From an uncultured Poribacteria bacterium (lineage in GTDB: Bacteria > Poribacteria > WGA-4E > WGA-3G): DNA of 64,000 bases. Position numbers and translations under genes: made by a program. Within the stretch, counting starts at the first letter, position 1, and each line of letters starts with the position of its first letter. Shown piece by piece: positions 1 to 64,000 of this stretch. The stretch lies in assembly GCA_951828385.1 (NCBI GenBank), contig OX639973.1, forward strand, positions 1,054,001 to 1,118,000, read 5' to 3'. Under the pieces are notes generated by a model that was not told the DNA's origin, did not search any database, and was given only the letters and a program-made list of their open reading frames with translations.

Positions 1-1438
1 GCCTTTGGATGAGGTGTACAGGCGAAAACCAAAGGAGCCACGCGGTGCCGTAAGCGAGTGGCAGTCCGATAAAGAAGTCGTGTCGTTTGCCACCGCGTGA
101 GAGACCTACCCATAAGAAAAACCACGCCAGTGTTGCAAGTGTCACCCATTCGTTTTCTGCTCTTTGCTTTCCTATTTCTCGCGGAGCGGGTCGGAGGCAT
201 GCTATACCGATTGATAGCACTGTCACACCCAACGAAACGAGGAAAAGCGTATTGCACGTCTCTGCCCCTATCCATCCGTTGACCTGTGTACGGAAGAAGG
301 TTGTGCCGACAAATAGCACAAGCGAGACTGTCAGCGGAAGTCCTGTCCATTTCCACAAGTAGAGACAGGCGGTTATCAATCCAAGGCTCCCTAAGACAAA
401 CACTGCCCCGTATCGCCCTGCCCAATATCTGAAATTCGGGTCGCCTAATTCCCCGATACCCTGCATAAGTTGACTCTCACGGAACGGATAGGCTGTCTCG
501 GCAAAGGTGCCAGATTGCATGAAAATATAGCCGACTCCCGCGGCAATGCTCAGCAGCGTTAGTCCCCACGCGAGTTTTCGCGGATGTGAACGGAGTTGCT
601 CAACGTGTTTGAGGAGCAGATATCTTCCCCCGCGCAGCGCGAAGACTGTCAGTGGTGGAAGTAGCATCAGTGCAGCGACATGCGTTGAAAAACCAGAACC
701 GCTGCGATAGGCAGGACTGATCAGATAGAGCCACGGGATGAACATCAACATATAGAGAAGATATTCTTTGAGGTGCTGTTCTGTGTCCGTGCTACAGAAC
801 TTATAGAGCTCCACTACTACAATCATCAGAACGAAGAATCCGAAACCTTCCCAACTCAGTCCACCCAAGAAAACGGTAAAACCAGCGAGGGCGGTGGCAA
901 TCCATCTGCGTCTCCCAGGCCCCATGCCTTCTTTCCAAAGATAACTGGTAACAGCAAAGATACCGAGCATCCAGCACCATGCATCCCGGTCGGCAAAACC
1001 AGCAGCACTGCGTTCTATACTCCCCGGCAGTGTTGCCAGAAGGAGAGCAGTAATTGCGGCGAAAACGACTCCATAGGTGCGGGCGAGGAAGAAACACAAC
1101 ACACCGAGGCCGAGTGTGAAACAGATAGTGCCGATATAAACTTGAATGTGATAAAGTGTGAGTTTTGGGGATGTCCATCCGATAGCTTTGTGGGTGTAGG
1201 CAATGGCATAGGCATAGGGCGGAAATATTTGCCCGTTGTCTCTGCCGTGTGGCAACCAGCGACGCATATCGCGTGCGGGGAGGGTGCCTTGTTCGGCAAT
1301 CTCTTGAGCCTGTGAAGCGAAGAGATAGGCATCGTTAGAGGTGAACTGCCCATCTGGTAATCTGTCTACACCTTGGACGCGTATCCAACAGGCAAGTAGC
1401 ACAATCGCACATAAAAGGATTTTTTGATAAAAATTCAT
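1..1438 (-). CDS. STT3/PglB-family oligosaccharyltransferase, 3' part outside window
   Basis: The frame is open from an ATG at 1438 to the window edge, so about 479 N-terminal residues are visible. It is a multi-pass membrane protein. It has the two N-terminal acidic sites of STT3/PglB/AglB enzymes: SNDAY (residues 34-38, aligning with the NDGY of Campylobacter PglB) and AGFADRDAW (146-154, aligning with SGYYDTD). A basic RGGKRHDFF segment follows a late helix, as in AglB. In this family the enzyme moves a lipid-linked glycan to asparagine on the periplasmic side. The diagnostic WWDYG motif would lie beyond position 1 and is not visible. No clear ribosome site precedes the ATG. It is the last visible gene of a minus-strand series with the MacB-like permease, WD40 and cysteine-rich genes. 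A different GT-C membrane glycosyltransferase is the alternative. Confidence 0.8.
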   Translation of the reverse strand, partial: MNFYQKILLCAIVLLACWIRVQGVDRLPDGQFTSNDAYLFASQAQEIAEQGTLPARDMRRWLPHGRDNGQIFPPYAYAIAYTHKAIGWTSPKLTLYHIQVYIGTICFTLGLGVLCFFLARTYGVVFAAITALLLATLPGSIERSAAGFADRDAWCWMLGIFAVTSYLWKEGMGPGRRRWIATALAGFTVFLGGLSWEGFGFFVLMIVVVELYKFCSTDTEQHLKEYLLYMLMFIPWLYLISPAYRSGSGFSTHVAALMLLPPLTVFALRGGRYLLLKHVEQLRSHPRKLAWGLTLLSIAAGVGYIFMQSGTFAETAYPFRESQLMQGIGELGDPNFRYWAGRYGAVFVLGSLGLITACLYLWKWTGLPLTVSLVLFVGTTFFRTQVNGWIGAETCNTLFLVSLGVTVLSIGIACLRPAPREIGKQRAENEWVTLATLAWFFLWVGLSRGGKRHDFFIGLPLAYGTAWLLWFSPVHLIQR

Positions 1439-1599
1439 TGTGTTTCATTACAATCGGAAGGCGTATTACCATCCGAGGAGGAGTCTCCTTATGTTTTTAA
1501 GTTGTGTAACCGAAAAAACTGCCGTTTCCAACCTTGCTCCCTTCATCCTTTCACCTTTCCAGTCTTCCAATCTCAGGTTCAAAAGCAACTTTCCCTGCT

Positions 1600-2862
1600 T
1601 TACTTATTCGTTCGGAGGGCATCAATCGGTGACAACCGTGATGCTCGGACAGCGGGATAGACACCAAAAGTGATACCCATGAAGATTGAAAAGAGAACAG
1701 AAATCACTATCCATCGCACGGACAGCACCACAGGCCACACCTCCACAATCGGCATGAGGCGGACAGCAACCCGTGCCATGCCGTGGGCGAAGAGCCATCC
1801 ACCTGCGATACCGAGAACCCCACCGCAGAGACAGAGGCAGATAGACTCTGTTAAGAATTGATAGAAGATGTCAATACGCTTGGCACCCACTGCCTTTCGC
1901 AAGCCGATCTCGTGCGTCTTTTCACCGACGGAAACGAGACAGATGTTCATAATACCGATGCCACTGACAAACAGCGAGAAGCCAGCAATGCCACCCAAGG
2001 CAATTTTTATCATCTTTTCAATACGTTCAAGCCGCTTGAGGTTACGTCTGGGTATCCAGATACCAATAAAATTGTCTGTTCCTTTGTGTCTTTTACGAAG
2101 CAACGCCTTGATGTTATCAATGATCTGGGAGACATCTGCATCCTTATCAAAAAAGATAACAAAGTCCTCAATATAGCGGGTGCCTGAAAGCCGTTGTTGG
2201 TGTGTTGTCAACGGTATGCAAATGGTATTATCTAAAGAGCGCCAGCTGCTGAGTGGGGTGCCCTTCACTTTCATCACACCAATAACCCGCATCCTTACTG
2301 GCACTTGCCGCCAATGATACCGAATTTTCAACTCTTGTCCGATTGAAGGGGTGGCACCAAATAACTCATTAGCCGTGTTGGCACCTAAGACACAAACCTG
2401 CTTTGCATTTTGGATATCGTTTTCGGAAAGGAATCTGCCATCTTGCACCTGCCAGTGCATACCGCGGGCATAGTCTCCGGTGACACCTTCCAGAATTGGG
2501 AGCGATTGCCTGCCATGTCGGTTTGTGACGAAAGCACGATTTATATCATTTTTGGGCAAGACGAATAGCACATCAGGACATTCCGCCGCAATAGCAGACG
2601 CATCTTCCATAGTATACCGTTCAGTTGTGTGCCGAACGATATTTTTTTCCCAATAGGTGGTGCGGGTCGAAAATCGCACTTGATTTACCCCCCCGAGTTT
2701 TTCGATGTCCGCTGCGATGATTTTTTTTGCTCCCTCACCAATAGCCATCATGCAAAGCACACTTGTAATTCCGATGAGGATACCCAGAATGGACAATCCC
2801 GCTCGGAGTTTATCCTCTTGAAAGTGTGTCATACCGGAGGCGATCGCATCATGAAGTCTCAT
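1600..2862 (-). CDS. MacB/FtsX-type ABC transporter permease
   Basis: 420 residues when started at the ATG at 2862. The longer frame from 2922 would overlap the WD40 gene by 43 bases and put about 20 polar residues before the MacB-like start MRLHDAIASG, so I prefer 2862. There is an N-terminal transmembrane helix (about residues 20-45), a large periplasmic MacB-type domain and a C-terminal FtsX block of three helices, including ETHEIGL-like EKTHEIGLRKAVGA. Such permeases pair with a MacB/LolD ATPase to export peptides or lipoproteins, or to drive envelope processes. No matching ATPase gene is in the window, so the partner must lie elsewhere. It starts 18 bases after the WD40 stop codon, suggesting co-transcription. 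Confidence 0.88.
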   Translation of the reverse strand: MRLHDAIASGMTHFQEDKLRAGLSILGILIGITSVLCMMAIGEGAKKIIAADIEKLGGVNQVRFSTRTTYWEKNIVRHTTERYTMEDASAIAAECPDVLFVLPKNDINRAFVTNRHGRQSLPILEGVTGDYARGMHWQVQDGRFLSENDIQNAKQVCVLGANTANELFGATPSIGQELKIRYHWRQVPVRMRVIGVMKVKGTPLSSWRSLDNTICIPLTTHQQRLSGTRYIEDFVIFFDKDADVSQIIDNIKALLRKRHKGTDNFIGIWIPRRNLKRLERIEKMIKIALGGIAGFSLFVSGIGIMNICLVSVGEKTHEIGLRKAVGAKRIDIFYQFLTESICLCLCGGVLGIAGGWLFAHGMARVAVRLMPIVEVWPVVLSVRWIVISVLFSIFMGITFGVYPAVRASRLSPIDALRTNK

Positions 2863-2879
2863 AACTTGGTGGATGAGTT

Positions 2880-4799
2880 TTATAAGGACACATTCGTTTG
2901 TAAATAAGGTTTCATGTTCCACAACAGAAACGTATTATCATAACTCCCGCTTGCCAAAACCATACCATCGGGTGAAAAAGCGAGGCACTGGACATCCGTA
3001 GGATGCCCGCGGAAAGTGGCAATATTCTCACCCGTACTCACGGCCCATAACCGAATCGCAACCTTTTTTATCCTCATGCCGCGGTGCCACCACGCCCCAG
3101 AAGCAAGATACTCCCCACAGGGTGAGAACGCTAAAGCAAACGGCCACCAACTTTGTTGCGCATGAGGAAGAGTCAAGATAGTTCGATGGCGATTGACATC
3201 CCACAATAGGATTTCCTTTTGCATGCCACAAGCAATCTTATGACCGCAAGGTGAAAATGCTATCTTTTTAATGTTATTTGGAAACATATCAACGGTTTCA
3301 CCGCTCTCAACGTTCCATAACTGGGAGTCTTGAGCGTCGTATACCGACATACTCACGAGATGTCTTTCATCGGGACTCAGGGCGACGAAATCAACCGCGC
3401 CCTGATGTGCTGTGAGGATATGTCGTTTTCCCTCATGCTGTCCACCCCAGAGATGCAAATTGCCTTTGTTGTCTCCACATGCAGTCAGATTGCTTCGAGG
3501 CGAAAACGCAGCGGAACACACCACCCTATCTTTTTCACTGAGTGCCAATGTTCTTCTAGGCGTGGTTTCTCCAACATTCCAAATCCTGACGGTATTCCGA
3601 TCAATGCCAGTCGCCAGGAATGTGCCATCAGGAGATAGAGACACACAATGGTTTTTACCGGGTAGATCGAAATGGATTGGTGGATGCGAAGGATATGTGA
3701 TATTCCACACTTTCACGCCATCATTCCAAGAACCAGCTGCCAATGTTTTTCCATCTGGCGAAAAAACTACAGAATCTGGAAAGGTCGTATGTGAATGTGG
3801 AAACTTGTGGGACTGAGAACTACCAGTCGCCCACACCGTCCACTCTTTCGCACCAACAACGACAAACTGGCAATCACCTGAAAACTGGGCGCATTGGAAA
3901 CTCCCTATCTTTTTAACGGATGTCCAACGTTTTTCGCCTTGTTCCACATCCCCTACGCTAGCGGTGTTATCAGATATCTCCGTAGCATAGAGACCTCCGT
4001 CATGTGAATAAGCAAGACTTACGCGAGACGTATCATAATCCGCGTAAGTCCTATACACCTCCCATGTGTTCGTGTCCCATACCTGAACGCCGCCATGCCC
4101 CCCAACAGCAAGGTACCGGCCACACGGTGAAAAGCAGAGACTCTCCGCAACACCGGTGTATTCAGTTAAGGTGGCGATGCAGACATCCGCATTTAAGTCC
4201 CAAACAGAGATGGAATCGGTGGGATTTAAACATGCTAACAACCGCCTATCCGGTGAAAAAGCGACTGGCCGAATAATGCCACAAGAATTTGAAACTATTT
4301 GAGAAGCACTATAGAATTGAATTAGCCGTGTGCCACTTTCAGCATTCCAGATGTCAACAATAGCATCGTGGGTGCCGGTTACAGCGAGGCATCGATTATC
4401 GGGCGAAAAGGCAAGACGTGAGACCCCTAGCTGCCTCGCGTGTGTCCGCCGATCCATCTCCGCTATACACACTCCTTGTCGAACATCCCAAACCTTAACA
4501 ATTCCATCGTCATTGCCAGTGGCAATCCATTGCCCATTGTGGGAAAAGGAGACGGTAGAGACCATCCCCCTTTCGGTTTCCCACAATGCGATAGGTTGCA
4601 TAGTAGCAAGTTCATACCACCACAGCCCAATTTTGGTTGCGGCTGCAAGATATGTGCCATCCGGCGAAAACGCCATAGCCCGCACGCGTCCGCGTCCAAG
4701 ACGAAAAATTGCCCCCGCTGGTAACGCCCAAGTAGCAGCATCAATATTGCCCGATATGTGGAAAAATGGATTCAATTCTTCACATGGTTTGGTTACCAT
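2880..4799 (-). CDS. WD40-repeat beta-propeller protein
   Basis: 639 residues made almost entirely of WD40 repeats. At least twelve blades show the pattern of AFSPDG/LAFSPCG followed about 15-20 residues later by a VKVWDV, VDIWNA, VRIWNV or LLWDV strand, enough for two seven-bladed propellers. There is no catalytic domain, kinase domain or signal peptide, so it is probably a cytoplasmic interaction scaffold. Its ATG lies 3 bases after the stop codon of the cysteine-rich gene, with no ribosome site of its own, pointing to translational coupling. The MacB-type permease follows directly. Stand-alone WD40 proteins of this kind are common in Poribacteria, Planctomycetes and Cyanobacteria; the partner is unknown. 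Confidence 0.9.
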   Translation of the reverse strand: MVTKPCEELNPFFHISGNIDAATWALPAGAIFRLGRGRVRAMAFSPDGTYLAAATKIGLWWYELATMQPIALWETERGMVSTVSFSHNGQWIATGNDDGIVKVWDVRQGVCIAEMDRRTHARQLGVSRLAFSPDNRCLAVTGTHDAIVDIWNAESGTRLIQFYSASQIVSNSCGIIRPVAFSPDRRLLACLNPTDSISVWDLNADVCIATLTEYTGVAESLCFSPCGRYLAVGGHGGVQVWDTNTWEVYRTYADYDTSRVSLAYSHDGGLYATEISDNTASVGDVEQGEKRWTSVKKIGSFQCAQFSGDCQFVVVGAKEWTVWATGSSQSHKFPHSHTTFPDSVVFSPDGKTLAAGSWNDGVKVWNITYPSHPPIHFDLPGKNHCVSLSPDGTFLATGIDRNTVRIWNVGETTPRRTLALSEKDRVVCSAAFSPRSNLTACGDNKGNLHLWGGQHEGKRHILTAHQGAVDFVALSPDERHLVSMSVYDAQDSQLWNVESGETVDMFPNNIKKIAFSPCGHKIACGMQKEILLWDVNRHRTILTLPHAQQSWWPFALAFSPCGEYLASGAWWHRGMRIKKVAIRLWAVSTGENIATFRGHPTDVQCLAFSPDGMVLASGSYDNTFLLWNMKPYLQTNVSL

Positions 4800-4802
4800 C
4801 TT

Positions 4803-5249
4803 TTATTGACAGGCACCGTTGCATTGAGAACTCTTCACACAAATGTCGCCATCGCAACTGCAATTGTCAGTCCCCTTACATTCATTTTTACTCGGACATG
4901 CCGGTTGGTCACGTTTACTGAGACCAAAACAATTGTCATCACTGCTACAACTCTGACAATCGGTCCCCAAACAAGTACAGTTAAGTTGGCTAGAGATAGT
5001 AGCTTCACTATCGTCACCGCAACAGCCATCAGTGGGTTCGGCATCCATCGGAATATCACTACCGTAGTCGCCGCTGCTGTCCGCTGCGAAGGAGGTTACT
5101 ACTGCCTCGTCGCTACAGCAACAACTTGTAGCCTCGGACTTTGAGACAAATCCATCGAACGTAAATAAGAATCCAAACGTGCCCAAGAATATCAGCGCAA
5201 CCATGAACTGTCCGATTGCGTTGCGGTTACAGTTAAAAATTCTAATCAT
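4803..5249 (-). CDS. Small cysteine-rich secreted or membrane-anchored protein
   Basis: 148 residues. An N-terminal hydrophobic helix (about residues 14-32) acts as signal peptide or anchor. The rest is acidic and very cysteine-rich: I count 17 cysteines after the helix, including a CCC triplet (residues 43-45), a CC pair and several CxC/CxxC-type spacings (NCTC, CQSC, CSC). Many lie in Asp/Ser/Gly-rich loops such as SSDDNC and GTDC. A good ribosome site (AAAGGA, 8 bases upstream) supports the start. The pattern suggests a disulfide-knotted exported protein or metal-binding protein; I recognise no family. It heads the series with the WD40 and permease genes. The Asp-rich loops could bind calcium, but that is inference. 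Confidence 0.75.
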   Translation of the reverse strand: MIRIFNCNRNAIGQFMVALIFLGTFGFLFTFDGFVSKSEATSCCCSDEAVVTSFAADSSGDYGSDIPMDAEPTDGCCGDDSEATISSQLNCTCLGTDCQSCSSDDNCFGLSKRDQPACPSKNECKGTDNCSCDGDICVKSSQCNGACQ

Positions 5250-5914
5250 TATCTTTTCCTTTCCCCGCGAGGGGTGTTAGTAAAATATCAACAGTTCCAA
5301 AAAATGTCAAGCATATAAATCTTGACTTGTTTTATCTGTCCTTCCGGTTATCACGCACAATGCGCGGAACACGGAAACAGCAGTGAGACGATTCCACTGC
5401 AACGAAAATAGCCCGCGACAGAATTCTCCGTACAAAACGAAGGGTGCGCGAGCATGAAGGCAGCAAGAGGATACGCGAGGGTTTTTAATGCTACCTTGTG
5501 ATATAAAACACTTAAAGTATATGGGGGGGGGGGAATAACAAATTCATCGGAAATGCGGATTCAAAGGCATTACACTTGGACAAACTTGTGCACAAATGCG
5601 TAGAAACCCTTGGCACGTTTATTTCTTGTGGTGGGGTGTTCGGACGCATTTTCATTCGCAATTCCCGGAGGATATGTGTGGGTTGTTTCTATGGGAGCGT
5701 TTTTCGGTTTCGCCCCCCTCATCTACGCCTAATTATGCCTTAAATCACAAAAAATGTCAAGTTTTTTTTCGCAAAAAAGTAAAATAGATGAAACGGAGGG
5801 TCTTGACCTCAGCACAGGCTAACAGCCTATGCTACAATGGACAATTTAACGGCCTTGTATCCTACAGAAAAGTGTCCAAGCTACAATAAACCGCGCCTAC
5901 CAAGGGGTGTTCAG
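5250..5914. other. Gene-poor spacer with dispersed-repeat remnants
   Basis: No convincing gene; a 63-codon plus-strand frame at 5596-5787 has no ribosome site or family resemblance. Upstream of the cysteine-rich gene is the short palindrome CCCCTCGCGGGG (about 5260-5271). An 11-G run lies at 5523-5533. Around 5800-5890 is a repeat-like stretch with an internal hairpin (AGGCTAACAGCCT) and two copies of a short CTACAAT motif, of the kind scattered between genes in this genome. Confidence 0.6.
5523..5533. repeat. Homopolymer run of 11 G
   Basis: Eleven consecutive G bases in a non-coding spacer. It is far from any start codon, so a phase-variation role is not supported. It could also be an assembly or sequencing weak point. 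Confidence 0.7.
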
Positions 5915-5945
5915 AAAAAAAATAGGGCGGGTGTTGAACCCGCCC
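5915..5945 (-). terminator. Rho-independent terminator of the beta-propeller gene
   Basis: Read on the minus strand, an 8 bp GC-rich stem (GGGCGGGT/ACCCGCCC, loop of 5) is followed by TA and eight T residues. It lies 20 bases after the stop codon of the gene at 5965-8112. Confidence 0.9.
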
Positions 5946-5964
5946 TGCAATTAATTGGATCTAC

Positions 5965-8112
5965 TTAGAAACCGGCACGACCGACTGCCGTGTTCTGTGC
6001 TCGATCTGTCACTTGAATGGTAATCGCGTGCCCGCCTGCGGGAAGTTCACCGGTTTCTAAGAGCAGCTGCTCACTCTTAGAATCGAAGATACCGTCATCA
6101 GGGAATATCGCTTTCCAGTTCTCATCGCTATCAATTTTATAGACGGCTTTTTGGATAGGCGTAGCCATATCCGTAACCTCACAAGCGATTTTGTAAGTGC
6201 CATTCCCATTAGGCGTGACTTTAATGTCGCCGACAGCAGGCTGGGTATTATCGACATCAAACGGCGGACTCACCTTGTCAGCAGATTTTGCCCAACCGAC
6301 GGGGTTGCTCAGTTTATCCGTAGCGACAACTTTCACTTTGTATCGTCCATCAGCGACCGTAGTAATATCCCACTCAAATTCGGCTTTGGTTAACTCTTTT
6401 TTCAGGAGTCGCCAGTTTTCTTCAGAAACGGCTTTATAGTAGAGTGTATACTGGAGCGTATCGGCATTTGCGTCCTCAACCTTCCAACTAATCTTCCATT
6501 TTTTGGAGGGTGCATCGTTGCCAGCACTGGATCCGCCGCTACTTCCGCCGCGTGCGCCTGGAGGCGGTAAGTTTCCGCCAGAAGAGCGCCGCCGCGTTTC
6601 TTGATTGCCGCTGCCGCTGCCATCATCTACAGTAATACCGGTAAATCGTGGCTCAACATTTGTCTGTACAGATGCGAGGGTAACCTTCTTCAAGACGGGC
6701 GTTTTCGCTGCATCAGTCGTAGTGAATTTCGCGCGCCACTGGATGTATTGCGCGTCCCCATTGGGAACTTGGGAACCTTCCGCAGTGGTGAGCTCTTCCG
6801 ACCAGTCGTTCCAAGTATCATCAGGCTTTTTCGTATTACCGGTCCGGGTTGAGAAAGCGATAGCGGTGCCTTCTTCCATCTCACCTTCCCAAGAAAGTTT
6901 TCCCCATCGGGACAGGCTCTTTGCGTCGTGAACTTTCGACTCAAGTGTCCCTTTTTCAACATGATCGGTAGCCAGCGTAAAGAGTTTACCGGGATTCCCG
7001 GTTGCCAAGACGGTTTGGGTCTTTCCATCCACATCTTTTTGATGTATCGCGACGACTTGATCGGCTGAGCATTTTCCGACTTCAACAGAATCTCCACTCA
7101 TTGCGTTGACGCGGTAGATTTTTCCTTCATTCCCTGTTCCGACAAGGATTTGGGAATCGCTTTCCAACACGAACGCTAAAATAAGCGGCTCTGGCGAATT
7201 CCAAACGGATACAGCAGTGCCGTCGGGTCGAATTTTGTAGATGTTAGACTTATTCTCTTGCGGCGGTCCACCACCCGGTGGGGGCGGTCCACTCGGGGTA
7301 GGCGGTCCTGCGCTGCTACCCCCGCGGCGATTTCTTGAAGGTTCGGCGGGTTGAGATGTAACGGCTGCAGCGTAGAGATTGCCTTTGACATCCATTTCAA
7401 GTGCACGAACTTCTTTCTCATTGGCTTGATAAATGACCTTTGCGGTGCCATCGTCCATAATATGGTAGATAACGCCGTTGTCGCCGCTTCCAGCATAGAA
7501 ACCGTTCTCGTGCTGAAGGAGGGTCATAATATTCTTTTCTTCGGCATCAAATAGGACACTGGATTCACCTTCCGGTGTAATTTTGTAAATTTTCCCATCG
7601 GTGCCAGTTGCGGCATAGAGATTGCCGGCATCATCAAATTGTAATGCCCACACATATTTGTCGCCCTCATTGAGAAGGGTTGTAGGCGGTGTTGTCGCAT
7701 CAGTGATTTTGTAAATCAAGCCATCGGGGCCTGTACCCGCGTAAAGCACATCATCGGGTCCGATAGCAAGGCTGTAAATGGTAACTTCAGGTGAATTATA
7801 GTAGAGTTCAGCGGTGTCGCCATCAGCATTAATTTTATAGATTTTTCCTTCGTTACCAGTACCCGCGTAGAGGTTTCCTGCTGAATCTTCGACAAGTGCC
7901 CAGACCTGGGTCTCCTTCATTTTCGTAAAAGCATCAATTTTGAGAGACAACATAACGTCTCCGGTGCTTGTGAGTGAAAGGTCTTTAGGCTTACCAGACT
8001 CGAAATCCGCATGATGCTGCTGTTCCCACAACGAAGTTTTCACCGCGGATGCGACACCCGCGAAAATCAAAACGGTTAAAATAAGACTCCAAACGGAGAA
8101 GACACGGCGCAT
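5965..8112 (-). CDS. Secreted beta-propeller protein (NHL/SMP-30-like) with C-terminal Ig/FN3-like region
   Basis: 715 residues. A signal peptide (residues 1-23, ending near ASA) is followed by a propeller with recurring LYAGTGxxGxIYKI-type strands about every 45 residues; six or more copies are visible between about 70 and 390. A Pro/Gly-rich insertion (about 260-290) interrupts the propeller. A second Gly/Ser-rich linker (about 515-545) leads into a C-terminal region of beta-sandwich character (SWKVEDANADTLQYTLYYK and a following repeat), probably Fn3/Ig-like. The start has a strong ribosome site (AGGAGGG, 8 bases upstream). A terminator follows, and the S55-peptidase gene lies 190 bases upstream on the same strand. 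The role is likely extracellular binding or scaffolding; no enzyme motif is seen. Confidence 0.8.
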   Translation of the reverse strand: MRRVFSVWSLILTVLIFAGVASAVKTSLWEQQHHADFESGKPKDLSLTSTGDVMLSLKIDAFTKMKETQVWALVEDSAGNLYAGTGNEGKIYKINADGDTAELYYNSPEVTIYSLAIGPDDVLYAGTGPDGLIYKITDATTPPTTLLNEGDKYVWALQFDDAGNLYAATGTDGKIYKITPEGESSVLFDAEEKNIMTLLQHENGFYAGSGDNGVIYHIMDDGTAKVIYQANEKEVRALEMDVKGNLYAAAVTSQPAEPSRNRRGGSSAGPPTPSGPPPPGGGPPQENKSNIYKIRPDGTAVSVWNSPEPLILAFVLESDSQILVGTGNEGKIYRVNAMSGDSVEVGKCSADQVVAIHQKDVDGKTQTVLATGNPGKLFTLATDHVEKGTLESKVHDAKSLSRWGKLSWEGEMEEGTAIAFSTRTGNTKKPDDTWNDWSEELTTAEGSQVPNGDAQYIQWRAKFTTTDAAKTPVLKKVTLASVQTNVEPRFTGITVDDGSGSGNQETRRRSSGGNLPPPGARGGSSGGSSAGNDAPSKKWKISWKVEDANADTLQYTLYYKAVSEENWRLLKKELTKAEFEWDITTVADGRYKVKVVATDKLSNPVGWAKSADKVSPPFDVDNTQPAVGDIKVTPNGNGTYKIACEVTDMATPIQKAVYKIDSDENWKAIFPDDGIFDSKSEQLLLETGELPAGGHAITIQVTDRAQNTAVGRAGF

Positions 8113-8302
8113 TGAAAATACCCTCCTATAGGGTTACTTAGGCGAAACTTTAGGTATGTTGCGAGTCGCCAAATTTAAAAATTCTTCTATATGATTTAGA
8201 TCCACCAGCGGGGTCGGGCAAACGCTACGTGCCTCTATCGTGTTACTGGTTATTGTAGAGGTCGGATTTGTCTCCGCCTGACCCATTCCATCTTTTTAGG
8301 TG

Positions 8303-10189
8303 CTACTCGGCGTTCCTATCAACAACAAATCGAATGATACCACTGCCAGAAACGACATAGTCTGTGGACAGTTTATCAACATGTAAGGCTGTTCCCAAAG
8401 TATATCCGGTATTGCCGACGACCTGTTTTGCAGTGTTCATCACAGACATAACCGAGGGTGGCAAATTCGAGAATTCTTGACCTTGAACGGTGAGTCCGGG
8501 TTGCGGCACAGAAAGTTCCAAAATAATATTGGAATTGTTTTGCTCCCGTTTCAAGAGTTCGATTAACTGGTTGATATTTCTATGCCGAAAATTGTAGGGT
8601 GCGCGGGAACGCTGCCAAGACTGATAAAAATTCCCATTAGAAGCGAGGAGCATAACAAGTCCATCGGGAGTATCCTTCGGAATTGTAATTGTTCCTGTCA
8701 GGACTACTGGCATTTCAAGGTAGGGCTGCAAAGTTATTTCGACTGCGACGGTATCCCCCGGGCGATAGCGGAGTTTATCGACCCGCAGACTCTGGACCCT
8801 TGCCGTGCGTCGTTTATCCTCTATTTTGATATCAAAATCAACGCTTTCAACCTGAACCTTTGTGTAAGTGTTGCTGTCTAACAATGCCATTGGATACATG
8901 ACCGTCTGCATAACACCAGATGCTGGCGAACCACTGGAAGAAAAGACGTTCTTGTATGTCAATTTACGATTTGTGAGGTCAGGATGTTCTTCCAGGGTGA
9001 TAGTTGTCCCCACGTTGACCGTGTGGTCATGGAAGTAGAACTCCAGTGCATCTAAGAGGTAGGATGACCCTATTCCGGCATAGAGTCCAGATATGCCACG
9101 GTCTCTTATCACTTCATAATACTTTTCGTGCCGCTTCCCATCAGTTGTTTGGACATTGAGTTTGACGGGAATATAACTTGGATGTTTTCCAATGATACCC
9201 GCGATAGCAGTTTCTCGGTCTTGTACTAAGGTGCCGATGGGTTGTGTGGGAGCTGCGTATTTGGAGGAGCGACTGGTGCTCGGTAAAATAAAATGAACAT
9301 ATCCACCTGAAAGGGGTAGGTTCACATTACCTTCCGCCGACATAGAGTGTCCAAAAGCGAGGAGTTCATCGCCATCTACATAGGTGATAGTGCCGTATCC
9401 AAAAAACGAGACATCACCGCGCACCATTTCCATCCCAATTACCTGCCCTTCCTCAACGGGTGATTCCTTAATAGGCCCTCCGCCGCCTGATGCTTGAACA
9501 GGGTTAAAATTGAATTTGTCAAAAACGGGTTTGGCAAACCGCATGAGTTCTGGATTCAGCGGTGGATGTGCGAGCGGTATTGCCAACTGTGCAGATTTGG
9601 CTTGGGGAGATGTTCGGGCTACACTCTCAAACCACACCTCATCAAAACTGCGAGGCATCTGTGCGACTCTACCGTCCCGTATCAAAGATGGTCCCATATC
9701 CAATCCAGAATCCTGCGCTGCAGCTGCAGCGCCGAAGTCAAAAAGCTGCGTGCCTTGGTAACTTAAATTCGGTTCCATCCCACGCTCTGCTACTTTTACC
9801 ATCGCTTCAATCGGTGTGACACCAAAAAGATTCGCGTGTTCCCGCTGATTGAAGAACCCCAGTGAGAGTGCACCTATGAGCCGTCCATCAATATAGATCG
9901 GGCTGCCGCTCATGCCCCCTGCGACCCCGGTACGTTTAAAGTTCTCGCTGAGCCCTTTACACCATACGACATGCCATCCCGGGAAATAGTTATACTCAAC
10001 ACTTACAACTTCAAAATCAAATGCTTCCACCTCTATTCCTGAAAATACCGTGTAGCCCTTCCCCTGCATCCCCGGTTTCACCTCGGACAAGGGCATAAAC
10101 TTCTCAGCGTCCCACTTAATCTGTGCATGGCTATGATATGCAGTCAAGCAGAACACTATTATCAGTGCGCAAAGCCAAACCTTTTTCAC
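8303..10189 (-). CDS. SpoIVB/S55-type serine peptidase-domain protein, exported
   Basis: 628 residues with a signal peptide (1-22). Residues about 35-150 match the S55 fold of SpoIVB: a conserved GMQGKGYTVF segment and the nucleophile motif GGMSGSPIYI (91-100). A later LLAFGHSMS segment carries the conserved histidine-type block seen in these proteins. The C-terminal half is beta-rich and lacks other recognised motifs. In Bacillus, SpoIVB is a signalling protease, but non-sporulating phyla encode many S55 proteins of unknown role, and there are no sporulation genes here. There is no strong ribosome site in the 12 bases before the ATG, although AGGAG lies slightly further upstream. Catalytic activity is inferred only. 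Confidence 0.82.
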   Translation of the reverse strand: MKKVWLCALIIVFCLTAYHSHAQIKWDAEKFMPLSEVKPGMQGKGYTVFSGIEVEAFDFEVVSVEYNYFPGWHVVWCKGLSENFKRTGVAGGMSGSPIYIDGRLIGALSLGFFNQREHANLFGVTPIEAMVKVAERGMEPNLSYQGTQLFDFGAAAAAQDSGLDMGPSLIRDGRVAQMPRSFDEVWFESVARTSPQAKSAQLAIPLAHPPLNPELMRFAKPVFDKFNFNPVQASGGGGPIKESPVEEGQVIGMEMVRGDVSFFGYGTITYVDGDELLAFGHSMSAEGNVNLPLSGGYVHFILPSTSRSSKYAAPTQPIGTLVQDRETAIAGIIGKHPSYIPVKLNVQTTDGKRHEKYYEVIRDRGISGLYAGIGSSYLLDALEFYFHDHTVNVGTTITLEEHPDLTNRKLTYKNVFSSSGSPASGVMQTVMYPMALLDSNTYTKVQVESVDFDIKIEDKRRTARVQSLRVDKLRYRPGDTVAVEITLQPYLEMPVVLTGTITIPKDTPDGLVMLLASNGNFYQSWQRSRAPYNFRHRNINQLIELLKREQNNSNIILELSVPQPGLTVQGQEFSNLPPSVMSVMNTAKQVVGNTGYTLGTALHVDKLSTDYVVSGSGIIRFVVDRNAE

Positions 10190-10700
10190 AACTTTACTCC
10201 TCCCTAATCTGTTATGTTCACAACAATAATCTCAATTGCACATCAATTGAGCAATAGAGCCGTTTAATGCGTTTTCCTGTCGCCTTGTTTTCGGAATCTA
10301 AACCGCGTCAACAGGATCAACCTAACAGTCTTAATTTCTTTTTTCAAAGCGGCCGATCTGTTAGAAGGCTAAAGGCAAACGAAATGGCTCTGTGTAATGG
10401 CGTTTTGTCCAATACAGTCAAGACCTATATATTACATTATATCAAAATAGTGAATCCGATGTCAACCTGAATTGACAAAAAATTCCAAAATCCTTCTGTC
10501 AGCCAAGTCTTGATGGATGTGTAAATATTTTATCGCAACAAGTAGATTTGGGATGCACGATTTTTCATGTGTTCGTGCGTGTGATTAATTGTGTGAGCAC
10601 GATGGAGTTGTTTTCGGGAAGGGATTATGCGGTTATGAGGCAGTGACAATCGTTTTACACTGCCTCGTAATATCGGATTTATGCGGTGATGTACTTTACC

Positions 10701-10859
10701 TCACTTCCTTTTTTCTTTTTCACCTTCACCTTTTTTGGGCGGTTTCTGTCTTGGTGATATTTGTGATCCACGTGGTTTATAGCCGCCTTCGTGTATATCT
10801 TGTCCCCGTATTTTATCAGTTGTGATTTTATCAGTTGTGATATTCTTTCTCTTGTTCAT
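10701..10859 (-). CDS. Small very basic protein, 52 residues
   Basis: Short ORF with an excellent ribosome site (AAAGGAG, 8 bases before the ATG at 10859). The product is strongly basic and hydrophilic, rich in Lys, Arg, Pro and Gly. It begins with a duplicated ITTDK unit (residues 7-11 and 12-16), which is a 15-base direct repeat in DNA, continues with a GYKPRGSQISP segment and ends in a lysine/glutamate-rich tail. There is no hydrophobic segment or cysteine. It could be a nucleic-acid-binding peptide or a toxin/antitoxin-type fragment; no family is recognised. The Shine-Dalgarno site is the main reason to believe it. It stands alone, upstream of the S55 gene on the same strand. Confidence 0.5.
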   Translation of the reverse strand: MNKRKNITTDKITTDKIRGQDIHEGGYKPRGSQISPRQKPPKKGEGEKEKRK

Positions 10860-10938
10860 TATGTATGCTCCTTTGAAAATAGGTTAAACGTGAGTTTGAT
10901 AATTAAACGTGGGTTAGAAAATAAAATACAAATATCAA

Positions 10939-11171
10939 CGTAGGTTGGGTTGAGCGGTAAAACCACAGGCGCATTTTCGCTATACATAGCCTTTCGTTCT
11001 TCAATCAACCGTTGGGGTAGATAAGTTTAGCGAAACCCAACATCCCGAACCGTGTCGGTATCATAATGCGTTGGGTTTCACTCAGTTTTGGTGACTTCAG
11101 GTTTCTCTGTTCCCTTGAAAACTCTGTGCTATGTGCGATTTTTAGTAGGTCTCTGTTCAACCCAACCTACG
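10939..11171. repeat. MITE-like element with nested inverted repeats
   Basis: Perfect 15 bp terminal inverted repeats (CGTAGGTTGGGTTGA at 10939-10953, complement at 11157-11171) enclose a second inverted pair (CGAAACCCAAC at 11031-11041 and its complement, one mismatch, at 11070-11080). It contains no coding frame. The size (~233 bp) and structure fit a non-autonomous palindromic element. Confidence 0.6.
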
Positions 11172-11279
11172 GGACGCTTCAATTTTATTTTCAAACTCAT
11201 GTACTGCCACCGGAAATTTAGACCACTCTCTAAAACAAGATTGTGATACAATAACAATCTTATTGAAAGGAGAATTCCG

Positions 11280-11564
11280 ATGGCGAAACGAAGAAAATTC
11301 ACCCCTGAGTTTAAAGCAGAAGTCGTGCTTGAGGCACTCAGCGGTCAAAGTTCACAAGCAGAACTCTGTCGGCGCCATAACCTCAGCGAACAACAGCTCT
11401 CGAAGTGGAAGCAGCAAGTCGTTGAAAATGTGGCATCTGTATTTGCTTCCACGGATAAGCACTCCAGCGAGGCGACGGAGCGGATCGCTCAACTTGAGCA
11501 ACTTGTTGGTCGACTGACGTTGGCGTTGGAAATCCAAAAAAAAGCATTGACTTTGTTGGATTGA
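11280..11564 (+). CDS. IS3-family transposase OrfA, copy 1
   Basis: 94 residues. A helix-turn-helix of HTH_Tnp_1 type opens the protein (KFTPEFKAEVVLEAL through QLSKWKQQVVEN), and a leucine-zipper-like C-terminus follows (IAQLEQLVGRLTLALEIQKK). A ribosome site (GAAAGGAG) precedes the ATG. An A-rich run near the 3' end (CCAAAAAAAAGC) is where frameshifting into orfB would occur in this family. The protein binds element ends. Confidence 0.92.
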   Translation: MAKRRKFTPEFKAEVVLEALSGQSSQAELCRRHNLSEQQLSKWKQQVVENVASVFASTDKHSSEATERIAQLEQLVGRLTLALEIQKKALTLLD

Positions 11565-12111
11565 ATCCATCTCAACAGCGATGCCTCATTGAGACGTTGC
11601 GCAAGGAGTATTCAGTGCGACAGATTTGTGAAACGTTGGGTTTCAACAAGAGTACCTTCTATTATCAACCGAAAGTCGATCCGTCTGAAGACGTTCTACG
11701 AGATGAAATAGAGACGTTAGCTGCTCGGTATCCGACCTATGGATATAGGCGCATCAGAGCGTTGCTACTGCGTCAAGGATACACCGTCGGGTATAAACGC
11801 GTTGCCCGGTTGATGAGAGAAGAGAACCTCTCGGTTTGCGTCAAACGGGTTTGCTGTCAAACCACGAGATCGTCGGAGACAACCGGGTTTCGGTGGGTGA
11901 ATCGCTTGGAGTCCCTTGAGGTTTCTGCCCCCGATCAGGTCTGGGTTGGCGATATTACCTACGTTCGCCTGAAAGGACGCTTCGTCTATGTCGCGCTTCT
12001 CATGGATGTCTTCACTCGCATGATTAGAGGGTGGCATCTGAGTCAGCATTTGACGCATTCTCTAACTTTGAAACCCTTGGAAGATGCATTACACCAAAGC
12101 GGGTCTCCAGG
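11561..12111 (+). pseudogene. IS3-family transposase OrfB, copy 1, truncated
   Basis: It starts 4 bases before the end of orfA. The N-terminal HTH_21 region and the first catalytic Asp (VGDITYV) of the rve integrase core are intact. Homology ends at about 12111 after ALHQSG. The frame then runs 34 bases into a second IS left end and stops at 12145. The second Asp and the Glu are lost, so no active transposase is made. Confidence 0.9.
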
Positions 12112-12163
12112 TGTACTGCCACCGGAAATTCGGGCCACTCTCTAAGACAAGATTGTGGTATAA
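12112..12163 (+). repeat. Orphan 52 bp left end of an IS3 element
   Basis: TGTACTGCCACCGGAAATTC and the following ~32 bases match the left ends at 11200 and (reverse) 19514, in the same orientation as copy 1. It is a scar of a second copy that inserted into orfB and was then deleted, together with the 3' part of copy 1. Confidence 0.85.
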
Positions 12164-12250
12164 CATGAGTTTGATAACAGACAAATAAATCAAGGCTTCC
12201 ATTTATCCCTCCAGTACATTTGTTTGACTTGGGCACAGGGGGCGGTCTGA

Positions 12251-13333
12251 TTATCGTGCGGACTTCTCCCTGTTACACCTTTTACAAAGCATCTGGCAAT
12301 TATCCTCGTTGGTCTTGCCGCCCTCGGACCAGGGTGTGATATGGTCTGCTTCCATCTCTTTGATTATGAATTCGTCGTCACACCTAACACAAATGCCTGA
12401 CTGTTTTTCGTAGACCTTTTGCTTCATGCTGGGTGAAAAGGCGCGTATGTTCAGGTGTTTCTCCTCGCGAGTCAGAATGTACTCGTATATACCTGCTTTC
12501 CGTTCCACATCATCGTCAAATACAAGGCAGGCGGTTTCCTCCTCAATCTCATCAGCGTTAAGATCGGTGTCTCCAAAGGCGTTGTACAGCGAACCCCAAT
12601 CTACGCCCTTCATGGCTGGTCTTGTGTTTGTGAAAGTGGATTCAACCCAATCAATCACCGATTGAAAATACTCCCATAGGGGCGATGCGTCTTCGTCGTG
12701 CTGATGCTTCCCCATGTAGTCTTCAATCGAGTCTCTGCTGACCCACTTAATCACTGTCTCCAGGTAATCTTGTCGGATTGGCGAGCCATTGACATAGGCA
12801 TTGCCGATTTTGTAGGCAACGCAACCGGTCCGACTAAAATATCGCTTGGCATCTGACAACCAGGTTCCGGCGTAAACAGCATTACGCAACTCTTGATTTG
12901 TCAACTTCTTTCCCGCAATGTTGATCGTCTTGAACCACTCCAACTTCTCGCTGTCTGTCCCACTACAGACGTAGACCATTAACTTGTAATCCAATATCAA
13001 TTCTTGTTTGTCTGATGGGAGATTGTGGAAGTATTGATTATTGAACGAAAAATCCCCATCCACATACTGCGCAATGGAGATTGTACGCTGCTGTCCGTCA
13101 ATGATTTCGTATTCTCCGTTTTCCCGATCCGACCAGTACATCACGTTCAATGGGAATCCTTTCAGGATGGAGTCAATGACGGCATTGCGTTCCTTGTCTT
13201 TGTAGATAAACTCCCGTTGAAATGGTGGACGTATATCCAATTTGCCGCCGTACCCGGTCACGCCGCCTTCGCCATCGTCGCTGTAATCCTCGACAAGCTC
13301 TCGCACCGTGAGGTCTAACAACTCAATTTTCAT
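12251..13333 (-). CDS. DUF262 (GmrS/ParB-like) protein with C-terminal HNH nuclease
   Basis: 360 residues. The DUF262 domain spans about 1-250 with the signature PPFQREFIY (36-44) and DGQQRTISI (79-87), the NTP-binding and hydrolysis motif of the GmrSD/DndB-like superfamily. The C-terminal HNH finger (315-354) has CVRC, DHITPWSEGG and CKRCN. This architecture is that of type IV (modification-dependent) restriction enzymes, or of nucleases paired with a methyltransferase. The ATG overlaps the methyltransferase stop codon in an ATGA configuration (13330-13333), so the two proteins are translationally coupled. That makes a functional pair, restriction plus protection, likely. No homology to R.EcoRI is visible. 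Confidence 0.88.
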   Translation of the reverse strand: MKIELLDLTVRELVEDYSDDGEGGVTGYGGKLDIRPPFQREFIYKDKERNAVIDSILKGFPLNVMYWSDRENGEYEIIDGQQRTISIAQYVDGDFSFNNQYFHNLPSDKQELILDYKLMVYVCSGTDSEKLEWFKTINIAGKKLTNQELRNAVYAGTWLSDAKRYFSRTGCVAYKIGNAYVNGSPIRQDYLETVIKWVSRDSIEDYMGKHQHDEDASPLWEYFQSVIDWVESTFTNTRPAMKGVDWGSLYNAFGDTDLNADEIEEETACLVFDDDVERKAGIYEYILTREEKHLNIRAFSPSMKQKVYEKQSGICVRCDDEFIIKEMEADHITPWSEGGKTNEDNCQMLCKRCNREKSAR

Positions 13334-14334
13334 TGCTGTATCCTCTTGTTACGGATAACGATGCGCACGTAGGTAGGCTTTCCGTCTATTGCACCATCCT
13401 TATCCTTGATAAGTCCATGAGGTTTGATGGGAACATTAGCATTTGCCCTTATATCATTCGCACTTACGATCTCGAACTGATCAGGGCTATGTTTGTCTAA
13501 AAAACTAATCGGAACCCCCATCGGACCGGCAAAGTCCACTGGAATATCAGCCGTTTTATTCACATTGATGGCATCATAGTTATCGTATTTAGGATATTCA
13601 TCAGGAGAGTATTTCTTGTAAAGGATTAGGTCTTCGTGCCGCTTCCTATGGTCGAGGTTGGTGAACCAACTAGCGTTTCCTAACCTGCCTTTTACGATGT
13701 TATCTACCAGTTTGTAAGCACTGCCCTCTCTTTTAGTTTCGACCAATTCCCGTGCATAATCTTCCGGCACGTCAAAAAGCATATCTTTGCCAGCCGGACC
13801 ATGACCAAGCCACAACCTGCCACTCTTGATTAGGGGAAATACCTCTTTGTATGTTATCGCGTTCATGCTCCCAATGACGACAAATTTTTTCCCGTATTCG
13901 ACCAGTTGCGCGATATACTCCCTGAACAATGAAAACGGCGGATTTGTAACCACAATGTCTGCCTGTTTAAGCAACTCAGTACATTCCGGGTTCCTGAAAT
14001 CACCGTCTTCGTTAAGTTGAAATACGGTGGGTTCTGTTTCATTGCCGACATACTCAACTCCGGCAGCAGCTTCCATGTCGTGTTTACTGAACATCTCTGT
14101 CTGCCGATTTTTGTAGCAGGTTGTGATCAGTTTTTTGAGTCCAAGTTTCTCGAAATTCAAGTGAAAGTAGTGAAAGAAATTGCTGATGGTAGGATCGTCG
14201 CAATTGCAGTAAACAGTCTTGCCGCGAAAATGCTTCCTATAATGCTTTAGCTCTTTCTCGATGTCCGGGAGTTGTGTGTAAAATTCATCCTGCTTTGCTC
14301 TATTCGCAGCGTGCAGAGACTTGTTCCGCGCCAT
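13330..14334 (-). CDS. EcoRI-type adenine-specific DNA methyltransferase
   Basis: 334 residues, close to the length of M.EcoRI and similar in nearly every block: DEFYTQLPDIEKEL near the start, VYCNCDDPTISNFFHYF (41-57, with the acidic SAM-binding region), and the catalytic DIVVTNPPFSLFREY (126-140, N6-adenine NPPF motif). Later come NLDHRKRHEDLILYKKYS and the segment EYPKYDNYDAINVNKT, with GVPISFLDKHSPDQFEIV near the end. It should methylate adenine in a short target, possibly related to GAATTC, though specificity cannot be read from sequence. It is coupled to the DUF262-HNH gene by a 4-base overlap. The 370 bases upstream carry direct repeats. Confidence 0.95.
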   Translation of the reverse strand: MARNKSLHAANRAKQDEFYTQLPDIEKELKHYRKHFRGKTVYCNCDDPTISNFFHYFHLNFEKLGLKKLITTCYKNRQTEMFSKHDMEAAAGVEYVGNETEPTVFQLNEDGDFRNPECTELLKQADIVVTNPPFSLFREYIAQLVEYGKKFVVIGSMNAITYKEVFPLIKSGRLWLGHGPAGKDMLFDVPEDYARELVETKREGSAYKLVDNIVKGRLGNASWFTNLDHRKRHEDLILYKKYSPDEYPKYDNYDAINVNKTADIPVDFAGPMGVPISFLDKHSPDQFEIVSANDIRANANVPIKPHGLIKDKDGAIDGKPTYVRIVIRNKRIQQ

Positions 14335-14596
14335 AATATGTCCCCCTATAATTCCCTATTGTAAGGTGCTGTGTAGATACTATTTTTCCTGATTGCGAGA
14401 TAAACCTCACATTCTTCAGTGATGGCATTTCCTCGACTCGCTTGTCGATCCTGAATAATGTCCGATAAGCCCTGTTACCAAACATCCTTTTAGATATTGG
14501 TGACAGTTTACCCTGAAATCGCACGCAGATCCGTCCATTGTGATGGGCTATGAACCGAAAGTCAAAAAGCAGACAACTCCGCAGCTGATAGATATT

Positions 14597-14630
14597 CGCA
14601 ATAAGTAGTTTCGGGCTTGGTTAATTTTGG
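14597..14630 (+). repeat. Direct repeat, copy A (GCAATAAGTAGTT type)
   Basis: Begins CGCAATAAGTAGTT and continues with a GGG(C/A)TTGGTTAA block shared with copy C at 15564-15596, about 80% identical over 32 bases. Copy B at 14677 shares only the first ~14 bases. Confidence 0.75.
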
Positions 14631-14676
14631 GTTCACGATATTTCGGGATCAGATTATCTGTCTTTAAAGAACGCAT

Positions 14677-14698
14677 GCAATAAGTAGTTTTAGACTTA
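14677..14698 (+). repeat. Direct repeat, copy B, just downstream of the HNH stop codon
   Basis: GCAATAAGTAGTTTTAGACT shares its first 14 bases with copies A and C. It ends less than 10 bases from the stop codon of the HNH gene. Confidence 0.65.
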
Positions 14699-14706
14699 AA
14701 AATTCT

Positions 14707-15519
14707 TTATTGGAAAATCCCCACATTTCGCCATAACTGTTGCCAATCATCGTAGTCAAACTCACTAATATACACTAATCCTTTAACCATAGTTTCAATA
14801 AGGTGTTCAAGATCTTCTATGTAGCAACTTGAAAAGACAAAACTGCTTATTCTTCCTCCAGTTCCCCTGCCATACGGTTCGGCTATCATAGTATAGAGAG
14901 AATGTCGTTCAGACATTATTTTTTCAAAAAACTCTCTCGGGGATTGGTCTTCAAAATACTCTGGATGATAGAAATTTGCAAGCGTTACGAGAATAAATAT
15001 GAGGGCATTACTATACTCGTCCCTTGCATTTAGTATGTCAATGTTTTTTTTTCCCTTAATCTTTTCCGTAAATTGTTGTGACAATTCTGTTTTCAATTTT
15101 GGGAGTGATTTAATAAAAATTACTTCAAGTTCAAAACTAGCTTCTTGTATGAAATTCAATCTGCTCTGGCGTTTATCCTTTGGTTGATTGCCACTACTTT
15201 TTTCCCCAGTTCGCCTTTTAATATCACTTTTATTTAATTCTTCTCGTCGCGAATCTACAGTCACAAGCCATCTATCACGACACGTAGTGACGTAATTTTG
15301 ATCGTGACTTCGTGTAAAGCCCCCCTTTTGTTGTGTTTTGTTGTGGCATTCAAGGCAGAGAACAGCAAGGTTTTCAAAATGGTGATTCTGTGGGTCTCCA
15401 TCAATATGATGAATTTGGATGCCTTTTTCTTTTTCGTTACATATACAGCATGTGCCGTCAGATAACCAACGCACATGAGATGCTATCTCTTTAGGAATTG
15501 TTGTTCTTTGTTTTGCCAT
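14707..15519 (-). CDS. HNH endonuclease-domain protein with alpha-helical C-terminus
   Basis: 270 residues. The N-terminal HNH finger is complete: CCIC (24-27), IHHIDGDPQNH (36-46), then LAVLCLECHNK (51-61) with two CxxC zinc pairs. The middle (about 75-115) is basic and polar. The remaining ~150 residues are predicted helical without a family I recognise. Composition is clearly more AT-rich than in the methyltransferase gene, suggesting separate acquisition. It sits between the EcoRI-type methyltransferase and the winged-helix gene, and the direct repeats GCAATAAGTAGTT lie on both sides. It may be a restriction nuclease, a homing-type nuclease cassette or a phage-defence effector. Confidence 0.8.
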   Translation of the reverse strand: MAKQRTTIPKEIASHVRWLSDGTCCICNEKEKGIQIHHIDGDPQNHHFENLAVLCLECHNKTQQKGGFTRSHDQNYVTTCRDRWLVTVDSRREELNKSDIKRRTGEKSSGNQPKDKRQSRLNFIQEASFELEVIFIKSLPKLKTELSQQFTEKIKGKKNIDILNARDEYSNALIFILVTLANFYHPEYFEDQSPREFFEKIMSERHSLYTMIAEPYGRGTGGRISSFVFSSCYIEDLEHLIETMVKGLVYISEFDYDDWQQLWRNVGIFQ

Positions 15520-15563
15520 GATAGGTCATTTTATTAGGCAATAAGAAATTTTGGAATTAAAAA

Positions 15564-15596
15564 CGCAATAAGTAGTTCTGGGATTGGTTAAATTGG
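15564..15596 (+). repeat. Direct repeat, copy C, upstream of the HNH gene
   Basis: CGCAATAAGTAGTTCTGGG followed by ATTGGTTAA; about 80% identical to copy A over 32 bases. It lies 44 bases before the HNH start. A further GCAATAAG octamer occurs at about 15538. Confidence 0.75.
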
Positions 15597-15626
15597 ATAT
15601 AACATTTCTTAATCAGTAGTTAGGTC

Positions 15627-15935
15627 TTATTCAGGAAGGGTTAATCGATTCCATTCTGCATCGGTGAGTCGCCAACCATTTCTCTGCTTGCCTGACTTAC
15701 TCCACGAACACTCAACCCGATGATCATCTTCCAGCTTGTCAAGAATTTTCCTATGTATCCGACCGGGCGACTTTGCTGTTTCTGTGTTCTCGTATGTCCC
15801 CATTTCTTTCCCTATATCCGCAGCACGGATATAATCATGTCGTCCCCTCTCACGTGCGTTCTTTAGAAGAACATGTATGACTGCATCCTCCAGCAGTGCT
15901 ATCGCTTGATCTGTGAGTAATCTTGCGTGATTCAT
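15627..15935 (-). CDS. Small winged-helix-like protein
   Basis: 102 residues, started at the second of two close ATGs because AGGAGA sits 8-9 bases before 15935 and would overlap the ATG at 15944. The sequence is helical at the N-terminus (LLTDQAIALLEDAVIHVLLK). A helix-turn-helix-like segment follows (YIRAADIGKEMGTYE), then IHRKILDKLEDDHRVE, and it ends with a basic beta-wing (WSKSGKQRNGWRLT). This is typical of small DNA-binding winged-helix regulators. It lies between the coiled-coil gene and the HNH gene in the same orientation and may be the controller of the nuclease/methyltransferase block. That role is inferred from position. Confidence 0.65.
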   Translation of the reverse strand: MNHARLLTDQAIALLEDAVIHVLLKNARERGRHDYIRAADIGKEMGTYENTETAKSPGRIHRKILDKLEDDHRVECSWSKSGKQRNGWRLTDAEWNRLTLPE

Positions 15936-16018
15936 CTGTAACATCTCCTATTACTTTAGAGACAGAGAGAATGAAGCGGTTAAGTAGATTCTCTCTGTCT
16001 CCTATTTTGAAATGAGGA

Positions 16019-16267
16019 TTAGCAAATTCCGTGAGTATGAATGTATGGATCCTCTTTGCAGTTATCTTCACTTTCTGGTTTCTGCAAAGATAAGGCAAAG
16101 TTGATCGCCCAAGCATCAGCTGGGCTTAATTTAGTGTTCGCGGTTTTTTGTTCAAGCATTTCGGAGAGCATCTTTATCATCTCTTGTTGATGCTCTATAA
16201 CTACCCGATTTTGAATTGCGATTAATTCTATTGCTTCCGAGAGACGCTTAATCTGTTTAACGCTCAT
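16019..16267 (-). CDS. Small coiled-coil protein, first gene behind the island promoter
   Basis: 82 residues. A strong ribosome site (AGGAGG, 8 bases before the ATG) supports it. Residues 1-42 form a heptad-like amphipathic helix (IKRLSEAIELIAIQNRVV and onwards, MIKMLSEMLEQK), followed by a short helix around SPADAWAINFALSLQ and a polar tail. No family is recognised. It could be an antitoxin-like, adaptor or regulatory peptide for the downstream genes. It is the first gene after the promoter at 16375-16403, followed by the winged-helix, HNH, methyltransferase and DUF262-HNH genes on the same strand. Confidence 0.6.
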   Translation of the reverse strand: MSVKQIKRLSEAIELIAIQNRVVIEHQQEMIKMLSEMLEQKTANTKLSPADAWAINFALSLQKPESEDNCKEDPYIHTHGIC

Positions 16268-16318
16268 GGTATAAAACCTCCTTGAAGGGCGTGCAGGTTT
16301 AGGTTATGATATACAATT

Positions 16319-16372
16319 CCTTGGTAGTAAGACAATTGAATTATGGTTGGTTCTTTCATCTTACTATCAAGG
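16319..16372. promoter_or_regulatory. Inverted repeat at the island promoter (operator or 5' UTR hairpin)
   Basis: CCTTGGTAGTAAGA (16319-16332) and TCTTACTATCAAGG (16359-16372) form a 14 bp inverted repeat with one mismatch. The promoter-proximal arm starts 3 bases after the -10 box, so it covers the expected transcription start. It could be a repressor operator or a leader hairpin. Confidence 0.55.
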
Positions 16373-16374
16373 GT

Positions 16375-16403
16375 AGTATATCACATTTAATCGTGGAAGT
16401 CAA
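16375..16403 (-). promoter_or_regulatory. Near-consensus sigma-70 promoter for the restriction-modification block
   Basis: On the minus strand, TTGACT (16403-16398) and TATACT (16380-16375) are separated by exactly 17 bases. The first gene downstream starts at 16267. Confidence 0.75.
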
Positions 16404-16447
16404 GCGGTTTGAAGTGGTCACTTACCCCCATTTTTGAGAGTTTTCGT

Positions 16448-17147
16448 CTAAATAATGATATTTGGTTCGGCCTGACCGATTTTTAGTATGTCAAAAACGT
16501 CTCCATTGACGCGAAATCTCGCAAATAAGGCGACCGTCAAGTTCACCATCTCGACGCTCTTTGAAACGATAATAGACTTTCGCTTAAAACGTCCGAACCA
16601 ATGGCGCATCCGGCAATTGTTGCGTTCAATACCGTGTGTCTCCGCTTTGGTCTGAACTAACTTTTCTCGCGGGATCACCGAGCGATAGACCTTCACATTC
16701 CATTTTTCTAACTTTTCGATGAGTTTTTCGAGAGTCGCTTTATCTCGATCACCACATTCCCAGGCGATGAGCTCTCCGGTATCACGACACAAAGCTTTCC
16801 AAATCCAAAGTTTATTTGTTTTTTTTCAAATAGTGCCACATCTCATCAAGTTCAAGTACGACGGTATCAGTTTCTTGGGGTTCAGGAGAGGGTGCGTGTT
16901 CTGCTCCGAAGTTTCGTATCCAGTCGAGAAGGGTTGAGGGTGAAGCGTAAAGTATTTTTGCGATGGCATTCATGGAAAGTCCGTGGCAGTAGAGAAAAAC
17001 AGCGAGTGCTTTCTCTGCAAGGGGTCTGCCTCAATAGGTATGATTTTCAGTCCATTGGTAGTGGCAATCTTTGCACTTATAGCACTGTTTTTCGTTGATA
17101 TGTCCATTTTTCACGAAGTGTGGGTGTTGACATCTTGGGCAACTCAT
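16448..17147 (-). pseudogene. IS1-like transposase (insA plus insB regions), decayed
   Basis: The insA part starts at the ATG at 17147 with a zinc-ribbon (CPRCQHPHFVKNG and CYKCKDCHYQW). It meets an in-frame TGA after NHTY and continues with a helix-turn-helix (GLSMNAIAKILYASPSTLLDW) and the first catalytic block LELDEMWHYLKK. The insB part (RDTGELIAWECGDRDKATL, then HGIERNNCRMRHWFGRFKRKS) ends at 16448. Between them is an A8 run (minus strand) where the frame changes. Going from the insA to the insB frame needs +1 rather than the -1 shift known for IS1. With the TGA, that makes the copy probably inactive. I could not define the terminal repeats. Confidence 0.8.
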
Positions 17148-17219
17148 AATCGTCTCCTTGTCGTGTGTATAGATTAACTATTTATATATTAACTATAAGG
17201 ATACCATTTTCTTCTTTGT

Positions 17220-17257
17220 GCGTCAAGAAAAGATATTCCATTTTTCTTGACGCTTTT
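17220..17257 (+). terminator. Hairpin followed by T run
   Basis: GCGTCAAGAAA (17220-17230) pairs perfectly with TTTCTTGACGC (17243-17253) and is followed by TTTTT, the look of a plus-strand intrinsic terminator. No plus-strand gene precedes it in this state of the locus, so it may belong to the end of the IS1-like relic or to a lost gene. Confidence 0.4.
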
Positions 17258-17308
17258 TCAGAAAAGTGTTAGACTTGAGAGAATACTTGAATAAAGATGA
17301 AACAAGAA

Positions 17309-17648
17309 CGGTATGAGGCCCCTCTATCTCATCATCAATTTACCGAAAACCCTCTATACTTCCACCCTCGCCCATCATGGCATTGAGATTTCATTAGCAC
17401 AGAGAGGCTGCCCTTGGGAGAACGGACATGCAGAACGCCTCATCCGAACTCTCAAGGAGGAAGAAGTCCACCTTAATGACTATGAGGATATAACCGAGGC
17501 GAGAGCACGCATCGGTCATTTTATCACACAAGTGTATAACCAAAAACGCCCTCATTCAGCGTTAGAGTATTTGACACCGGTCAAATTTGAGCAAAAAAAC
17601 TTGTCTTAACTTTACGAAATTTCGGACCTAATTAGCGATGGCACTTCA
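17309..17648 (+). pseudogene. IS3-family OrfB 3' remnant with right end
   Basis: The last ~85 codons of an IS3 orfB: AHHGIEISLAQRGCPWENG, then HAERLIRTLKEEE with the catalytic Glu, and the family-typical end RPHSALEYLTPVKF. The right terminal repeat follows, ending ...ATGGCACTTCA at 17648. The 5' part is gone. The deletion runs through the second-Asp (HHSDQG) region. The remnant lies immediately upstream of the ATPase gene, so it has replaced that gene's natural promoter region. Confidence 0.88.
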
Positions 17649-17667
17649 TACATAAGGAGTCAATAAA

Positions 17668-18269
17668 ATGCGAATAAAAAGTTTTAGTCTTGAAAACTAT
17701 AAAGCTTTTAGCAACACCGGAGTGGTGCCTGTAGGAGACGTAACTAGTATTATCGGAAGGAACTCGACCGGTAAAAGTACCATAATTCAAGCTATTAAAT
17801 CTACTATTTTAAAATCAAGTATAGATTCCACCAGACTTGGATTTACTCAAGGTCAAAATTCCAAATGTATAGTAAAATTTGACAATAGTAAAATTATTCA
17901 GAATATCGCAAACTCATGGTCTGGTGATGAAATCAGTTTTAATATTATAGATACTGTTAACCCTATTACAGATACTTTACAATTTAGTAATTTGTCAGGA
18001 CCTTTAGTAAAAGCTATACCAAACGATATTGCTTGGACAAATATTTTATCTTCGTTAAACCTAAATATGGAAGATATACAACGAATATTAAGTAATCAAT
18101 TTGGCGAGTCGGATCTTTACGAAAACTATACATACAAATTGTCAGAAAATTTAACAGAAACATTTAATCACTATGTTTCTGAATGCTTGGGGAGAGTATA
18201 CGAATTTAAAATAAAATTTACAATGTCTGCAGGGTCTAATGGTAATTATCGAATTCACACCACTTTAGG
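17668..18269 (+). pseudogene. AAA/ABC-type ATPase (OLD/RecF-like), 5' part, split by IS3 copy 2
   Basis: Starts at an ATG 9 bases after AAGGAG. Residues 1-45 are a RecF/OLD-type N-terminus with Walker A GRNSTGKST (30-38); the remainder is the AT-rich, Asn/Ser-rich middle. The IS3 element at 18270-19514 interrupts it with a 3-base duplication (AGG). Removing the element and one AGG rejoins the frame exactly to 19518-19773, giving a 285-residue reading frame that contains both Walker motifs. Base composition (about one third GC by eye) differs strongly from the surrounding genes, a sign of transfer. OLD-type ATPases act in phage defence with a TOPRIM nuclease; the TOPRIM-like piece is at 21958-22433. 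Confidence 0.82.
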
Positions 18270-18308
18270 TGAAGTGCCACCGTTTATTCAGACCAAAATT
18301 TCGCAAAT

Positions 18309-19157
18309 TTAAGACAAGTTTTGTCTTTGGAAATCGACAGGTGTCAGATACCCTAACGCTGAATGTGGGCGTTTCCGGTGATACACCTGTGTAATAAAAT
18401 GACCGATACGTTCTCTCGCTTCATGGATGTCCTCGTAGTCGTTGAGATGAACTTCTTCCTCCTTGAGCGTTCGGATGAGTCTTTCAGCATACCCGTTCTC
18501 CCAAGGACAGCCTCTCCGGGCGACCGAAATCTCAATGCCATGATGCCTGAGGGTTGACAGGTAAGCCTTTGAAAGATATTGCACACCTTGATCGGAATGA
18601 TGGATCTCCGGGATGCTTCGACCTAATGCCGTCTCTAAGGGTTTCAAGGTCAGAGATTGTGTCAAGTCCTGACTCAGATGCCATCCTCTGATCATACGCG
18701 TGAAGACATCCATGAGCAGAGCGACATAGATGAAGCGTCTTTTCAGGTGGACGTAGGTAATATCGCCGACCCAAACCTGATCGCATCGACAGACCTGAAG
18801 GTCTTTGAGGCGATTCACCCACGGACGCGTTCCCTCAACGGAGGTCGTCGTTTGACAGACACGTTTCACGGATACCGACACGTTCAAAGCTTTCATCAAG
18901 CGGGCAACCCGTTTATATCCAACGGTGTAGCCCATACGCAGAAGCAACTTTGTGATACGCCTATATCCGTATGTCGGATACCGCAGTGCCAACGTCTCTA
19001 TTTCATCCCGCAGGACGGCTTCACAGGGGGCCTGTTTCGGTTGATAGTAGAGATTGCTTCGGGTGAAACCCAGCACCTCACAGATCTGTCGCACGGAATA
19101 CTCCGTCCGCAAAGCCTGAACTATTTCTCGCTGCTGCGTCAGGTTTGGTTCAACCAC
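18309..19157 (-). CDS. IS3-family transposase OrfB, copy 2
   Basis: 282 residues with an HTH_21 N-terminus and an rve integrase core. The catalytic triad is complete: VGDITYV (first D), HHSDQGVQYL (second D) and GYAERLIRTLKEEE (E). It overlaps orfA by 19 bases. An A-rich slippery run in the overlap would allow a -1 shift to make the OrfAB transposase, as in IS911/IS150. It is the only copy in the window with all parts intact. Confidence 0.95.
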   Translation of the reverse strand: MVEPNLTQQREIVQALRTEYSVRQICEVLGFTRSNLYYQPKQAPCEAVLRDEIETLALRYPTYGYRRITKLLLRMGYTVGYKRVARLMKALNVSVSVKRVCQTTTSVEGTRPWVNRLKDLQVCRCDQVWVGDITYVHLKRRFIYVALLMDVFTRMIRGWHLSQDLTQSLTLKPLETALGRSIPEIHHSDQGVQYLSKAYLSTLRHHGIEISVARRGCPWENGYAERLIRTLKEEEVHLNDYEDIHEARERIGHFITQVYHRKRPHSALGYLTPVDFQRQNLS

Positions 19158-19435
19158 GTCTCTGCTTTTTTTTGGATGTCAAGTGCCACGGTCAACCTTC
19201 CGACGAGCTGCTCGAGGTGTGCGATGCGCTCCGCCGCCGCGTTGGCGTGTGTATCCGTGGAGGTAAACAGAGTGCCTACATTTTCAATGACTTGCTGCTT
19301 CCACTTCGAGACTTGGTCTTCGCTGAGGTTGTATCGCCGACACAGTTCTGCTTGCGAAGTTTCACCGCGGAGGGCCTCAAGGACAACTTTCCCTTTAAAC
19401 TCGGGTGTGAAGGTTCTTCGTTTTCGTTTCGCCAT
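19139..19435 (-). CDS. IS3-family transposase OrfA, copy 2
   Basis: 98 residues from the ATG at 19435, chosen because GAAAGGAG precedes it; the upstream in-frame ATG at 19471 lies in the terminal region of the element. It has a helix-turn-helix (RTFTPEFKGKVVLEAL to EDQVSKWKQQVIEN) and a leucine-zipper C-terminus (IAHLEQLVGRLTVALDIQKK). It is the end-binding subunit and frameshift partner of OrfB. Confidence 0.93.
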   Translation of the reverse strand: MAKRKRRTFTPEFKGKVVLEALRGETSQAELCRRYNLSEDQVSKWKQQVIENVGTLFTSTDTHANAAAERIAHLEQLVGRLTVALDIQKKAETWLNQT

Positions 19436-19517
19436 CGGAATGCTCCTTTCAGTGTGATTGTATTGTAGCACAATCTTGGTTTAGAAAGTGGCCCGAATTT
19501 CCGGTGGCAGTACAAGG

Positions 19518-19917
19518 TATCAGATATAGAGTATTAAACAATTCCGAATATTCTCCTTTTGCAAACTTAATGCATGAATCTGAAGGTTTTAAAACACTAA
19601 TTACCATTATTAGTTATTTTCTAAATAATTCAACTTCAAGATCAATGTTTATCTTAGATGAGCCGTTTATTAAATTGCACCCTACTGCTCAAACGGTCAT
19701 TAGGGATGTATTAAAATCTATAAGCCGTGATTTTCAGATTATTTATACTACACACTCCCCGTACTTATATTAACAGAGAAACACTTTATATTGCGTGAAT
19801 GAATCGGCAGGATCTTTAGTTGTTAAAACTGAAGACGAATTATCCGAAGAAGAACAAAGGCAATTTGTAGAAGAATTTACTCAAATACCGCCCTGTGATA
19901 TACACAAGACATTATAA
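19518..19917 (+). pseudogene. AAA/ABC-type ATPase (OLD-like), 3' part with in-frame stop
   Basis: Continues the frame of 17668-18269. It has SEGFKTLITIISYFL in place of the ABC-signature region, Walker B with D-loop SMFILDEPFIKLHPTAQ, and the H-loop IIYTTHSPYL, in the order of OLD-family ATPases. A TAA at 19771-19773 interrupts the frame. The same frame then stays open for 47 more codons (NTLYCVNESAGSLVVKTEDE...) up to TAA at 19915, which looks like the natural continuation past a single nonsense change. Homology is cut at the boundary with the FGE gene, where the AGACATTATAAC repeat lies. Confidence 0.78.
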
Positions 19918-19918
19918 C
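19907..19918 (+). repeat. 12 bp repeat AGACATTATAAC, left copy
   Basis: Identical to 20970-20981 in direct orientation, bracketing the FGE-domain gene. Extended to AGACATTATAACGATTT (19907-19923), it is also the exact reverse complement of 21998-22014. Confidence 0.8.
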
Positions 19919-20832
19919 GATTTCTCACTCTTTACGGATCTCACACAACGGAACCCGATGTAGGACTTAGGGTCCAACGGCGAGCTGAAGACGCGACGGG
20001 CAACTCGCATGCTTCGCACTGTAGTGCTCCAACAGCCGCCACGCACAACAACATTGCGATGAACACTAAAATTTGTATAGTTATCTATCATGTGTGTGAT
20101 ATTAGGTGCACCGGCAATCGGATCCCGAGTCGGCGATTTTAGCGATTTTATATAAAATTCCAAATCTCCTTCATCAAGACACCACTCCCACACATTGCCT
20201 GCCATGTCGTACAACCCATACCCATTCGCTGGATATTGTCCAACAGGAGTGGGACCTCCAACATTCTGATCGTAGTTTGCCATGCCGGCATCAATTGAAT
20301 TGCCCCAGGGATACTTTTGACCTACCAAGCCTCCACGCGCAGCTTTTTCCCATTCCGCTTCTGTCGGCAAACGCTTACCTGTCCATGCTGCATAAGCCAT
20401 CGCACCATACCAAGTTGCATGAACAGGATGATCCTCATATCCTACCTGCACACGATAGCGGCCACCAACATGCTTAACCCGCGCGTTCTTATCTTGAAGA
20501 TCAAGCCATGTGAGGTCACCCTCAGCATGTTTTCGTTTGGCGTTGAGAAACGCTGCATACTGTGCATTCGTCACCTCATACTTGTCCATATAGAACGCGC
20601 TCACATAGACCGTATGGATCGGACGTTCGCTGCTCGGTAAATTGAGGTCAACACTCCCCATTTGGAAGGTGCCAGCCGGAATCAGTACCATCCCATCAGG
20701 CACAGCCAGTAAATCATCTGTATTCACGACACCGTGACCGTTGACATCCACGTCGTCTGCCCAAGAAATGCCTTGCGCGCCATATACCCACAAGCCAATG
20801 AGCAAAAGAAAAAAGACACTTTTTCTTTTCAT
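19912..20832 (-). CDS. Secreted FGE/sulfatase-modifying-factor domain protein
   Basis: 306 residues. Signal peptide (1-25), then a dockerin-like calcium loop (DVDVNGHGVVNTDDL, about 27-41), then a full FGE-sulfatase (SUMF1/EgtB-type lectin fold) domain: MVLIPAGTFQMGS, KYEVTNAQYAAFLNA, GKRLPTEAEWEKAARGG, YPWGN, YGLYDMAGNVWEWC, VVRGGCW and a terminal IGFRCVRS. The formylglycine-generating cysteine pair cannot be assigned with confidence, so it may be a non-catalytic family member. A ribosome site (AAAGGAG) precedes the ATG. Its composition is that of the host genome, not of the AT-rich ATPase locus it sits in. The stop codon overlaps the last codons of the broken ATPase on the other strand. Confidence 0.9.
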   Translation of the reverse strand: MKRKSVFFLLLIGLWVYGAQGISWADDVDVNGHGVVNTDDLLAVPDGMVLIPAGTFQMGSVDLNLPSSERPIHTVYVSAFYMDKYEVTNAQYAAFLNAKRKHAEGDLTWLDLQDKNARVKHVGGRYRVQVGYEDHPVHATWYGAMAYAAWTGKRLPTEAEWEKAARGGLVGQKYPWGNSIDAGMANYDQNVGGPTPVGQYPANGYGLYDMAGNVWEWCLDEGDLEFYIKSLKSPTRDPIAGAPNITHMIDNYTNFSVHRNVVVRGGCWSTTVRSMRVARRVFSSPLDPKSYIGFRCVRSVKSEKSL

Positions 20833-20857
20833 ACTTTGAAACTCCTTTCAAAGACCT

Positions 20858-20884
20858 GTAGCGTAAACTGTCGGTTTGCGCTAC
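20858..20884. repeat. Hairpin repeat upstream of the FGE gene
   Basis: GTAGCGTAAAC and GTTTGCGCTAC form an 11 bp stem with one mismatch and a 5-base loop. It resembles the short dispersed palindromes found between other genes here and lies about 25 bases upstream of the FGE start. Confidence 0.45.
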
Positions 20885-20969
20885 CGCAGCCCCTTTTAGA
20901 AAAGTTGGGCATACGCTATTTATTTTCGGAAATGGTATTAAATTCTTAAGATATTCTCTAAAACTTAAT

Positions 20970-20981
20970 AGACATTATAAC
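20970..20981 (+). repeat. 12 bp repeat AGACATTATAAC, right copy
   Basis: Direct repeat of 19907-19918; the two copies flank a 1.05 kb segment holding only the FGE gene and its upstream region. The IS5-type element begins immediately after. Confidence 0.8.
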
Positions 20982-20984
20982 AGT

Positions 20985-21590
20985 TTAATGTTGAATTTCG
21001 GGATAGACCCAAGGTCTGAAGTTTAATCTAAAGTTGTGTAACCCACAACAAGTTTCCATGACGCAATCGGCAAACCCTTTTTTGTAGTTGCGCAACTTAT
21101 CTTTGACGATCCGGTATCTTTTGATACCAGCAATAGCATGTTCGATGCGGATGCGGATGGATGAAATCTCGCGATTTTTCGCTTTCTCTTGATCCGTGAG
21201 CTCTCGACCTTTCGGTTTTTTCATAGGTTGAATCATCTTGACACCGACAACTGAAAAACCTTGAAAGCCTGAATCTTGATACAAACAACTGCCCTCTGGC
21301 AGGAAATAGACCGTCATATCAGCGATGCGTTTGTCATGTATTCTGCCTTCATAGCAAGGGGTCAATAACACCACTTTGCTATCCGCATTGATCAGCAAGT
21401 TATTTTTGACGGTGTGTTGCTTCTTTTTACCACTATAATAGGCCTGCTGTGCTTCTCGGTCTTTTGGACGCTGAATCGGACGTTCGGTACCATCATGAAA
21501 AAAAGACGCTTGAATCTTGACTATTCGTTGAAGGCTGCGTCGATGCGTCAACACTTGAAGCGACTGCTTCGCGTGGTGACAACGCTTCAA
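20985..21590 (-). CDS. IS5-family transposase, second frame (DDE_Tnp_4 core)
   Basis: 201 codons. Catalytic residues are recognisable: FFHDGTERPIQRPKD (first Asp), a conserved YYSGKKKQHTVKNNLL, CYEGRIHDKRIAD (second Asp) and RIRIEHAIAGIKRYRIV (Glu). Real translation probably begins in the upstream frame and shifts at a T7 run on the minus strand (21498-21504), because the FFHDGTE block follows straight after it. The residues before it (from 21590) are out-of-frame filler. Confidence 0.85.
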   Translation of the reverse strand: MKRCHHAKQSLQVLTHRRSLQRIVKIQASFFHDGTERPIQRPKDREAQQAYYSGKKKQHTVKNNLLINADSKVVLLTPCYEGRIHDKRIADMTVYFLPEGSCLYQDSGFQGFSVVGVKMIQPMKKPKGRELTDQEKAKNREISSIRIRIEHAIAGIKRYRIVKDKLRNYKKGFADCVMETCCGLHNFRLNFRPWVYPEIQH

Positions 21591-21936
21591 GGTCTGCCAG
21601 AGCAGAGTTCAACACAGGCAAGAGTTTCCTATGAATCCATTTGTTAGCAACAGGTTGAGACATACCAAAAAGTTCACCGAGCACATCTTGCGTCATGGCT
21701 TTTCGGAGGTATATCAAAATAAAAAGTAATTGATCCTCATGAGTCGCTAAGCAACTGTTCTTATAGAGCGTATACCGACGTTTCTTTCGGTGTTTGCCAT
21801 CAAGTGTTTGTGTTTCGACGAACTTCAGAAATCGCTTGGAGAAGGACGGCAGAAGTGCCGAAAACTCTTCGAGTGTATAGCCTGTCAACGACAGGAATCG
21901 TTTCGGTCTATCTTTGAGTGTTTCATAACGTGTCAT
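21493..21936 (-). CDS. IS5-family transposase, first frame (HTH region)
   Basis: 147 codons with the HTH_Tnp_4-type N-terminus (GYTLEEFSALLPSF, then DQLLFILIYLRKAMTQDVLGELFGMSQPVANKWI). It ends in VDASTQPSTNSQDSSVFFS, where a slip on the T7 run enters the frame carrying the catalytic core. Going from this frame to the second requires a +1 (or -2) change, so either transcriptional slippage or a mutation is implied. Confidence 0.83.
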   Translation of the reverse strand: MTRYETLKDRPKRFLSLTGYTLEEFSALLPSFSKRFLKFVETQTLDGKHRKKRRYTLYKNSCLATHEDQLLFILIYLRKAMTQDVLGELFGMSQPVANKWIHRKLLPVLNSALADLEALSPREAVASSVDASTQPSTNSQDSSVFFS

Positions 21937-21957
21937 CAGTGGGTCTCCAAAATAGGA

Positions 21958-22433
21958 TTTCTTCTGATTTTACCATAGATCAACTAAACTTACAATTAAA
22001 TCGTTATAATGTCTACACTATTAACGTCATTAGACAGGCTATTGACAACAGTAAGCATCTTATAGCCTTTGTAGAGGGACGATCAGATAAAAGATACATA
22101 GAACATGCTATAACAAAATTAGATAAAGGTTTACTCAACAGTATTGAGGTTATTTCAGCTGGAGGCGACTCTAACGTGCAGCATTGGCTACGATTAGAGA
22201 GAGCTAAAGCTATCAATAAAGAAGTGCCAAAATTGTTTCCTATCCGATTAGGCGTAATTGATCCAGACACGAATATCAAAGGCGTAGATGTACCAGATGA
22301 GGATATGGGTATCTTTCTATACCATTTTAAAAAAGATAAAAATAACTGCATTGAAAAAGGTATTGAATCTATTTTTCCGGGGGCAGTTGTAGATCAAATT
22401 ATACAAAATGATGATTCGGGTAAAATCATGGAG
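21958..22433 (+). pseudogene. TOPRIM-like nuclease remnant (OLD or DUF4435/AriB-like)
   Basis: AT-rich frame with no credible start: it enters from the IS5 end and is cut by IS3 copy 3 at 22434. It shows a TOPRIM pattern: LIAFVEGRSDKRYIEHA (Glu-Gly with following Asp), about 60 residues later LGVIDPDTN (the DxD motif), and a GGDSNVQHWL segment between. In OLD proteins and in PARIS (AriB, DUF4435) such a domain is the nuclease or effector half partnered with an AAA ATPase, and the broken ATPase lies 2 kb upstream with the same strand and composition. Whether the two were one gene or two cannot be told. A TAA is not reached before the IS; the TGA after GKIME is formed by the element. Confidence 0.68.
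21998..22014 (-). repeat. 17 bp inverted copy of the AGACATTATAAC repeat
   Basis: AAATCGTTATAATGTCT is the exact reverse complement of 19907-19923. It lies inside the TOPRIM-like frame, about 40 bases from the IS5 end. Confidence 0.8.
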
Positions 22434-22472
22434 TGAAGTGCATACGCTTATTTAGACCACTTTTTCGCAAAG

Positions 22473-23276
22473 TTAAGATAAGTTTTGCTGTTGAAATTCC
22501 ATAGGTGTCAGATACCCTAACGCCGAATGTGGACGTTTCTGGTGATACACTTGTTCGATAAACTGTCCGATGCGATCTCTCGCCTCGGTGATGCTTTGAT
22601 AGTCATTGAGGTGAACTTCTTCCTCTTTGAGGGTGCGGATGAGTCTTTCAGCGTATCCGTTCTCCCAAGGGCGTCCTCGGTGTGCGACGGAAATCTCAAC
22701 GCCATGTGCTTTGAGCGTGGTAATATAAGCTTTTGAAAGATACTGCGCGCCTTGATCGGAATGATGAACCTCAGGGACGCTTTGGCACAACGCCTCTTCG
22801 AGCGGTGTCAATGTCAGAGTTTGCGTCAAGTGTTGACTGAGATGCCACCCTCTTATCATTCGGGTGAAGATATCCATAAGGAGCGCGAGATAGACGAAGC
22901 GTCCCTTGAGACGGACGTATGTAATATCAGCCACCCAGACCTGATCCTGACGAGAGACCTCAAGGGTTTCGAGCCGGTTGGTCCAGGGTTTATCCCCCTG
23001 AAGCGATTTTGTTGTTTGACACGCACGCTTGATGGGGACCAAGAGATTCTTCTCTTTCATCAGCCGAGCGACGCGTCGGGTGCCAATGGTGTATCCCTGA
23101 CGCAGTAGCAACTCTCTGATACGCCTATATCCGTATCTCGGATGCGCTCCGGCAAGTTTCTCTATTTCAGCGCGCAAGCCCTCTTCGGAAGGATCCTCTC
23201 TCGGTTGATAATAGAAACTGCTGCGGTTAACACCGAGGATTCCACAAATATCTCGCACAGAATGCTCCCGCTGCAA
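22473..23276 (-). CDS. IS3-family transposase OrfB, copy 3, likely frameshifted at its 5' end
   Basis: 267 codons from a TTG at 23276, with the complete catalytic set VADITYV, HHSDQGAQYL and GYAERLIRTLKEEE. The homologous N-terminal residues (KKRCFISAL) continue upstream of 23276 in frame. However, the -1 frame entered from the orfA slippery site runs into TAA after DMEPD, so an extra indel separates the two parts. An OrfAB fusion cannot be made without correction. About three quarters identical by eye to copy 2, so an older or different subtype. Confidence 0.85.
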   Translation of the reverse strand: MQREHSVRDICGILGVNRSSFYYQPREDPSEEGLRAEIEKLAGAHPRYGYRRIRELLLRQGYTIGTRRVARLMKEKNLLVPIKRACQTTKSLQGDKPWTNRLETLEVSRQDQVWVADITYVRLKGRFVYLALLMDIFTRMIRGWHLSQHLTQTLTLTPLEEALCQSVPEVHHSDQGAQYLSKAYITTLKAHGVEISVAHRGRPWENGYAERLIRTLKEEEVHLNDYQSITEARDRIGQFIEQVYHQKRPHSALGYLTPMEFQQQNLS

Positions 23277-23298
23277 TGCCGAAATGAAGCATCGCTTT

Positions 23299-23598
23299 TT
23301 AGATAACGTTAGTCCGGTTCCATGTCAATAGTTTTTTTTGGATGTCTAACGCCACCGCCATCCTCCCAACGAGCTGCTCAAGGTGGGCGATACGCTTCTC
23401 GGAGACCTCGCTTGACTGCTTATCAGCAGATTCAAACAGCGAGGGCGCATTTTCAAGCACCTGTCGCTTCCATTGTGAGAGTTGAGTTTCGGTGAGATTA
23501 TGCCGCCGACACACTTCTGCTTGGGAACTCGCACCACTGAGGACTTCGAAAACCAGTTCAGCTTTAAACTCAGGGGTGAAGGTTCTTCGTTTCGCCAT
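23299..23598 (-). CDS. IS3-family transposase OrfA, copy 3
   Basis: 99 residues with the helix-turn-helix (RTFTPEFKAELVFEVL to ETQLSQWKRQVLEN) and zipper (IAHLEQLVGRMAVALDIQKK). A ribosome site (GAAAGGAG) precedes the ATG. The A-rich slippery run near its end is present, but the downstream -1 frame is closed by a stop. Confidence 0.9.
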   Translation of the reverse strand: MAKRRTFTPEFKAELVFEVLSGASSQAEVCRRHNLTETQLSQWKRQVLENAPSLFESADKQSSEVSEKRIAHLEQLVGRMAVALDIQKKLLTWNRTNVI

Positions 23599-23676
23599 TA
23601 GATACTCCTTTCAATGAGATTGTATTATAGCACAATCTTATATTAGGGAGTGGTCTAAAAAACCGTAGGCAGTACA

Positions 23677-23975
23677 GAATCATCAATTACTGGATCATTA
23701 ATATCATCTTGAGAACTGAAACGTTCAACTATGTTTCTAACCTTTGAAGAAAGGGCGGTATCCATAGGGGTAAAATATGTATCTTCTATTTTAGCTCTAT
23801 TATAGTGCCGAATTTTACAAATTCTTCTAATCTGATTACCGGGGAATACGTCCATTTTACCTTCTCGTAAATGTCTTACTGGATAGACGTAAACAAGACC
23901 ATCATTAGTATATGTAAAATGCTCTTGTAGAAACACTGGATAATAGTGAAAGCCTTTTTGTTTGTATCTACTCAC
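23677..23975 (-). pseudogene. Hypothetical protein, 3' end removed by IS3 copy 3
   Basis: GTG start at 23975 with AGGAGA six bases upstream. About 99 original residues remain, followed by a few read from the IS end before a stop at 23655. The segment is rich in Tyr, His, Arg and Lys (HYYPVFLQEHFTYTN, KIRHYNRAKIEDTYF). I recognise no family. It faces the TOPRIM-like remnant across the IS, so IS-associated deletion probably removed the ends of both genes. Confidence 0.55.
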
Positions 23976-24104
23976 AAAATATCTCCTAATGCAATCAGTG
24001 GTTTTTGACTTGAGTTTTGTAAAACAACTGAAACTATTTTAGCACATTTACACCACTATATCAAACAAAAAACGGCGACACCTTGAAGTGATCTTGATTT
24101 CCAA

Positions 24105-24133
24105 TTGATATTTTTTTTCACGCGTGTTATGCT
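24105..24133 (+). promoter_or_regulatory. Sigma-70-type promoter of glpK
   Basis: TTGATA (24105-24110) and TATGCT (24128-24133) are separated by 17 bases that include a T8 run. The glpK start lies 33 bases further on. Confidence 0.7.
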
Positions 24134-24166
24134 TTAATAAAAAGAATTAGGAGCCGCACGCATCGT

Positions 24167-25708
24167 ATGCCGAACACCGCTTGTATCCTCGCAATTGACC
24201 AAGGGACGACAGGTACAACAGCCCTCCTTGTTGACGTAGAAGGTAATATCGTTGCACGGGGATACCAAGAATTTACACAATATTATCCACATCCGGGTTG
24301 GGTAGAACACGATCCAGAAGAGATATGGAACGCCACGCTCCAAGCCATAGACGCACTTTTTGGAGAAACAGTCCCAAACATTATCGCTCTCGGCATCACA
24401 AATCAACGCGAAACGACTCTTATCTGGGATCGGCAAACAGGAAAACCGATCTATCCTGCGATTGTATGGCAGTGTCGGCGCACTGCTGACAGATGTACTT
24501 CTCTTGAAAAACAGGGCGTCGCGGGAGAGGTAAAGACGAAAACAGGTCTTGTCTTAGATGCCTACTTTTCGGCAACAAAGATCGCGTGGATTCTTGACAA
24601 TGTTAACGGCGCACGGGAACAAGCAGCACGCGGTGAACTTGCGTTTGGGACCGTAGACACATGGCTCCTGTGGAAATTAACAGACGGTGCTGTCCACAAA
24701 ACCGATTATACAAATGCGGCGCGCACGCTGCTCTTCAATATTAACACCCTTTCATGGGACGATGCCCTTTTGGAGATATTCAATGTTCCAAAAGCGATAC
24801 TGCCTGAAGTCTATCCGTCTGCGAACAATTTCGGTACAGCAAGTTTCTACCGTCATTTTTGGCTTGAAACCTTCGGTAAAAATATAGGCTTAGATGGCAT
24901 TCCAATTGCTGGCATTGCGGGGGATCAGCAGGCGGCGCTCTTCGGGCAATTATGTACCGAACCCGGCATGGTGAAAAACACCTACGGTACCGGTTGCTTT
25001 CTCATGCTTAACACAGGTGATGAAAAGATAGAAACAGAGACTGGACTCCTGACAACACTTGCTTGTAGTTTAGATGAAAAGCCCGTTTATGCGCTGGAGG
25101 GGAGCGTATTTGTCGCTGGAGCTGCTGTCCAGTGGCTGCGGGATGGTATCCAGATTATTGAAAACGCAGCGGAAACGGAAAAGATTGCATCCAGTATCCC
25201 GGATTCAGGCGGTGTCTTGGTTGTCCCTGCGTTTACTGGCCTCGGTGCCCCCTATTGGGACGCTGAAGCCCGCGGTGCGATTCTCGGTTTAACACGCGGG
25301 AGTACCCGCGCACAGGTTATTCGTGCCACTTTAGAGTCAATTGCCTATCAATCGGCAGATGTGGTCACTGCGATGGTGACGGATGCAGACATGAGGATTG
25401 ATCGTTTGCGCGTTGACGGTGGGGCGACTGTGAATGATTTTCTGATGCAGTTCCAAGCGGATATTCTTGGGATAGATGTAGAACGCCCTGCACAAATTGA
25501 ATCAACGGGACTGGGTGCAGCGTACCTTGCCGGTATTACAACGGGAATGTGGAATGACATTGCTGAACTGGAGGCATATCGCTCCGCACAGGCGACCTCC
25601 GCGGACGAAGTTTCTACAGGTCGCGTCTTTTCACCAGAGATTGACACCAACGAACGGCATCAGAAACTCTCAGAGTGGAAAAAGGCAGTGCAACGCGTGA
25701 TGAGTTAA
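24167..25708 (+). CDS. glpK: Glycerol kinase
   Basis: 513 residues, the normal length for this FGGY-family enzyme, which phosphorylates glycerol to sn-glycerol 3-phosphate with ATP. Visible signatures are the N-terminal phosphate loop ILAIDQGTTGTTALL, substrate-site GITNQRETTLIWDR and IVWQCRRTA, the FGTVDTWLLWKL block, GIAGDQQAALFGQ, the ATP-site segment KNTYGTGCFLMLNTG and the C-terminal RVDGGATVNDFLMQFQAD. A TAGGAG ribosome site lies about 12 bases before the ATG. The two-component sensor gene starts one base after its stop codon, so glycerol use and that signalling pair are co-transcribed. No glpF or glpD is nearby. Confidence 0.96.
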   Translation: MPNTACILAIDQGTTGTTALLVDVEGNIVARGYQEFTQYYPHPGWVEHDPEEIWNATLQAIDALFGETVPNIIALGITNQRETTLIWDRQTGKPIYPAIVWQCRRTADRCTSLEKQGVAGEVKTKTGLVLDAYFSATKIAWILDNVNGAREQAARGELAFGTVDTWLLWKLTDGAVHKTDYTNAARTLLFNINTLSWDDALLEIFNVPKAILPEVYPSANNFGTASFYRHFWLETFGKNIGLDGIPIAGIAGDQQAALFGQLCTEPGMVKNTYGTGCFLMLNTGDEKIETETGLLTTLACSLDEKPVYALEGSVFVAGAAVQWLRDGIQIIENAAETEKIASSIPDSGGVLVVPAFTGLGAPYWDAEARGAILGLTRGSTRAQVIRATLESIAYQSADVVTAMVTDADMRIDRLRVDGGATVNDFLMQFQADILGIDVERPAQIESTGLGAAYLAGITTGMWNDIAELEAYRSAQATSADEVSTGRVFSPEIDTNERHQKLSEWKKAVQRVMS

Positions 25709-25709
25709 A

Positions 25710-27410
25710 ATGCGACTCCAATGGAAGTACTCCCTTGTTATCAACTTTTCTGTCATAGCAATCCTCGTGGCGTTTTACTTTTTTGATAGTATCCGTGTCC
25801 GAAGTGAAATGAATGCGCTTCACGCCTTGGGGGCAGAACGTGGTGCTGAGCTGAGAAAGATCGCCGAAAATACGATTCTTAATGCTGTTGTCAGCGAAAT
25901 CGAAACGACAAAGGCGTTTGATGTACAGCGATTAAATCAGGAGCTGAACGCCCTGAAGCAGGAACATTCGGATATGCGAGATGTCCTGAACATCCATGTC
26001 TCCTTGAGCGATACCCGTATTCGTTCGAGCCTACTTGCCGGTGAAGATGCTGTCGTTATTAATCTGAATTCAGCGGATCTTGATCAAATTGAGACGAAGG
26101 GGGCAACGATACACGCTGTTGAGGGGCAGAACGCAACAGCTATTGTTATTAAATACATCGCCCCTCTGACGATGCCAGAGCCTGTTGAGTTAGAACCGAG
26201 TCGTTTCGCGGCGTATGAACAGATACTTGATGAGGGAATGCTGCCCTATGATAAGGATTGGTATGATGATGTTTGGTGGAAAGTCTTTACTGAAGAGGTC
26301 TATGTACCGGAAGAACCAGTGATATCTGAAGAGAAAGGAAGGCGTTGGCGAGTTACTGATCAGGAAGAAAGCACTCTCTACAATTTATGGAAACAAGATG
26401 GCACTTTATGGATTCAGCGATGGTTGACTGGCTACATACAGGTACTTTTTGATGTGCCCTATATTGACAGATCAATCCGATACTCACTGTTGATGCACGC
26501 AATATTGATCGTGATTGTCGGCGCACTCCTTGTAATCCTGATTGACCTGACGACGAATCACTTAATTATGAAGCCATTAGAACGGATGACCCATATTATT
26601 CAGAGTGCAGAAAGTGGCGATTTATCTCTCGACCAGACTTATTCTTCGGATGAAATCGGAAGGGCAACGCATAACCTCGTAAAGATGCTGTGGCAACTGC
26701 GGGATTCTCATTCCAAACGGATCAATGCTTTAGGCCAATTCGCCGCGGGTGTCGCACACGAAATTCGGAATCCACTTAATTCCATCGGCATGACCGCGCA
26801 ACACCTCAAATCTGTCTTCTCACAACCGAAAGTGAGTCATGACGATATTGAAGAGGCAAAAGAGTTGTTAGATATCGTTGACCAAAAAATAGTGGAACTC
26901 AAGCAAACCTCAGAGGCGTTTCTCACTTTAAATCGCCCCCGGATACTGAATGTAGAAGCCGTAAATCTCAATGTGCTTGTAGATCAAGTTTTATCGGAAT
27001 TCACACTTATCGCTGAGGAAGCCAAAGTGCAGATCATCAGAAACTACGATGCCAATCTACCGGATGTTCCACTCGATGCAGCCTTAATGCGACAGACGCT
27101 CTTCAACTTTGTGCAAAACAGTATTCAAGCGATGCCGAAGGGTGGCAGTATTTACATCAACACGTTACTTGAACAGATAGAGCAAGACCCGGAATATGCA
27201 GTGATCGAAATTCGAGATACCGGCATCGGCATCCCCGAAGAAATCCAGGAACAGATTTACGATGCTTATTTTACAACGAAAGACGCTACCGGCGGTATAG
27301 GACTTGGACTTGCGATTTCACACCAGATCATCACTGCCCACAAAGGCAAGATCGAAGTCCGAAGCAAAATGGGAATGGGGACCGCCTTTAAAATCAGTCT
27401 TCCACTTTAG
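25710..27410 (+). CDS. Membrane sensor histidine kinase (NtrB/AtoS-like)
   Basis: 566 residues. Transmembrane helix 1 (about 7-25), a ~230-residue extracytoplasmic domain of unknown fold with acidic patches (YDKDWYDDVWW, about 180-190), helix 2 (about 260-282), a HAMP linker (about 283-335), then HisKA with phospho-acceptor His350 in GVAHEIRNPLNSIG. The HATPase domain follows: N box QNSIQAMPKGG, G1 IRDTGIGIPEE, G2 GGIGLGLAISHQI and GMGTAFKISLPL. It begins one base after the glpK stop, and its likely partner is the NtrC-type regulator 210 bases downstream. The sensed ligand is unknown; linkage to glpK hints at glycerol or a related compound. Confidence 0.92.
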   Translation: MRLQWKYSLVINFSVIAILVAFYFFDSIRVRSEMNALHALGAERGAELRKIAENTILNAVVSEIETTKAFDVQRLNQELNALKQEHSDMRDVLNIHVSLSDTRIRSSLLAGEDAVVINLNSADLDQIETKGATIHAVEGQNATAIVIKYIAPLTMPEPVELEPSRFAAYEQILDEGMLPYDKDWYDDVWWKVFTEEVYVPEEPVISEEKGRRWRVTDQEESTLYNLWKQDGTLWIQRWLTGYIQVLFDVPYIDRSIRYSLLMHAILIVIVGALLVILIDLTTNHLIMKPLERMTHIIQSAESGDLSLDQTYSSDEIGRATHNLVKMLWQLRDSHSKRINALGQFAAGVAHEIRNPLNSIGMTAQHLKSVFSQPKVSHDDIEEAKELLDIVDQKIVELKQTSEAFLTLNRPRILNVEAVNLNVLVDQVLSEFTLIAEEAKVQIIRNYDANLPDVPLDAALMRQTLFNFVQNSIQAMPKGGSIYINTLLEQIEQDPEYAVIEIRDTGIGIPEEIQEQIYDAYFTTKDATGGIGLGLAISHQIITAHKGKIEVRSKMGMGTAFKISLPL

Positions 27411-27619
27411 AAGTTAACAGTTAACAGTACGGTTGCTACGCAACCTTTCAGTTAATAGTTAACAGTTGTCAGTCCGGATTACTACGTAATCTTTTCAGTT
27501 GTCAGGCACAAGAGAAAATTGATAATCCCAACGTCTCTTTCTGATAACTGAAAGATTTTTCGCAGAAAAATCGTACTGAAGTACTGTTAACTGAGTACTA
27601 TTAGAGGAGAACCAAGCCA
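27411..27619. repeat. REP-like cluster of small hairpins and GTTAACAGT repeats
   Basis: Repeated AGTTAACAGT motifs alternate with short perfect hairpins: GGTTGCTACGCAACC, GATTACTACGTAATC, GATTTTTCGCAGAAAAATC and a shorter CAGTTAACTG-type palindrome near 27585. It separates the kinase and regulator genes. It could act as a transcript-stabilising or attenuating element, or be simple repeat debris. Confidence 0.6.
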
Positions 27620-29011
27620 ATGGCATCTATACTGATTGTAGACGACGACCAAGCACAACTGACAATTTTACAGCGCATTTTAAAACGTGAAGGGTACACG
27701 GTTGACATCGTTGAAGACAGCAAAGCTGCGCTTGAGCACTTAGAGAAACAGATGTTTGATCTCGTTATCAGCGATATGTGGATGTCTTCACGGTTTGAAG
27801 GGCGAGATCTGCTACAGGAAATAAAACGTACCGATCCAGATCTGCCGGTGTTGATCATGACAGCGTACGCCGAGTTGAATGATGCTGTTAATCTTGTAGC
27901 ACACGAAGGCGCGTTTTACTATCTCGAGAAACCGATTCAGATTGATGTGCTGAAACGGGAAGTGAAGCACGCCCTGCAGACACGCGGTGCACTCGGAGAC
28001 GCAGAAGCGGTCAACGATGCCTCAACGCCTGAAATTCAGATTGATGAGATTATAGGCGAAAGCGAGCAAATGCAGGAGCTTTTCAAAAAAATGGCTCGGA
28101 TTTTGCATCGCGGTGTCACGCAAGTGCTCATCACAGGCGAAACCGGCTCTGGGAAAAGTTTAATTGCGCGCGCCCTCCACAAACACGGTCTCAGAAAAGG
28201 CAAACCTTTCATCGCTGTTAACTGCGGTGCGATTCCAGATACACTGATTGAAAGTGAGCTCTTTGGTCACGAAAAGGGAGCATTTACAGATGCTGCGCAG
28301 CAAAAGAAAGGACTGTTTGAAGTCGCAAATGAGGGGATACTCTTCCTTGACGAGATTGGTGATCTCCCGACCCAGACCCAGAGCAAACTCTTGCACGTCT
28401 TAGAAGAACGGGAGATACGCCGAATCGGTGGGACTCAGAGTATTAAAGTGGATGTATGTGTGATTGCCGCCACGAACAAGAACCTGATTCAAGCCGTCCG
28501 AGATGGCACTTTTCGCGATGATCTCTATTTCCGGTTGAATGTAATTCCGCTTCACGTCCCGCCACTTCGGGAACACCCAGAGGATATTCCGATGCTCGTG
28601 AATTTCTTCATCCAGAAGTTCAGCAATGAATATGCGGAGGCGTTACCGAAGCAGGTTACACCACAAGCGATGTCAGCCCTCCGACGTTACGAGTGGCCCG
28701 GCAACATTCGGCAATTAGAAAATTACCTCCGTAGGATCTTTGTGCTTTCAGAAAATGAAGTGATTGATAAAGACGAATTGCCTCCAGAAATTTTAGATAC
28801 TTCGCTGCCTACGACCGATGTTGAGTTCGATATACCGGAGGAAGGGGTTTCATTGGAGGAGATTATTAAGGAATATGTGTACAGCGCATTGGCAAGAAGC
28901 AATGGAAACCAGATTCAAGCTGCAAAACTGCTCGGTATTTCGCGTCGCAAACTCCAACACCGGATGCAGAAATATGAACTCCAAAGCCAAGATTTCAAAA
29001 CAGAATCGTAG
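27620..29011 (+). CDS. NtrC-family sigma-54-dependent response regulator
   Basis: 463 residues. Receiver domain (1-120) with acidic pair D8/D9, phospho-acceptor Asp52 (VISDMW) and Lys104 (YLEKPIQ). The AAA+ domain (about 143-370) has Walker A GETGSGKS (173-180), the sigma-54 contact loop GAFTDA (220-225), Walker B LFLDEIGDL and sensor motifs around RDDLYFRLNVIPLHVPPLRE. A Fis-type helix-turn-helix closes it (GNQIQAAKLLGISRRKLQHRMQKY). A ribosome site (AGAGGAG) precedes the ATG. It activates sigma-54 promoters when phosphorylated, most probably by the kinase upstream. I did not find a clear GG-N10-GC promoter in the window. Confidence 0.95.
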   Translation: MASILIVDDDQAQLTILQRILKREGYTVDIVEDSKAALEHLEKQMFDLVISDMWMSSRFEGRDLLQEIKRTDPDLPVLIMTAYAELNDAVNLVAHEGAFYYLEKPIQIDVLKREVKHALQTRGALGDAEAVNDASTPEIQIDEIIGESEQMQELFKKMARILHRGVTQVLITGETGSGKSLIARALHKHGLRKGKPFIAVNCGAIPDTLIESELFGHEKGAFTDAAQQKKGLFEVANEGILFLDEIGDLPTQTQSKLLHVLEEREIRRIGGTQSIKVDVCVIAATNKNLIQAVRDGTFRDDLYFRLNVIPLHVPPLREHPEDIPMLVNFFIQKFSNEYAEALPKQVTPQAMSALRRYEWPGNIRQLENYLRRIFVLSENEVIDKDELPPEILDTSLPTTDVEFDIPEEGVSLEEIIKEYVYSALARSNGNQIQAAKLLGISRRKLQHRMQKYELQSQDFKTES

Positions 29012-29015
29012 GGTG

Positions 29016-29459
29016 CTAATATCGTAGGATATCGGTATCAATTTCCTGTGCCCACCGATCAATACCACCGACTAAACTCCTTACCGACTTAAAGCCGAGT
29101 TGTTGTAAAAGGAACGCCGCATCGAGGCTCCGCATCCCCCAGTGGCAATATACTACTATCTCAATCCCGGGTGTAACCTCCCGAAACCGTCGCGGTAACT
29201 CACCTAACGGAATCAAAATAGCACCTTCAATGTGAACCACCTCATACTCCCATTTCTCACGCACATCCAACAAAACGCAGGGTTTATCTTGGTCCATCAT
29301 CTCTTTGAGGTGACTGGGTGTAATAGTGTAGGTGTCGGAGTCCAAAGGTAGTATCGCCTCTGCTACACTTGGTGCCGCTTTCGGTAGGTTCCGTCTCTGT
29401 AAATTTCGGACATACCGTCGTCGTATTTTTTTTATGGCTTTTCTGATATATTGGAACAT
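29016..29459 (-). CDS. Rhodanese-domain protein
   Basis: 147 residues. A basic N-terminal stretch (about 1-25) precedes one rhodanese domain (about 45-143): CVLLDVREKWEYEVVHIEGA, the active-site loop VVYCHWGMRS with Cys105, and SLVGGIDRWAQEID at the end. Such single-domain proteins move or bind sulfane sulfur. It lies 104 bases downstream of the TonB-receptor gene on the same strand and ends 4 bases from the convergent regulator gene. The link to the receptor is positional only. The basic N-terminus has no evident signal peptide. Confidence 0.9.
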   Translation of the reverse strand: MFQYIRKAIKKIRRRYVRNLQRRNLPKAAPSVAEAILPLDSDTYTITPSHLKEMMDQDKPCVLLDVREKWEYEVVHIEGAILIPLGELPRRFREVTPGIEIVVYCHWGMRSLDAAFLLQQLGFKSVRSLVGGIDRWAQEIDTDILRY

Positions 29460-29563
29460 GTTTCACTTTTCTTGTAAACTGGAGAAGTTCAGCGCGTTTG
29501 AAAACGCTTCACACCGGAATCCTAAATACAGTTCAACCCCGACCCCAAATGAATTGCCTATCG

Positions 29564-31591
29564 TTAGAAACGCAGCGTAACGCCCAAAGTCGGAACGATT
29601 GGAAAAAGAGGTTCTTCCTCAATAGTACACTCAATAGCACCCGTTTCTTCATTAAGTACTTCACTAAATGCATATTGATCCAAATTTCTATGATTGTACA
29701 AGTTCAAAATTTGAAAGTACCAAGACAGCTCCCACCGCCGATAAGAGCTCTGCTTTGTAATACGAAAATCAAGGCTATGATATGCAGGCATCCGCGCTGA
29801 ATGTGTTTCCCCAAATTGTCGGTCGCAGGTAATACTTTCATCAGGTAACCGGACTTCCGTGTGAATAAGCGGCGTTCTCGGTTCACCGGTATGGAAACGC
29901 CAACTGAGATAGAGATGCCAAGTTGGCGCAAACTGATAGTTACTGCTGACAGCAAAAGCGTGCCGTCGATCATGTTGGCGAAAAATCGTTGTGCCACCCG
30001 CAATTTCTTCAGCAATGCCGTAAGCGTAACCGAGTGTCCACGACAAGCGATTTGAAACTGCATGCGTCATGAACACATCAAGTCCTTTTGCCGCTCCGGA
30101 CTCTGGTGCGACGAAAATTTGATTTTGCCGACCAAACTCACGCAGCCGCCCGACAAGATTATCAAATGTATTGTAATAGCCCTCTACACGTACTAAAAAG
30201 TTATGGGTCGGCGTATACTCTGCGCCAATAATATAATGCGCGGCTTGTTCCGCGCGTCCAACCGTCTCAATACCATCCTCTACAGGCACACCCATTAGGC
30301 TAACCGGTTGGTGGTAAATGCCCCAAGCCCCGCGCAGCAGGAGATTATTCATCGGTTTTACGGCAAGCGCGACTCTCGGTCCAATCTCATAACGCTGGAT
30401 GCCTTCTTTCCGATACTGCTGGTAGACAAAATGCCCGCCTATATTGAGCGCAATTTTGGAATGGAATTGCCACTCATCCTGCAGGAAAGCACTGAAGTCA
30501 CCGCCATTGTCATCAATATCAACGAGAATCGGTTTGTAGATGTTTACGCCTGCTTGCCGTTCTTGAACATCATATTGATATTGGGCGGTTAGCCATTGCC
30601 ACTTCACGCCAGTACGGAATGTGTGCTTGTCAAAAAGGTTCGTCGTAAACTCCGCTTTTGTTCCAAAGAATCGAAAATCCCGGTTATCAACATCAGCTTT
30701 CCCCGTCATTCTATCTTGGCTGGAAGTGCCAGCGAAAACAAAGAAATCTGTCCAGTGCGAATCACCAAAGGTATGTCGCCACTTTGCCCAAGTTGTTGAA
30801 TTGTCGTACTGGGAATCCAAGTTATTGTCTATATCATCTAAGCGAATCCGATTTTTATCCCAACCGTATAATCCATTAAGCGTGACCGTATCTGCTTGTG
30901 TCACCTGATATGTAAATTTACCGTAGACATCAGCATACTGTGGTTTATAGTCCTCGTCGATATCCATGAGTGCGAGGATTAGATCAATATACCCACGGCG
31001 GGCTGACAGGAGCCAACTGCCTTTTTCAGAGAGGGGTCCTTCCAAAGTAGCGGTCGCGTTAATCAGGTCTATTCCAAAATTAGCGGCGAATTGCTCGGTG
31101 TTTGGGGCTCTTGTCTTGAGGTCAAAGACCCCAGACATCTTTTCACCATATTCCGCGGGGAACCCACCGATGAGCAGCTGCGTGTTCTGAACGAGTTCGA
31201 GTCCAATGAGCGAAACCGCCCCCCCAAAATCTTGCAGGTGATACGGGTTATAGAGTTCCATTCCGTCTAATCTGACAGATATATCGCTCTTTTCTCCACC
31301 GCGGACGCTGAATCGTGCGCTATAATCGCTCGAAACCACTCCCGGAAACACATGCCCTGCGCGCATGACATCGTTGTCAATCAACGGAAAACGTTCAATT
31401 TCCTTCTGAGATAGCGAGATTCTTGCTGAGGTGCCATCATAAATCGTAAAGCGACCGGGGGTTACAACAATTTTTTCCAACTCTACAGGCGCGGTATCCT
31501 CTTCAGCGTCAGTCGTAAATAGACTCGTTAATCCCAAAAGGAGCGTGGGAAAGATTAGGTATACCAGCTTCCGAAAATTAGAGTTCAACAT
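29564..31591 (-). CDS. TonB-dependent outer-membrane receptor
   Basis: 675 residues. Signal peptide (1-29), a TonB-box-like start (EKIVVTPGRF, about 39-48), then a plug domain (about 55-160) with VFPGVVSSDYSARFSVRGGEK-type motifs and ISVRLDGMELYNPYH. A 22-strand-type barrel follows, ending in aromatic Phe (VTLRF), as outer-membrane insertion requires. The ribosome site GAGGT lies upstream of the ATG. These receptors import siderophores, cobalamin, glycans or other ligands using TonB energy; no substrate can be named. No TonB/ExbBD is nearby. The rhodanese gene follows on the same strand. Confidence 0.92.
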   Translation of the reverse strand: MLNSNFRKLVYLIFPTLLLGLTSLFTTDAEEDTAPVELEKIVVTPGRFTIYDGTSARISLSQKEIERFPLIDNDVMRAGHVFPGVVSSDYSARFSVRGGEKSDISVRLDGMELYNPYHLQDFGGAVSLIGLELVQNTQLLIGGFPAEYGEKMSGVFDLKTRAPNTEQFAANFGIDLINATATLEGPLSEKGSWLLSARRGYIDLILALMDIDEDYKPQYADVYGKFTYQVTQADTVTLNGLYGWDKNRIRLDDIDNNLDSQYDNSTTWAKWRHTFGDSHWTDFFVFAGTSSQDRMTGKADVDNRDFRFFGTKAEFTTNLFDKHTFRTGVKWQWLTAQYQYDVQERQAGVNIYKPILVDIDDNGGDFSAFLQDEWQFHSKIALNIGGHFVYQQYRKEGIQRYEIGPRVALAVKPMNNLLLRGAWGIYHQPVSLMGVPVEDGIETVGRAEQAAHYIIGAEYTPTHNFLVRVEGYYNTFDNLVGRLREFGRQNQIFVAPESGAAKGLDVFMTHAVSNRLSWTLGYAYGIAEEIAGGTTIFRQHDRRHAFAVSSNYQFAPTWHLYLSWRFHTGEPRTPLIHTEVRLPDESITCDRQFGETHSARMPAYHSLDFRITKQSSYRRWELSWYFQILNLYNHRNLDQYAFSEVLNEETGAIECTIEEEPLFPIVPTLGVTLRF

Positions 31592-31765
31592 CCAATTGTA
31601 CCTCAGCGTATAGTATATCTGCTTCTATACGACTATTATAGCACATTTTGGCAGCTGTCGTCAACTATGTACGATAGGACAATTTTAGAAACATTTAGTT
31701 CGCGAAAGGTGTAGTTACCAATGTCCAGAAAGGGGTGCTTGTTTCACCAATTCTCGACTAAAATA

Positions 31766-31795
31766 TTGACTTCGGCAGTTATTGTATGCTAAACT
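31766..31795 (+). promoter_or_regulatory. Putative promoter of the LamG gene
   Basis: TTGACT (31766-31771) and TAAACT (31790-31795), spacer 18, about 37 bases before the ATG. Confidence 0.5.
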
Positions 31796-31831
31796 ATACA
31801 CCAAAATCTACCGACATAGAGGGAGCAAAAC

Positions 31832-32617
31832 ATGAACTTACTAAAATGGCAGTCGGTGCTTTTATTGTACGGGTTTCTTATCTTTTCAACAATCAGTATC
31901 AGTTTCGCCGCTGACGGATTTGAATATCTTCCCGATGAATCGACGCTTGGCTTGTGGCATTTTGACGGTGGTGATCTCGTAGACATCTCCGATAATAAAG
32001 TCAAAGGTGAGGCGGAAGGAAAAGCAGCGTGGGATGCAAATCAAGATTGGAACAAAGAAAACAAAGCAGGAAAATCGTTCGTTTTTGATGGAAATACGGT
32101 GATTTCTCTCGGAGAAGCAGATGTCCTGATCCCGAAAGTTGAGATTACAATTGAAGCCTGGGTCTATCCCGAAGATTTGACGGGATGGCGACTCATCTTC
32201 ACGAACTGGGACGGTCCGCCCGGTGCCTATCATTTAGGTGTTGAGAACGGTATCGCCAAATTTCATCTTAACACGGAAAAGGGAACTGCGTTCGCTGGTG
32301 CGACAGATGCGTTAGAATTAGAGCAGTGGCAGCACATCGCTGGCACATACGATTCCAAACAGATCAAACTCTATATTGACGGCAAAGAGGTCGGCTCAAC
32401 GAACCATGGCGGTAAACTTGCAGGTGCAGTAGGATTTGATGTCATCATCGGCAGTAAGAACACCCGTCAGTTTAAGTGGAAGGGATTAATGGACGAGGTA
32501 CGAGTCAGCGATATTGCCAGAGCCGCTGATGTCCTGAGTCCAAACTTGGACGCGCCACAGGCGGTTGAATTCTCTGCATTCACATTGCCGACCTTCTGGG
32601 GTCATCTTAAGCAATAA
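31832..32617 (+). CDS. Secreted LamG/concanavalin-A-like lectin domain protein
   Basis: 261 residues. Signal peptide (1-26) then one LamG/laminin-G_3 domain: a starting TLGLWHFDGGDLVDIS, then ITIEAWVYPEDLTGWRLIF, EQWQHIAGTYDSKQIKLYIDGKEVGST and a closing KGLMDEVRVSDIARAADV. The order and strand pattern are standard for the family. A ribosome site (AGAGGGAG) supports the start. Binding of polysaccharide or matrix is likely; no catalytic residues are evident. The terpene-cyclase-like gene begins 39 bases downstream. Confidence 0.9.
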   Translation: MNLLKWQSVLLLYGFLIFSTISISFAADGFEYLPDESTLGLWHFDGGDLVDISDNKVKGEAEGKAAWDANQDWNKENKAGKSFVFDGNTVISLGEADVLIPKVEITIEAWVYPEDLTGWRLIFTNWDGPPGAYHLGVENGIAKFHLNTEKGTAFAGATDALELEQWQHIAGTYDSKQIKLYIDGKEVGSTNHGGKLAGAVGFDVIIGSKNTRQFKWKGLMDEVRVSDIARAADVLSPNLDAPQAVEFSAFTLPTFWGHLKQ

Positions 32618-32656
32618 ACGACCACCGAACTGCTTTTTGGATTTCCGAAATTTACT

Positions 32657-34384
32657 ATGAAAGAAGAAACCATACCTGCCTTAACGCGCGGCACTGCTTT
32701 CCTGCTCACGCAACACTGCACAGACGGAAATTTTGAGGGAGAACTCTCTTCGAGTACGTTCCCCAGCTGTGCGTACGCTTGGATCCAACTTGCGCGAGGC
32801 GAGACTCCGGAACCTGCTCTGATCGAATGGTTTATCGAAAACCAGAACGCAGATGACGGATGGGGATTGGATACTGCGAACATATCAAACGTAGAAGCGA
32901 CCCGATTTGTGCGCTTGATTTTGGATCAAATTCACCAACGCGCGCCGGATCCGTCTCTCGAAAAACTGCTGGTATCTATCCCGAAATTCGCGCCGCATCT
33001 CGCCTTAGTCAAATTGGCGGACGCGGCTTTTGACCAATTTGATTGGAACGAACTGACCGTATCCGAAAACGCCCTACCTTTAATGAAATTAGCACGGCAA
33101 TTGACAAAGATACCATTCGTTGGCAGTCGATTGAAACCGCCGCGACATCGGCTGCCCCCTGTCGCGCTGTTCAACACGGCAATGTTTGACACGCTGTTCA
33201 TTGCTGAACAATATACACTTGTTCCTGTTTTCATCTTAATTGAACTGAATACCGCGAAACGTCCTGAAATGATCGCGGCACTGGTTGCTTGGCTGAAAAC
33301 ACATGTGCTCAGCGATGGCAGCTGGTTTCGGGTGAACTATATCACGGCGCTCTCAGTCTTAGCCCTCATTGAACTACAAGAGAAATGGGAAGCGGATGAA
33401 GAGATCGCCGAACTCATTGAACGCGGTATTGCTTGGCTCCACCAGACTCGAAATTCCGATGGTGGCTGTCGAGAGGCATTAAACCTCAACGTCTGGGACA
33501 CCGCGTTGAGCATCATCGCCCTCACAGAAGTGCAAGCGGCTGTACCTCAGAATGCTGACCTTACAGATAAAGTAAAATCTGCAGCACAGTGGCTTGTCAA
33601 ATATCAAAATGCGGATGGCGGATGGGCATTTTCCGGATTAGGTGATAGTAGCCTCCCAAGTGACGCGGACGATACAGCCCTCGGAACGCTCGCACTCATA
33701 CGCTCGCGCCGTGTAGATGGTTCCACGGATCATTCCACCTTGGACAACGCAATTCATCGCGGGATTGCTTGGTTAAAGACGCAACAAGTACGCGATGGTA
33801 GTTGGAGTACATATCAACCCGGACAAGGAGATGTTGGATGCGTTAGTATCACAGCCCATGCGATTGAGGCACTGCTGGCTTTTAGCGAAATTGAGGGTGC
33901 TGATAAATCGGATGTGGAAAGTGAAATGCAGCGGGGTATCAACTGGCTTCGCCGCCAAATCCATCGAGATGGCTATTGGCGGGACCTCTGGCTGGCAAAA
34001 GACACATACGGCACCGCGTGTGCTATCACCGCGCTTGTGAAAGTTGGTCTGAAAAACGTAGCAGAAGTTCAGCGGGGTGTTGAATGGTTAGAACGCAGCC
34101 AAAATGTGGATGGCGGTTGGGGGGAAGATATGTTCGGCAACCCGACGGGAAGCACAGTAGAACAGACGGCTTGGAGCAGTTATGCCCTCTTACAAGTGCA
34201 CCCCGAAAACCGTGCAGCGCAAAACGGCATAAAGTTTCTCCGCAAACATCAGCGGGAAGATGGCTCATGGCAAGAGCAGTGCGTCGGTATCTATTGGGAG
34301 ATTATTGGCGGATACGCGGACCCAATTTATGCATCTGTCTTTCCGATCCTTGCCCTGAATCAGTTCGCGCAAACATCCGCTTAG
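32657..34384 (+). CDS. Squalene-hopene-cyclase-like class II terpene cyclase
   Basis: 575 residues of alpha-alpha barrel repeats with many QW motifs (QNADDGWG 63-70, QNADGGWAF 317-325, QNVDGGWGED and HQREDGSWQE). The class II acid motif DADDTA (336-341) corresponds to DxDDTA of squalene-hopene cyclase. NVWDTALS (279-286) and the C-terminal SVFPILALNQF match SHC positions (xVWDTAL and VFPxLALGRY). It is shorter than SHC (about 630) and has no strong hydrophobic membrane patch that I can point to. It may cyclise squalene, a prenylated lipid or another polyprenyl chain. There is no ribosome site before the ATG. A TIGR04283-like glycosyltransferase follows 13 bases on. No squalene-synthesis genes are seen. 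Confidence 0.85.
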   Translation: MKEETIPALTRGTAFLLTQHCTDGNFEGELSSSTFPSCAYAWIQLARGETPEPALIEWFIENQNADDGWGLDTANISNVEATRFVRLILDQIHQRAPDPSLEKLLVSIPKFAPHLALVKLADAAFDQFDWNELTVSENALPLMKLARQLTKIPFVGSRLKPPRHRLPPVALFNTAMFDTLFIAEQYTLVPVFILIELNTAKRPEMIAALVAWLKTHVLSDGSWFRVNYITALSVLALIELQEKWEADEEIAELIERGIAWLHQTRNSDGGCREALNLNVWDTALSIIALTEVQAAVPQNADLTDKVKSAAQWLVKYQNADGGWAFSGLGDSSLPSDADDTALGTLALIRSRRVDGSTDHSTLDNAIHRGIAWLKTQQVRDGSWSTYQPGQGDVGCVSITAHAIEALLAFSEIEGADKSDVESEMQRGINWLRRQIHRDGYWRDLWLAKDTYGTACAITALVKVGLKNVAEVQRGVEWLERSQNVDGGWGEDMFGNPTGSTVEQTAWSSYALLQVHPENRAAQNGIKFLRKHQREDGSWQEQCVGIYWEIIGGYADPIYASVFPILALNQFAQTSA

Positions 34385-34397
34385 GTCGCGCCCGGCA

Positions 34398-35078
34398 ATG
34401 TCCCAGAAAATATCAATCATCATTCCAGTACTGAACGAAGCGAAGATTCTGGAGCGGACGCTCTCTCACCTTCAGTCTGAATTGGGAAGCCATGAACTCA
34501 TCATTGTAGATGGGGGAAGCACTGATGGCTCGGTTCATATCGCGGAAAAGTATGGAAAGGTCGTTACATCCGCACTCGGACGCGCGAAGCAGTTAAATGC
34601 AGGCGCAGCCGCTGCATCAGGCGACATTCTCATCTTCCTACACGCTGATATTTGGCTCGAGTCCGGGGCATTCGCCGCAGTAGAAACAGCACTCTCTTCG
34701 GGCTACGTCGGGGGCGGATTTCGTCAGAAAATTGATGGTAAAAACATTCTTTATCGTGCGATTGAGGTAGCGGGAAACATGCGCGGGAAATATCTGAAGG
34801 TGTTTTATGGAGATAGCGGTATTTTCCTAACGCGCACCGATTTCGAGAAGATCGGCGGCTTTCCTGAGATTCCAATCCTCGAAGAGATGGAATTTTCAAA
34901 AAATCTGTGCAAACTCGGCAAAACAAGGCTTGTTATCCCTCACATCCATATCTCTGCGCGGCGGTGGGAAACAAAAGGGATTGTCCGTACTACAATAAAT
35001 AACTGGCTGATAACGCTCCTCTATTTTCTTAAATTCTCACCGGAACAGCTTGCCAAACTCTACCGACATATCCGATAG
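34398..35078 (+). CDS. Glycosyltransferase family 2, TIGR04283-like
   Basis: 226 residues, GT-A fold: ISIIIPVLNEAKILERTL, ELIIVDGGSTDGSV (nucleotide-binding DGGS), GRAKQLNAGAAAASGDILIFLHADI (with the metal-site HAD motif), GGGFRQKID and a closing GDSGIFLTRTDFEKIGGFPEI with acceptor-site EEMEFSKNL. This matches the TIGR04283 subfamily, which often neighbours rSAM/selenodomain genes; none is here. It could glycosylate the cyclase product (hopanoid-type lipid), as the coding distance of 13 bases suggests an operon. That role is inference. Confidence 0.92.
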   Translation: MSQKISIIIPVLNEAKILERTLSHLQSELGSHELIIVDGGSTDGSVHIAEKYGKVVTSALGRAKQLNAGAAAASGDILIFLHADIWLESGAFAAVETALSSGYVGGGFRQKIDGKNILYRAIEVAGNMRGKYLKVFYGDSGIFLTRTDFEKIGGFPEIPILEEMEFSKNLCKLGKTRLVIPHIHISARRWETKGIVRTTINNWLITLLYFLKFSPEQLAKLYRHIR

Positions 35079-35084
35079 TGGAAT

Positions 35085-35135
35085 AAAAAAAGGGAATTTC
35101 CTGCACTGCCTCGAATGACAGCTCGGAAATTCCCT
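35085..35135 (-). terminator. Rho-independent terminator of the type II secretion operon
   Basis: On the minus strand, an 11 bp stem (AGGGAATTTCC with its complement, loop of 23 bases) is followed by TTTTTTT. It lies 78 bases beyond the gspD stop codon. The same hairpin could also end the convergent plus-strand glycosyltransferase transcript, though it has no T run there. Confidence 0.8.
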
Positions 35136-35212
35136 ATAGAAGCTATCGGCTAACTTATTGCTATTCCGACATCTGAACCATCAAATACGGGCTTTGTAGG
35201 GGCAAACATGTG

Positions 35213-38152
35213 CTATTTGTCTGTTTCCTTCTCCATCTTCTCCTTCTCAGTAGTTCCGTTACTTTGCCAATCATCGGCTTTTTCCTTGAGTTTCTCAAGG
35301 TCATCAGGATTTTTGATGTCTACGATGTGCGGTGTGATGATGATCACAATCTCGGTATCTTCAATAGCGGTTTCGGTGCTTTTGAAGAGCCTACCGAGCA
35401 ACGGAATGTCGCCTAAGATTGGGAGTTTGCTTTCGACTTGCTTTTGCTTCTTACGAATGATACCCCCGACAACAATCTGTTGTCCATCTTCCACATCAAT
35501 ATAGACACTGATAGAGTTATCATCGGTAATAGGTGCATTGAAATCAGTAAATTCAATAAAATTGCTGGCACTGATGTTATTAATATCCAAGCCGATGGTG
35601 CGTTTACCGTCCGCGCTTGCCTGCGATTTAGCGATGTAAGGCGTGAGATCAATATTGATGCCCACGGGTGGATCGATAAAATCGTAGTTAAAGAGCGGTT
35701 GTGAGACAGCGTCTCCTAAAATACTGGTGGTATCAACGCTCTGGAGATATGGGATACGTCTGCCGCTACTCCACGTAGCACTCTGACTATCTCGTGTCAA
35801 AAGAGAGGGTGTCGAAAGGGTTTGCACCTTGTTTTCACGCATCAGCGTGTGGAGAAGTGCCATATATTCTTTGGTCGCCAGACCGAGGTTAAACCCTGAG
35901 ATTTCCTGATCAACTCCGAGTTTGCTATCGAGGTCGCCAATCAGCGGATTGCCGGGGACGGGAGATACACCGAAAAGTTTGTTCTCTTGCGCTGTGAGTT
36001 CAATACCGAGTTTAGTCGTCTCATCAAGGGTCACTTCAAGGATTTGAATATCTATCCAAACTTGTCCTCGGACGAAGTCTAACTGCTTGATGAGTGCCCT
36101 GACATCAGGAAGATACCGCTGGAGCGTCGTAATAATTAGGGTATTGGTATCACTTTCAGCGAAGACAGTAACTTTTCCACGCAAGGAGTTAATATCTTGC
36201 TGCTGTTGTCTGCCAGCATTCATAACAAAGAATCTAAAACTACTAAATCCACCATCATCTTCACCTTCCCAGACATCTTCAAGTACATCCTCAAGTGTCT
36301 CGGCATTTGCATACTCAAGCCGAATTGCTTCAGTGACCTCTTTTAGGTTCTCGGGTGTCGGGATATCCATGGACTTGATAAAATCTTCAATGAGCTGAAA
36401 GTTCCGCTGTGTAGCAGTCGAAATGATGATAGCATTCAGTGTAGGGTAGGGTTCAGCGGTGACATTGCCTGCTAATGAACCTTGCGTCTGATTGCGTTGA
36501 CCGCCTCGCGATAGATAATAGAAATCTCTATTATTTCCAGAACTCCCTTGATAGGTGTTATTGATGACAGCGGCGATATTTTCAGCATCGGCGTATTGGA
36601 GTCTATACATGCGGGTACCCCACTCCTGGTCCGGCATGCTGACATCAAGTTTCTCAATAAGGCTATCAATCGTTTCAAAGTTTTGGGAACTTGTTGAGAT
36701 AAGGATAGCGTTGAGGCGTATATCAGCGACAAGGTGCACCTCGCCTTGCACACCAAATCCGCCGCCGCCTTCAGAGGGTTCGCGGTATCTACGTTCCCAC
36801 CAAGGTCGATCTCTGTCCCGACCAGCACTACCGCCTTCAAAGAGATCCTGCAGGCTCGGTACGAGGTTTTCAGCATCCGCATGTTTGAGGAAATAGAGTC
36901 TAATCTCTTCCTGTGTCTGTTCCTGGTCAAGTTCTTGGACAACCTTCTCAATGATAGAGAAGTTACGTGGGTCTGAGGAAACGACGACGACATTGATCCG
37001 TTCGTTATGAGAGACATTGACGGTTCCGACAATACCTTCTTGGTCAAGTCCTTGTTCGCGTTGCCAGTTTCTTAATTTTGCGCGATCCCAAGCATCCATC
37101 CTACGGTTGTCGCGGCCACGTTCACCCGTGAGTACTTCCTGCAGGGTTTGTGCGACATCTTCGGCAGCTGCATAGTTAAGTCGGAAGGTACGTATCTGGA
37201 TTTGTGCGGTGGATGGCACATCAAGATCCTTAATGATCTCCCGCAAGAAAACTAAGTTTGCCTCAGAGGCTTTGAGGACGAGTGAATTGGAGTTGGTTTC
37301 AGGGATAATCTTTATCGTGCCATCAAGGACTTCGTAGCCGGTGCCGTCGGCCTTCATCTGTTCAGCTGCGGTTTTCGCCTCTTCCGCAGTCATACGGGTG
37401 CTGCCGTTATCAGATTGCCTTTCGTCGCGCCCGTCCTCTTCCCGAAAAATGTTTGTGAGCGCCTGCGCCAAACTATTAGCATCCGCAAAACCGAGCGGAT
37501 AAATGAGAATCTTTAAAGGAAATCTTTCACCTTCGTCAGCGACTTGTAGAATTGAAACGATGCGTCGTATATTGGAGGAGACATCTGTTATAATAAGCGA
37601 GTTTGTTGCGGTATCCGCGAAAATATGGGCTTGACTATTAAGGAGCGGTTTGAGACGATCCACGTGTTCTGAGGCAACAACGTTCGTCAATCGAATGATA
37701 TAAGTTTGAATCTCATCTGTCATATCAACGAGATTCGGGTCCGGTGTAATGCTTTTGACGATCCCTTTTGTTCTCATAGCGCGCGAGAAGGTTGTGACTA
37801 AGAGCGTGCTATCGGTTTGGATGAGGGTGAGATCGTATTGTGTCAGGACAGTTTTGATTTGCTCGACAACTTCTTCAATTGTCACATTTCTGAGATTAAT
37901 GAGGGAGAACTCTTTATCGCGAATGTCGTTTTCACTCGCGATAATAGTGAGGTCTGTTTCTCGTGAAAGCCATTCAAGAACGCCTTTGAGTTCCTGACTT
38001 GTAAAGTTAAAGTCAAAACGGATTGCGCGCCCTTCTTCGTCGGTCTGTGCGACGCGCATCGCCTCCTGCTGCTGAGCTTGCAGCTCAACAACGCCGGCGA
38101 TAAGTAATCCGAAACAGAGTAGCGAAATAATTAAGAATTTTTGTCCTTGCAT
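35213..38152 (-). CDS. gspD: Type II secretion secretin GspD, expanded N-domain form
   Basis: 979 residues from the ATG at 38152 (AAAGGAT upstream, and the signal peptide starts MQGQKFLIISLL); an earlier ATG at 38191 gives 13 more residues. Outer-membrane channel of the system. After the signal peptide come an N0-type domain (about 45-125), then six N1-type KH-like domains, recognisable by repeated starts such as IRTFRLNYAAAEDV, RLYFLKHADAENL, MYRLQYADAENI and AIRLEYANAETL, each closed by an LNAIIIST-type strand. The secretin barrel (about 690-940) has VQTLSTPSLLTRD, EDGQQIVVGGIIRKK and PILGDIPLLGRLFK. A typical GspD has N0 plus three such domains. It is the last gene of the operon, and a terminator follows. 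Confidence 0.93.
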   Translation of the reverse strand: MQGQKFLIISLLCFGLLIAGVVELQAQQQEAMRVAQTDEEGRAIRFDFNFTSQELKGVLEWLSRETDLTIIASENDIRDKEFSLINLRNVTIEEVVEQIKTVLTQYDLTLIQTDSTLLVTTFSRAMRTKGIVKSITPDPNLVDMTDEIQTYIIRLTNVVASEHVDRLKPLLNSQAHIFADTATNSLIITDVSSNIRRIVSILQVADEGERFPLKILIYPLGFADANSLAQALTNIFREEDGRDERQSDNGSTRMTAEEAKTAAEQMKADGTGYEVLDGTIKIIPETNSNSLVLKASEANLVFLREIIKDLDVPSTAQIQIRTFRLNYAAAEDVAQTLQEVLTGERGRDNRRMDAWDRAKLRNWQREQGLDQEGIVGTVNVSHNERINVVVVSSDPRNFSIIEKVVQELDQEQTQEEIRLYFLKHADAENLVPSLQDLFEGGSAGRDRDRPWWERRYREPSEGGGGFGVQGEVHLVADIRLNAILISTSSQNFETIDSLIEKLDVSMPDQEWGTRMYRLQYADAENIAAVINNTYQGSSGNNRDFYYLSRGGQRNQTQGSLAGNVTAEPYPTLNAIIISTATQRNFQLIEDFIKSMDIPTPENLKEVTEAIRLEYANAETLEDVLEDVWEGEDDGGFSSFRFFVMNAGRQQQQDINSLRGKVTVFAESDTNTLIITTLQRYLPDVRALIKQLDFVRGQVWIDIQILEVTLDETTKLGIELTAQENKLFGVSPVPGNPLIGDLDSKLGVDQEISGFNLGLATKEYMALLHTLMRENKVQTLSTPSLLTRDSQSATWSSGRRIPYLQSVDTTSILGDAVSQPLFNYDFIDPPVGINIDLTPYIAKSQASADGKRTIGLDINNISASNFIEFTDFNAPITDDNSISVYIDVEDGQQIVVGGIIRKKQKQVESKLPILGDIPLLGRLFKSTETAIEDTEIVIIITPHIVDIKNPDDLEKLKEKADDWQSNGTTEKEKMEKETDK

Positions 38153-38292
38153 AACATCCGATCCTTTTTGTTTTATCATATTTTCCTGCAAACCTCGTCG
38201 GAGTCTTCTGATACAAGAATTCTATAAAAGAACCCCAATAAGATTTAGACAGTTTTTTTTAGACCTAAACCGAACTATCAAACTCAGTAAAG

Positions 38293-39585
38293 TTAGAATA
38301 TTCGAGCGATAAGAAGTATATCAACATTCAAGTTTGTTGCGTCATCCCCGCCACGATTCCGACCGCGCGCCGCTCCGGCACCCGATCCCTGCTTATCAGC
38401 AGAGATCCGCAAATCGCGGACTATTAACCATTTAGCATCTGTTTCAATAAGACGGTTCAAGTTAACGAGTTTTTCGAGATCTGTTTTGAATTTCATTTCA
38501 ACGGTGTAAAGTTGCGTCTCGTAAGTTGGTGGTGCCAAAGCGAGTTTCTCTAAAAGGGTGGCACTCTGTTCCTGAATCTTTTCAATATACTTGACGAGTG
38601 CTGATTGAAGTTCACCTGTGTCTGCTGGTTCCTCATCATACGCATCCGGTGTTTTCATGAGAATATCCAAGAGTCCACTATCCTTTCGTAACTGGACCTC
38701 GACAGTAGCAGGTTTCGCGCCAATACCGAAGATACCGGGGGTAGCAGGGGCTCTAACTTTGAGCACTTGTGCTTCAAAGAAATCTTGCCTGAAATCTGTT
38801 GCGCCGCGAAGCTGCTGCGTCACCATGCTTTTAATATATCCTGCGAGTTTCGCACGAACAGTGAGCGGTATCGTCTCAGGCATTGAGACGAATTCCCATT
38901 GTGCTGCGGCGGCTATTGGGTTTGCTGATTCTGCTTTATCCATTGGCTCAGGTTTTTCCGTGGATAGTTCTGCTCCAGACGCTTCTTCTTCGTGTGTTTC
39001 TTCCACTTTTTCACCTGCGTCTGCCTCAGATTCTGTTCCAGTCAACCATGCGTCCATCAGCATATCAAATGTGTCCGCTTCTGCTGCCTGCTCTGCGATC
39101 TCTGTCAGTTCGTTTTCCTCTGCCTCTATATGTTTGAGATAGAGATAGAGGACAAGACGTTCACGATTTTGCATTGTTAATTTTTGGGTCTGTTTACCAG
39201 TGCCAGGTTTTGTCAGGAGTTGATAATTTTGCTGGATACCGGCGCGTTTAACCAGGGCATCAACGCGTGCGCGAATGACGGTCTCTGGAAGTTGCGTGTC
39301 AAAGAGCGTTGCAGCCCCTTGATTACCGCTCTGTGCTTGCTGTTCCTCTGTGCTTGCCAACCCGGTCGCTTTATAAATTTCGGACTCAATGGGTTTAAGT
39401 ACTTCGGCAGCATGTACCAAATTTTCAGCATTCAACAACTGTTCCTGTTTAACTGTGGCACCCTGATTCGCAAAGAGACGATAAAAGGCAGGAACGCCTT
39501 GTATGCCGATCAAAATCAGAAGCACTGCGCCCAAAATACCGAGCAGAATTTTGGTCCGCGGTGTTAATTGGAAATCCAATTCCAT
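38293..39585 (-). CDS. gspM: GspM/PilO-like inner-membrane assembly protein
   Basis: 430 residues. A short cytoplasmic start, one transmembrane helix (about 12-33), a coiled region and alternating alpha/beta periplasmic segments as in GspM/PilO. It is two to three times the usual size because of a Glu/Ala/Thr-rich, Lys-containing low-complexity linker (about 170-225). Position (after gspL, before gspD) supports the assignment more than sequence does. Ribosome site AGAGGAT. It should bind the PilN-like part of GspL at the inner-membrane platform. Confidence 0.7.
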   Translation of the reverse strand: MELDFQLTPRTKILLGILGAVLLILIGIQGVPAFYRLFANQGATVKQEQLLNAENLVHAAEVLKPIESEIYKATGLASTEEQQAQSGNQGAATLFDTQLPETVIRARVDALVKRAGIQQNYQLLTKPGTGKQTQKLTMQNRERLVLYLYLKHIEAEENELTEIAEQAAEADTFDMLMDAWLTGTESEADAGEKVEETHEEEASGAELSTEKPEPMDKAESANPIAAAAQWEFVSMPETIPLTVRAKLAGYIKSMVTQQLRGATDFRQDFFEAQVLKVRAPATPGIFGIGAKPATVEVQLRKDSGLLDILMKTPDAYDEEPADTGELQSALVKYIEKIQEQSATLLEKLALAPPTYETQLYTVEMKFKTDLEKLVNLNRLIETDAKWLIVRDLRISADKQGSGAGAARGRNRGGDDATNLNVDILLIARIF

Positions 39586-39635
39586 AAATTTATCCTCTGT
39601 AAAAGCGTGATCTTTATTTATCGGAAACGTATATC

Positions 39636-41417
39636 TTATTCTTCTTTTTCGATTTTTTCTTCAATTTCAAGATTTTTTGACGCAGGGGGTTCAACGGAGA
39701 ATTCTGCCTCTTTTTCTGGTTCATCAATCTGAGGATCGGGCATCGGATAGCGTTTCTTAGCGAATGCCCGCACAGCAGAAGCCGTTAAGTTACACCGTAC
39801 TTGGACTTGGAAAATCTGTTTTCTATTTTGAGAAATGGTTGTAACTTCACCTGGTCGAACATTGGTAAAAACCCCAGAACGATCCAGTGCTCCTAAAAGA
39901 CTATTTATAGCGTTATGGGAGGCGCCCTCCAAATTGAACGTAATGCGCGCTGTCTGAGGCGTATGGAGATTGGTAATATTGAAATTCGTCCAAGCGACCT
40001 GCGTTCTATCGCGAAACATCTCGCTGAGTACGTGTAAAATATCAAGCGGTGAGATATTATGTGCCAACATCTCAGTGAGCGCCAATTCCCGTCCCAGCTG
40101 CGCTTTTGCGGCTGCCACGGGTTGGGCGTATCCGGCGAGTTGTGCCTCTACGATTTCGGCTCTATGCTTTTGTGAACGTTGAAGGGTATAACCGCCAAAA
40201 AGGATGCCCCCAACGATCAAAATCCCCAACCCGGTAGTCGCAAAAATCTGGTGCTGCCGTGTTGTTTGCGTTAGCGTCTCGGCTGCCTCTTTTGGTAACA
40301 AGGAGACCTGGGGTGCCGGATTCAAAGCAGTAAGCCCAACGCCTAATGGCACAGCGAGGGTATCGCCCCATTCGTCAAGTAGTGCTTTGGCTTCCGCTCG
40401 CTCCGGGTCAATTTTAATAGCTGCCTGTTGTTCAATAGCCTGAAGTGGGTTCCATAAATACGTCGGAAGGTCAAGTTCCGCTTCCAAAGCCGTTGCGAGG
40501 TTAGGGACACGCGTACCACCGCCACATAACCAGAGTTCTGTCTCCGTTTCGGAGCGTGTGCCTTCGTGAGATATACCGGTTTCTTCCACTGTGCCAAGGT
40601 TATCCGAATCTCGATGTATAGTCGCAGCAGCAATAGAACGCTGAAGTTCACTAACCAACTCGGCTGTCCAGGTAGCAGTGGGTGCCTCATCCGCGGAGAT
40701 GTGCTGTTTTTCTTGTGCAGCCGCTTCACTGTCAACATCCAATGCGCGCCTGACCTGTTCAGATAGGTTGTCGCCGCCCAGCCGAAAACTTCTCGAAAAC
40801 TGAAGTGCACCGTCCTTAACGAAACAGAAATCTGTTTGCGCAGCACCGATGTCAACAATAAATGTCGGTTTGGTACATCCGCTGCGTGTTGCGACTTCAG
40901 CAATGGCTATCATTGAAGGCGTAACGCCTGATACAGAAACACCAATGTGCTCGAGGAGATCCATATAATTCGTGACCGACGCGCGACGGGTAGATATCAA
41001 TTCTACCGAAGTCGCGTCTGATGTCTGGCGCACATCGTGGTAAGTAAAGATTGCTTCGTCAACCCGAAAAGGCAGCTCTGCTTCTGCGGCGATCTCAACG
41101 ATATTCGCGAGTTGATCATCAGTTGCTGCAGGTAAGTTGGGTAAACGTTTTGTGCTGACCAAGGATCGCGGCAGCGCGAGAACGACTTCCGTCTTATTTC
41201 GGTTGAATAACGCACTTAAGTTCCGTTGCTTCGGCGGTTTTCCTAAGGATGCCCAAAGGTTTTCCATCGCTTTCGCCACCTGCTGTTGGTCACCCGTGTC
41301 AGCGTAGGTCACAATATCCGCGTTGATCAGCCGCGTTCCCGCAGATGACTGTTCAAGCTGAACCATTTTCGCTGTGTGTGTGCCGATATCTACCGCCACG
41401 ACTTGTTTTTTCGCCAT
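39636..41417 (-). CDS. gspL: GspL-type platform protein: PilM-like ATPase fold joined to PilN-like domain
   Basis: 593 residues. The cytoplasmic actin/PilM-like part (about 1-330) carries VAVDIGTHTAKMVQLE at the start and the phosphate-type motif FIVDIGAAQTDFCFV (about 183-197). A transmembrane helix (about 395-417, GLGILIVGGILFGGYTL) leads to a PilN-like periplasmic domain (about 420-545). A charged Glu-rich tail ends the protein. Type II GspL has the same layout. It links the GspE motor to GspM. The start at 41417 has an AGGAG about 18 bases upstream, weaker than for its neighbours. Confidence 0.87.
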   Translation of the reverse strand: MAKKQVVAVDIGTHTAKMVQLEQSSAGTRLINADIVTYADTGDQQQVAKAMENLWASLGKPPKQRNLSALFNRNKTEVVLALPRSLVSTKRLPNLPAATDDQLANIVEIAAEAELPFRVDEAIFTYHDVRQTSDATSVELISTRRASVTNYMDLLEHIGVSVSGVTPSMIAIAEVATRSGCTKPTFIVDIGAAQTDFCFVKDGALQFSRSFRLGGDNLSEQVRRALDVDSEAAAQEKQHISADEAPTATWTAELVSELQRSIAAATIHRDSDNLGTVEETGISHEGTRSETETELWLCGGGTRVPNLATALEAELDLPTYLWNPLQAIEQQAAIKIDPERAEAKALLDEWGDTLAVPLGVGLTALNPAPQVSLLPKEAAETLTQTTRQHQIFATTGLGILIVGGILFGGYTLQRSQKHRAEIVEAQLAGYAQPVAAAKAQLGRELALTEMLAHNISPLDILHVLSEMFRDRTQVAWTNFNITNLHTPQTARITFNLEGASHNAINSLLGALDRSGVFTNVRPGEVTTISQNRKQIFQVQVRCNLTASAVRAFAKKRYPMPDPQIDEPEKEAEFSVEPPASKNLEIEEKIEKEE

Positions 41418-41442
41418 TTTTTATTGGCTGAAAGCCACTCCT

Positions 41443-43032
41443 CTAATCCTGTCTCCAGTGTTGGACGACAACTTGGTCGCCCGCCCTGTTAATGATGCCA
41501 ATACAGGTCGAGATAACTTTACCTGCAGCATCAACACCGTTTGCCTCAATACGATACCCGTGTGAACGGTAGGTTACCGAATCGACAACCTCACGAAACG
41601 TTTCAAAGTCAATCTCCTCAAGGTCTGAGAGTTGTGAAATGTTAGTGAAGGGATTTCCCTTTATCTCTTCATCAGTATAATTCTGTATCGGCGAATCGTC
41701 GGGTGGATCTTGTTCACGGCGTTCAACGATCGCCTGTGCTTTTTGCGAATCCATCCCGGGTAGCAGTGCTAAGATTTCAGCCGACGCGGTGTTTATGTTA
41801 ATAAGTCCGCTGCGGGTATCTCCATCTTTAAGGGTTATTTTATCGACGATCCCGATGAATTCCTGCTGCGTTAACAGTGTGACATCTTTAATAGCATCAA
41901 TGTTCTGAAAAATTCCTTGTGAGTCCCGATGATCGACGACACGTTGGGCAATCCCTTCGTCAATACCCTGCAAGGATTGCAAGGTATCGACATCGGCGGT
42001 ATTGATATTGACTTGCCCGTTTTCGTTTTGTTGTCCCTGTCCACCCCCTTGGCCCCGGGGGCCGTTTCCTTGATTGTCCGTTTCTCCATCGTCTTCATTC
42101 CCACCGGAATCTTCAGTGGTGATTTGGTCTTGGATGTTGTTAAAAAGATCATCGGAGACCGCTTTTACATCTATGAGCGCAGAAAATCTGTCAAATTCAC
42201 GTTGCTGAATCAGCGATTCCGCCTCCGCCTGTGAAAAAACAGATTGCCCCCCACCTTGACCGGATTGCGTCTCAATTTGCGTTAGTTGTTCTGCGTCCGC
42301 TGTATTGACATTCACAAGCGACTCGCCATTTGGATCGGTGCTTGCGTCAAGTGAATAGATGGTTGCTAAATCCACCAATCCGGGCTGCGCGTTTGTTTCG
42401 GTTGCTTGAAGGCTTCCACCCGCCGTTGTTGAAAGTCCGTCAACCGTGCCTGTAGGTGTGCTTTGTGTATTTGTACCGCCTTGTGTAAACGCCGCCGTTT
42501 GTTGCGTACCGTACAGAATTTGGGATGTCATCCCTTCGACCCGTGCGAGATCCCGAACGGTTCGGTACGGCTGCCCTTCTACAATACTGTTAGCAAGTTC
42601 CTGGGTGAGCGGCTCATCCGGCGAAGCCCCTACTTGCGCCAACAGATTAGTGATGAGTCCAGCATCGGCAGTATTGATATTAACCTTTGACGCTTCATCT
42701 GTGATGGTTACTTGATAGTTTAAGAAATTACCGGTCTGCACACCATCATCAACCTGTCCTTCAAGAGGTTCAGCCCAACTTTCACCGAGTGAATCGAAAG
42801 GGGTCTGATCTGTTCGCATAACAGCAAGCGTCCACTCAAAACCCGCCCTTGCGGCGTAGTGAAACTTTGCCCTATCCAAAAAATTGCGTTGGGTGCGCTG
42901 TTCGATATGGATAGAATAGAGCAGTTGCGCTGCCAAAATAGAGAGAATCGTAAGTATCCAGAGCGTTGAAACGAGGGATAAACCGCTCTGTTCTTTGTAA
43001 AATGTATAGGAAAATCGCTTTGTGAACAGCAT
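41443..43032 (-). CDS. gspK: Type II secretion minor pseudopilin GspK with repeated HhH motifs
   Basis: 529 residues. Pseudopilin start EQSGLSLVSTLWILTILSIL (about 14-33). The globular region contains four VNINTADA-type helix-hairpin-helix starts: VNINTADAGLI (114-124), VNVNTADAEQL, VNINTADVDTLQSLQGIDEGIAQRVVDHR and ININTASAEILALLPGMDSQKAQAIVERR. One or two are normal in GspK. A Gly/Gln-rich linker (about 310-340) separates the second from the third. GspK caps the pilus with GspI and GspJ; the repeated ComEA-like units could lengthen or strengthen the tip. The gene starts 3 bases after the gspJ stop. Confidence 0.9.
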   Translation of the reverse strand: MLFTKRFSYTFYKEQSGLSLVSTLWILTILSILAAQLLYSIHIEQRTQRNFLDRAKFHYAARAGFEWTLAVMRTDQTPFDSLGESWAEPLEGQVDDGVQTGNFLNYQVTITDEASKVNINTADAGLITNLLAQVGASPDEPLTQELANSIVEGQPYRTVRDLARVEGMTSQILYGTQQTAAFTQGGTNTQSTPTGTVDGLSTTAGGSLQATETNAQPGLVDLATIYSLDASTDPNGESLVNVNTADAEQLTQIETQSGQGGGQSVFSQAEAESLIQQREFDRFSALIDVKAVSDDLFNNIQDQITTEDSGGNEDDGETDNQGNGPRGQGGGQGQQNENGQVNINTADVDTLQSLQGIDEGIAQRVVDHRDSQGIFQNIDAIKDVTLLTQQEFIGIVDKITLKDGDTRSGLININTASAEILALLPGMDSQKAQAIVERREQDPPDDSPIQNYTDEEIKGNPFTNISQLSDLEEIDFETFREVVDSVTYRSHGYRIEANGVDAAGKVISTCIGIINRAGDQVVVQHWRQD

Positions 43033-43035
43033 CGC

Positions 43036-43968
43036 CTATTGCCCTCCCTGAGGTGCGCCTTCTGCACCGCCGCCGGCAGTGGCACTTGCTGGGAGATACA
43101 CCATCGTTGATTGGGTCATACTATTTGGGGGCATTACAGGTTGTTGACTTTGGGTCGCAAACTGTGTGGTATCTGTGCTTACGGCTCCTTGTACGTCTCC
43201 TTGGACAGTTATCAGGACTTGTACAGCACTCGGAAGACTTTCGGGGTCATCCCATGAGGCGTTCCACATCTCCGCCTCCGCATCAAAATATTGTAGATTG
43301 AAATTAGCGAGGCCTGTAATAAGCGTGGCAATGTCAACGTAAATTGGTTCCCCGTTTTCGTCTGTCTCTGGTACTGTGCCTGTCTGTAAGAAGGGACCGA
43401 TAACAACCTCTGGGTCAAGCACTGTGGTTGCGACGCGGAAGAGCGCATAACTGCCGTTCTGTTGGTCACTTGTACCTTCTGCAAAACCACCTTGGAAACT
43501 ACCTGAATTGAGAGCGGATTCACCGGGTTGAGGTTCCGCAGCGACAAAATATGCGACACGTTGAACGTCGCTCAGAAGTGGCATGGGAACTTGTGCGGCG
43601 TTTTGCGCTTGGAAACTTGAAAGCTGCGCCAAAAATGGATCGGGATCTGTCTTCACAAGTGTGACAAAACTTAGCATGTCTTGATCACCGGATTGACTGG
43701 GGCCATCTTGCGTGTACAGTGCGAGTTCGGGGTCTTCAAGTGAGACCTGTATATTTCCGAGATCCGTCACAATCCGATCCATAGCGAAACGGCATCTCTG
43801 TGCAGCTAATACGCGTGCTTCGGTCTGATGGTAGGCATCCACAGCTGTCTTGAAAGCGAAATAGGCTGACCCGCCGATGATCACAAGGATGCTAACTGCC
43901 ATGAGCATCTCAATGAGTGTCAACCCACTCTCGCTGTTTCTATGATCGGATATCTCTTGGATCTTCAT
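43036..43968 (-). CDS. gspJ: Type II secretion minor pseudopilin GspJ
   Basis: 310 residues from the ATG at 43968; a GTG at 43995 would add 9 residues. Prepilin leader ending at SESG, then LTLIEMLMAVSILVIIGGSAYFAFK. A beta-rich globular domain follows with a Gln/Pro/Ser-rich variable region near the C-terminus. Order I-J-K and the leader type define the family. Part of the tip complex. Confidence 0.88.
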   Translation of the reverse strand: MKIQEISDHRNSESGLTLIEMLMAVSILVIIGGSAYFAFKTAVDAYHQTEARVLAAQRCRFAMDRIVTDLGNIQVSLEDPELALYTQDGPSQSGDQDMLSFVTLVKTDPDPFLAQLSSFQAQNAAQVPMPLLSDVQRVAYFVAAEPQPGESALNSGSFQGGFAEGTSDQQNGSYALFRVATTVLDPEVVIGPFLQTGTVPETDENGEPIYVDIATLITGLANFNLQYFDAEAEMWNASWDDPESLPSAVQVLITVQGDVQGAVSTDTTQFATQSQQPVMPPNSMTQSTMVYLPASATAGGGAEGAPQGGQ

Positions 43969-44003
43969 GTTCGCGATGCCCCGTTGAAACGCCACAGCAG
44001 CGG

Positions 44004-44444
44004 TTATCGACCGCCACCGGACTGTTGTCCCTGCTGCGTTTCTGACTTTTGTCGGTCAGCGATATAGGTGTTCATAGACATAGAACGTTCTCGGTTTCTA
44101 TGCTGCCATGTGACGGTTACTTGAACCCGTCGGACGTTTTCAACTTCTTCAGAATCTATGTCCTCAACGATAGAACTCCAGGAGTAGCGTGTATTATCAC
44201 CGAATTCGCCTGTTTCCTCACCGACATCAGGGTAACCGCTCATCTCAATTTCTGCCATTCGAAATTTGAGGAGATAGAGTGCTGTGGTACTATTGTCTGA
44301 AAGTCCTTGGTTACGTGCAGCAGAAGCAAAGGCGTGCAAAAGCGCGGGGAGTACAGCCCCCAAAATTGCTAACGTTACGAGTATCTCAACGAGCGTAAAA
44401 CCGTTTTCTTCGGCTGACATCAAGCGTTTCATTGACAGTTTCAT
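44004..44444 (-). CDS. gspI: Type II secretion minor pseudopilin GspI
   Basis: 146 residues. Prepilin leader ending AEENG, then FTLVEILVTLAILGAVLPALLHAF, and a GspI-type C-terminus with NSTTALYLLKFRMAEIEMSG and VTVTWQHRNRERSM. The length is normal for the family (about 120-140). An alternative start four codons downstream (44432) is possible. It lies between gspH and gspJ. Confidence 0.92.
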   Translation of the reverse strand: MKLSMKRLMSAEENGFTLVEILVTLAILGAVLPALLHAFASAARNQGLSDNSTTALYLLKFRMAEIEMSGYPDVGEETGEFGDNTRYSWSSIVEDIDSEEVENVRRVQVTVTWQHRNRERSMSMNTYIADRQKSETQQGQQSGGGR

Positions 44445-44477
44445 ACTTTATAGTACCGCCTCGGAACTATAGGCACA

Positions 44478-45179
44478 TTAGTTTTGTGGTGTTTCAAACC
44501 CTAACGTTTCAACCTCTTCAGAAGCGAGTTGTTGCACGGTAACCCGTCCACTCGCGGTTTCAATAGCAATAGACATAATCTGATTCCGTGTGTTTTGGAG
44601 GTAGATGAGTGCCTCCTCGGAGGTTGCATTCGGTGAGAAATAGACGTACTCCACACCTGAATCAACTTGGACAGTCTGACCGTTGTGGTTGGTCATCATA
44701 GCGACTAATGTGACACCCTTCTCCATCGGATAAGGCACCCCTAAGATACCGCCCGTACGTGTCAACGTCTCCTGTTGCGCAGTATTTGTTGTTGTTATCG
44801 GATTCTGGGTTGTGTTAGTTGGGGATGCGGTCCCTACCGTAGAATTTTGGGCAGTAAGTGCCGACGTGAGTGGCGCGCTCGGGTTAAACGTCTCACTGGA
44901 TGCAAGCCAGCACCGCCCGTTGTCAAGATCAAAGACAACCAAGTGTGCCGCTCGGTCAGTGATTGCCATATCCCGTGCGAACGTCAGGAGGCTGCGGATT
45001 GTATAGGCGGATGCTTTGAGTCGGCGCGTTGCAGCGAACCCTTTCAGCGTCGGCATAGAGATTGCTGACAATATGCCGATAAGGGTCAAGACGATCAATA
45101 ACTCTGTGATCGTGAAACCACTTTGGGATTGAGAGGTAGGCGAGGTCCGAAGAACTCGCCTATCCGTCGTTTGTCTCAT
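44478..45179 (-). CDS. gspH: Type II secretion pseudopilin GspH-like
   Basis: 233 residues from the ATG at 45179, five bases after the gspG stop. The frame stays open 264 bases further upstream, but that part overlaps gspG and has no pilin features. Leader ends at SQSG, then FTITELLIVLTLIGILSAISMPTLKGF, and a GspH/FimT globular domain with DMAITDRAAHLVVFDLDNGRCWLAS. A Thr/Gln-rich insert (NTTQNPITTTNTAQQE) lies in the middle. Confidence 0.88.
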   Translation of the reverse strand: MRQTTDRRVLRTSPTSQSQSGFTITELLIVLTLIGILSAISMPTLKGFAATRRLKASAYTIRSLLTFARDMAITDRAAHLVVFDLDNGRCWLASSETFNPSAPLTSALTAQNSTVGTASPTNTTQNPITTTNTAQQETLTRTGGILGVPYPMEKGVTLVAMMTNHNGQTVQVDSGVEYVYFSPNATSEEALIYLQNTRNQIMSIAIETASGRVTVQQLASEEVETLGFETPQN

Positions 45180-45183
45180 CGTT

Positions 45184-45639
45184 TTAATAGGCTGCGGATG
45201 TCTCTTCAACCCAATTGGTGATGTCGGCATCCAGTTCAGTCCCACCCACCTTGCCATCTTTCCCCATTGAATAGAGGTCATAGTCGTAGCCGTAATGGGT
45301 GCCGGGTTGCCGATAGACGTACTGGTTACCCCACGGATCTTCAAAACTTGGACTACCAATATACGGACCATCCCAGTTAGGTGGTGCCGGACTCGGTGCC
45401 CGCCACAATGCATCCAATCCTTGTTCCGTTGTCGGATATTCACCGATTGCTATTGCATACTGTTCCAACGCGGTTTTGAGACCGCTGATTTCTGTTTGTG
45501 CCTTCGAGACTTTCGCTTGCTGCGGCGCATTTATGACCCGCGGCGCAATGAAGGCTGCTAAAATCCCCAAAATAACAATAACAATCGTTAGTTCAATTAG
45601 CGTTAATCCGGATTCATCGGATTTGAGTTGCGTGAACAT
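45184..45639 (-). CDS. gspG: Type II secretion major pseudopilin GspG
   Basis: 151 residues. Leader ends at DESG, then LTLIELTIVIVILGILAAFIAPRV, with Leu at +1 where Phe is commoner but the +5 Glu intact. The type II calcium-site and DPWGN region EDPWGNQYVYRQPGTHYGYDYDLYSMGKDGKVGG is present, as in all GspG proteins. Major subunit of the periplasmic pseudopilus. It requires a prepilin peptidase (GspO), which is not in this window. Confidence 0.95.
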   Translation of the reverse strand: MFTQLKSDESGLTLIELTIVIVILGILAAFIAPRVINAPQQAKVSKAQTEISGLKTALEQYAIAIGEYPTTEQGLDALWRAPSPAPPNWDGPYIGSPSFEDPWGNQYVYRQPGTHYGYDYDLYSMGKDGKVGGTELDADITNWVEETSAAY

Positions 45640-45699
45640 TGTAATTTTTCTCCTATATTATTTTCTTTCTTAGGTATCTCTTGACACCTAAAGCGCATA

Positions 45700-46926
45700 T
45701 TAACCACTTAGTAACTGGTTCGCCTCGAAAATTGGGAGTATCATAGCAACAGCGATAAACCCAATGACCACTCCCATCATTAGAATGACGAGAGGGCCGA
45801 TAGAACTTGTTAAGCGTTCGAGGCTCTTTTTTATTTCTAAATCGTAGTAGTCAGAAAGTTTACCGAGCATGTGAACCGGTTCACCGGACTCCTCACCGAC
45901 AGCCACCATGTGGGTAACGAATTCAGGGAAATCCTTGCTTTTACCGAGTTCGCGAGAGAGTGTAGAACCCTGTTCGACCTCTATTTCTGCTTCGGCGATG
46001 ACATTGCTGTACACCTTGTTTCCGATCGTGTCCTTGACGACCTCAAGGGCAGGCAGCATGCGTACACCATTTTCCAAAAGTGTTGCCATCGTTCGGGTAA
46101 AGCGGACAACGGCAAAAGTGCTGAATATGGGTCCCATGAGTGGCAATTTGAGTTTCAACCGGTCAAACCAGACTTTGCCGGTTTCAAGCCGGAGGTATTG
46201 TCTTAAGCCAACCGCGCCTACGATGAAAATGGCAAGTGCCACCCACCAATAGGCCTGGAAAGCATCAGTCGTCCCAATGAGAATTCGCGTTGGCAGCGGC
46301 AATTCGACACCGAGGTCGTTGAACATTGCCGTGAATTTCGGTATGACGAGAATCATAAGTACGACAACAGCAGAAATGCTGAGCGTCAATAGGATAATAG
46401 GATAAAAGAGTGCTGAGATAACATCGTTTTTGAGGATTCTTTGGCGTTCTGCGAATTCTGCGAGACGTTCGAGGACTAAACCGAGTACACCGCCGCTCAC
46501 ACCCGCCTTCACCATGTTAATGTAGAGGTCCGAAAAAGCCTTCGGGTGTTGGGAGAGCGAGTCGTGAAAAGTTGCGCCGTGTTCAACATCATAAGCGACT
46601 TGGGAGACGATACGGTTAAGCGCGGGATTCTGAATCTGTCCGAGGGTAACTTCCAAAGCACGCCGTAGTGGGACATGTGCATTCACGAGTGTCGCTAACT
46701 GATAGGTGAAGAATTCAACGTCTGTCGCTTTAACACGACCGCGCCCAAATTTAAGCCATTTTCGGACATCCGATGGTGCGTCTTGCTCTGTCTCCTCAAC
46801 GATATCGGTTGGCCAATACCCCATCTGCCGTAACCGGGAGATAAGTTCGGCTTTAGAGTCAGCCTCGAGTGTATTTTTTACGCTACCACCGCCATGCGTA
46901 AGTGCTTCATATCGGAATAACGGCAT
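45700..46926 (-). CDS. gspF: Type II secretion inner-membrane platform protein GspF
   Basis: 408 residues, the normal length. It has two GspF domains (about 75-200 and 280-400) with the typical VDVEFFTYQLATLV, MVKAGVSGGVLGLVLERLAEF and FTRTMATLLENGVRMLPALEVV, and three transmembrane segments (about 170-195, 225-245 and 375-400). It interacts with GspE to drive pseudopilus assembly. The N-terminus (residues 1-57) carries the regulatory YEALTHGGGSVKNTLEAD part. Confidence 0.95.
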   Translation of the reverse strand: MPLFRYEALTHGGGSVKNTLEADSKAELISRLRQMGYWPTDIVEETEQDAPSDVRKWLKFGRGRVKATDVEFFTYQLATLVNAHVPLRRALEVTLGQIQNPALNRIVSQVAYDVEHGATFHDSLSQHPKAFSDLYINMVKAGVSGGVLGLVLERLAEFAERQRILKNDVISALFYPIILLTLSISAVVVLMILVIPKFTAMFNDLGVELPLPTRILIGTTDAFQAYWWVALAIFIVGAVGLRQYLRLETGKVWFDRLKLKLPLMGPIFSTFAVVRFTRTMATLLENGVRMLPALEVVKDTIGNKVYSNVIAEAEIEVEQGSTLSRELGKSKDFPEFVTHMVAVGEESGEPVHMLGKLSDYYDLEIKKSLERLTSSIGPLVILMMGVVIGFIAVAMILPIFEANQLLSG

Positions 46927-46984
46927 TCTTTCGCCTCCACAATCGACCTTACAGGATCAACAGATTGATAAAACAGCCGACAGT

Positions 46985-48778
46985 TTAGACAACTTCTCCA
47001 AAATCAAATTCATCTTCCTGCGTTAACCGGATAACCTCGTTAACAGTTGTCCAGCCAGCAGCAACTTTGCGCCACCCATCTTCACGTAAACCTCTCATGC
47101 CCAATTGTACTGCAAGGCGACGAATCTCATTTGTCGATGCATGTTTAAGAGCCATTGCGCGAAGTTCATCAGTCATAAGTAAAACTTCAAAAAGACCGAT
47201 TCTACCCCTGTAACCTCTGCCGCGACACTCCTTGCATCCGCTTCCGACGACTGCCCGCGGAATCTCAAGGTTCTGAGGAATAGCGACATTGTTACCATTA
47301 CCGTTACCGTTATGACCGTTACCCATAAGTCCCACCAATTCATCCTTATCAGGGGAATACATCTCACAACACGCCTTGCAGACTCGACGGGCAAGCCGCT
47401 GCGCTATAATGCCTTCCACTGTGGAGGCAACAAGATAGGGTTCAACGTCCATATCAATAAGCCGCGTGATAGCCCCCGGTGCATCGTTTGTATGGAGTGT
47501 GCTAAAGACAAGGTGTCCAGTCAGTGACGTGTGGACCGCCATCTCTGCGGTTTCGTAGTCGCGTATCTCACCGATTAGGACTTTATCTGGGTCCTGACGC
47601 AAGATATGACGGAGCCCAACGGCGAAAGTGAATTCAATATCAGGGTTCACCTGGATTTGGTTGATACCCTCTAATTCATACTCAACAGGGTCTTCAAGGG
47701 TGATGATTTTAACATCGGGTGAGTTGATCTCTTTCAGACAAGCATAGAGTGACGTTGTCTTTCCGCTACCCGTAGGACCGGTGGCAAGAATAATGCCGTG
47801 GGGTTTGCGTATCATGCGTTCAAAGAGCTGAAGATTATCTTCAGTTAATCCGAGTTCCGCGAGCCCAAAGTCGATAGACTGCCGGTCCAGGATACGGAGA
47901 ACAACACTTTCGCCGTGAAGCATTGCGACAGTAGGGACAGTGGAAACTCGAAGGTCTATTTGTCGGTTCCCGACGCTACCAATCCGCCTACTGATTTTTC
48001 CGTCTTGGGGCCGTCTCCGTTCCGCAACATCCATTTCTGCCATGATTTTGATACGAGAGGTGATAGCGGATTGTAAATAGGCAGGCGGTTGGGGTTGATC
48101 CTCAAGTACACCGTCAACGCGAAATCGGATTTTGAGTTGTGTTGGATAGGGTTCAATATGGATATCACTCGCCCCCATCCGGACAGCATCAATAATCATC
48201 TGGTCAACGGCGTGGATGACTGTCGGATCTTGGCTGAGATCTTTCTCATCAATACCGAAGTCTTCAATGGTCTCACGTTCAAGGGTCTCGGTAGCACCGA
48301 CGGGTCCCTTGATACCCGCACTGAGAAGGCTCTCAGCGGTACGCCCATAGAGACGAATAATTGCCTCATCGATGTCTGCCTCATCAGCAAGTACAGGGAT
48401 AACGCGACAATTTGTGATAAGTTCAATTTCGTCGATGAGAACGACATCCAATGCATCTGCCATTGCGACGGTAAGTTCATCGCCATTTAGATCAATCGGA
48501 ACGACTTTATTGCGGTATGCAAACCCGGGAGACACCTTCTCAAGAGTGTCAGGTTCCGGGGCAACGGCTTCCAATTGGACGAGAGGTGTCCGGAATTCGA
48601 CACTCCTTGCCGCAAGTGTGAGGATGTCAGGTGACACACCATGCTTGGAAAGCACAGCGGTTTCAGATGCGCCAGTCTCTTCTATTTCTGTAACGATGTC
48701 TGTATAGTCTTGATCGGAGAGCAGAGATGCTTGTCGCATCACCTCAACAATCGAAGCTGTATTTTGTGTATTTTGCAT
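46985..48778 (-). CDS. gspE: Type II secretion ATPase GspE
   Basis: 597 residues. N1/N2 domains (about 1-150) followed by the hexameric ATPase: DPTVIHAVDQMIIDAVRMGASDIHIEP, arginine-finger region RRRPQDGKISRR, Walker A GPTGSGKTTSLYACL (about 343-357), Asp box ITLEDPVEYELEGINQIQVN, Walker B ILRQDPDKVLIGEIRDYETA and His box GHLVFSTLHTNDA. The zinc-binding tetracysteine CKACCEMY...CKECRGRG is present with a Gly/Asn low-complexity insert (NGHNGNGNGNN) between its halves. First gene of the operon. Confidence 0.97.
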   Translation of the reverse strand: MQNTQNTASIVEVMRQASLLSDQDYTDIVTEIEETGASETAVLSKHGVSPDILTLAARSVEFRTPLVQLEAVAPEPDTLEKVSPGFAYRNKVVPIDLNGDELTVAMADALDVVLIDEIELITNCRVIPVLADEADIDEAIIRLYGRTAESLLSAGIKGPVGATETLERETIEDFGIDEKDLSQDPTVIHAVDQMIIDAVRMGASDIHIEPYPTQLKIRFRVDGVLEDQPQPPAYLQSAITSRIKIMAEMDVAERRRPQDGKISRRIGSVGNRQIDLRVSTVPTVAMLHGESVVLRILDRQSIDFGLAELGLTEDNLQLFERMIRKPHGIILATGPTGSGKTTSLYACLKEINSPDVKIITLEDPVEYELEGINQIQVNPDIEFTFAVGLRHILRQDPDKVLIGEIRDYETAEMAVHTSLTGHLVFSTLHTNDAPGAITRLIDMDVEPYLVASTVEGIIAQRLARRVCKACCEMYSPDKDELVGLMGNGHNGNGNGNNVAIPQNLEIPRAVVGSGCKECRGRGYRGRIGLFEVLLMTDELRAMALKHASTNEIRRLAVQLGMRGLREDGWRKVAAGWTTVNEVIRLTQEDEFDFGEVV

Positions 48779-49160
48779 AGCATAAACGCTCTATTTCAGC
48801 AGGAGTTCCGTCCGCCGCGAGCGGTAGCCTCTATGTTATTTTGTTTATAAATCTATCTTTAGTAGTTTCCGTCAGTTGATGATTAAGACGCATCAACCAC
48901 AAATTGGTTTAACAAATTACCTAACAATTACTTTTTCCCAAACATCTTAGAAATATACTATTTTAAAATACTTGTTAATAGTATTAGACGCATGATATAT
49001 CCATTTGTTCGACAAATATGTAGAAAAATCGATTCTCATTTCATCAACATCGGGATTTCGGAAAAATTGGAGTGTACACGGATGCGACGCTGGCGAGGTG
49101 GCAAACCTCGCCAGCAAATATGGGAAATTTCCGTAAGTCCTAAACATTTTAGGCGAAACA
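48779..49160. other. Spacer upstream of gspE and downstream of the HEAT gene
   Basis: 382 bases with no gene. It is AT-rich in the middle and includes the hairpin described at 49089-49115; the gspE promoter should lie here, but I could not single out one. Confidence 0.5.
49089..49115 (-). terminator. Perfect 11 bp hairpin after the HEAT-repeat gene
   Basis: GCTGGCGAGGT and ACCTCGCCAGC with a 5-base loop. On the minus strand it lies 45 bases past the HEAT-gene stop codon but has no T run, so termination is only suspected; it could be a dispersed hairpin repeat. Confidence 0.4.
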
Positions 49161-50339
49161 CTATTTCGCTGCTTTAATGCGTCGAATTGCCTTTTGCGCT
49201 GCACTGCGAACGTTTTTAGAAGTATCCTCAAGTGCACGTGTCAATGCGGTTTCCGCGTCGGGTGATTTTGCGCGCATCTCACCCAATTCGTCAGCGGCGT
49301 TGCGTCGGACATCAGCGGCGGAATCTCGTAATGCAACGAGGAGCGGTTTTACAACCATCTCATCGGATTCGCCCTTCTTCACGAGTGCTTCCCCGATTTC
49401 CCCGAGTACATCAACAACATGTCCACGCGTAGTGGCTGATTGATTGTTCGTCAGTGCACCGGCTAACATAGGCGTGATGCTCACAGCATGACTTCTACCG
49501 AGTTTAATCAACACATCTTCAGCACGTGCCCGTACGGACTTAGCATCGTCCGACAACGCACGTATCAACGCGGCAAACGTTTTCGTTGAAGTTGCTTGTA
49601 TATCAGACAATTCAGCTATCGCATTGGTTCGGACTTTTGTCGAATCGTCATTTAGGCCCGCGATTAAAGCATCTTGAATTGTGTCGGTGGACTGTCCATT
49701 TTCTGCGAGATCTTCGCCGATCTGTCCTAAAATATCGAGTACATCGTCGCGTGTATTCGATGGACCTTTCGTTTGTACAGCGATAAGCGCTGGCACAACG
49801 ACAGCCAGCGATTCTGCAGATGTCGGACGAACATCACCCAATTCCTGAATTGCCTCACGGAAAACATCATCAGAATCGTCTTTGAGTGCCGTCGCCAAAG
49901 CGATTGCAGCGGCATCATAATTCCGTCCTGCTTTCCGCTCATCTTCACCAATTTCGCCTAACGCTTCAACCGCTTTTCTGCGTACACTTTTAGACGGATC
50001 ACTGAGCATTACAACGAGTGCAGCGGTCCCCGGATTTCCGATTTCCTCAAGGAACTCCACAAATTGCCGTCTGACAGCGTCAGATTCGTCTGTTAAAGTT
50101 GGTACGATTTGTGCAAGTAATTGGGATTGCCACTTCGCTTGCTGTGCTTTATGTTCCGCTTTGAGTGCATCCAGCTCCGCGGTGAGCTGCGGAAGGACTT
50201 CCTCTTGTGATTCCGCGGTCGCCTCGCGAAACTGCAGCCTCTGGTTAACGCCAAAACCGAGCAATAGCCCCAAAACAATTGCGATAACCCAAAACCAACG
50301 CTTAGTATTCGCTCTCTGTATAAGTTGTTTCTGAATCAT
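49161..50339 (-). CDS. Membrane-anchored HEAT-repeat protein
   Basis: 392 residues. One transmembrane helix near the N-terminus (about 15-31), a coiled-coil (about 38-75, EEVLPQLTAELDALKAEHKAQQAKW), then about eight HEAT repeats of 35-40 residues (VRRKAVEALGEIGED, VFREAIQELGDVRP, VRTNAIAELSDIQA, VRRNAADELGEM). No catalytic motif. Probably a periplasmic protein-binding scaffold. A ribosome site (AGGAGA) supports the ATG. The DUF3352-like gene lies 42 bases upstream on the same strand and is probably co-transcribed. Confidence 0.88.
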   Translation of the reverse strand: MIQKQLIQRANTKRWFWVIAIVLGLLLGFGVNQRLQFREATAESQEEVLPQLTAELDALKAEHKAQQAKWQSQLLAQIVPTLTDESDAVRRQFVEFLEEIGNPGTAALVVMLSDPSKSVRRKAVEALGEIGEDERKAGRNYDAAAIALATALKDDSDDVFREAIQELGDVRPTSAESLAVVVPALIAVQTKGPSNTRDDVLDILGQIGEDLAENGQSTDTIQDALIAGLNDDSTKVRTNAIAELSDIQATSTKTFAALIRALSDDAKSVRARAEDVLIKLGRSHAVSITPMLAGALTNNQSATTRGHVVDVLGEIGEALVKKGESDEMVVKPLLVALRDSAADVRRNAADELGEMRAKSPDAETALTRALEDTSKNVRSAAQKAIRRIKAAK

Positions 50340-50381
50340 GACTGTCTCCTTGATTAGCTACCTGTAATAAAACAGAATTTA

Positions 50382-52031
50382 CTAATTCTCCATAGCCCAC
50401 ACATAGAATGGAACGAATTTCGCAAGTACCTCAAGCGGTATCTCTTCCGTTGATAGGACTATTTCAAACAATACTTCATTACCTTCCACCGAAATCCACG
50501 CGAGCAATGGCGCGATTTCTTCAGCACTGACAAACACCTTGTCAGGAAGTGGTACCCCGTCCCCAGTCGCCTCTAAAACTCGCGCTAAATTCAGTTGTGC
50601 AAACGCGACAGGGGCCTTCGGCACCTGTTTTAAATAAGACAGTTTCTTGTTTTCCTTAATCACGTCAACAAGCGCACACACCTGCTCTTCGGAGAATCCC
50701 ATAAGAAACAGGTCACTTAGTTTGCTATAATAGATACTTGATGCAAATCCTGATACCGTAGTCCCGTTGTAATCGGTTTGCGTCATAGAAGCATTTTGCA
50801 GGTTAGACAGACTATTACCGATTTGGTTCCATTTCATCTGATGACTTGGGCTAAAAATAATAGCACCGCTCGTCTCCACACCACCTGCGTCAAGTACAAA
50901 TGTGCCATCAAATTCAAGATTAATATTATCTACCGCTTGAGGATCAAAGTTGGTAAAATCAGGAACCGACAAAGCAAGTTCGCCTGTTAATCCCGTCATA
51001 ACATCTTCTTCCAGATTGAGGTTCAGCATTCCCTCCAAAAAAGAGATTGCCGCGTAAGTCTCACCCGTTGCGTTTTTCTCCATCTCCGTGCGAACAAGTT
51101 CCCACACACTTTCCAAAATGTTGGGTGCGATAGCCACAAACAGATCGTCCTGAGCAGATAATGCCTTTGGCGTTTTGAGTGCTACGCCTTTTTTTAAAAA
51201 CAGACCGATTTCATTTTCTGGAAGGTCTGGATTAAATTGGACAGCTGCTTGAAAGAACGGCTCGGTTTCAAGCAGATTGAGCCGTGCAAAAAACGATTGA
51301 AAAATAGCGAAACGCTGCCGGTTTGTCTCATCAAGATTCCCTATCAGAGGCAATATGGACGGTATATCAGCGAACACGCTGGCGACTCCTGAACCCAACG
51401 CCTTTGATGCCTTCGTAAATGCTAAGTTCTCTCGGATAGATGGCGCGTCTTTCCGATAGGTATCCATCACTGTTTCAAAAGCCCCTTCACCTGCGCCAAG
51501 CACGAGGAACTCATCTACAAACCCATATTTAGCAATATTCTGCGGCATTTCCATGGCGTTATAGTGAACCCGCTGGTAGACCCCGGCATCCACGCGTAAG
51601 GTGCCGCCACCAGACATGCCTATTAACCCCTCAACCACTTTTGTCAAACGTTGGAGTTCACTGAGGTTACCCCCCGAATGGATGACGAGTCCGATCTGCT
51701 GAGCGTCCGTTTCATCTAACCATATCGCCAAAGCGGTTCGGTAACCCACAGTCTCAATGACACCCATCAGGTCTGTACTCAGGATACCTTGTGCCATCAA
51801 GATTCCTTGTTGCATCTCCTGCCAATCCGCGACAGCCTCTGGTAATAGCGCAAGTGCCTTTTCCCAATTTTCCGAGACCTCAATTTCGCCGTAGACTTCA
51901 TCAATATCTTGGAGCTGCAGATAGAAAATACTCTCCTTGGGCATGAAATCCGCAACCTTCGCTGCATTCGCGGAAAAAACGATGCCAACGAAAAGAAAAA
52001 ATAAGATTGTTACTTTGAATTTGCTTTTCAT
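50382..52031 (-). CDS. Exported DUF3352-like protein
   Basis: 549 residues from the ATG at 52031, which places the signal peptide (MKSKFKVTILFFLFVGIVFSANA) at the N-terminus; the longer frame from 52103 would prepend a basic, low-complexity tail. The mature part begins KVADFMPKESIFYLQLQDID and contains alternating beta strands with a late SSIYYSKLSDLFLMGFSEEQV. The pattern resembles the DUF3352 family of unknown function, found in cyanobacteria and Poribacteria-type genomes. There is no catalytic motif. The SSS symporter gene lies immediately upstream on the same strand. Confidence 0.68.
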   Translation of the reverse strand: MKSKFKVTILFFLFVGIVFSANAAKVADFMPKESIFYLQLQDIDEVYGEIEVSENWEKALALLPEAVADWQEMQQGILMAQGILSTDLMGVIETVGYRTALAIWLDETDAQQIGLVIHSGGNLSELQRLTKVVEGLIGMSGGGTLRVDAGVYQRVHYNAMEMPQNIAKYGFVDEFLVLGAGEGAFETVMDTYRKDAPSIRENLAFTKASKALGSGVASVFADIPSILPLIGNLDETNRQRFAIFQSFFARLNLLETEPFFQAAVQFNPDLPENEIGLFLKKGVALKTPKALSAQDDLFVAIAPNILESVWELVRTEMEKNATGETYAAISFLEGMLNLNLEEDVMTGLTGELALSVPDFTNFDPQAVDNINLEFDGTFVLDAGGVETSGAIIFSPSHQMKWNQIGNSLSNLQNASMTQTDYNGTTVSGFASSIYYSKLSDLFLMGFSEEQVCALVDVIKENKKLSYLKQVPKAPVAFAQLNLARVLEATGDGVPLPDKVFVSAEEIAPLLAWISVEGNEVLFEIVLSTEEIPLEVLAKFVPFYVWAMEN

Positions 52032-52125
52032 CAAATTCTTCGGTGTGGAAACCCTGTTTTTAGGCAGGGGAGGAAACACCGCTCCTTTCTTTTTTTTTGA
52101 CAAAAGTTGTCAAGAATGTATTTGG

Positions 52126-53823
52126 CTACGGAACCCGAATATCCTCAACAAGTGCTTGTACGTCATCAGGTGGCGGCGGTGTCAAAGCGGATACACTAAT
52201 AGAAACAATGAAATTTAGCACCATGCCGACAGTGCCGATTCCTTCAGGCGAAATACCCCACAACCAGTTTTTTGATGTGTCGAGATCCGGGTTAATAAAT
52301 TTGAAATAGATAATATATGCGGCAGTAAAAGTGATACCGACAATCATACCGCTGACTGCGCCGGCTTTGTTCATCCGTTTAGAGAAGATTCCCATGACGA
52401 TCGCGGGGAAAAACGAACTCGCCGCGAGCCCGAAGGCGAATGCGACAACTTCGCCTACAAATCCGGGTGGATGAATACCAAAATACCCAGCGATACAGAC
52501 AGCGACACCTGCTGCAATACGCGCAGCCAGTAACTCCTGTTTCTCTGACAATCCGGGTGCAAGGCTACCCTTGAGTAAGTCATGCGCGATTGCCGTGGAA
52601 ATCACTAATAGCAAACCCGCAGCTGTTGACAATGCAGCAGCCAATCCGCCAGCTGCGACTAATCCGACAACCCAATTCGGAAGTTTCGCAATCTCAGGAT
52701 TCGCCAATACCATGATGTCCGGATCAATTGCGAGTTCATTCTCAATATCAGATTTCGGGCCTCGGTACTGTATTCTGCCATCGCTATTCAAATCGTCGAA
52801 CGCAATCAGCCCTGTCGCCTCCCAATTCTTAAACCACTCCGGCACATCCTCATACCTAACATCTGTTAACCCACCATTCTGTTCATACCTGACAGTTTTG
52901 AGGAGATTGGTTCGGGCAAACACAGCGACTGCCGGTGCAGTGGTATAAAGAATAGCGATGAACAGGAGTGCCCATCCAGCGGAAATTCGTGCCTCGGAAA
53001 CTTTTCGTACGGTATAGAATCGGATAATTACGTGCGGCAGTCCTGCTGTTCCTAACATCAATGCTGCCGTGATGAAAAAGACATCAATAGTGCTTTTACT
53101 GCCATCCGTATATAAGTTAAATCCGAGTTCCTCGCTCAAGCCGTTAAGTCGATCCAGCAGATATAGCCCTGAGCCGTCCGCCACTTTTCCCATCAATCCA
53201 AGTTGAGGGATAGCGTTGCCTGTAATCAGGATAGAAATGAAAATAGCAGGCACGAGAAACGCGAAAATCAGCACGCAGTATTGCGCAACCTGTGTGTACG
53301 TAATGCCTTTCATACCCCCCAGCACGGCATAAAAGAACACAATTCCCATACCGATCAGTACACCGATTTCAACACTAACACTCAGAAACCGGGAAAACAC
53401 AATACCGACACCGCGCATCTGTCCCGCTACGTAGGTAAACGACACAAAAATCGCACACACCACAGCGACAATTCGAGCCAATTGTGAGTAATACCGATCG
53501 CCTACGAAATCGGGGACAGTATACTTACCGAATTTGCGGAGATAGGGTGCCAATAACAGTGCCAGCAGCACGTAGCCACCCGTCCATCCGAGTAGATAAA
53601 CGGAGCCGTCGCGCCCCATAAACGAGATAAGTCCTGCCATTGAGATGAAAGAGGCGGCACTCATCCAATCCGCTGCTGTCGCCATACCGTTGACCACTGG
53701 ATGCACGTTGCTGCCTGCAACATAGAAGTCCCCTGTAGAACGTGCTTTCGACCAAATCGCAACACCTATATATAATGCGAAGGAGAGTGCCACCATCACA
53801 AATGTCCATGCTTGTACGCTCAT
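52126..53823 (-). CDS. Sodium:solute symporter (SSS family, VC_2705/TIGR03648-like)
   Basis: 565 residues, started at the ATG at 53823 that overlaps the DUF4212 stop codon in an ATGA configuration. About 13 transmembrane helices of the LeuT-fold SSS family, with the motif STGDFYVAGSNVHPVVNGMATAADWMSAAS near the start and GGMKGITYTQVAQYCVL in the middle. An insert of about 80 residues in the middle (between VRYEQNGGLTDVRYEDVPEWF and LAIDPDIMVLANPEI) is longer than in typical acetate or proline carriers. Substrate is probably a monocarboxylate, known for this subfamily with a DUF4212 partner. Confidence 0.9.
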   Translation of the reverse strand: MSVQAWTFVMVALSFALYIGVAIWSKARSTGDFYVAGSNVHPVVNGMATAADWMSAASFISMAGLISFMGRDGSVYLLGWTGGYVLLALLLAPYLRKFGKYTVPDFVGDRYYSQLARIVAVVCAIFVSFTYVAGQMRGVGIVFSRFLSVSVEIGVLIGMGIVFFYAVLGGMKGITYTQVAQYCVLIFAFLVPAIFISILITGNAIPQLGLMGKVADGSGLYLLDRLNGLSEELGFNLYTDGSKSTIDVFFITAALMLGTAGLPHVIIRFYTVRKVSEARISAGWALLFIAILYTTAPAVAVFARTNLLKTVRYEQNGGLTDVRYEDVPEWFKNWEATGLIAFDDLNSDGRIQYRGPKSDIENELAIDPDIMVLANPEIAKLPNWVVGLVAAGGLAAALSTAAGLLLVISTAIAHDLLKGSLAPGLSEKQELLAARIAAGVAVCIAGYFGIHPPGFVGEVVAFAFGLAASSFFPAIVMGIFSKRMNKAGAVSGMIVGITFTAAYIIYFKFINPDLDTSKNWLWGISPEGIGTVGMVLNFIVSISVSALTPPPPDDVQALVEDIRVP

Positions 53824-54101
53824 GATTGTTCTGTCTCCCCCGCATCTTCGTGTTGCGCATATTTCTTCTCCAAACGGTTCATCAACCATGCATAGACAAA
53901 GATAAGTTCAACGAAAATCCAGATGGATGCCTGTTGTGCAAAATAGAAACCGAGTCGGTATCCCCAGAATCGAATCTTGTCGAGTTGTTCCACGAATACA
54001 ATTGAGCAGAGATACGAGGTGACGAACCAGATGCTTAATAAGATAGCGAGGTATTGCAGGTTCTTTCGCCAATACGCCTTATTCTTTTCCGATGTTTCCA
54101 T
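53820..54101 (-). CDS. DUF4212 small subunit of the sodium:solute symporter
   Basis: 93 residues from the ATG at 54101, preceded by AGGAGG. Two hydrophobic helices (about 20-40 and 55-75) and KNKAYWRKNLQYLAILLSIWF at the start, matching the TIGR03647/DUF4212 family. It is always encoded just before an SSS symporter of the VC_2705 type, as here. The 4-base overlap indicates translational coupling. Confidence 0.92.
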   Translation of the reverse strand: METSEKNKAYWRKNLQYLAILLSIWFVTSYLCSIVFVEQLDKIRFWGYRLGFYFAQQASIWIFVELIFVYAWLMNRLEKKYAQHEDAGETEQS

Positions 54102-54197
54102 AAATTGTCCTCCTTGGAGCAACCGAGATCACAGATTATTTGCATAGATCGTTCTATTCTTGGCAAGTGAGGATCATCAGTTTCAGACTTTTATTTT

Positions 54198-54340
54198 TTA
54201 GTGAATCCTAAAAATAAGTAGACATCTTTGTAGCATAAACTTCCTTTGTAGCATAAACTTCCAGTTTGTGCCAGTCTGAGTGCCTGTTATAGGCATTCAG
54301 ACTGTTTGAGAATGCCCAATTAATTATAGGTTTTACTATA
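54198..54340. repeat. MITE-like element, copy A
   Basis: 143 bp with imperfect ~28 bp terminal inverted repeats (TAGTGAATCCTAAAAATAAG at one end, and TAGTAAAACCTATAATTAAT read inward from the other). A central hairpin is CAGTCTGAATGCC/GGCATTCAGACTG-like. A TTTGTAGCATAAACTTCC unit occurs twice. The right end supplies the stop codon (TAG, 54336-54338) of the AAA-ATPase gene. It is the reverse complement of copy B at 58646-58804. Confidence 0.8.
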
Positions 54341-55952
54341 ATGAAGGTTGTTCTTGCATGACAGGAATCACGTAACTCCGAATTGTTACGTCATCTAATT
54401 CTTCTGTCTCTACTCTGGGTTCTGGGTTTCTCCGATGATCGAAAACAACATAGTATCCCTGCCCAGCCCCTTCTAATTTAAGATATGCAGCAAGTTGCCT
54501 TTTACCCGCCTGATAACGGATGTCCCCGCGCCAAATCTTTGTCTCAACAATGTACTTTTCTCTCTCGTGCGTGATAAGGAGATCCATCCTGCCACGTCCT
54601 GTTTCGGTTTCAAAAGACAAGGTGCCACCCACGCTCCGAGCAAAGAGGTCCAGATAAGTAAGGAGGAGATGTCGTCCCACGGATTCTTGCGGTGTATCCG
54701 GCACCTGTAGGATTTTGAAGCCAGCGCGTGCGATGAAGTCTCGGAAGTTATCAAGCAGCCGTTCCATGTCTATCTGTCCTGCGGCGGTAAGGTACCCTTG
54801 AAAACCGTCTATATTGTCTTCGTGGAAGTATTGCTGCTCAAGCCCGTTTATCGTTGGCTTGAATGCCTGCATGATGCAATAGAGATAAATCGGATTGGCA
54901 ATTTGACACATGCCGTCCGCGTCTTCCGTGATGACGCCGTACGTCGCGAGTTCATCAAGATGCTCATCACGCAGATTGAAATCCAGCCCTTCTTCATAGG
55001 ACATGATGTTCATCAGAAGCCTTTCAAAACGCCTATCCCTGCGGATATTGGTTGTGAGGTGTTGAATGTTGACGTTCCGTCCGCGCACAAGTTGGCGATG
55101 TGCCTTTAAAAAGTGTGGCATCGTAATCGGCTCGGTTTTCGGAATCTCCAACTCCGTCGTCAGAACCTGCGCGAGGCGGTTGACGAGTACAGGTTGTCCC
55201 GCAGTCTCCTTATGAATGGATTCAATGACCTCAGTCGCGAAGCCTTGACCGACTTCATCGGTATACTGCGAAAGCAATTCCTGCACCTGTTTGAGTGTAA
55301 AATTCGGCAAACGAAATTCGTCTTGGATATTGAACGGCGAGACAGACCGGTCGTAGTCAAGCTGCGCAATGCTTTTGACCCCTACGATGCCTACGCTGTG
55401 CGGACATTGCAGCTCATCAGAGAGGTAAATCTGGCGGAGTGAATACAAAAAATCGCTCACGACAGTTCGCGGGATGCCATCAAACTCATCAATAAGAAGT
55501 ACAACCTGCGTGGCAGCAGGCACTTGATTGCGAAAATCGTTGTCCAGAAAACTTTTAAGATTGTCAAAGAATGCTTCCATCGAAAAATGATCGGTTAGCG
55601 TTGTGTTCTCCAAAAATTGTGTCAATGCTTCAGAAGGCACCTCGCCTCGTTTTTGAAACACGCTCTCAATTTGCCTGTTAATCTGGTAATAGAGTTGTTC
55701 ATAAAAAGTGACAGGTGCGGCGTTGCGCATCGTTTGGAAATCTAATTGAATCGGAAAATAGGTCGGGTCTTCCGCGACGAGTGCTTCAAGTGCTAATCGG
55801 AAGAAGGTGGTTTTCCCCGTTTGGCGCGGCGCGAAGAGGACGATGTACTTGCCATTTTTGACGCGGCGGATGAAATCGGCAATCTCCTCGGTGCGTGGAA
55901 CAATATAGTGATGCTCAGGGCGGACGCGCCCCTCGGTGCCAAAACTTCTCAT
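54336..55952 (-). CDS. AAA-like ATPase fused to a PD-(D/E)xK nuclease-like domain
   Basis: 538 residues from the ATG at 55952 with AGGAGG upstream (an ATG at 55979 is less well placed). N-terminal NTPase: Walker A APRQTGKTT (41-49) and Walker B VVLLIDEFDGI, followed by helical DNA-binding-type segments (PNFTLKQVQELLSQYT). The C-terminal ~110 residues show GRMDLLITHEREKYIVETKIWRG, the D-x(n)-ExK signature of PD-(D/E)xK nucleases. It matches the AAA_35/DUF1703-type architecture, widespread in environmental bacteria with unknown role, possibly in defence or mobile DNA control. The final codon and stop coincide with the MITE end. Confidence 0.82.
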   Translation of the reverse strand: MRSFGTEGRVRPEHHYIVPRTEEIADFIRRVKNGKYIVLFAPRQTGKTTFFRLALEALVAEDPTYFPIQLDFQTMRNAAPVTFYEQLYYQINRQIESVFQKRGEVPSEALTQFLENTTLTDHFSMEAFFDNLKSFLDNDFRNQVPAATQVVLLIDEFDGIPRTVVSDFLYSLRQIYLSDELQCPHSVGIVGVKSIAQLDYDRSVSPFNIQDEFRLPNFTLKQVQELLSQYTDEVGQGFATEVIESIHKETAGQPVLVNRLAQVLTTELEIPKTEPITMPHFLKAHRQLVRGRNVNIQHLTTNIRRDRRFERLLMNIMSYEEGLDFNLRDEHLDELATYGVITEDADGMCQIANPIYLYCIMQAFKPTINGLEQQYFHEDNIDGFQGYLTAAGQIDMERLLDNFRDFIARAGFKILQVPDTPQESVGRHLLLTYLDLFARSVGGTLSFETETGRGRMDLLITHEREKYIVETKIWRGDIRYQAGKRQLAAYLKLEGAGQGYYVVFDHRRNPEPRVETEELDDVTIRSYVIPVMQEQPSL

Positions 55953-56041
55953 TGTCACCTCCTCAAAAGTCCTCAGCAATTTATCCTATCACATCGCTCC
56001 CTGAAAATCCACTGTTAATTTTTAAATACAGCAAAAGGTGG

Positions 56042-56632
56042 CTATCCATAATTGTCTGGAAACATCAACCGCTCGACATGTTCAATCAGAATGTGTAACA
56101 CTTTGATATGGATTTCCTGTATGCGGTCTGCGGTGTTGCCGGGTGCAATCAGATAAACATCGCAGTATTGCTTAAGGTTCCCACCATCACCACCGAGCAA
56201 CCCAAACACCTGTATCCCGTGCGATTTCGCCACCTCCGCTGCACGTACAACATTTTCAGAATTTCCGCTGGTTGAGAGTGCTACGAGTAGGTCACCCGGG
56301 TGTCCGAGTGCCGATAGCGGACGCGCGAAGACCTCTGCGAAGCCGAAATCGTTCGCAGTGCAAGTAATATGCCCGGCATCACTAAGCGCAATTGCTGGCA
56401 GCGGTCTCCGATCCGCCCGGAATTTTCCGGTGCATTCTTCGGCAAAATGGACGGCATCGCACAAACTGCCGCCGTTTCCACACGTGAAGATCCTGTCTTG
56501 CCGTTCAAACACGTCTCGCATCATCTCTGCTGTTTCCGCGATGGTTGCGATATTTTCAGGATTTCGGATAAACCGATTGAGTATGTCCTGCGCCTCTAAC
56601 AACGCATCGCGAATGCTATGCAAAATGTCCAT
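56042..56632 (-). CDS. gmhA: Phosphoheptose isomerase (SIS domain)
   Basis: 196 residues, normal length for GmhA, which converts sedoheptulose 7-phosphate to D-glycero-D-manno-heptose 7-phosphate, the first step of ADP-heptose synthesis for lipopolysaccharide. Signatures: FTCGNGGSLCDAVHFAEECTGKF, LLVALSTSGNSENVVRAAEVAK and LLGGDGG, and the zinc/catalytic Glu/His segment IQEIHIKVLHILIEHVE. No other heptose genes are adjacent, so it stands alone here. The ribosome site is weak. Confidence 0.93.
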   Translation of the reverse strand: MDILHSIRDALLEAQDILNRFIRNPENIATIAETAEMMRDVFERQDRIFTCGNGGSLCDAVHFAEECTGKFRADRRPLPAIALSDAGHITCTANDFGFAEVFARPLSALGHPGDLLVALSTSGNSENVVRAAEVAKSHGIQVFGLLGGDGGNLKQYCDVYLIAPGNTADRIQEIHIKVLHILIEHVERLMFPDNYG

Positions 56633-56761
56633 TATATTTTTCTCTTTCTGAGCGTAAGCGTTTTAGTCTATTTCCAGATCGAAATGGAACGATCCGCCAT
56701 CGCCTCAGTCTGCTTTCAAATCCTTCTCCATTAACGAACAGCATCGTTTTCGTCAATATCG

Positions 56762-58561
56762 CTAAATTCGGAAGATTTCGCCTAATTTTCCGCCGAGTAC
56801 ACGTCCAGCCCCCAAGAGACACGCGATTAGGATTAACATCCCTACCACACCGAGTGCACTCGCCGTATATGCGCCGTGATCGGGACGCTGCGAAAGTGAC
56901 CAAATCGCTTTTGTTATTGGATAATACTTATCCTGCATCGCCAAGATTAAACTATCACTCACCTCTAACATCGAAAAAGAGAAGACGAGAATCGCACCAG
57001 CAAGGATATTCGCTACAACCAAGGGTAACGTTATCTTATACAAGGTTCGGATCGGTGTTGCTCCCATGTTTTGGGATGCTTCTTCATAAGATACACTTGT
57101 CTGTTGGAGTCCGGCGTAGATAGAGCGCAACATATACGGCAACCGCCGTACTGCATAACTAATAATCAAGAGAAAAGTCGGATTTTTCCGCGGGTCTATG
57201 ACGGAAACAAATCCTTCAGGGAAATATCGGAGCAAAAGCGTTGTGTCCGCAAAACTGCCCATATATCCAAACGCGATCGCCACCCCCGGTAACGCTAACG
57301 GCAACATGGCGATAGCATCCAACAGATTTTGGAACGGCAGACGTTTCCGAGTTAACAAATATGATACCACGATACCGACAAGGAGTGCCAACAATGTGCT
57401 GAAAACGCTATATTTCAGACTGTTAAGGATACTCGGCAGTGTATCGTCATGTGTGAACGTCTCAACATAATGTGCGAAGGTCCAGGATTGCGGCAGTACG
57501 CTCAATCGCCACTGGCTTGCATCCGGCGTTAAGGAGACAAGGATGACACTGATATGTGGTAATAGCGCGACAAACGTCAAGCTGCCGATAAAGAGGTAGA
57601 TGATGGTCCGCATCCCCCATTTAGCATCCGTTTCGCGTGAAGTCACGTGCCCCCTACCGAGCATCTCATAGTGCTTACTGCCTGTCCACCGCTTCGAGAC
57701 ATAAAAAGCCAATGCTGTTAGCACAATAATTAGGACGACCAGGGCGTATCCCATCGGATTAGTGTTCGCCTCGGTGACTTGGTTGAAGATTCGCACCGAA
57801 ATCACGTTGCGGTATTCAAAAATCAGCGGCGTGCCGAGATCCGTGAATGCCCAAATAAAGACGAGAATTGCCCCCGCAAAATAACCCGGCATCATCAACG
57901 GCACTGTTATTTGACGGAAGACTTGGAATCTTGATGCCCCCATATTCTCGGCGGCTTCCTCTAAACTCGGGTCAACGTTTGCGAGTGCAGCGACGATGTT
58001 AAGATACATGATCGGATACAAGTGCAATGTTGATAACATCACCACGCCCCAGAAGCCGCCAGCAAACCAATCAATGGTTTCAGCGATATCCATCAGATTG
58101 AGTTTGACGAGGAGCATGTTGACGCTTCCAAAATTACCGAAAAACTGCTTCATCCCAATCGCACCCACAAAGGGGGGCATAATCATCGGGATCAAGATAA
58201 CGGAGCGTAACATATTGCGTCCGGGATACCGGTAGCGCGTCAAGAAATATGCGAGTGGCAGACTGATGATGCTCGTCATTATTGTGACCATCACACCGAT
58301 ATTGAGACTGTTGACAACCAGTTCTCGGATATTCGGATCGGTCACCATCAGTTTGAAGTAGGCAAGCGTGAATTTATTGTCAATCCAGAACGCTTCTTTG
58401 AAAACATAGAGGAGCGGGTATATAAGGAAGACCCCAAAGAAGAGCGTCGTCAATCCGAGGACAAGTGTGATTGACGGCGTTAGGTCATATTTTCGCCTAA
58501 TTTTATCTATTAACGACAGATTTGTGTACGGGTTTTCTTCTGTCTTTTGCTGATTCAGCAT
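56762..58561 (-). CDS. FbpB-type iron(III) ABC transporter permease, double length
   Basis: 599 residues with two BPD_transp_1 halves and 12 predicted helices. Each half has an EAA-type loop for ATPase contact: EEAAENMGASRFQVFRQITVPLMM (first) and EEASQNMGATPIRTLYKITLPLVV (second). This is the AfuB/FbpB layout for ferric iron or related substrates such as phosphonate and polyamine. A ribosome site (GGAGA) precedes the ATG. The substrate-binding protein and ATPase are not nearby. Confidence 0.9.
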   Translation of the reverse strand: MLNQQKTEENPYTNLSLIDKIRRKYDLTPSITLVLGLTTLFFGVFLIYPLLYVFKEAFWIDNKFTLAYFKLMVTDPNIRELVVNSLNIGVMVTIMTSIISLPLAYFLTRYRYPGRNMLRSVILIPMIMPPFVGAIGMKQFFGNFGSVNMLLVKLNLMDIAETIDWFAGGFWGVVMLSTLHLYPIMYLNIVAALANVDPSLEEAAENMGASRFQVFRQITVPLMMPGYFAGAILVFIWAFTDLGTPLIFEYRNVISVRIFNQVTEANTNPMGYALVVLIIVLTALAFYVSKRWTGSKHYEMLGRGHVTSRETDAKWGMRTIIYLFIGSLTFVALLPHISVILVSLTPDASQWRLSVLPQSWTFAHYVETFTHDDTLPSILNSLKYSVFSTLLALLVGIVVSYLLTRKRLPFQNLLDAIAMLPLALPGVAIAFGYMGSFADTTLLLRYFPEGFVSVIDPRKNPTFLLIISYAVRRLPYMLRSIYAGLQQTSVSYEEASQNMGATPIRTLYKITLPLVVANILAGAILVFSFSMLEVSDSLILAMQDKYYPITKAIWSLSQRPDHGAYTASALGVVGMLILIACLLGAGRVLGGKLGEIFRI

Positions 58562-58645
58562 CGCTTTCTCCGACCTTCCACGTGCACGGAATGTTTACAT
58601 TCTACGTCTGTACTTTACAATAGTGTAAGTCTGTAGGCTACTGCT

Positions 58646-58804
58646 TATAGTAAAACCTATAGTTAATTGGGCACTCTCAAACAGTCTGAATACCTATAAC
58701 AGGCATTCAGACTGGCACAAACTGGAAGTTTATGCTACAAAGACTGGCACAAACTGGAAGTTTATGCTACAAAGATGTCCACTTATTTATGGGCTTCACT
58801 ATAA
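58646..58804. repeat. MITE-like element, copy B
   Basis: 159 bp, in opposite orientation to copy A. Ends TATAGTAAAACCTATAG and (inward from the other side) TATAGTGAAGCCCATAA. It contains two complete copies of a 32 bp unit (GACTGGCACAAACTGGAAGT and onwards); copy A has only one and a part. It lies between the ABC permease start and the VIT-vWA terminator. Confidence 0.8.
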
Positions 58805-58853
58805 CAATTATACTCTATAGACTGCCGAATTGCATATATTTTTTCGCTATAGA

Positions 58854-58906
58854 AAAAAAAGAGGTGTGATGGCATTCGGCAGTAAGCCGACTTACCATCA
58901 CACCTC
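58854..58906 (-). terminator. Rho-independent terminator of the VIT-vWA gene
   Basis: On the minus strand, a 12 bp stem GAGGTGTGATGG/CCATCACACCTC, with an additional inner hairpin, is followed by TTTTTTT. It lies 71 bases after the stop codon. Confidence 0.9.
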
Positions 58907-58976
58907 GGGTTGTGTATTTGGCTCATCTGACAAAGATTAATCCAGGGTATCCGGTCCTGGACTTTCCATTATCAAT

Positions 58977-61900
58977 CTATTGAGACAACCAAATCGGATT
59001 GCGTGATGCCTCAAGTCGATTGAGGATAACCCAAATATGCCCGTTTACCGAATTCTGCTTAGCGATATAGGGCAGTTCCTCTCGGAAGGTTTGTCCGAGT
59101 TGTCCGCCGCGCCGTTTGGCAATCAGCCCGGTCAGCAGGAGCAGATCATTACCGTAAATCTGATGGGCAGAGAGTGCTGCTTGTAAAGCTTTATCACTAT
59201 CCTCCGAGGGTGAAAGCAAACTTTCAGCGATAAGACCCACAATTTTTTCCAAGACGCTCTCGCGCTGCTTTATCAGGGTTCTCGCTGCCTTATAGGTAAT
59301 CCCGTTCTGACGGACGAGCACAGCATATAAGGTTTCCAGATAATCCGCTGCACTATCACCTTGGGACTTAAGCAATTCAATTTCCTTAACTTTCGAGAGG
59401 ACGTGTTCGGAGAGTGCTGCGAGTTCCGCATGAGTGGGAACGGCTTGGGCTGCTGTGCGAATGCACCATGCAGAGCGTATACCAAGGAGCCGCCCATATT
59501 TTTCTTTTTCGATAATGGGGTCAAGTTGTGGCGCTGCCCAAGCCATTTGCAGTCTGGTGAGTGCCTCAATGTCAATCTCACCGTTCACCGCTGCTGCCAA
59601 AAGCTGCAAAGATGGGGCTTTCAAATCGGCAACCACGCGATCATAGGCTGCGGCTGCAGCTGCCATCTCACGGACTTTGGCAAAGGTTTTCGACTGAGCC
59701 GCTGTCAACTTTTGCAGTGTTTTCAGATCGGTATACATCTTTTCCGACACCTCACCTTCGATGATGCTGGCTATATCCGCTTCACCCTCTCGCAGCCCTT
59801 CAAGAAACTGGTTCACCTTTTCGTGGACATCAGGTGCCCCGTAGATAAGCAATCGATTGAGATCGATGAACACCGCCGAGTCGGGCGCGAGGTGTGCCCT
59901 CGCTTGCTGGTCGGCGAAAACTTTGATAGTTTTGAGGAACCCCGTTAGGGTGTTCTCAACACTTTTCAGTGGTACTGCTTCATCAAACTCAGCCTTTATC
60001 AAAGGCATCAGGATGTCGTAGATATTATACCCCCAGACAGAGGCACCTTGCATCCGGTGCGCGGTTCCGATGGTGATGGTTTCTGCGTCCTTCATTCGCC
60101 ATGTCAGGTGGTAGGGGGTGAGGAGCCACTCGAGTGCTTGGGCAATTGTTGCCTGCTGCAGGTCAAGATAGGTCAGACGACACTCCGGCAGATTTAGGAG
60201 CGTAGCGACATCATCAAGGCTGCCGGGTACCATATCCAGTCGGAACCCGCCAGCGTTGACCACGGTGCGAATTGCATCCGCAAGGGGTTGGTTCCGAAGG
60301 CGTGAATCGAGTTTTCGGTTCAGCCCGGGATACGCCTCAGCCCTTTTTTTGAGGATCGCCTCGTTTAATGCCTGGATCGCCGTCGCTGCGGTCGCGGCGG
60401 TGTCATCGCCGGTCTGAATACCAGCCATAAGCCCCAAGGCGTGCTGGTAGCGAAGTCGGGCTTCCTCAAGGTGTCCACCTTGCTGTAGGGCGTGTGCCTC
60501 CGTCACTGCCGTTTTTGCGTATTCCTGTCGCTTCACCGATAAGGTGTTTAATACTTCCTCAACAACCCACGCGGAAGGATACTGATACTTTTGAGATAGC
60601 ACATCTGTGTTTAGTCCATTGGCTTCAATAGGTCCAAACTGCCTTACAATGGGAGATGTTGGCACCAAGGCAGCAGACGCATCAACCGTTTGATTAATAT
60701 AAGTGGGTTTGAACCGGTTAGAATCACTCATAGCAAACTCAGTATATCTACCGCGGTACCCGTCACCATAGTCACCATAATAGTCCACATTCAAGCCGCT
60801 GCGTCTACCAAGCAAGGGTACTTGGTTTGCAGATGCCGAGAATCTTTGACGATCAAGTTGCCCTGTCCAACCCACAATTAGTTGACCGTCCTGGCCGAAC
60901 TCTTTCTGCTCACCATAGTGATAGTTATAGGCCTCGTTACCTTCAAGCCGCTGGGGTTCTTCTTCGAGTCGTCCAAAGATTCCTTGAAAATCCACACCCT
61001 CCGGCAGGGGCACGGGCACAACAACCCGCCGCGGCGGTTTCGCCTGCTGAGTGGCGCGTTTCATCTCACTTTCATCAACAGCGACAAAACTGGTATACGG
61101 ACTCATTAACCGGTAGTCCAAGGCGATGCGTGTGATCTCCTCAACCACTTCGGGGGTATCGGCATAAAACATCTGCCCAGAAAGGTCTTCTATTTTCTTG
61201 CGGGCCCACACCTTTGCCAAAACGTCGTGTGTAGGGTCGGCATCGGGAAGTGTTACATTTAGTGTATATGTGAGCGGTTGTCCTTCCGCGGTGCCGGACA
61301 ATGTTATCTCTGTTTTGCCTCCGGCTGCATAACGTCCAAAGAGGATAACCGGACGGCCCGCCCAGAGTTCAGGGATCCGCCGAGGGTAAGTCTCATAAAC
61401 CGCGAGTTGTCCCCAGTCCATCTGGATGTCGGCAAGTTGGGCGCGATGGATACGTTCAACGACCTGTGTGACGAGTTCCTTGGGATTGGTATTAAGATCC
61501 AGCACTTTACTCATGCCACCGCCCTGTTTTGCCACACCCTCAATTAGCAGACGGTTCGGGGATGAACCGATGCCGATGGTCCAAAAACGAATTGCGTCGC
61601 CAGCACATCTCCCGACTTCAGCGATGATCTCTGCTTCATTGCCAATATAGCCATCGGTGAGCATCACAACGATGCGAACCCGCTTCGGGTCAACGGGTGC
61701 ATTAAGTACCGCTTTAATACCCTTAAGCATCTCCGTGCCGCCACCGCCGTGAAGTTGTCGGGTGAAGGTAAGGGCGCGCGCCGTGTTCGCCTCTGTTACT
61801 GGTGCCGGTTTTTCAAAAAGGCTATTTGTTCGACCTGCGAAGGTGATAACTTGGAGGGTGTCCTTGGGTGTGCTACGCTGCAAAAAATGCCGCATTGTCG

Positions 61901-63029
61901 CTTTCACTTTCGCCATGGGTTCACCAGACATAGACCCTGAAACATCAAGAAGAAAAACAAGCTCACGCGGCGGGACTTTGGCGAGTTCTGCATTGAGTTT
62001 GGGTTGAATCATAAGCATAAAATAGCGTTGCTCAGGTCCAGTGGCGTGTGCGAAAACCGCCATCTCCGGCTTCTCACCGACGACCTTGTATTTCATTACA
62101 AAGTCCTTGTTGGGAATGGCATCCAGGGGCGAAGTTTCGACGGTTGCCTTTGACGTGTCAATCCGTTCCAGTGCTGCGGCGTGATTAATGATTTCAATGT
62201 CCTGTACTGGCACGCCTGCATCAAGGGATACGGATAAACGGATGTCGTGTCCTGTGCGGTAGCCGGGCTTGAGAACAGGGGGTGTGATCCGTGACGCATC
62301 TGGCACGCGGTTTGTGTCTGGGGCCCACCCCGTTCCTGATGGGTCCGGACTGAGCGTAACCTCCGTCACGCGTTCCTTTACTTCGCCGACTTTTCCCTCT
62401 AATTCCCTCGGTAACAGGGGCTTTTTAGAGATTGGGGTACCCGGAATATATCGGGGACCGACGACCATGGGGAAATGGAATTCATAAGTGCCCATGTCGT
62501 AATCCAAGACATCAACGTAGGAGATTTCAATACGAATGTCCTGACGCGGCTGAATGTTGCCGACCGATTGTGTAAAGATATTCGGTCGCTCTTGCTCCAG
62601 TAGGCTTGCTGTCTGCCCTTGCTGAATCGCTTGCTCATAGATAGCACGTGCTTGAGCCCGGCGTTTCATGACACCGATAATGTTGCGTTCCCCAATCTTC
62701 ATCGTCATCGCGTCTATCGCGGCAGTATGCGGGAGTGGAAAGACATAAACTGCCTCAATATTCTCGGCATAAGGGTTGTGGAAGGTTTGGGTCACGGTGG
62801 CACGGGCGATAAAGCCGGCGATGTTCACTTTCACATCGGTATGTTTTAGTGGGCATTCGACGACCTCACCAGCAATTTTGACGCGCAACGCGCCTTGTGT
62901 GACCTGTTTTTCAATCGGGTCTACAGGGTGCGAGTCATCCGCAGCGGGGGTGCTGCTGATTACCAGAGACAATAGTAAGATGAAACCGCCCTTGGCTGTA
63001 TGCGTTAGCAGCGAATTGAGTCGTTTCAT
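58977..63029 (-). CDS. VIT-vWA protein with secretin/TonB N-terminal (STN)-like domain
   Basis: 1350 residues from the ATG at 63029, preceded by AGGAG; the frame extends to 63107 without a signal peptide. Signal peptide (about 8-30), VIT domain (about 40-175) with VTQTFHNPYAENIEAVYVFPLP, then a vWA domain (about 350-530) with MIDAS DVSGSMSG (362-369) and LTDGYIGNEAEII. A Gly/Tyr-rich region follows. Around 906-990 is a segment LDSRLRNQPLADAIRTVVNAGGF and EWLLTPYHLTWRMKDAETITIG, of STN or secretin N0 type. The C-terminal third is helical. Presumably an exported, metal-dependent adhesion protein; the STN combination is unusual. Confidence 0.86.
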   Translation of the reverse strand: MKRLNSLLTHTAKGGFILLLSLVISSTPAADDSHPVDPIEKQVTQGALRVKIAGEVVECPLKHTDVKVNIAGFIARATVTQTFHNPYAENIEAVYVFPLPHTAAIDAMTMKIGERNIIGVMKRRAQARAIYEQAIQQGQTASLLEQERPNIFTQSVGNIQPRQDIRIEISYVDVLDYDMGTYEFHFPMVVGPRYIPGTPISKKPLLPRELEGKVGEVKERVTEVTLSPDPSGTGWAPDTNRVPDASRITPPVLKPGYRTGHDIRLSVSLDAGVPVQDIEIINHAAALERIDTSKATVETSPLDAIPNKDFVMKYKVVGEKPEMAVFAHATGPEQRYFMLMIQPKLNAELAKVPPRELVFLLDVSGSMSGEPMAKVKATMRHFLQRSTPKDTLQVITFAGRTNSLFEKPAPVTEANTARALTFTRQLHGGGGTEMLKGIKAVLNAPVDPKRVRIVVMLTDGYIGNEAEIIAEVGRCAGDAIRFWTIGIGSSPNRLLIEGVAKQGGGMSKVLDLNTNPKELVTQVVERIHRAQLADIQMDWGQLAVYETYPRRIPELWAGRPVILFGRYAAGGKTEITLSGTAEGQPLTYTLNVTLPDADPTHDVLAKVWARKKIEDLSGQMFYADTPEVVEEITRIALDYRLMSPYTSFVAVDESEMKRATQQAKPPRRVVVPVPLPEGVDFQGIFGRLEEEPQRLEGNEAYNYHYGEQKEFGQDGQLIVGWTGQLDRQRFSASANQVPLLGRRSGLNVDYYGDYGDGYRGRYTEFAMSDSNRFKPTYINQTVDASAALVPTSPIVRQFGPIEANGLNTDVLSQKYQYPSAWVVEEVLNTLSVKRQEYAKTAVTEAHALQQGGHLEEARLRYQHALGLMAGIQTGDDTAATAATAIQALNEAILKKRAEAYPGLNRKLDSRLRNQPLADAIRTVVNAGGFRLDMVPGSLDDVATLLNLPECRLTYLDLQQATIAQALEWLLTPYHLTWRMKDAETITIGTAHRMQGASVWGYNIYDILMPLIKAEFDEAVPLKSVENTLTGFLKTIKVFADQQARAHLAPDSAVFIDLNRLLIYGAPDVHEKVNQFLEGLREGEADIASIIEGEVSEKMYTDLKTLQKLTAAQSKTFAKVREMAAAAAAYDRVVADLKAPSLQLLAAAVNGEIDIEALTRLQMAWAAPQLDPIIEKEKYGRLLGIRSAWCIRTAAQAVPTHAELAALSEHVLSKVKEIELLKSQGDSAADYLETLYAVLVRQNGITYKAARTLIKQRESVLEKIVGLIAESLLSPSEDSDKALQAALSAHQIYGNDLLLLTGLIAKRRGGQLGQTFREELPYIAKQNSVNGHIWVILNRLEASRNPIWLSQ

Positions 63030-63200
63030 GAGATTCTCCTCGTTCAGTCTCGTTGATGATTGGCATCTAAAACGTTGAAGATACCGATGAAGTTTACAGA
63101 CAGACAAAACTTTTCTGAGGCAGAGAGTTCTCTACATTCCGTCCAGGGATGTTACATCAGTTATCTTATTGCGGTGGAGACCTCTTTTTTAGGAATGTTT

Positions 63201-64000
63201 TCACTCTGGCGCCTGAAACAGGGATTCGTCAATTTCTTCAGCATTCAAGATGACCTGTGTCACTCGACTGTCGCTCAGGACTTGACCTTCTACCTTTTGC
63301 ACAATATGATGCGCGACTTTGATACCCTCAACATCGCGATAATCATCCATGAACGTTTCCCTGTCCGCTGTAACGCCTTCCGGGGTTGTTTCACGATGGA
63401 TGAGTTTTACGATAGAGTGTGTTTCTTGGCTCACGAAAAGCTGCAAGATCCGGGTAGTGGGCTGCGGCACGAGGAGAATGTCAGCCGGTTTCCCATCTAC
63501 CTCTCCTGTGCCACCGTATTGAATCGGAATTTCGTTTTCAGAGAGATTCGTCAGCAGCCATAACGGCTCGCGGAAAACTGTATCCTTAAAGGCGTTAGCC
63601 CTTCCGGGCGGGAGCGGCTGAATATTCATCCCTGAGACATCATCAAAGACATAGCCAAATGCTGAAACACCATCAAAGACATAGCCCATTTGGCCGCCTG
63701 GCGAGATTTTGAAATCCTGCCTAAATTTGTCTGGGTACAGGTAGTATGACGTGGTCTCGATTTGCATCTGTCCCCTCGTCGGTGAATTGGCTGTCGCGCG
63801 AGTTTCTATGACAATATTCTTCACCGCTTGCAACTTCTCAAGCCCACCGTGTGCATCAACTGCTGCCGCAAGAATCTCTTTGGCTTTCGCCGTGTCGGCT
63901 TCACTCGCTTTAGGCACTGACTCCGCGGGTGGTGCTGCGGGTGGCTCTATCGCAATGTTGAAAAAGAGACACCCCACGACGCAGCCTAAAAACAGTTGTG
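63201..64000 (-). CDS. Secreted outer-membrane lipoprotein-sorting-like protein, 5' end outside window
   Basis: The frame has no credible start in the window: a GTG at 63977 is inside a hydrophobic stretch (QLFLGCVVGCLFFNIA), which is evidently the signal peptide, so the gene begins beyond 64000. At least 265 residues. The mature part has ILAAAVDAHGGLEKLQAVKNIVIETRATA, a start seen in proteins of the MucB/LolA-like outer-membrane lipoprotein family, and ends with HIVQKVEGQVLSDSRVTQV and DESLFQAP. Substrate and location are inferred (periplasmic). It precedes the VIT-vWA gene on the same strand with a 170-base gap. Confidence 0.7.
   Translation of the reverse strand, partial: QLFLGCVVGCLFFNIAIEPPAAPPAESVPKASEADTAKAKEILAAAVDAHGGLEKLQAVKNIVIETRATANSPTRGQMQIETTSYYLYPDKFRQDFKISPGGQMGYVFDGVSAFGYVFDDVSGMNIQPLPPGRANAFKDTVFREPLWLLTNLSENEIPIQYGGTGEVDGKPADILLVPQPTTRILQLFVSQETHSIVKLIHRETTPEGVTADRETFMDDYRDVEGIKVAHHIVQKVEGQVLSDSRVTQVILNAEEIDESLFQAPE

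Follow-up and report, generated by a model that had tools for sequence, protein, structure and literature searches.

A poribacterial GspD-like secretin with six N1-type domains, predicted to form a longer type II secretion channel

A secretin gene in the stretch of DNA analyzed here (the window, 64,000 nucleotides from a Candidatus Poribacteria genome) raises the question of how many periplasmic domains the secretin of a type II secretion system (T2SS) can carry, and what a surplus over the familiar number would do. An earlier note on this DNA had counted six N1-type repeats after the N0 region, and that count is borne out by both Pfam and AlphaFold. The frame opens with an ATG, and a TTG start 39 bases upstream would give a product of 992 aa. 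Its features are as follows.

35213..38152, minus strand: gspD-like secretin gene, 979 aa, with signal peptide, N0, six N1-type domains and secretin domain (ORF, Pfam, NCBIfam TIGR02517, AlphaFold)
37781..38041, minus strand: N0 domain, aa 38-124 (fold match to solved N0; Pfam N0 model below cut-off)
37526..37717, minus strand: D1, N1-type domain 1, aa 146-209, corresponding to N1 (Secretin_N 35.8 bits; tree)
37214..37516, minus strand: D2, N1-type domain 2, aa 213-313 (Secretin_N 41.8 bits; tree)
36920..37201, minus strand: D3, extra N1-type domain, aa 318-411 (Secretin_N 56.7 bits; D3-D5 clade)
36638..36913, minus strand: D4, extra N1-type domain, aa 414-505 (Secretin_N 45.1 bits; D3-D5 clade)
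36356..36622, minus strand: D5, extra N1-type domain, aa 511-599 (Secretin_N 51.5 bits; loops; tree)
36071..36343, minus strand: D6, the N1-type domain nearest the membrane, aa 604-694, probable equivalent of N3 (Secretin_N 41.6 bits; E. coli N3 comparison; loops)
35318..36064, minus strand: secretin (C) domain, aa 697-945 (PF00263 118.6 bits; solved GspD folds)

Domain architecture and gene neighborhood

Pfam placed six Secretin_N stretches in the protein (235.5 bits over the whole, E 4.3e-71) in addition to one Secretin domain, and in the genome search each of the six exceeded the curated cut-off of 28.2 bits by itself. AlphaFold2 likewise returned six beta-alpha-beta-beta-alpha units between N0 and the secretin domain (aa 148-205, 214-310, 319-408, 415-502, 512-595 and 605-694), mostly at pLDDT 70-85, with the low-confidence parts confined to intradomain loops; the model is a monomer built on a 24-row alignment (mean pLDDT 62.1, pTM 0.32) and does not predict how the domains are placed relative to one another. 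Thus, neither of these two checks, which the earlier note had proposed, yielded three N domains with the rest as disordered inserts. N0 scores weakly in sequence, its Pfam match of 12.2 bits falling short of the cut-off (27), but the predicted fold agrees with N0 domains of known structure: 4jtm (Z 8.2, rmsd 3.0 over 80 residues) and 4ar0 (Z 8.4, rmsd 3.3 over 84). Further, the secretin passed the GspD equivalog model TIGR02517 (384.8 bits against 351.35), and the top fold matches of its model were GspD, XcpQ and PulD.

The secretin is encoded beside gspE, gspF, gspG to gspK and L- and M-like genes, with the H, I, J and M-like assignments falling below curated family cut-offs.

38293..39585, minus strand: M-like inner-membrane protein of 430 aa, assigned by its position where GspM would be expected, no Pfam family over cut-off
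39636..41417, minus strand: PilM-domain protein with a weak PilN match behind, GspL-like (PilM_2 82.4 bits; PilN 18.7, below cut-off 22.8)
41443..43032, minus strand: GspK-like minor pseudopilin (T2SSK 76.1 bits)
43036..43995, minus strand: GspJ-like pseudopilin (N_methyl; TIGR01711 34.8 bits, below cut-off)
44004..44444, minus strand: GspI-like pseudopilin (TIGR01707 42.1 bits, cut-off 44.35)
44478..45443, minus strand: GspH-like pseudopilin, probably starting at an internal codon of this frame (N_methyl at aa 106-129; TIGR01708 36.6 bits, below cut-off)
45184..45639, minus strand: GspG major pseudopilin (T2SSG 128.7 bits)
45700..46926, minus strand: GspF (T2SSF 196.1 bits)
46985..48778, minus strand: GspE ATPase with MshEN domain (T2SSE 426.2 bits, MshEN 73.7 bits)

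Two relatives of the M-like protein (L166 and L170) scored 12.8 bits with T2SSM_b and 17.1 bits with T2SSM, both below cut-off. The GspK-like protein contains ComEA-like HHH repeats. Separately, a possible type IX component resembling SprA was set aside as unconvincing, its partial SprA_N matches (22-23.8 bits) lying below cut-off in a frame that also carries weak CBM and dockerin matches.

With GspD, PulD and XcpQ (TIGR02517), the poribacterial protein shares N0, N1-type domains, the secretin domain, a T2SS cluster and its best matches in fold and sequence, but it has six N1-type domains rather than three, aromatic, Arg and Gly loops in D3-D6, and a length of ~980-1000 aa as opposed to ~650. 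The nearest known ring number is that of PilQ from Thermus thermophilus, which passages of PMC5745081 describe as having domains N0-N5, six rings and a length of 35 nm. An extended stack of beta-alpha-beta-beta-alpha rings (predicted for Poribacteria) and long extra loops are common to both, as far as those passages go, whereas PilQ has five domains after N0, not six, serves a type IV pilus and DNA uptake, and measures 757 aa. Hence, the earlier statement that known GspD secretins have three such domains after N0 holds for characterized GspD (three in E. coli, by Pfam) but does not extend to secretins at large.

The likeness in ring number invites the reading that this is a Thermus PilQ-like pilus or DNA-uptake channel and not a T2SS secretin, a reading that also draws on the cluster's PilM-type protein and MshEN-type ATPase, on the HHH repeats, and on a GspE whose scores with PilB and GspE models are about equal and in each case below cut-off. 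The secretin nevertheless passed the GspD model and failed that for PilQ (TIGR02515, 196.8 against 284.35 bits), and the cluster holds a T2SSG major pseudopilin and a GspH-K set. The only TIGR01420 (PilT) match in the genome was the GspE frame itself, below cut-off, which argues against a retracting pilus; a search for PilP (PF04351) found no match in the same genome or in control genomes and is uninformative. The failed PilQ model, the T2SS pseudopilins and the lack of a separate PilT weaken this identity, and we regard it as unlikely.

Spread and origin of the six-domain form

The secretin, the only one found in its own genome, was present in 40 of 40 relatives. The comparison of homologs within the phylum that the earlier note had called for came out in favor of the six-domain count: every poribacterial ortholog frame of at least 930 aa (84 distinct, plus that of the window) contained six N1-type domains, the 84 being drawn from 116 frames because many loci and contigs carry the same sequence. 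This count excluded frames truncated at a contig end or by a stop (L111, L112, L120, L122 and one of L103) as well as the own-genome sub-loci L001-L006 and L037. In L038, L105, L080, one frame of L086 and the truncated frames L111 and L122, our own domain HMM splits D1 in two, giving one extra raw hit that was counted as part of a single domain; it recovers two of the three E. coli domains, where Pfam recovers three. Pfam itself found six stretches in each of five family proteins, including that of the window. Judged by sequence, the form with N0 and six N1-type domains is fixed across the sampled Poribacteria, with the proviso that the genome-contig scan, being built on two short peptide patterns, favors close relatives.

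The domain-count survey covered the phyla Poribacteria and Omnitrophota. No frame with more than three Secretin_N domains was seen among the matches listed for 58 Omnitrophota genomes, all of which have Secretin_N. One secretin of that phylum (L125) resembles the poribacterial system in its T2SS cluster and in the gene for an HR-domain protein directly upstream, but has three N1-type domains and loops lacking aromatic clusters. Within Poribacteria, a GspD-like paralog of ~810 aa (L045-L047) shares Gly-, Phe- and Arg-rich loops and differs in having four N1-type domains. A tblastn search of plasmids matched 601 records, representing ordinary GspD and similar secretins, none of which covers 80% of the query, and we found no description of a six-N1 GspD or of a poribacterial secretin in the open-access full-text literature.

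In a domain tree of only 61 columns, whose bootstrap had not settled, D3-D5 formed one clade (support 95/87), and each of D1-D6 formed its own group over 15 representatives. D1 grouped with N1 of E. coli and Omnitrophota, and D2 with the N2 domains of the four-domain paralog and the Omnitrophota secretin. Among D2-D6, it was D6 that matched N3 of E. coli best, at 22.5 bits; D6 is probably its equivalent, although the link is weak. Since D3-D5 form a clade of their own, they appear to be three ancient extra units, which probably arose when an N3-like unit was duplicated, prior to the divergence of the Poribacteria sampled.

Channel length, loops and the place of GspC

Our favored explanation, to which we assign a probability of about 0.72, is that the gene encodes the GspD of a poribacterial T2SS whose N0 and six N1-type domains build seven periplasmic rings and reach further toward the inner membrane. 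By analogy with its relatives, the protein would form an outer-membrane multimer that exports folded proteins. As each domain corresponds to one ring in solved secretins, seven stacked periplasmic rings would be expected instead of four, and the channel would extend further from the outer membrane to the inner-membrane platform. Such rings are roughly 2.5-3 nm high each, a height that would apply to all three added rings. The analogy with Thermus PilQ suggests that the extra domains would lengthen the tunnel, and a wider periplasm, to which the longer channel would be matched, is plausible; the portions of a Poribacteria microscopy paper available to us (PMC5087111) give no periplasm width. 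Alternatively, D3-D5 could act as a flexible tether or peptidoglycan binder rather than as rings, in line with the low pTM and the Arg-rich loops. Against this, N1-type domains form rings in solved secretins, according to passages of PMC5745081 and PMC6882859, and D3-D5 are each predicted to be compact and are conserved over the phylum, making a tether quite improbable.

The loops of D4-D6 carry conserved aromatic, Gly and Arg motifs that the earlier note had not mentioned.

36737..36835, minus strand: loop between alpha1 and beta2 of D4, aa 440-472, in which a WW motif is nearly invariant (84/85 rows, 36/37 representatives)
36461-36547, minus strand: D5 loop, with FFFF/YYYYRYY/WWW-type motifs in the family
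36170-36265, minus strand: D6 loop, with F-rich motifs

Adjacent aromatics occur in the D4, D5 and D6 loops of 36, 35 and 30 of the 37 representatives, respectively, as against 14-15% of random stretches of the same length. In the D5 loop, the chemistry is retained while the letters change among FFFF, YYYYRYY and WWW, and the Lys fraction in the D4-D6 loops is 0.000-0.032, compared with 0.045 overall. These patterns are what one would look for if the alpha1-beta2 loops of D3-D6 reached the lumen as successive constrictions or a hydrophobic mesh, the added domains thereby supplying barriers and not length, so that folded, recognized cargo or the pseudopilus passes while other molecules are kept out. 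The loops occupy the place of the N3 loop in GspD; in the passages of PMC6882859 seen, PulD loop residues 288-303 are not resolved and constrictions lie in the N3 ring, with which we infer that this loop coincides, and passages of PMC5745081 describe a second gate in Thermus PilQ, formed by long loops that lie between its N0 and N1 domains. However, the poribacterial loops lie mostly below pLDDT 50 and could instead point outward to the peptidoglycan or pack between rings, and an aromatic pair is present in the D2 loop of only 1/37 and in the D3 loop of only 8/37 representatives. A multi-gate sieve is thus a real possibility, if one we favor at clearly less than even odds. At long odds stands a bolder combination, in which a seven-ring conduit has the loops of D4, D5 and D6, and partly D3, facing the lumen and filling successive storeys with an F/W/Y mesh, selective in the manner of the nuclear-pore FG mesh rather than as a single gate. 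Were this so, passage would be limited to the pseudopilus and to cargo whose surface suits the mesh, and the ~810-aa paralog, with loops rich in GGF, would represent another form of such a barrier.

The T2SS cluster of the window does lack a gspC-like gene, but the suggestion in the earlier note that the added domains stand in for an absent GspC did not survive a wider search. GspC-like HR proteins are encoded elsewhere in the same genome and in 40 of 40 relatives, as a multi-copy family in which each copy is a candidate for the T2SS partner. Among 72 loci of the genome-contig scan, 8 Poribacteria have an HR gene directly upstream of the six-domain secretin, and such a gene also precedes the three-domain Omnitrophota secretin. 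Six domains and a GspC-like protein therefore occur together, and a substitution is very improbable indeed. Identification of the HR protein leans on its fold, as sequence searches of the PDB were weak: a 31-row HR profile had GspC (3oss_C) as its best match at E 0.15, and a whole-protein phmmer search with one HR protein returned an unrelated antibody chain only. The AlphaFold model of this protein, encoded outside the window, has a helix at 4-40 and six strands at 123-185, and its HR fold aligns to 3oss_C with Z 9.6 and rmsd 1.7 over 61 of 65 residues (VIA-align); Foldseek gave the same chain at E 0.011, with nothing at E 0.001 or better. We call these proteins GspC-like because they do not pass the curated GspC models (PF11356, 26.0 against 27 at best; NF041515, 27.2 against 150). 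By this account, a GspC-like protein would hold the N0 ring of the longer channel through its HR domain, much as happens in Klebsiella.

Implications for poribacterial export

Passages of PMC3909097 report many predicted exported proteins in Poribacteria and call their export route open; in the genome studied here, which has many such proteins, no secretin other than the one described was found. A long secretin has a precedent in Thermus PilQ. The number of rings in a secretin has so far been taken to suit the width of the envelope, Thermus PilQ being the longest example, and a phylum with seven predicted T2SS rings would be a second, independent long case. This raises the questions of whether secretin length tracks periplasm width and where GspC attaches on a longer channel, while the conserved aromatic loops raise a separate one: whether several barriers may lie in series along the poribacterial channel.

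Domain architecture of the secretin and its gene cluster

The genome carrying the window is a single contig of 6.66 Mb (window at G000:C1:1054001-1118000), and the gspD-like gene considered here is the following:

35213-38152, minus strand: secretin frame, 979 aa from ATG

By eye, the protein begins with a signal-peptide-like stretch. Pfam detects Secretin_N six times and the Secretin domain once; N0 scores only 12.2 bits, below its cut-off of 27. In a search of the whole genome, the Secretin_N matches scored separately at 56.7, 51.5, 45.1, 41.8, 41.6, and 35.8 bits, all above the curated cut-off of 28.2 bits, and no further Secretin_N or Secretin match was returned beyond 35213-38152. An AlphaFold2 model, built on a 24-row alignment, places N0 at about aa 38-124, followed by six beta-alpha-beta-beta-alpha units (aa 148-205, 214-310, 319-408, 415-502, 512-595, and 605-694) and the secretin domain, with pLDDT mostly 70-85 within the units and largely < 50 in their alpha1-beta2 loops. 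The six N1-type domains (D1-D6) that the earlier note had counted after N0, and had proposed to check by domain prediction or AlphaFold, are thus recovered by both. Given a pTM of 0.32, the relative placement of the domains is not predicted. The top fold matches (Foldseek, VIA-align) were GspD, ExeD, XcpQ, and PulD (5zdh, E 5.6e-20 by Foldseek; 6i1x, Z 10.5, rmsd 19.4 over 389 residues by VIA-align), and the predicted N0 resembles N0 domains of known structure (4jtm, Z 8.2, rmsd 3.0 over 80).

The secretin scores 384.8 bits with TIGR02517 (GspD; cut-off 351.35) and falls under the cut-offs of PilQ and other secretin models. Upstream, on the same strand, lie genes for an M-like protein, a PilM-type (GspL-like) protein with a weak PilN match, and GspK, J, I, H, G, F, and E; GspE, F, G, K, and PilM exceed Pfam cut-offs, while the scores behind the GspJ, I, H, and M-like assignments do not reach the curated family cut-offs. 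The sole match of the PilT family model in this genome is the GspE frame, which makes a retracting pilus unlikely. The GspK-like protein (window 41443-43032) contains four HHH_3 stretches (ComEA-type helix-hairpin-helix repeats). A 575-aa frame at window 32657-34384, with repeated QNxDGGW-like motifs (by eye), looks like a member of the terpene/hopene cyclase family and adjoins a glycosyltransferase-like frame (34398-35078); both types of frame also neighbour the secretin in another genome, G009 (L173).

Conservation and origin of the extra domains

Searching genome contigs with a secretin alignment yielded 72 loci, 71 from Poribacteria and one from Omnitrophota (L125), and the secretin was present in all 40 relatives searched, the G037 copy being partial and at a contig end. 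An HMM built from the secretin's own six domains found six in every poribacterial frame of the family of >= 930 aa (84 distinct sequences among 116 frames, and also the window), the D1 that appears split in two in a few frames counting once; Pfam likewise gave six Secretin_N in 5/5 proteins tested, window included. The comparison with homologues suggested in the earlier note sets a count kept across the long poribacterial orthologs against three N1-type domains in E. coli GspD (Pfam) and three in L125 (domain HMM). Four are present in a paralogous poribacterial secretin of ~810 aa (Pfam on L045; HMM on L045-L047). Tandem pairs of six-domain genes occur at L084, L085, L086, L088, L090, L092, L094, L095, L096, L097, and L100, and at L103 with one copy cut. 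Another poribacterial secretin (L049:445-2982) has four stretches of BON domain where Secretin_N would stand, together with AMIN and a pilus-type N domain.

A tree was built from the domain cores (100 rows, 61 columns), with a bootstrap that had not settled. In it, D1-D6 of 15 representatives sort into one group per domain; the duplications therefore predate the divergence of the sampled Poribacteria, and no domain was lost afterwards in these representatives. D1 groups with N1 of other secretins, with E. coli N2 beside it, and D2 groups with the N2 domains of the Omnitrophota secretin and the four-domain paralog. D3-D5 make up a single clade (95/87), close to domains of the N3 type. Among D2-D6, E. 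coli N3 is best matched by D6 (22.5 bits), whose tree position is weak. The simplest reading is an order of N0, N1, N2, three extra domains, N3, and secretin.

GspC-like HR proteins

The earlier note had proposed that the extension might replace a missing GspC, the protein whose HR domain is the partner of N0; GspC-like proteins are, in fact, present. PF11356 gives two weak matches in the window's genome (24.8 and 22.7 bits), in proteins of 154 and 155 aa with a hydrophobic N-terminal stretch and an HR-like region. The wider GspC-like HR family has 14 match rows there, some of them paired fragments of a single gene, and is represented in 40/40 relatives (up to 18 rows). Its longer members are about 280-300 aa, with this copy in the window's genome:

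L159:3953-4792 (G000:C1:2441952-2442791), minus strand: longer GspC-like member

AlphaFold models it as a helix plus an HR domain of six strands (pLDDT about 78-96 there). GspC, PilP, and related HR-type domains head its VIA-align list (3oss_C, Z 9.6, rmsd 1.7 over 61/65 residues); Foldseek alone gave 3oss_C E 0.011.

By the HR HMM, 8 Poribacteria of the 72 loci show the usual gspC-gspD order:

L093, L110, L114, L115, L117, L119, L122, L124: HR gene immediately upstream of the secretin

The same holds for L170 and Omnitrophota L125. In L166, L167, and L170 the HR gene is flanked by the M-like gene and the secretin; in L171 its neighbours are the PilM-type gene and the secretin (the contigs L166, L167, and L171 are identical with L093, L122, and L124). 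The HMM found none directly upstream in the remaining loci, window included, though in some of these the upstream sequence is too short to show it. Since an HR gene is present in the genome and stands upstream of the secretin elsewhere, it seems to have moved away in the window's lineage while remaining alongside a six-domain secretin in the genome. Short GspC-like copies lie outside the window, for example at G000:C1 3606923-3607387, 3391520-3391963, 5174340-5174762, 1384605-1385105, and 2626644-2626925 (L127, L128, L160-L162); by eye, the three at L160-L162 have other membrane- or secreted-looking frames upstream, in a cassette-like arrangement. These short proteins might serve specific exported proteins as adaptors.

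Aromatic loops, predicted reach, and a candidate export route

The alpha1-beta2 loops of D2-D6 span 24-45 residues. Over 37 representatives (< 85% identity), the aromatic fraction is 0.113, 0.131, and 0.135 in D4, D5, and D6 vs 0.070 in the whole protein, Gly is 0.155-0.214 in D4-D6 vs 0.059, and Arg is 0.196 in D3 vs 0.058; the D4 and D5 loops are almost without Lys. Neighbouring aromatic residues are seen in the loops of 36, 35, and 30 of the 37 for D4, D5, and D6 vs 14-15% of random same-length stretches (D3, 8/37; D2, 1/37), and the D4 loop has "WW" in 84/85 rows. The corresponding loops of E. coli GspD and L125 have no aromatic cluster. Those of the four-domain paralog (L045-L047) are GGF-/RGG-rich, reminiscent of FG-repeat proteins. 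In PulD, loop 288-303 is unresolved and the N3 ring has constriction sites (PMC6882859); we infer that the poribacterial loops may face the lumen.

By homology, the secretin would form a multimer with its N domains stacked as rings and, taking a general figure for ring height, the three rings predicted beyond PulD would add some 7-9 nm. PulD, whose N domains make four rings, measures 20 nm in length, and its N0 is held by the HR domain of PulC (PMC6882859); the poribacterial N0 would similarly be held by the HR domain of GspC. As the helix-to-HR stretch of the modelled GspC-like protein is about 80 residues, the extra reach seems to reside in the secretin. A six-ring secretin has been published for Thermus PilQ, which is 35 nm long and reportedly crosses most of a wide periplasm (PMC5745081).

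The number of N domains is described as varying among secretins (PMC8563730), and our search of open-access full texts found no GspD described as having six N1-type domains. In the window's genome, the type IX sorting domain TIGR04183 has 62 matches, 61 over cut-off; the best SprA_N match there (22-23.8 bits) is below cut-off, and a Poribacteria single-cell study reports no Por structural genes (PMC3909097). The genome's one T2SS is a candidate export route for TIGR04183-domain proteins. The six-domain GspD is real, phylum-wide, and structurally notable, and its predicted mechanism mainly extends a known one.
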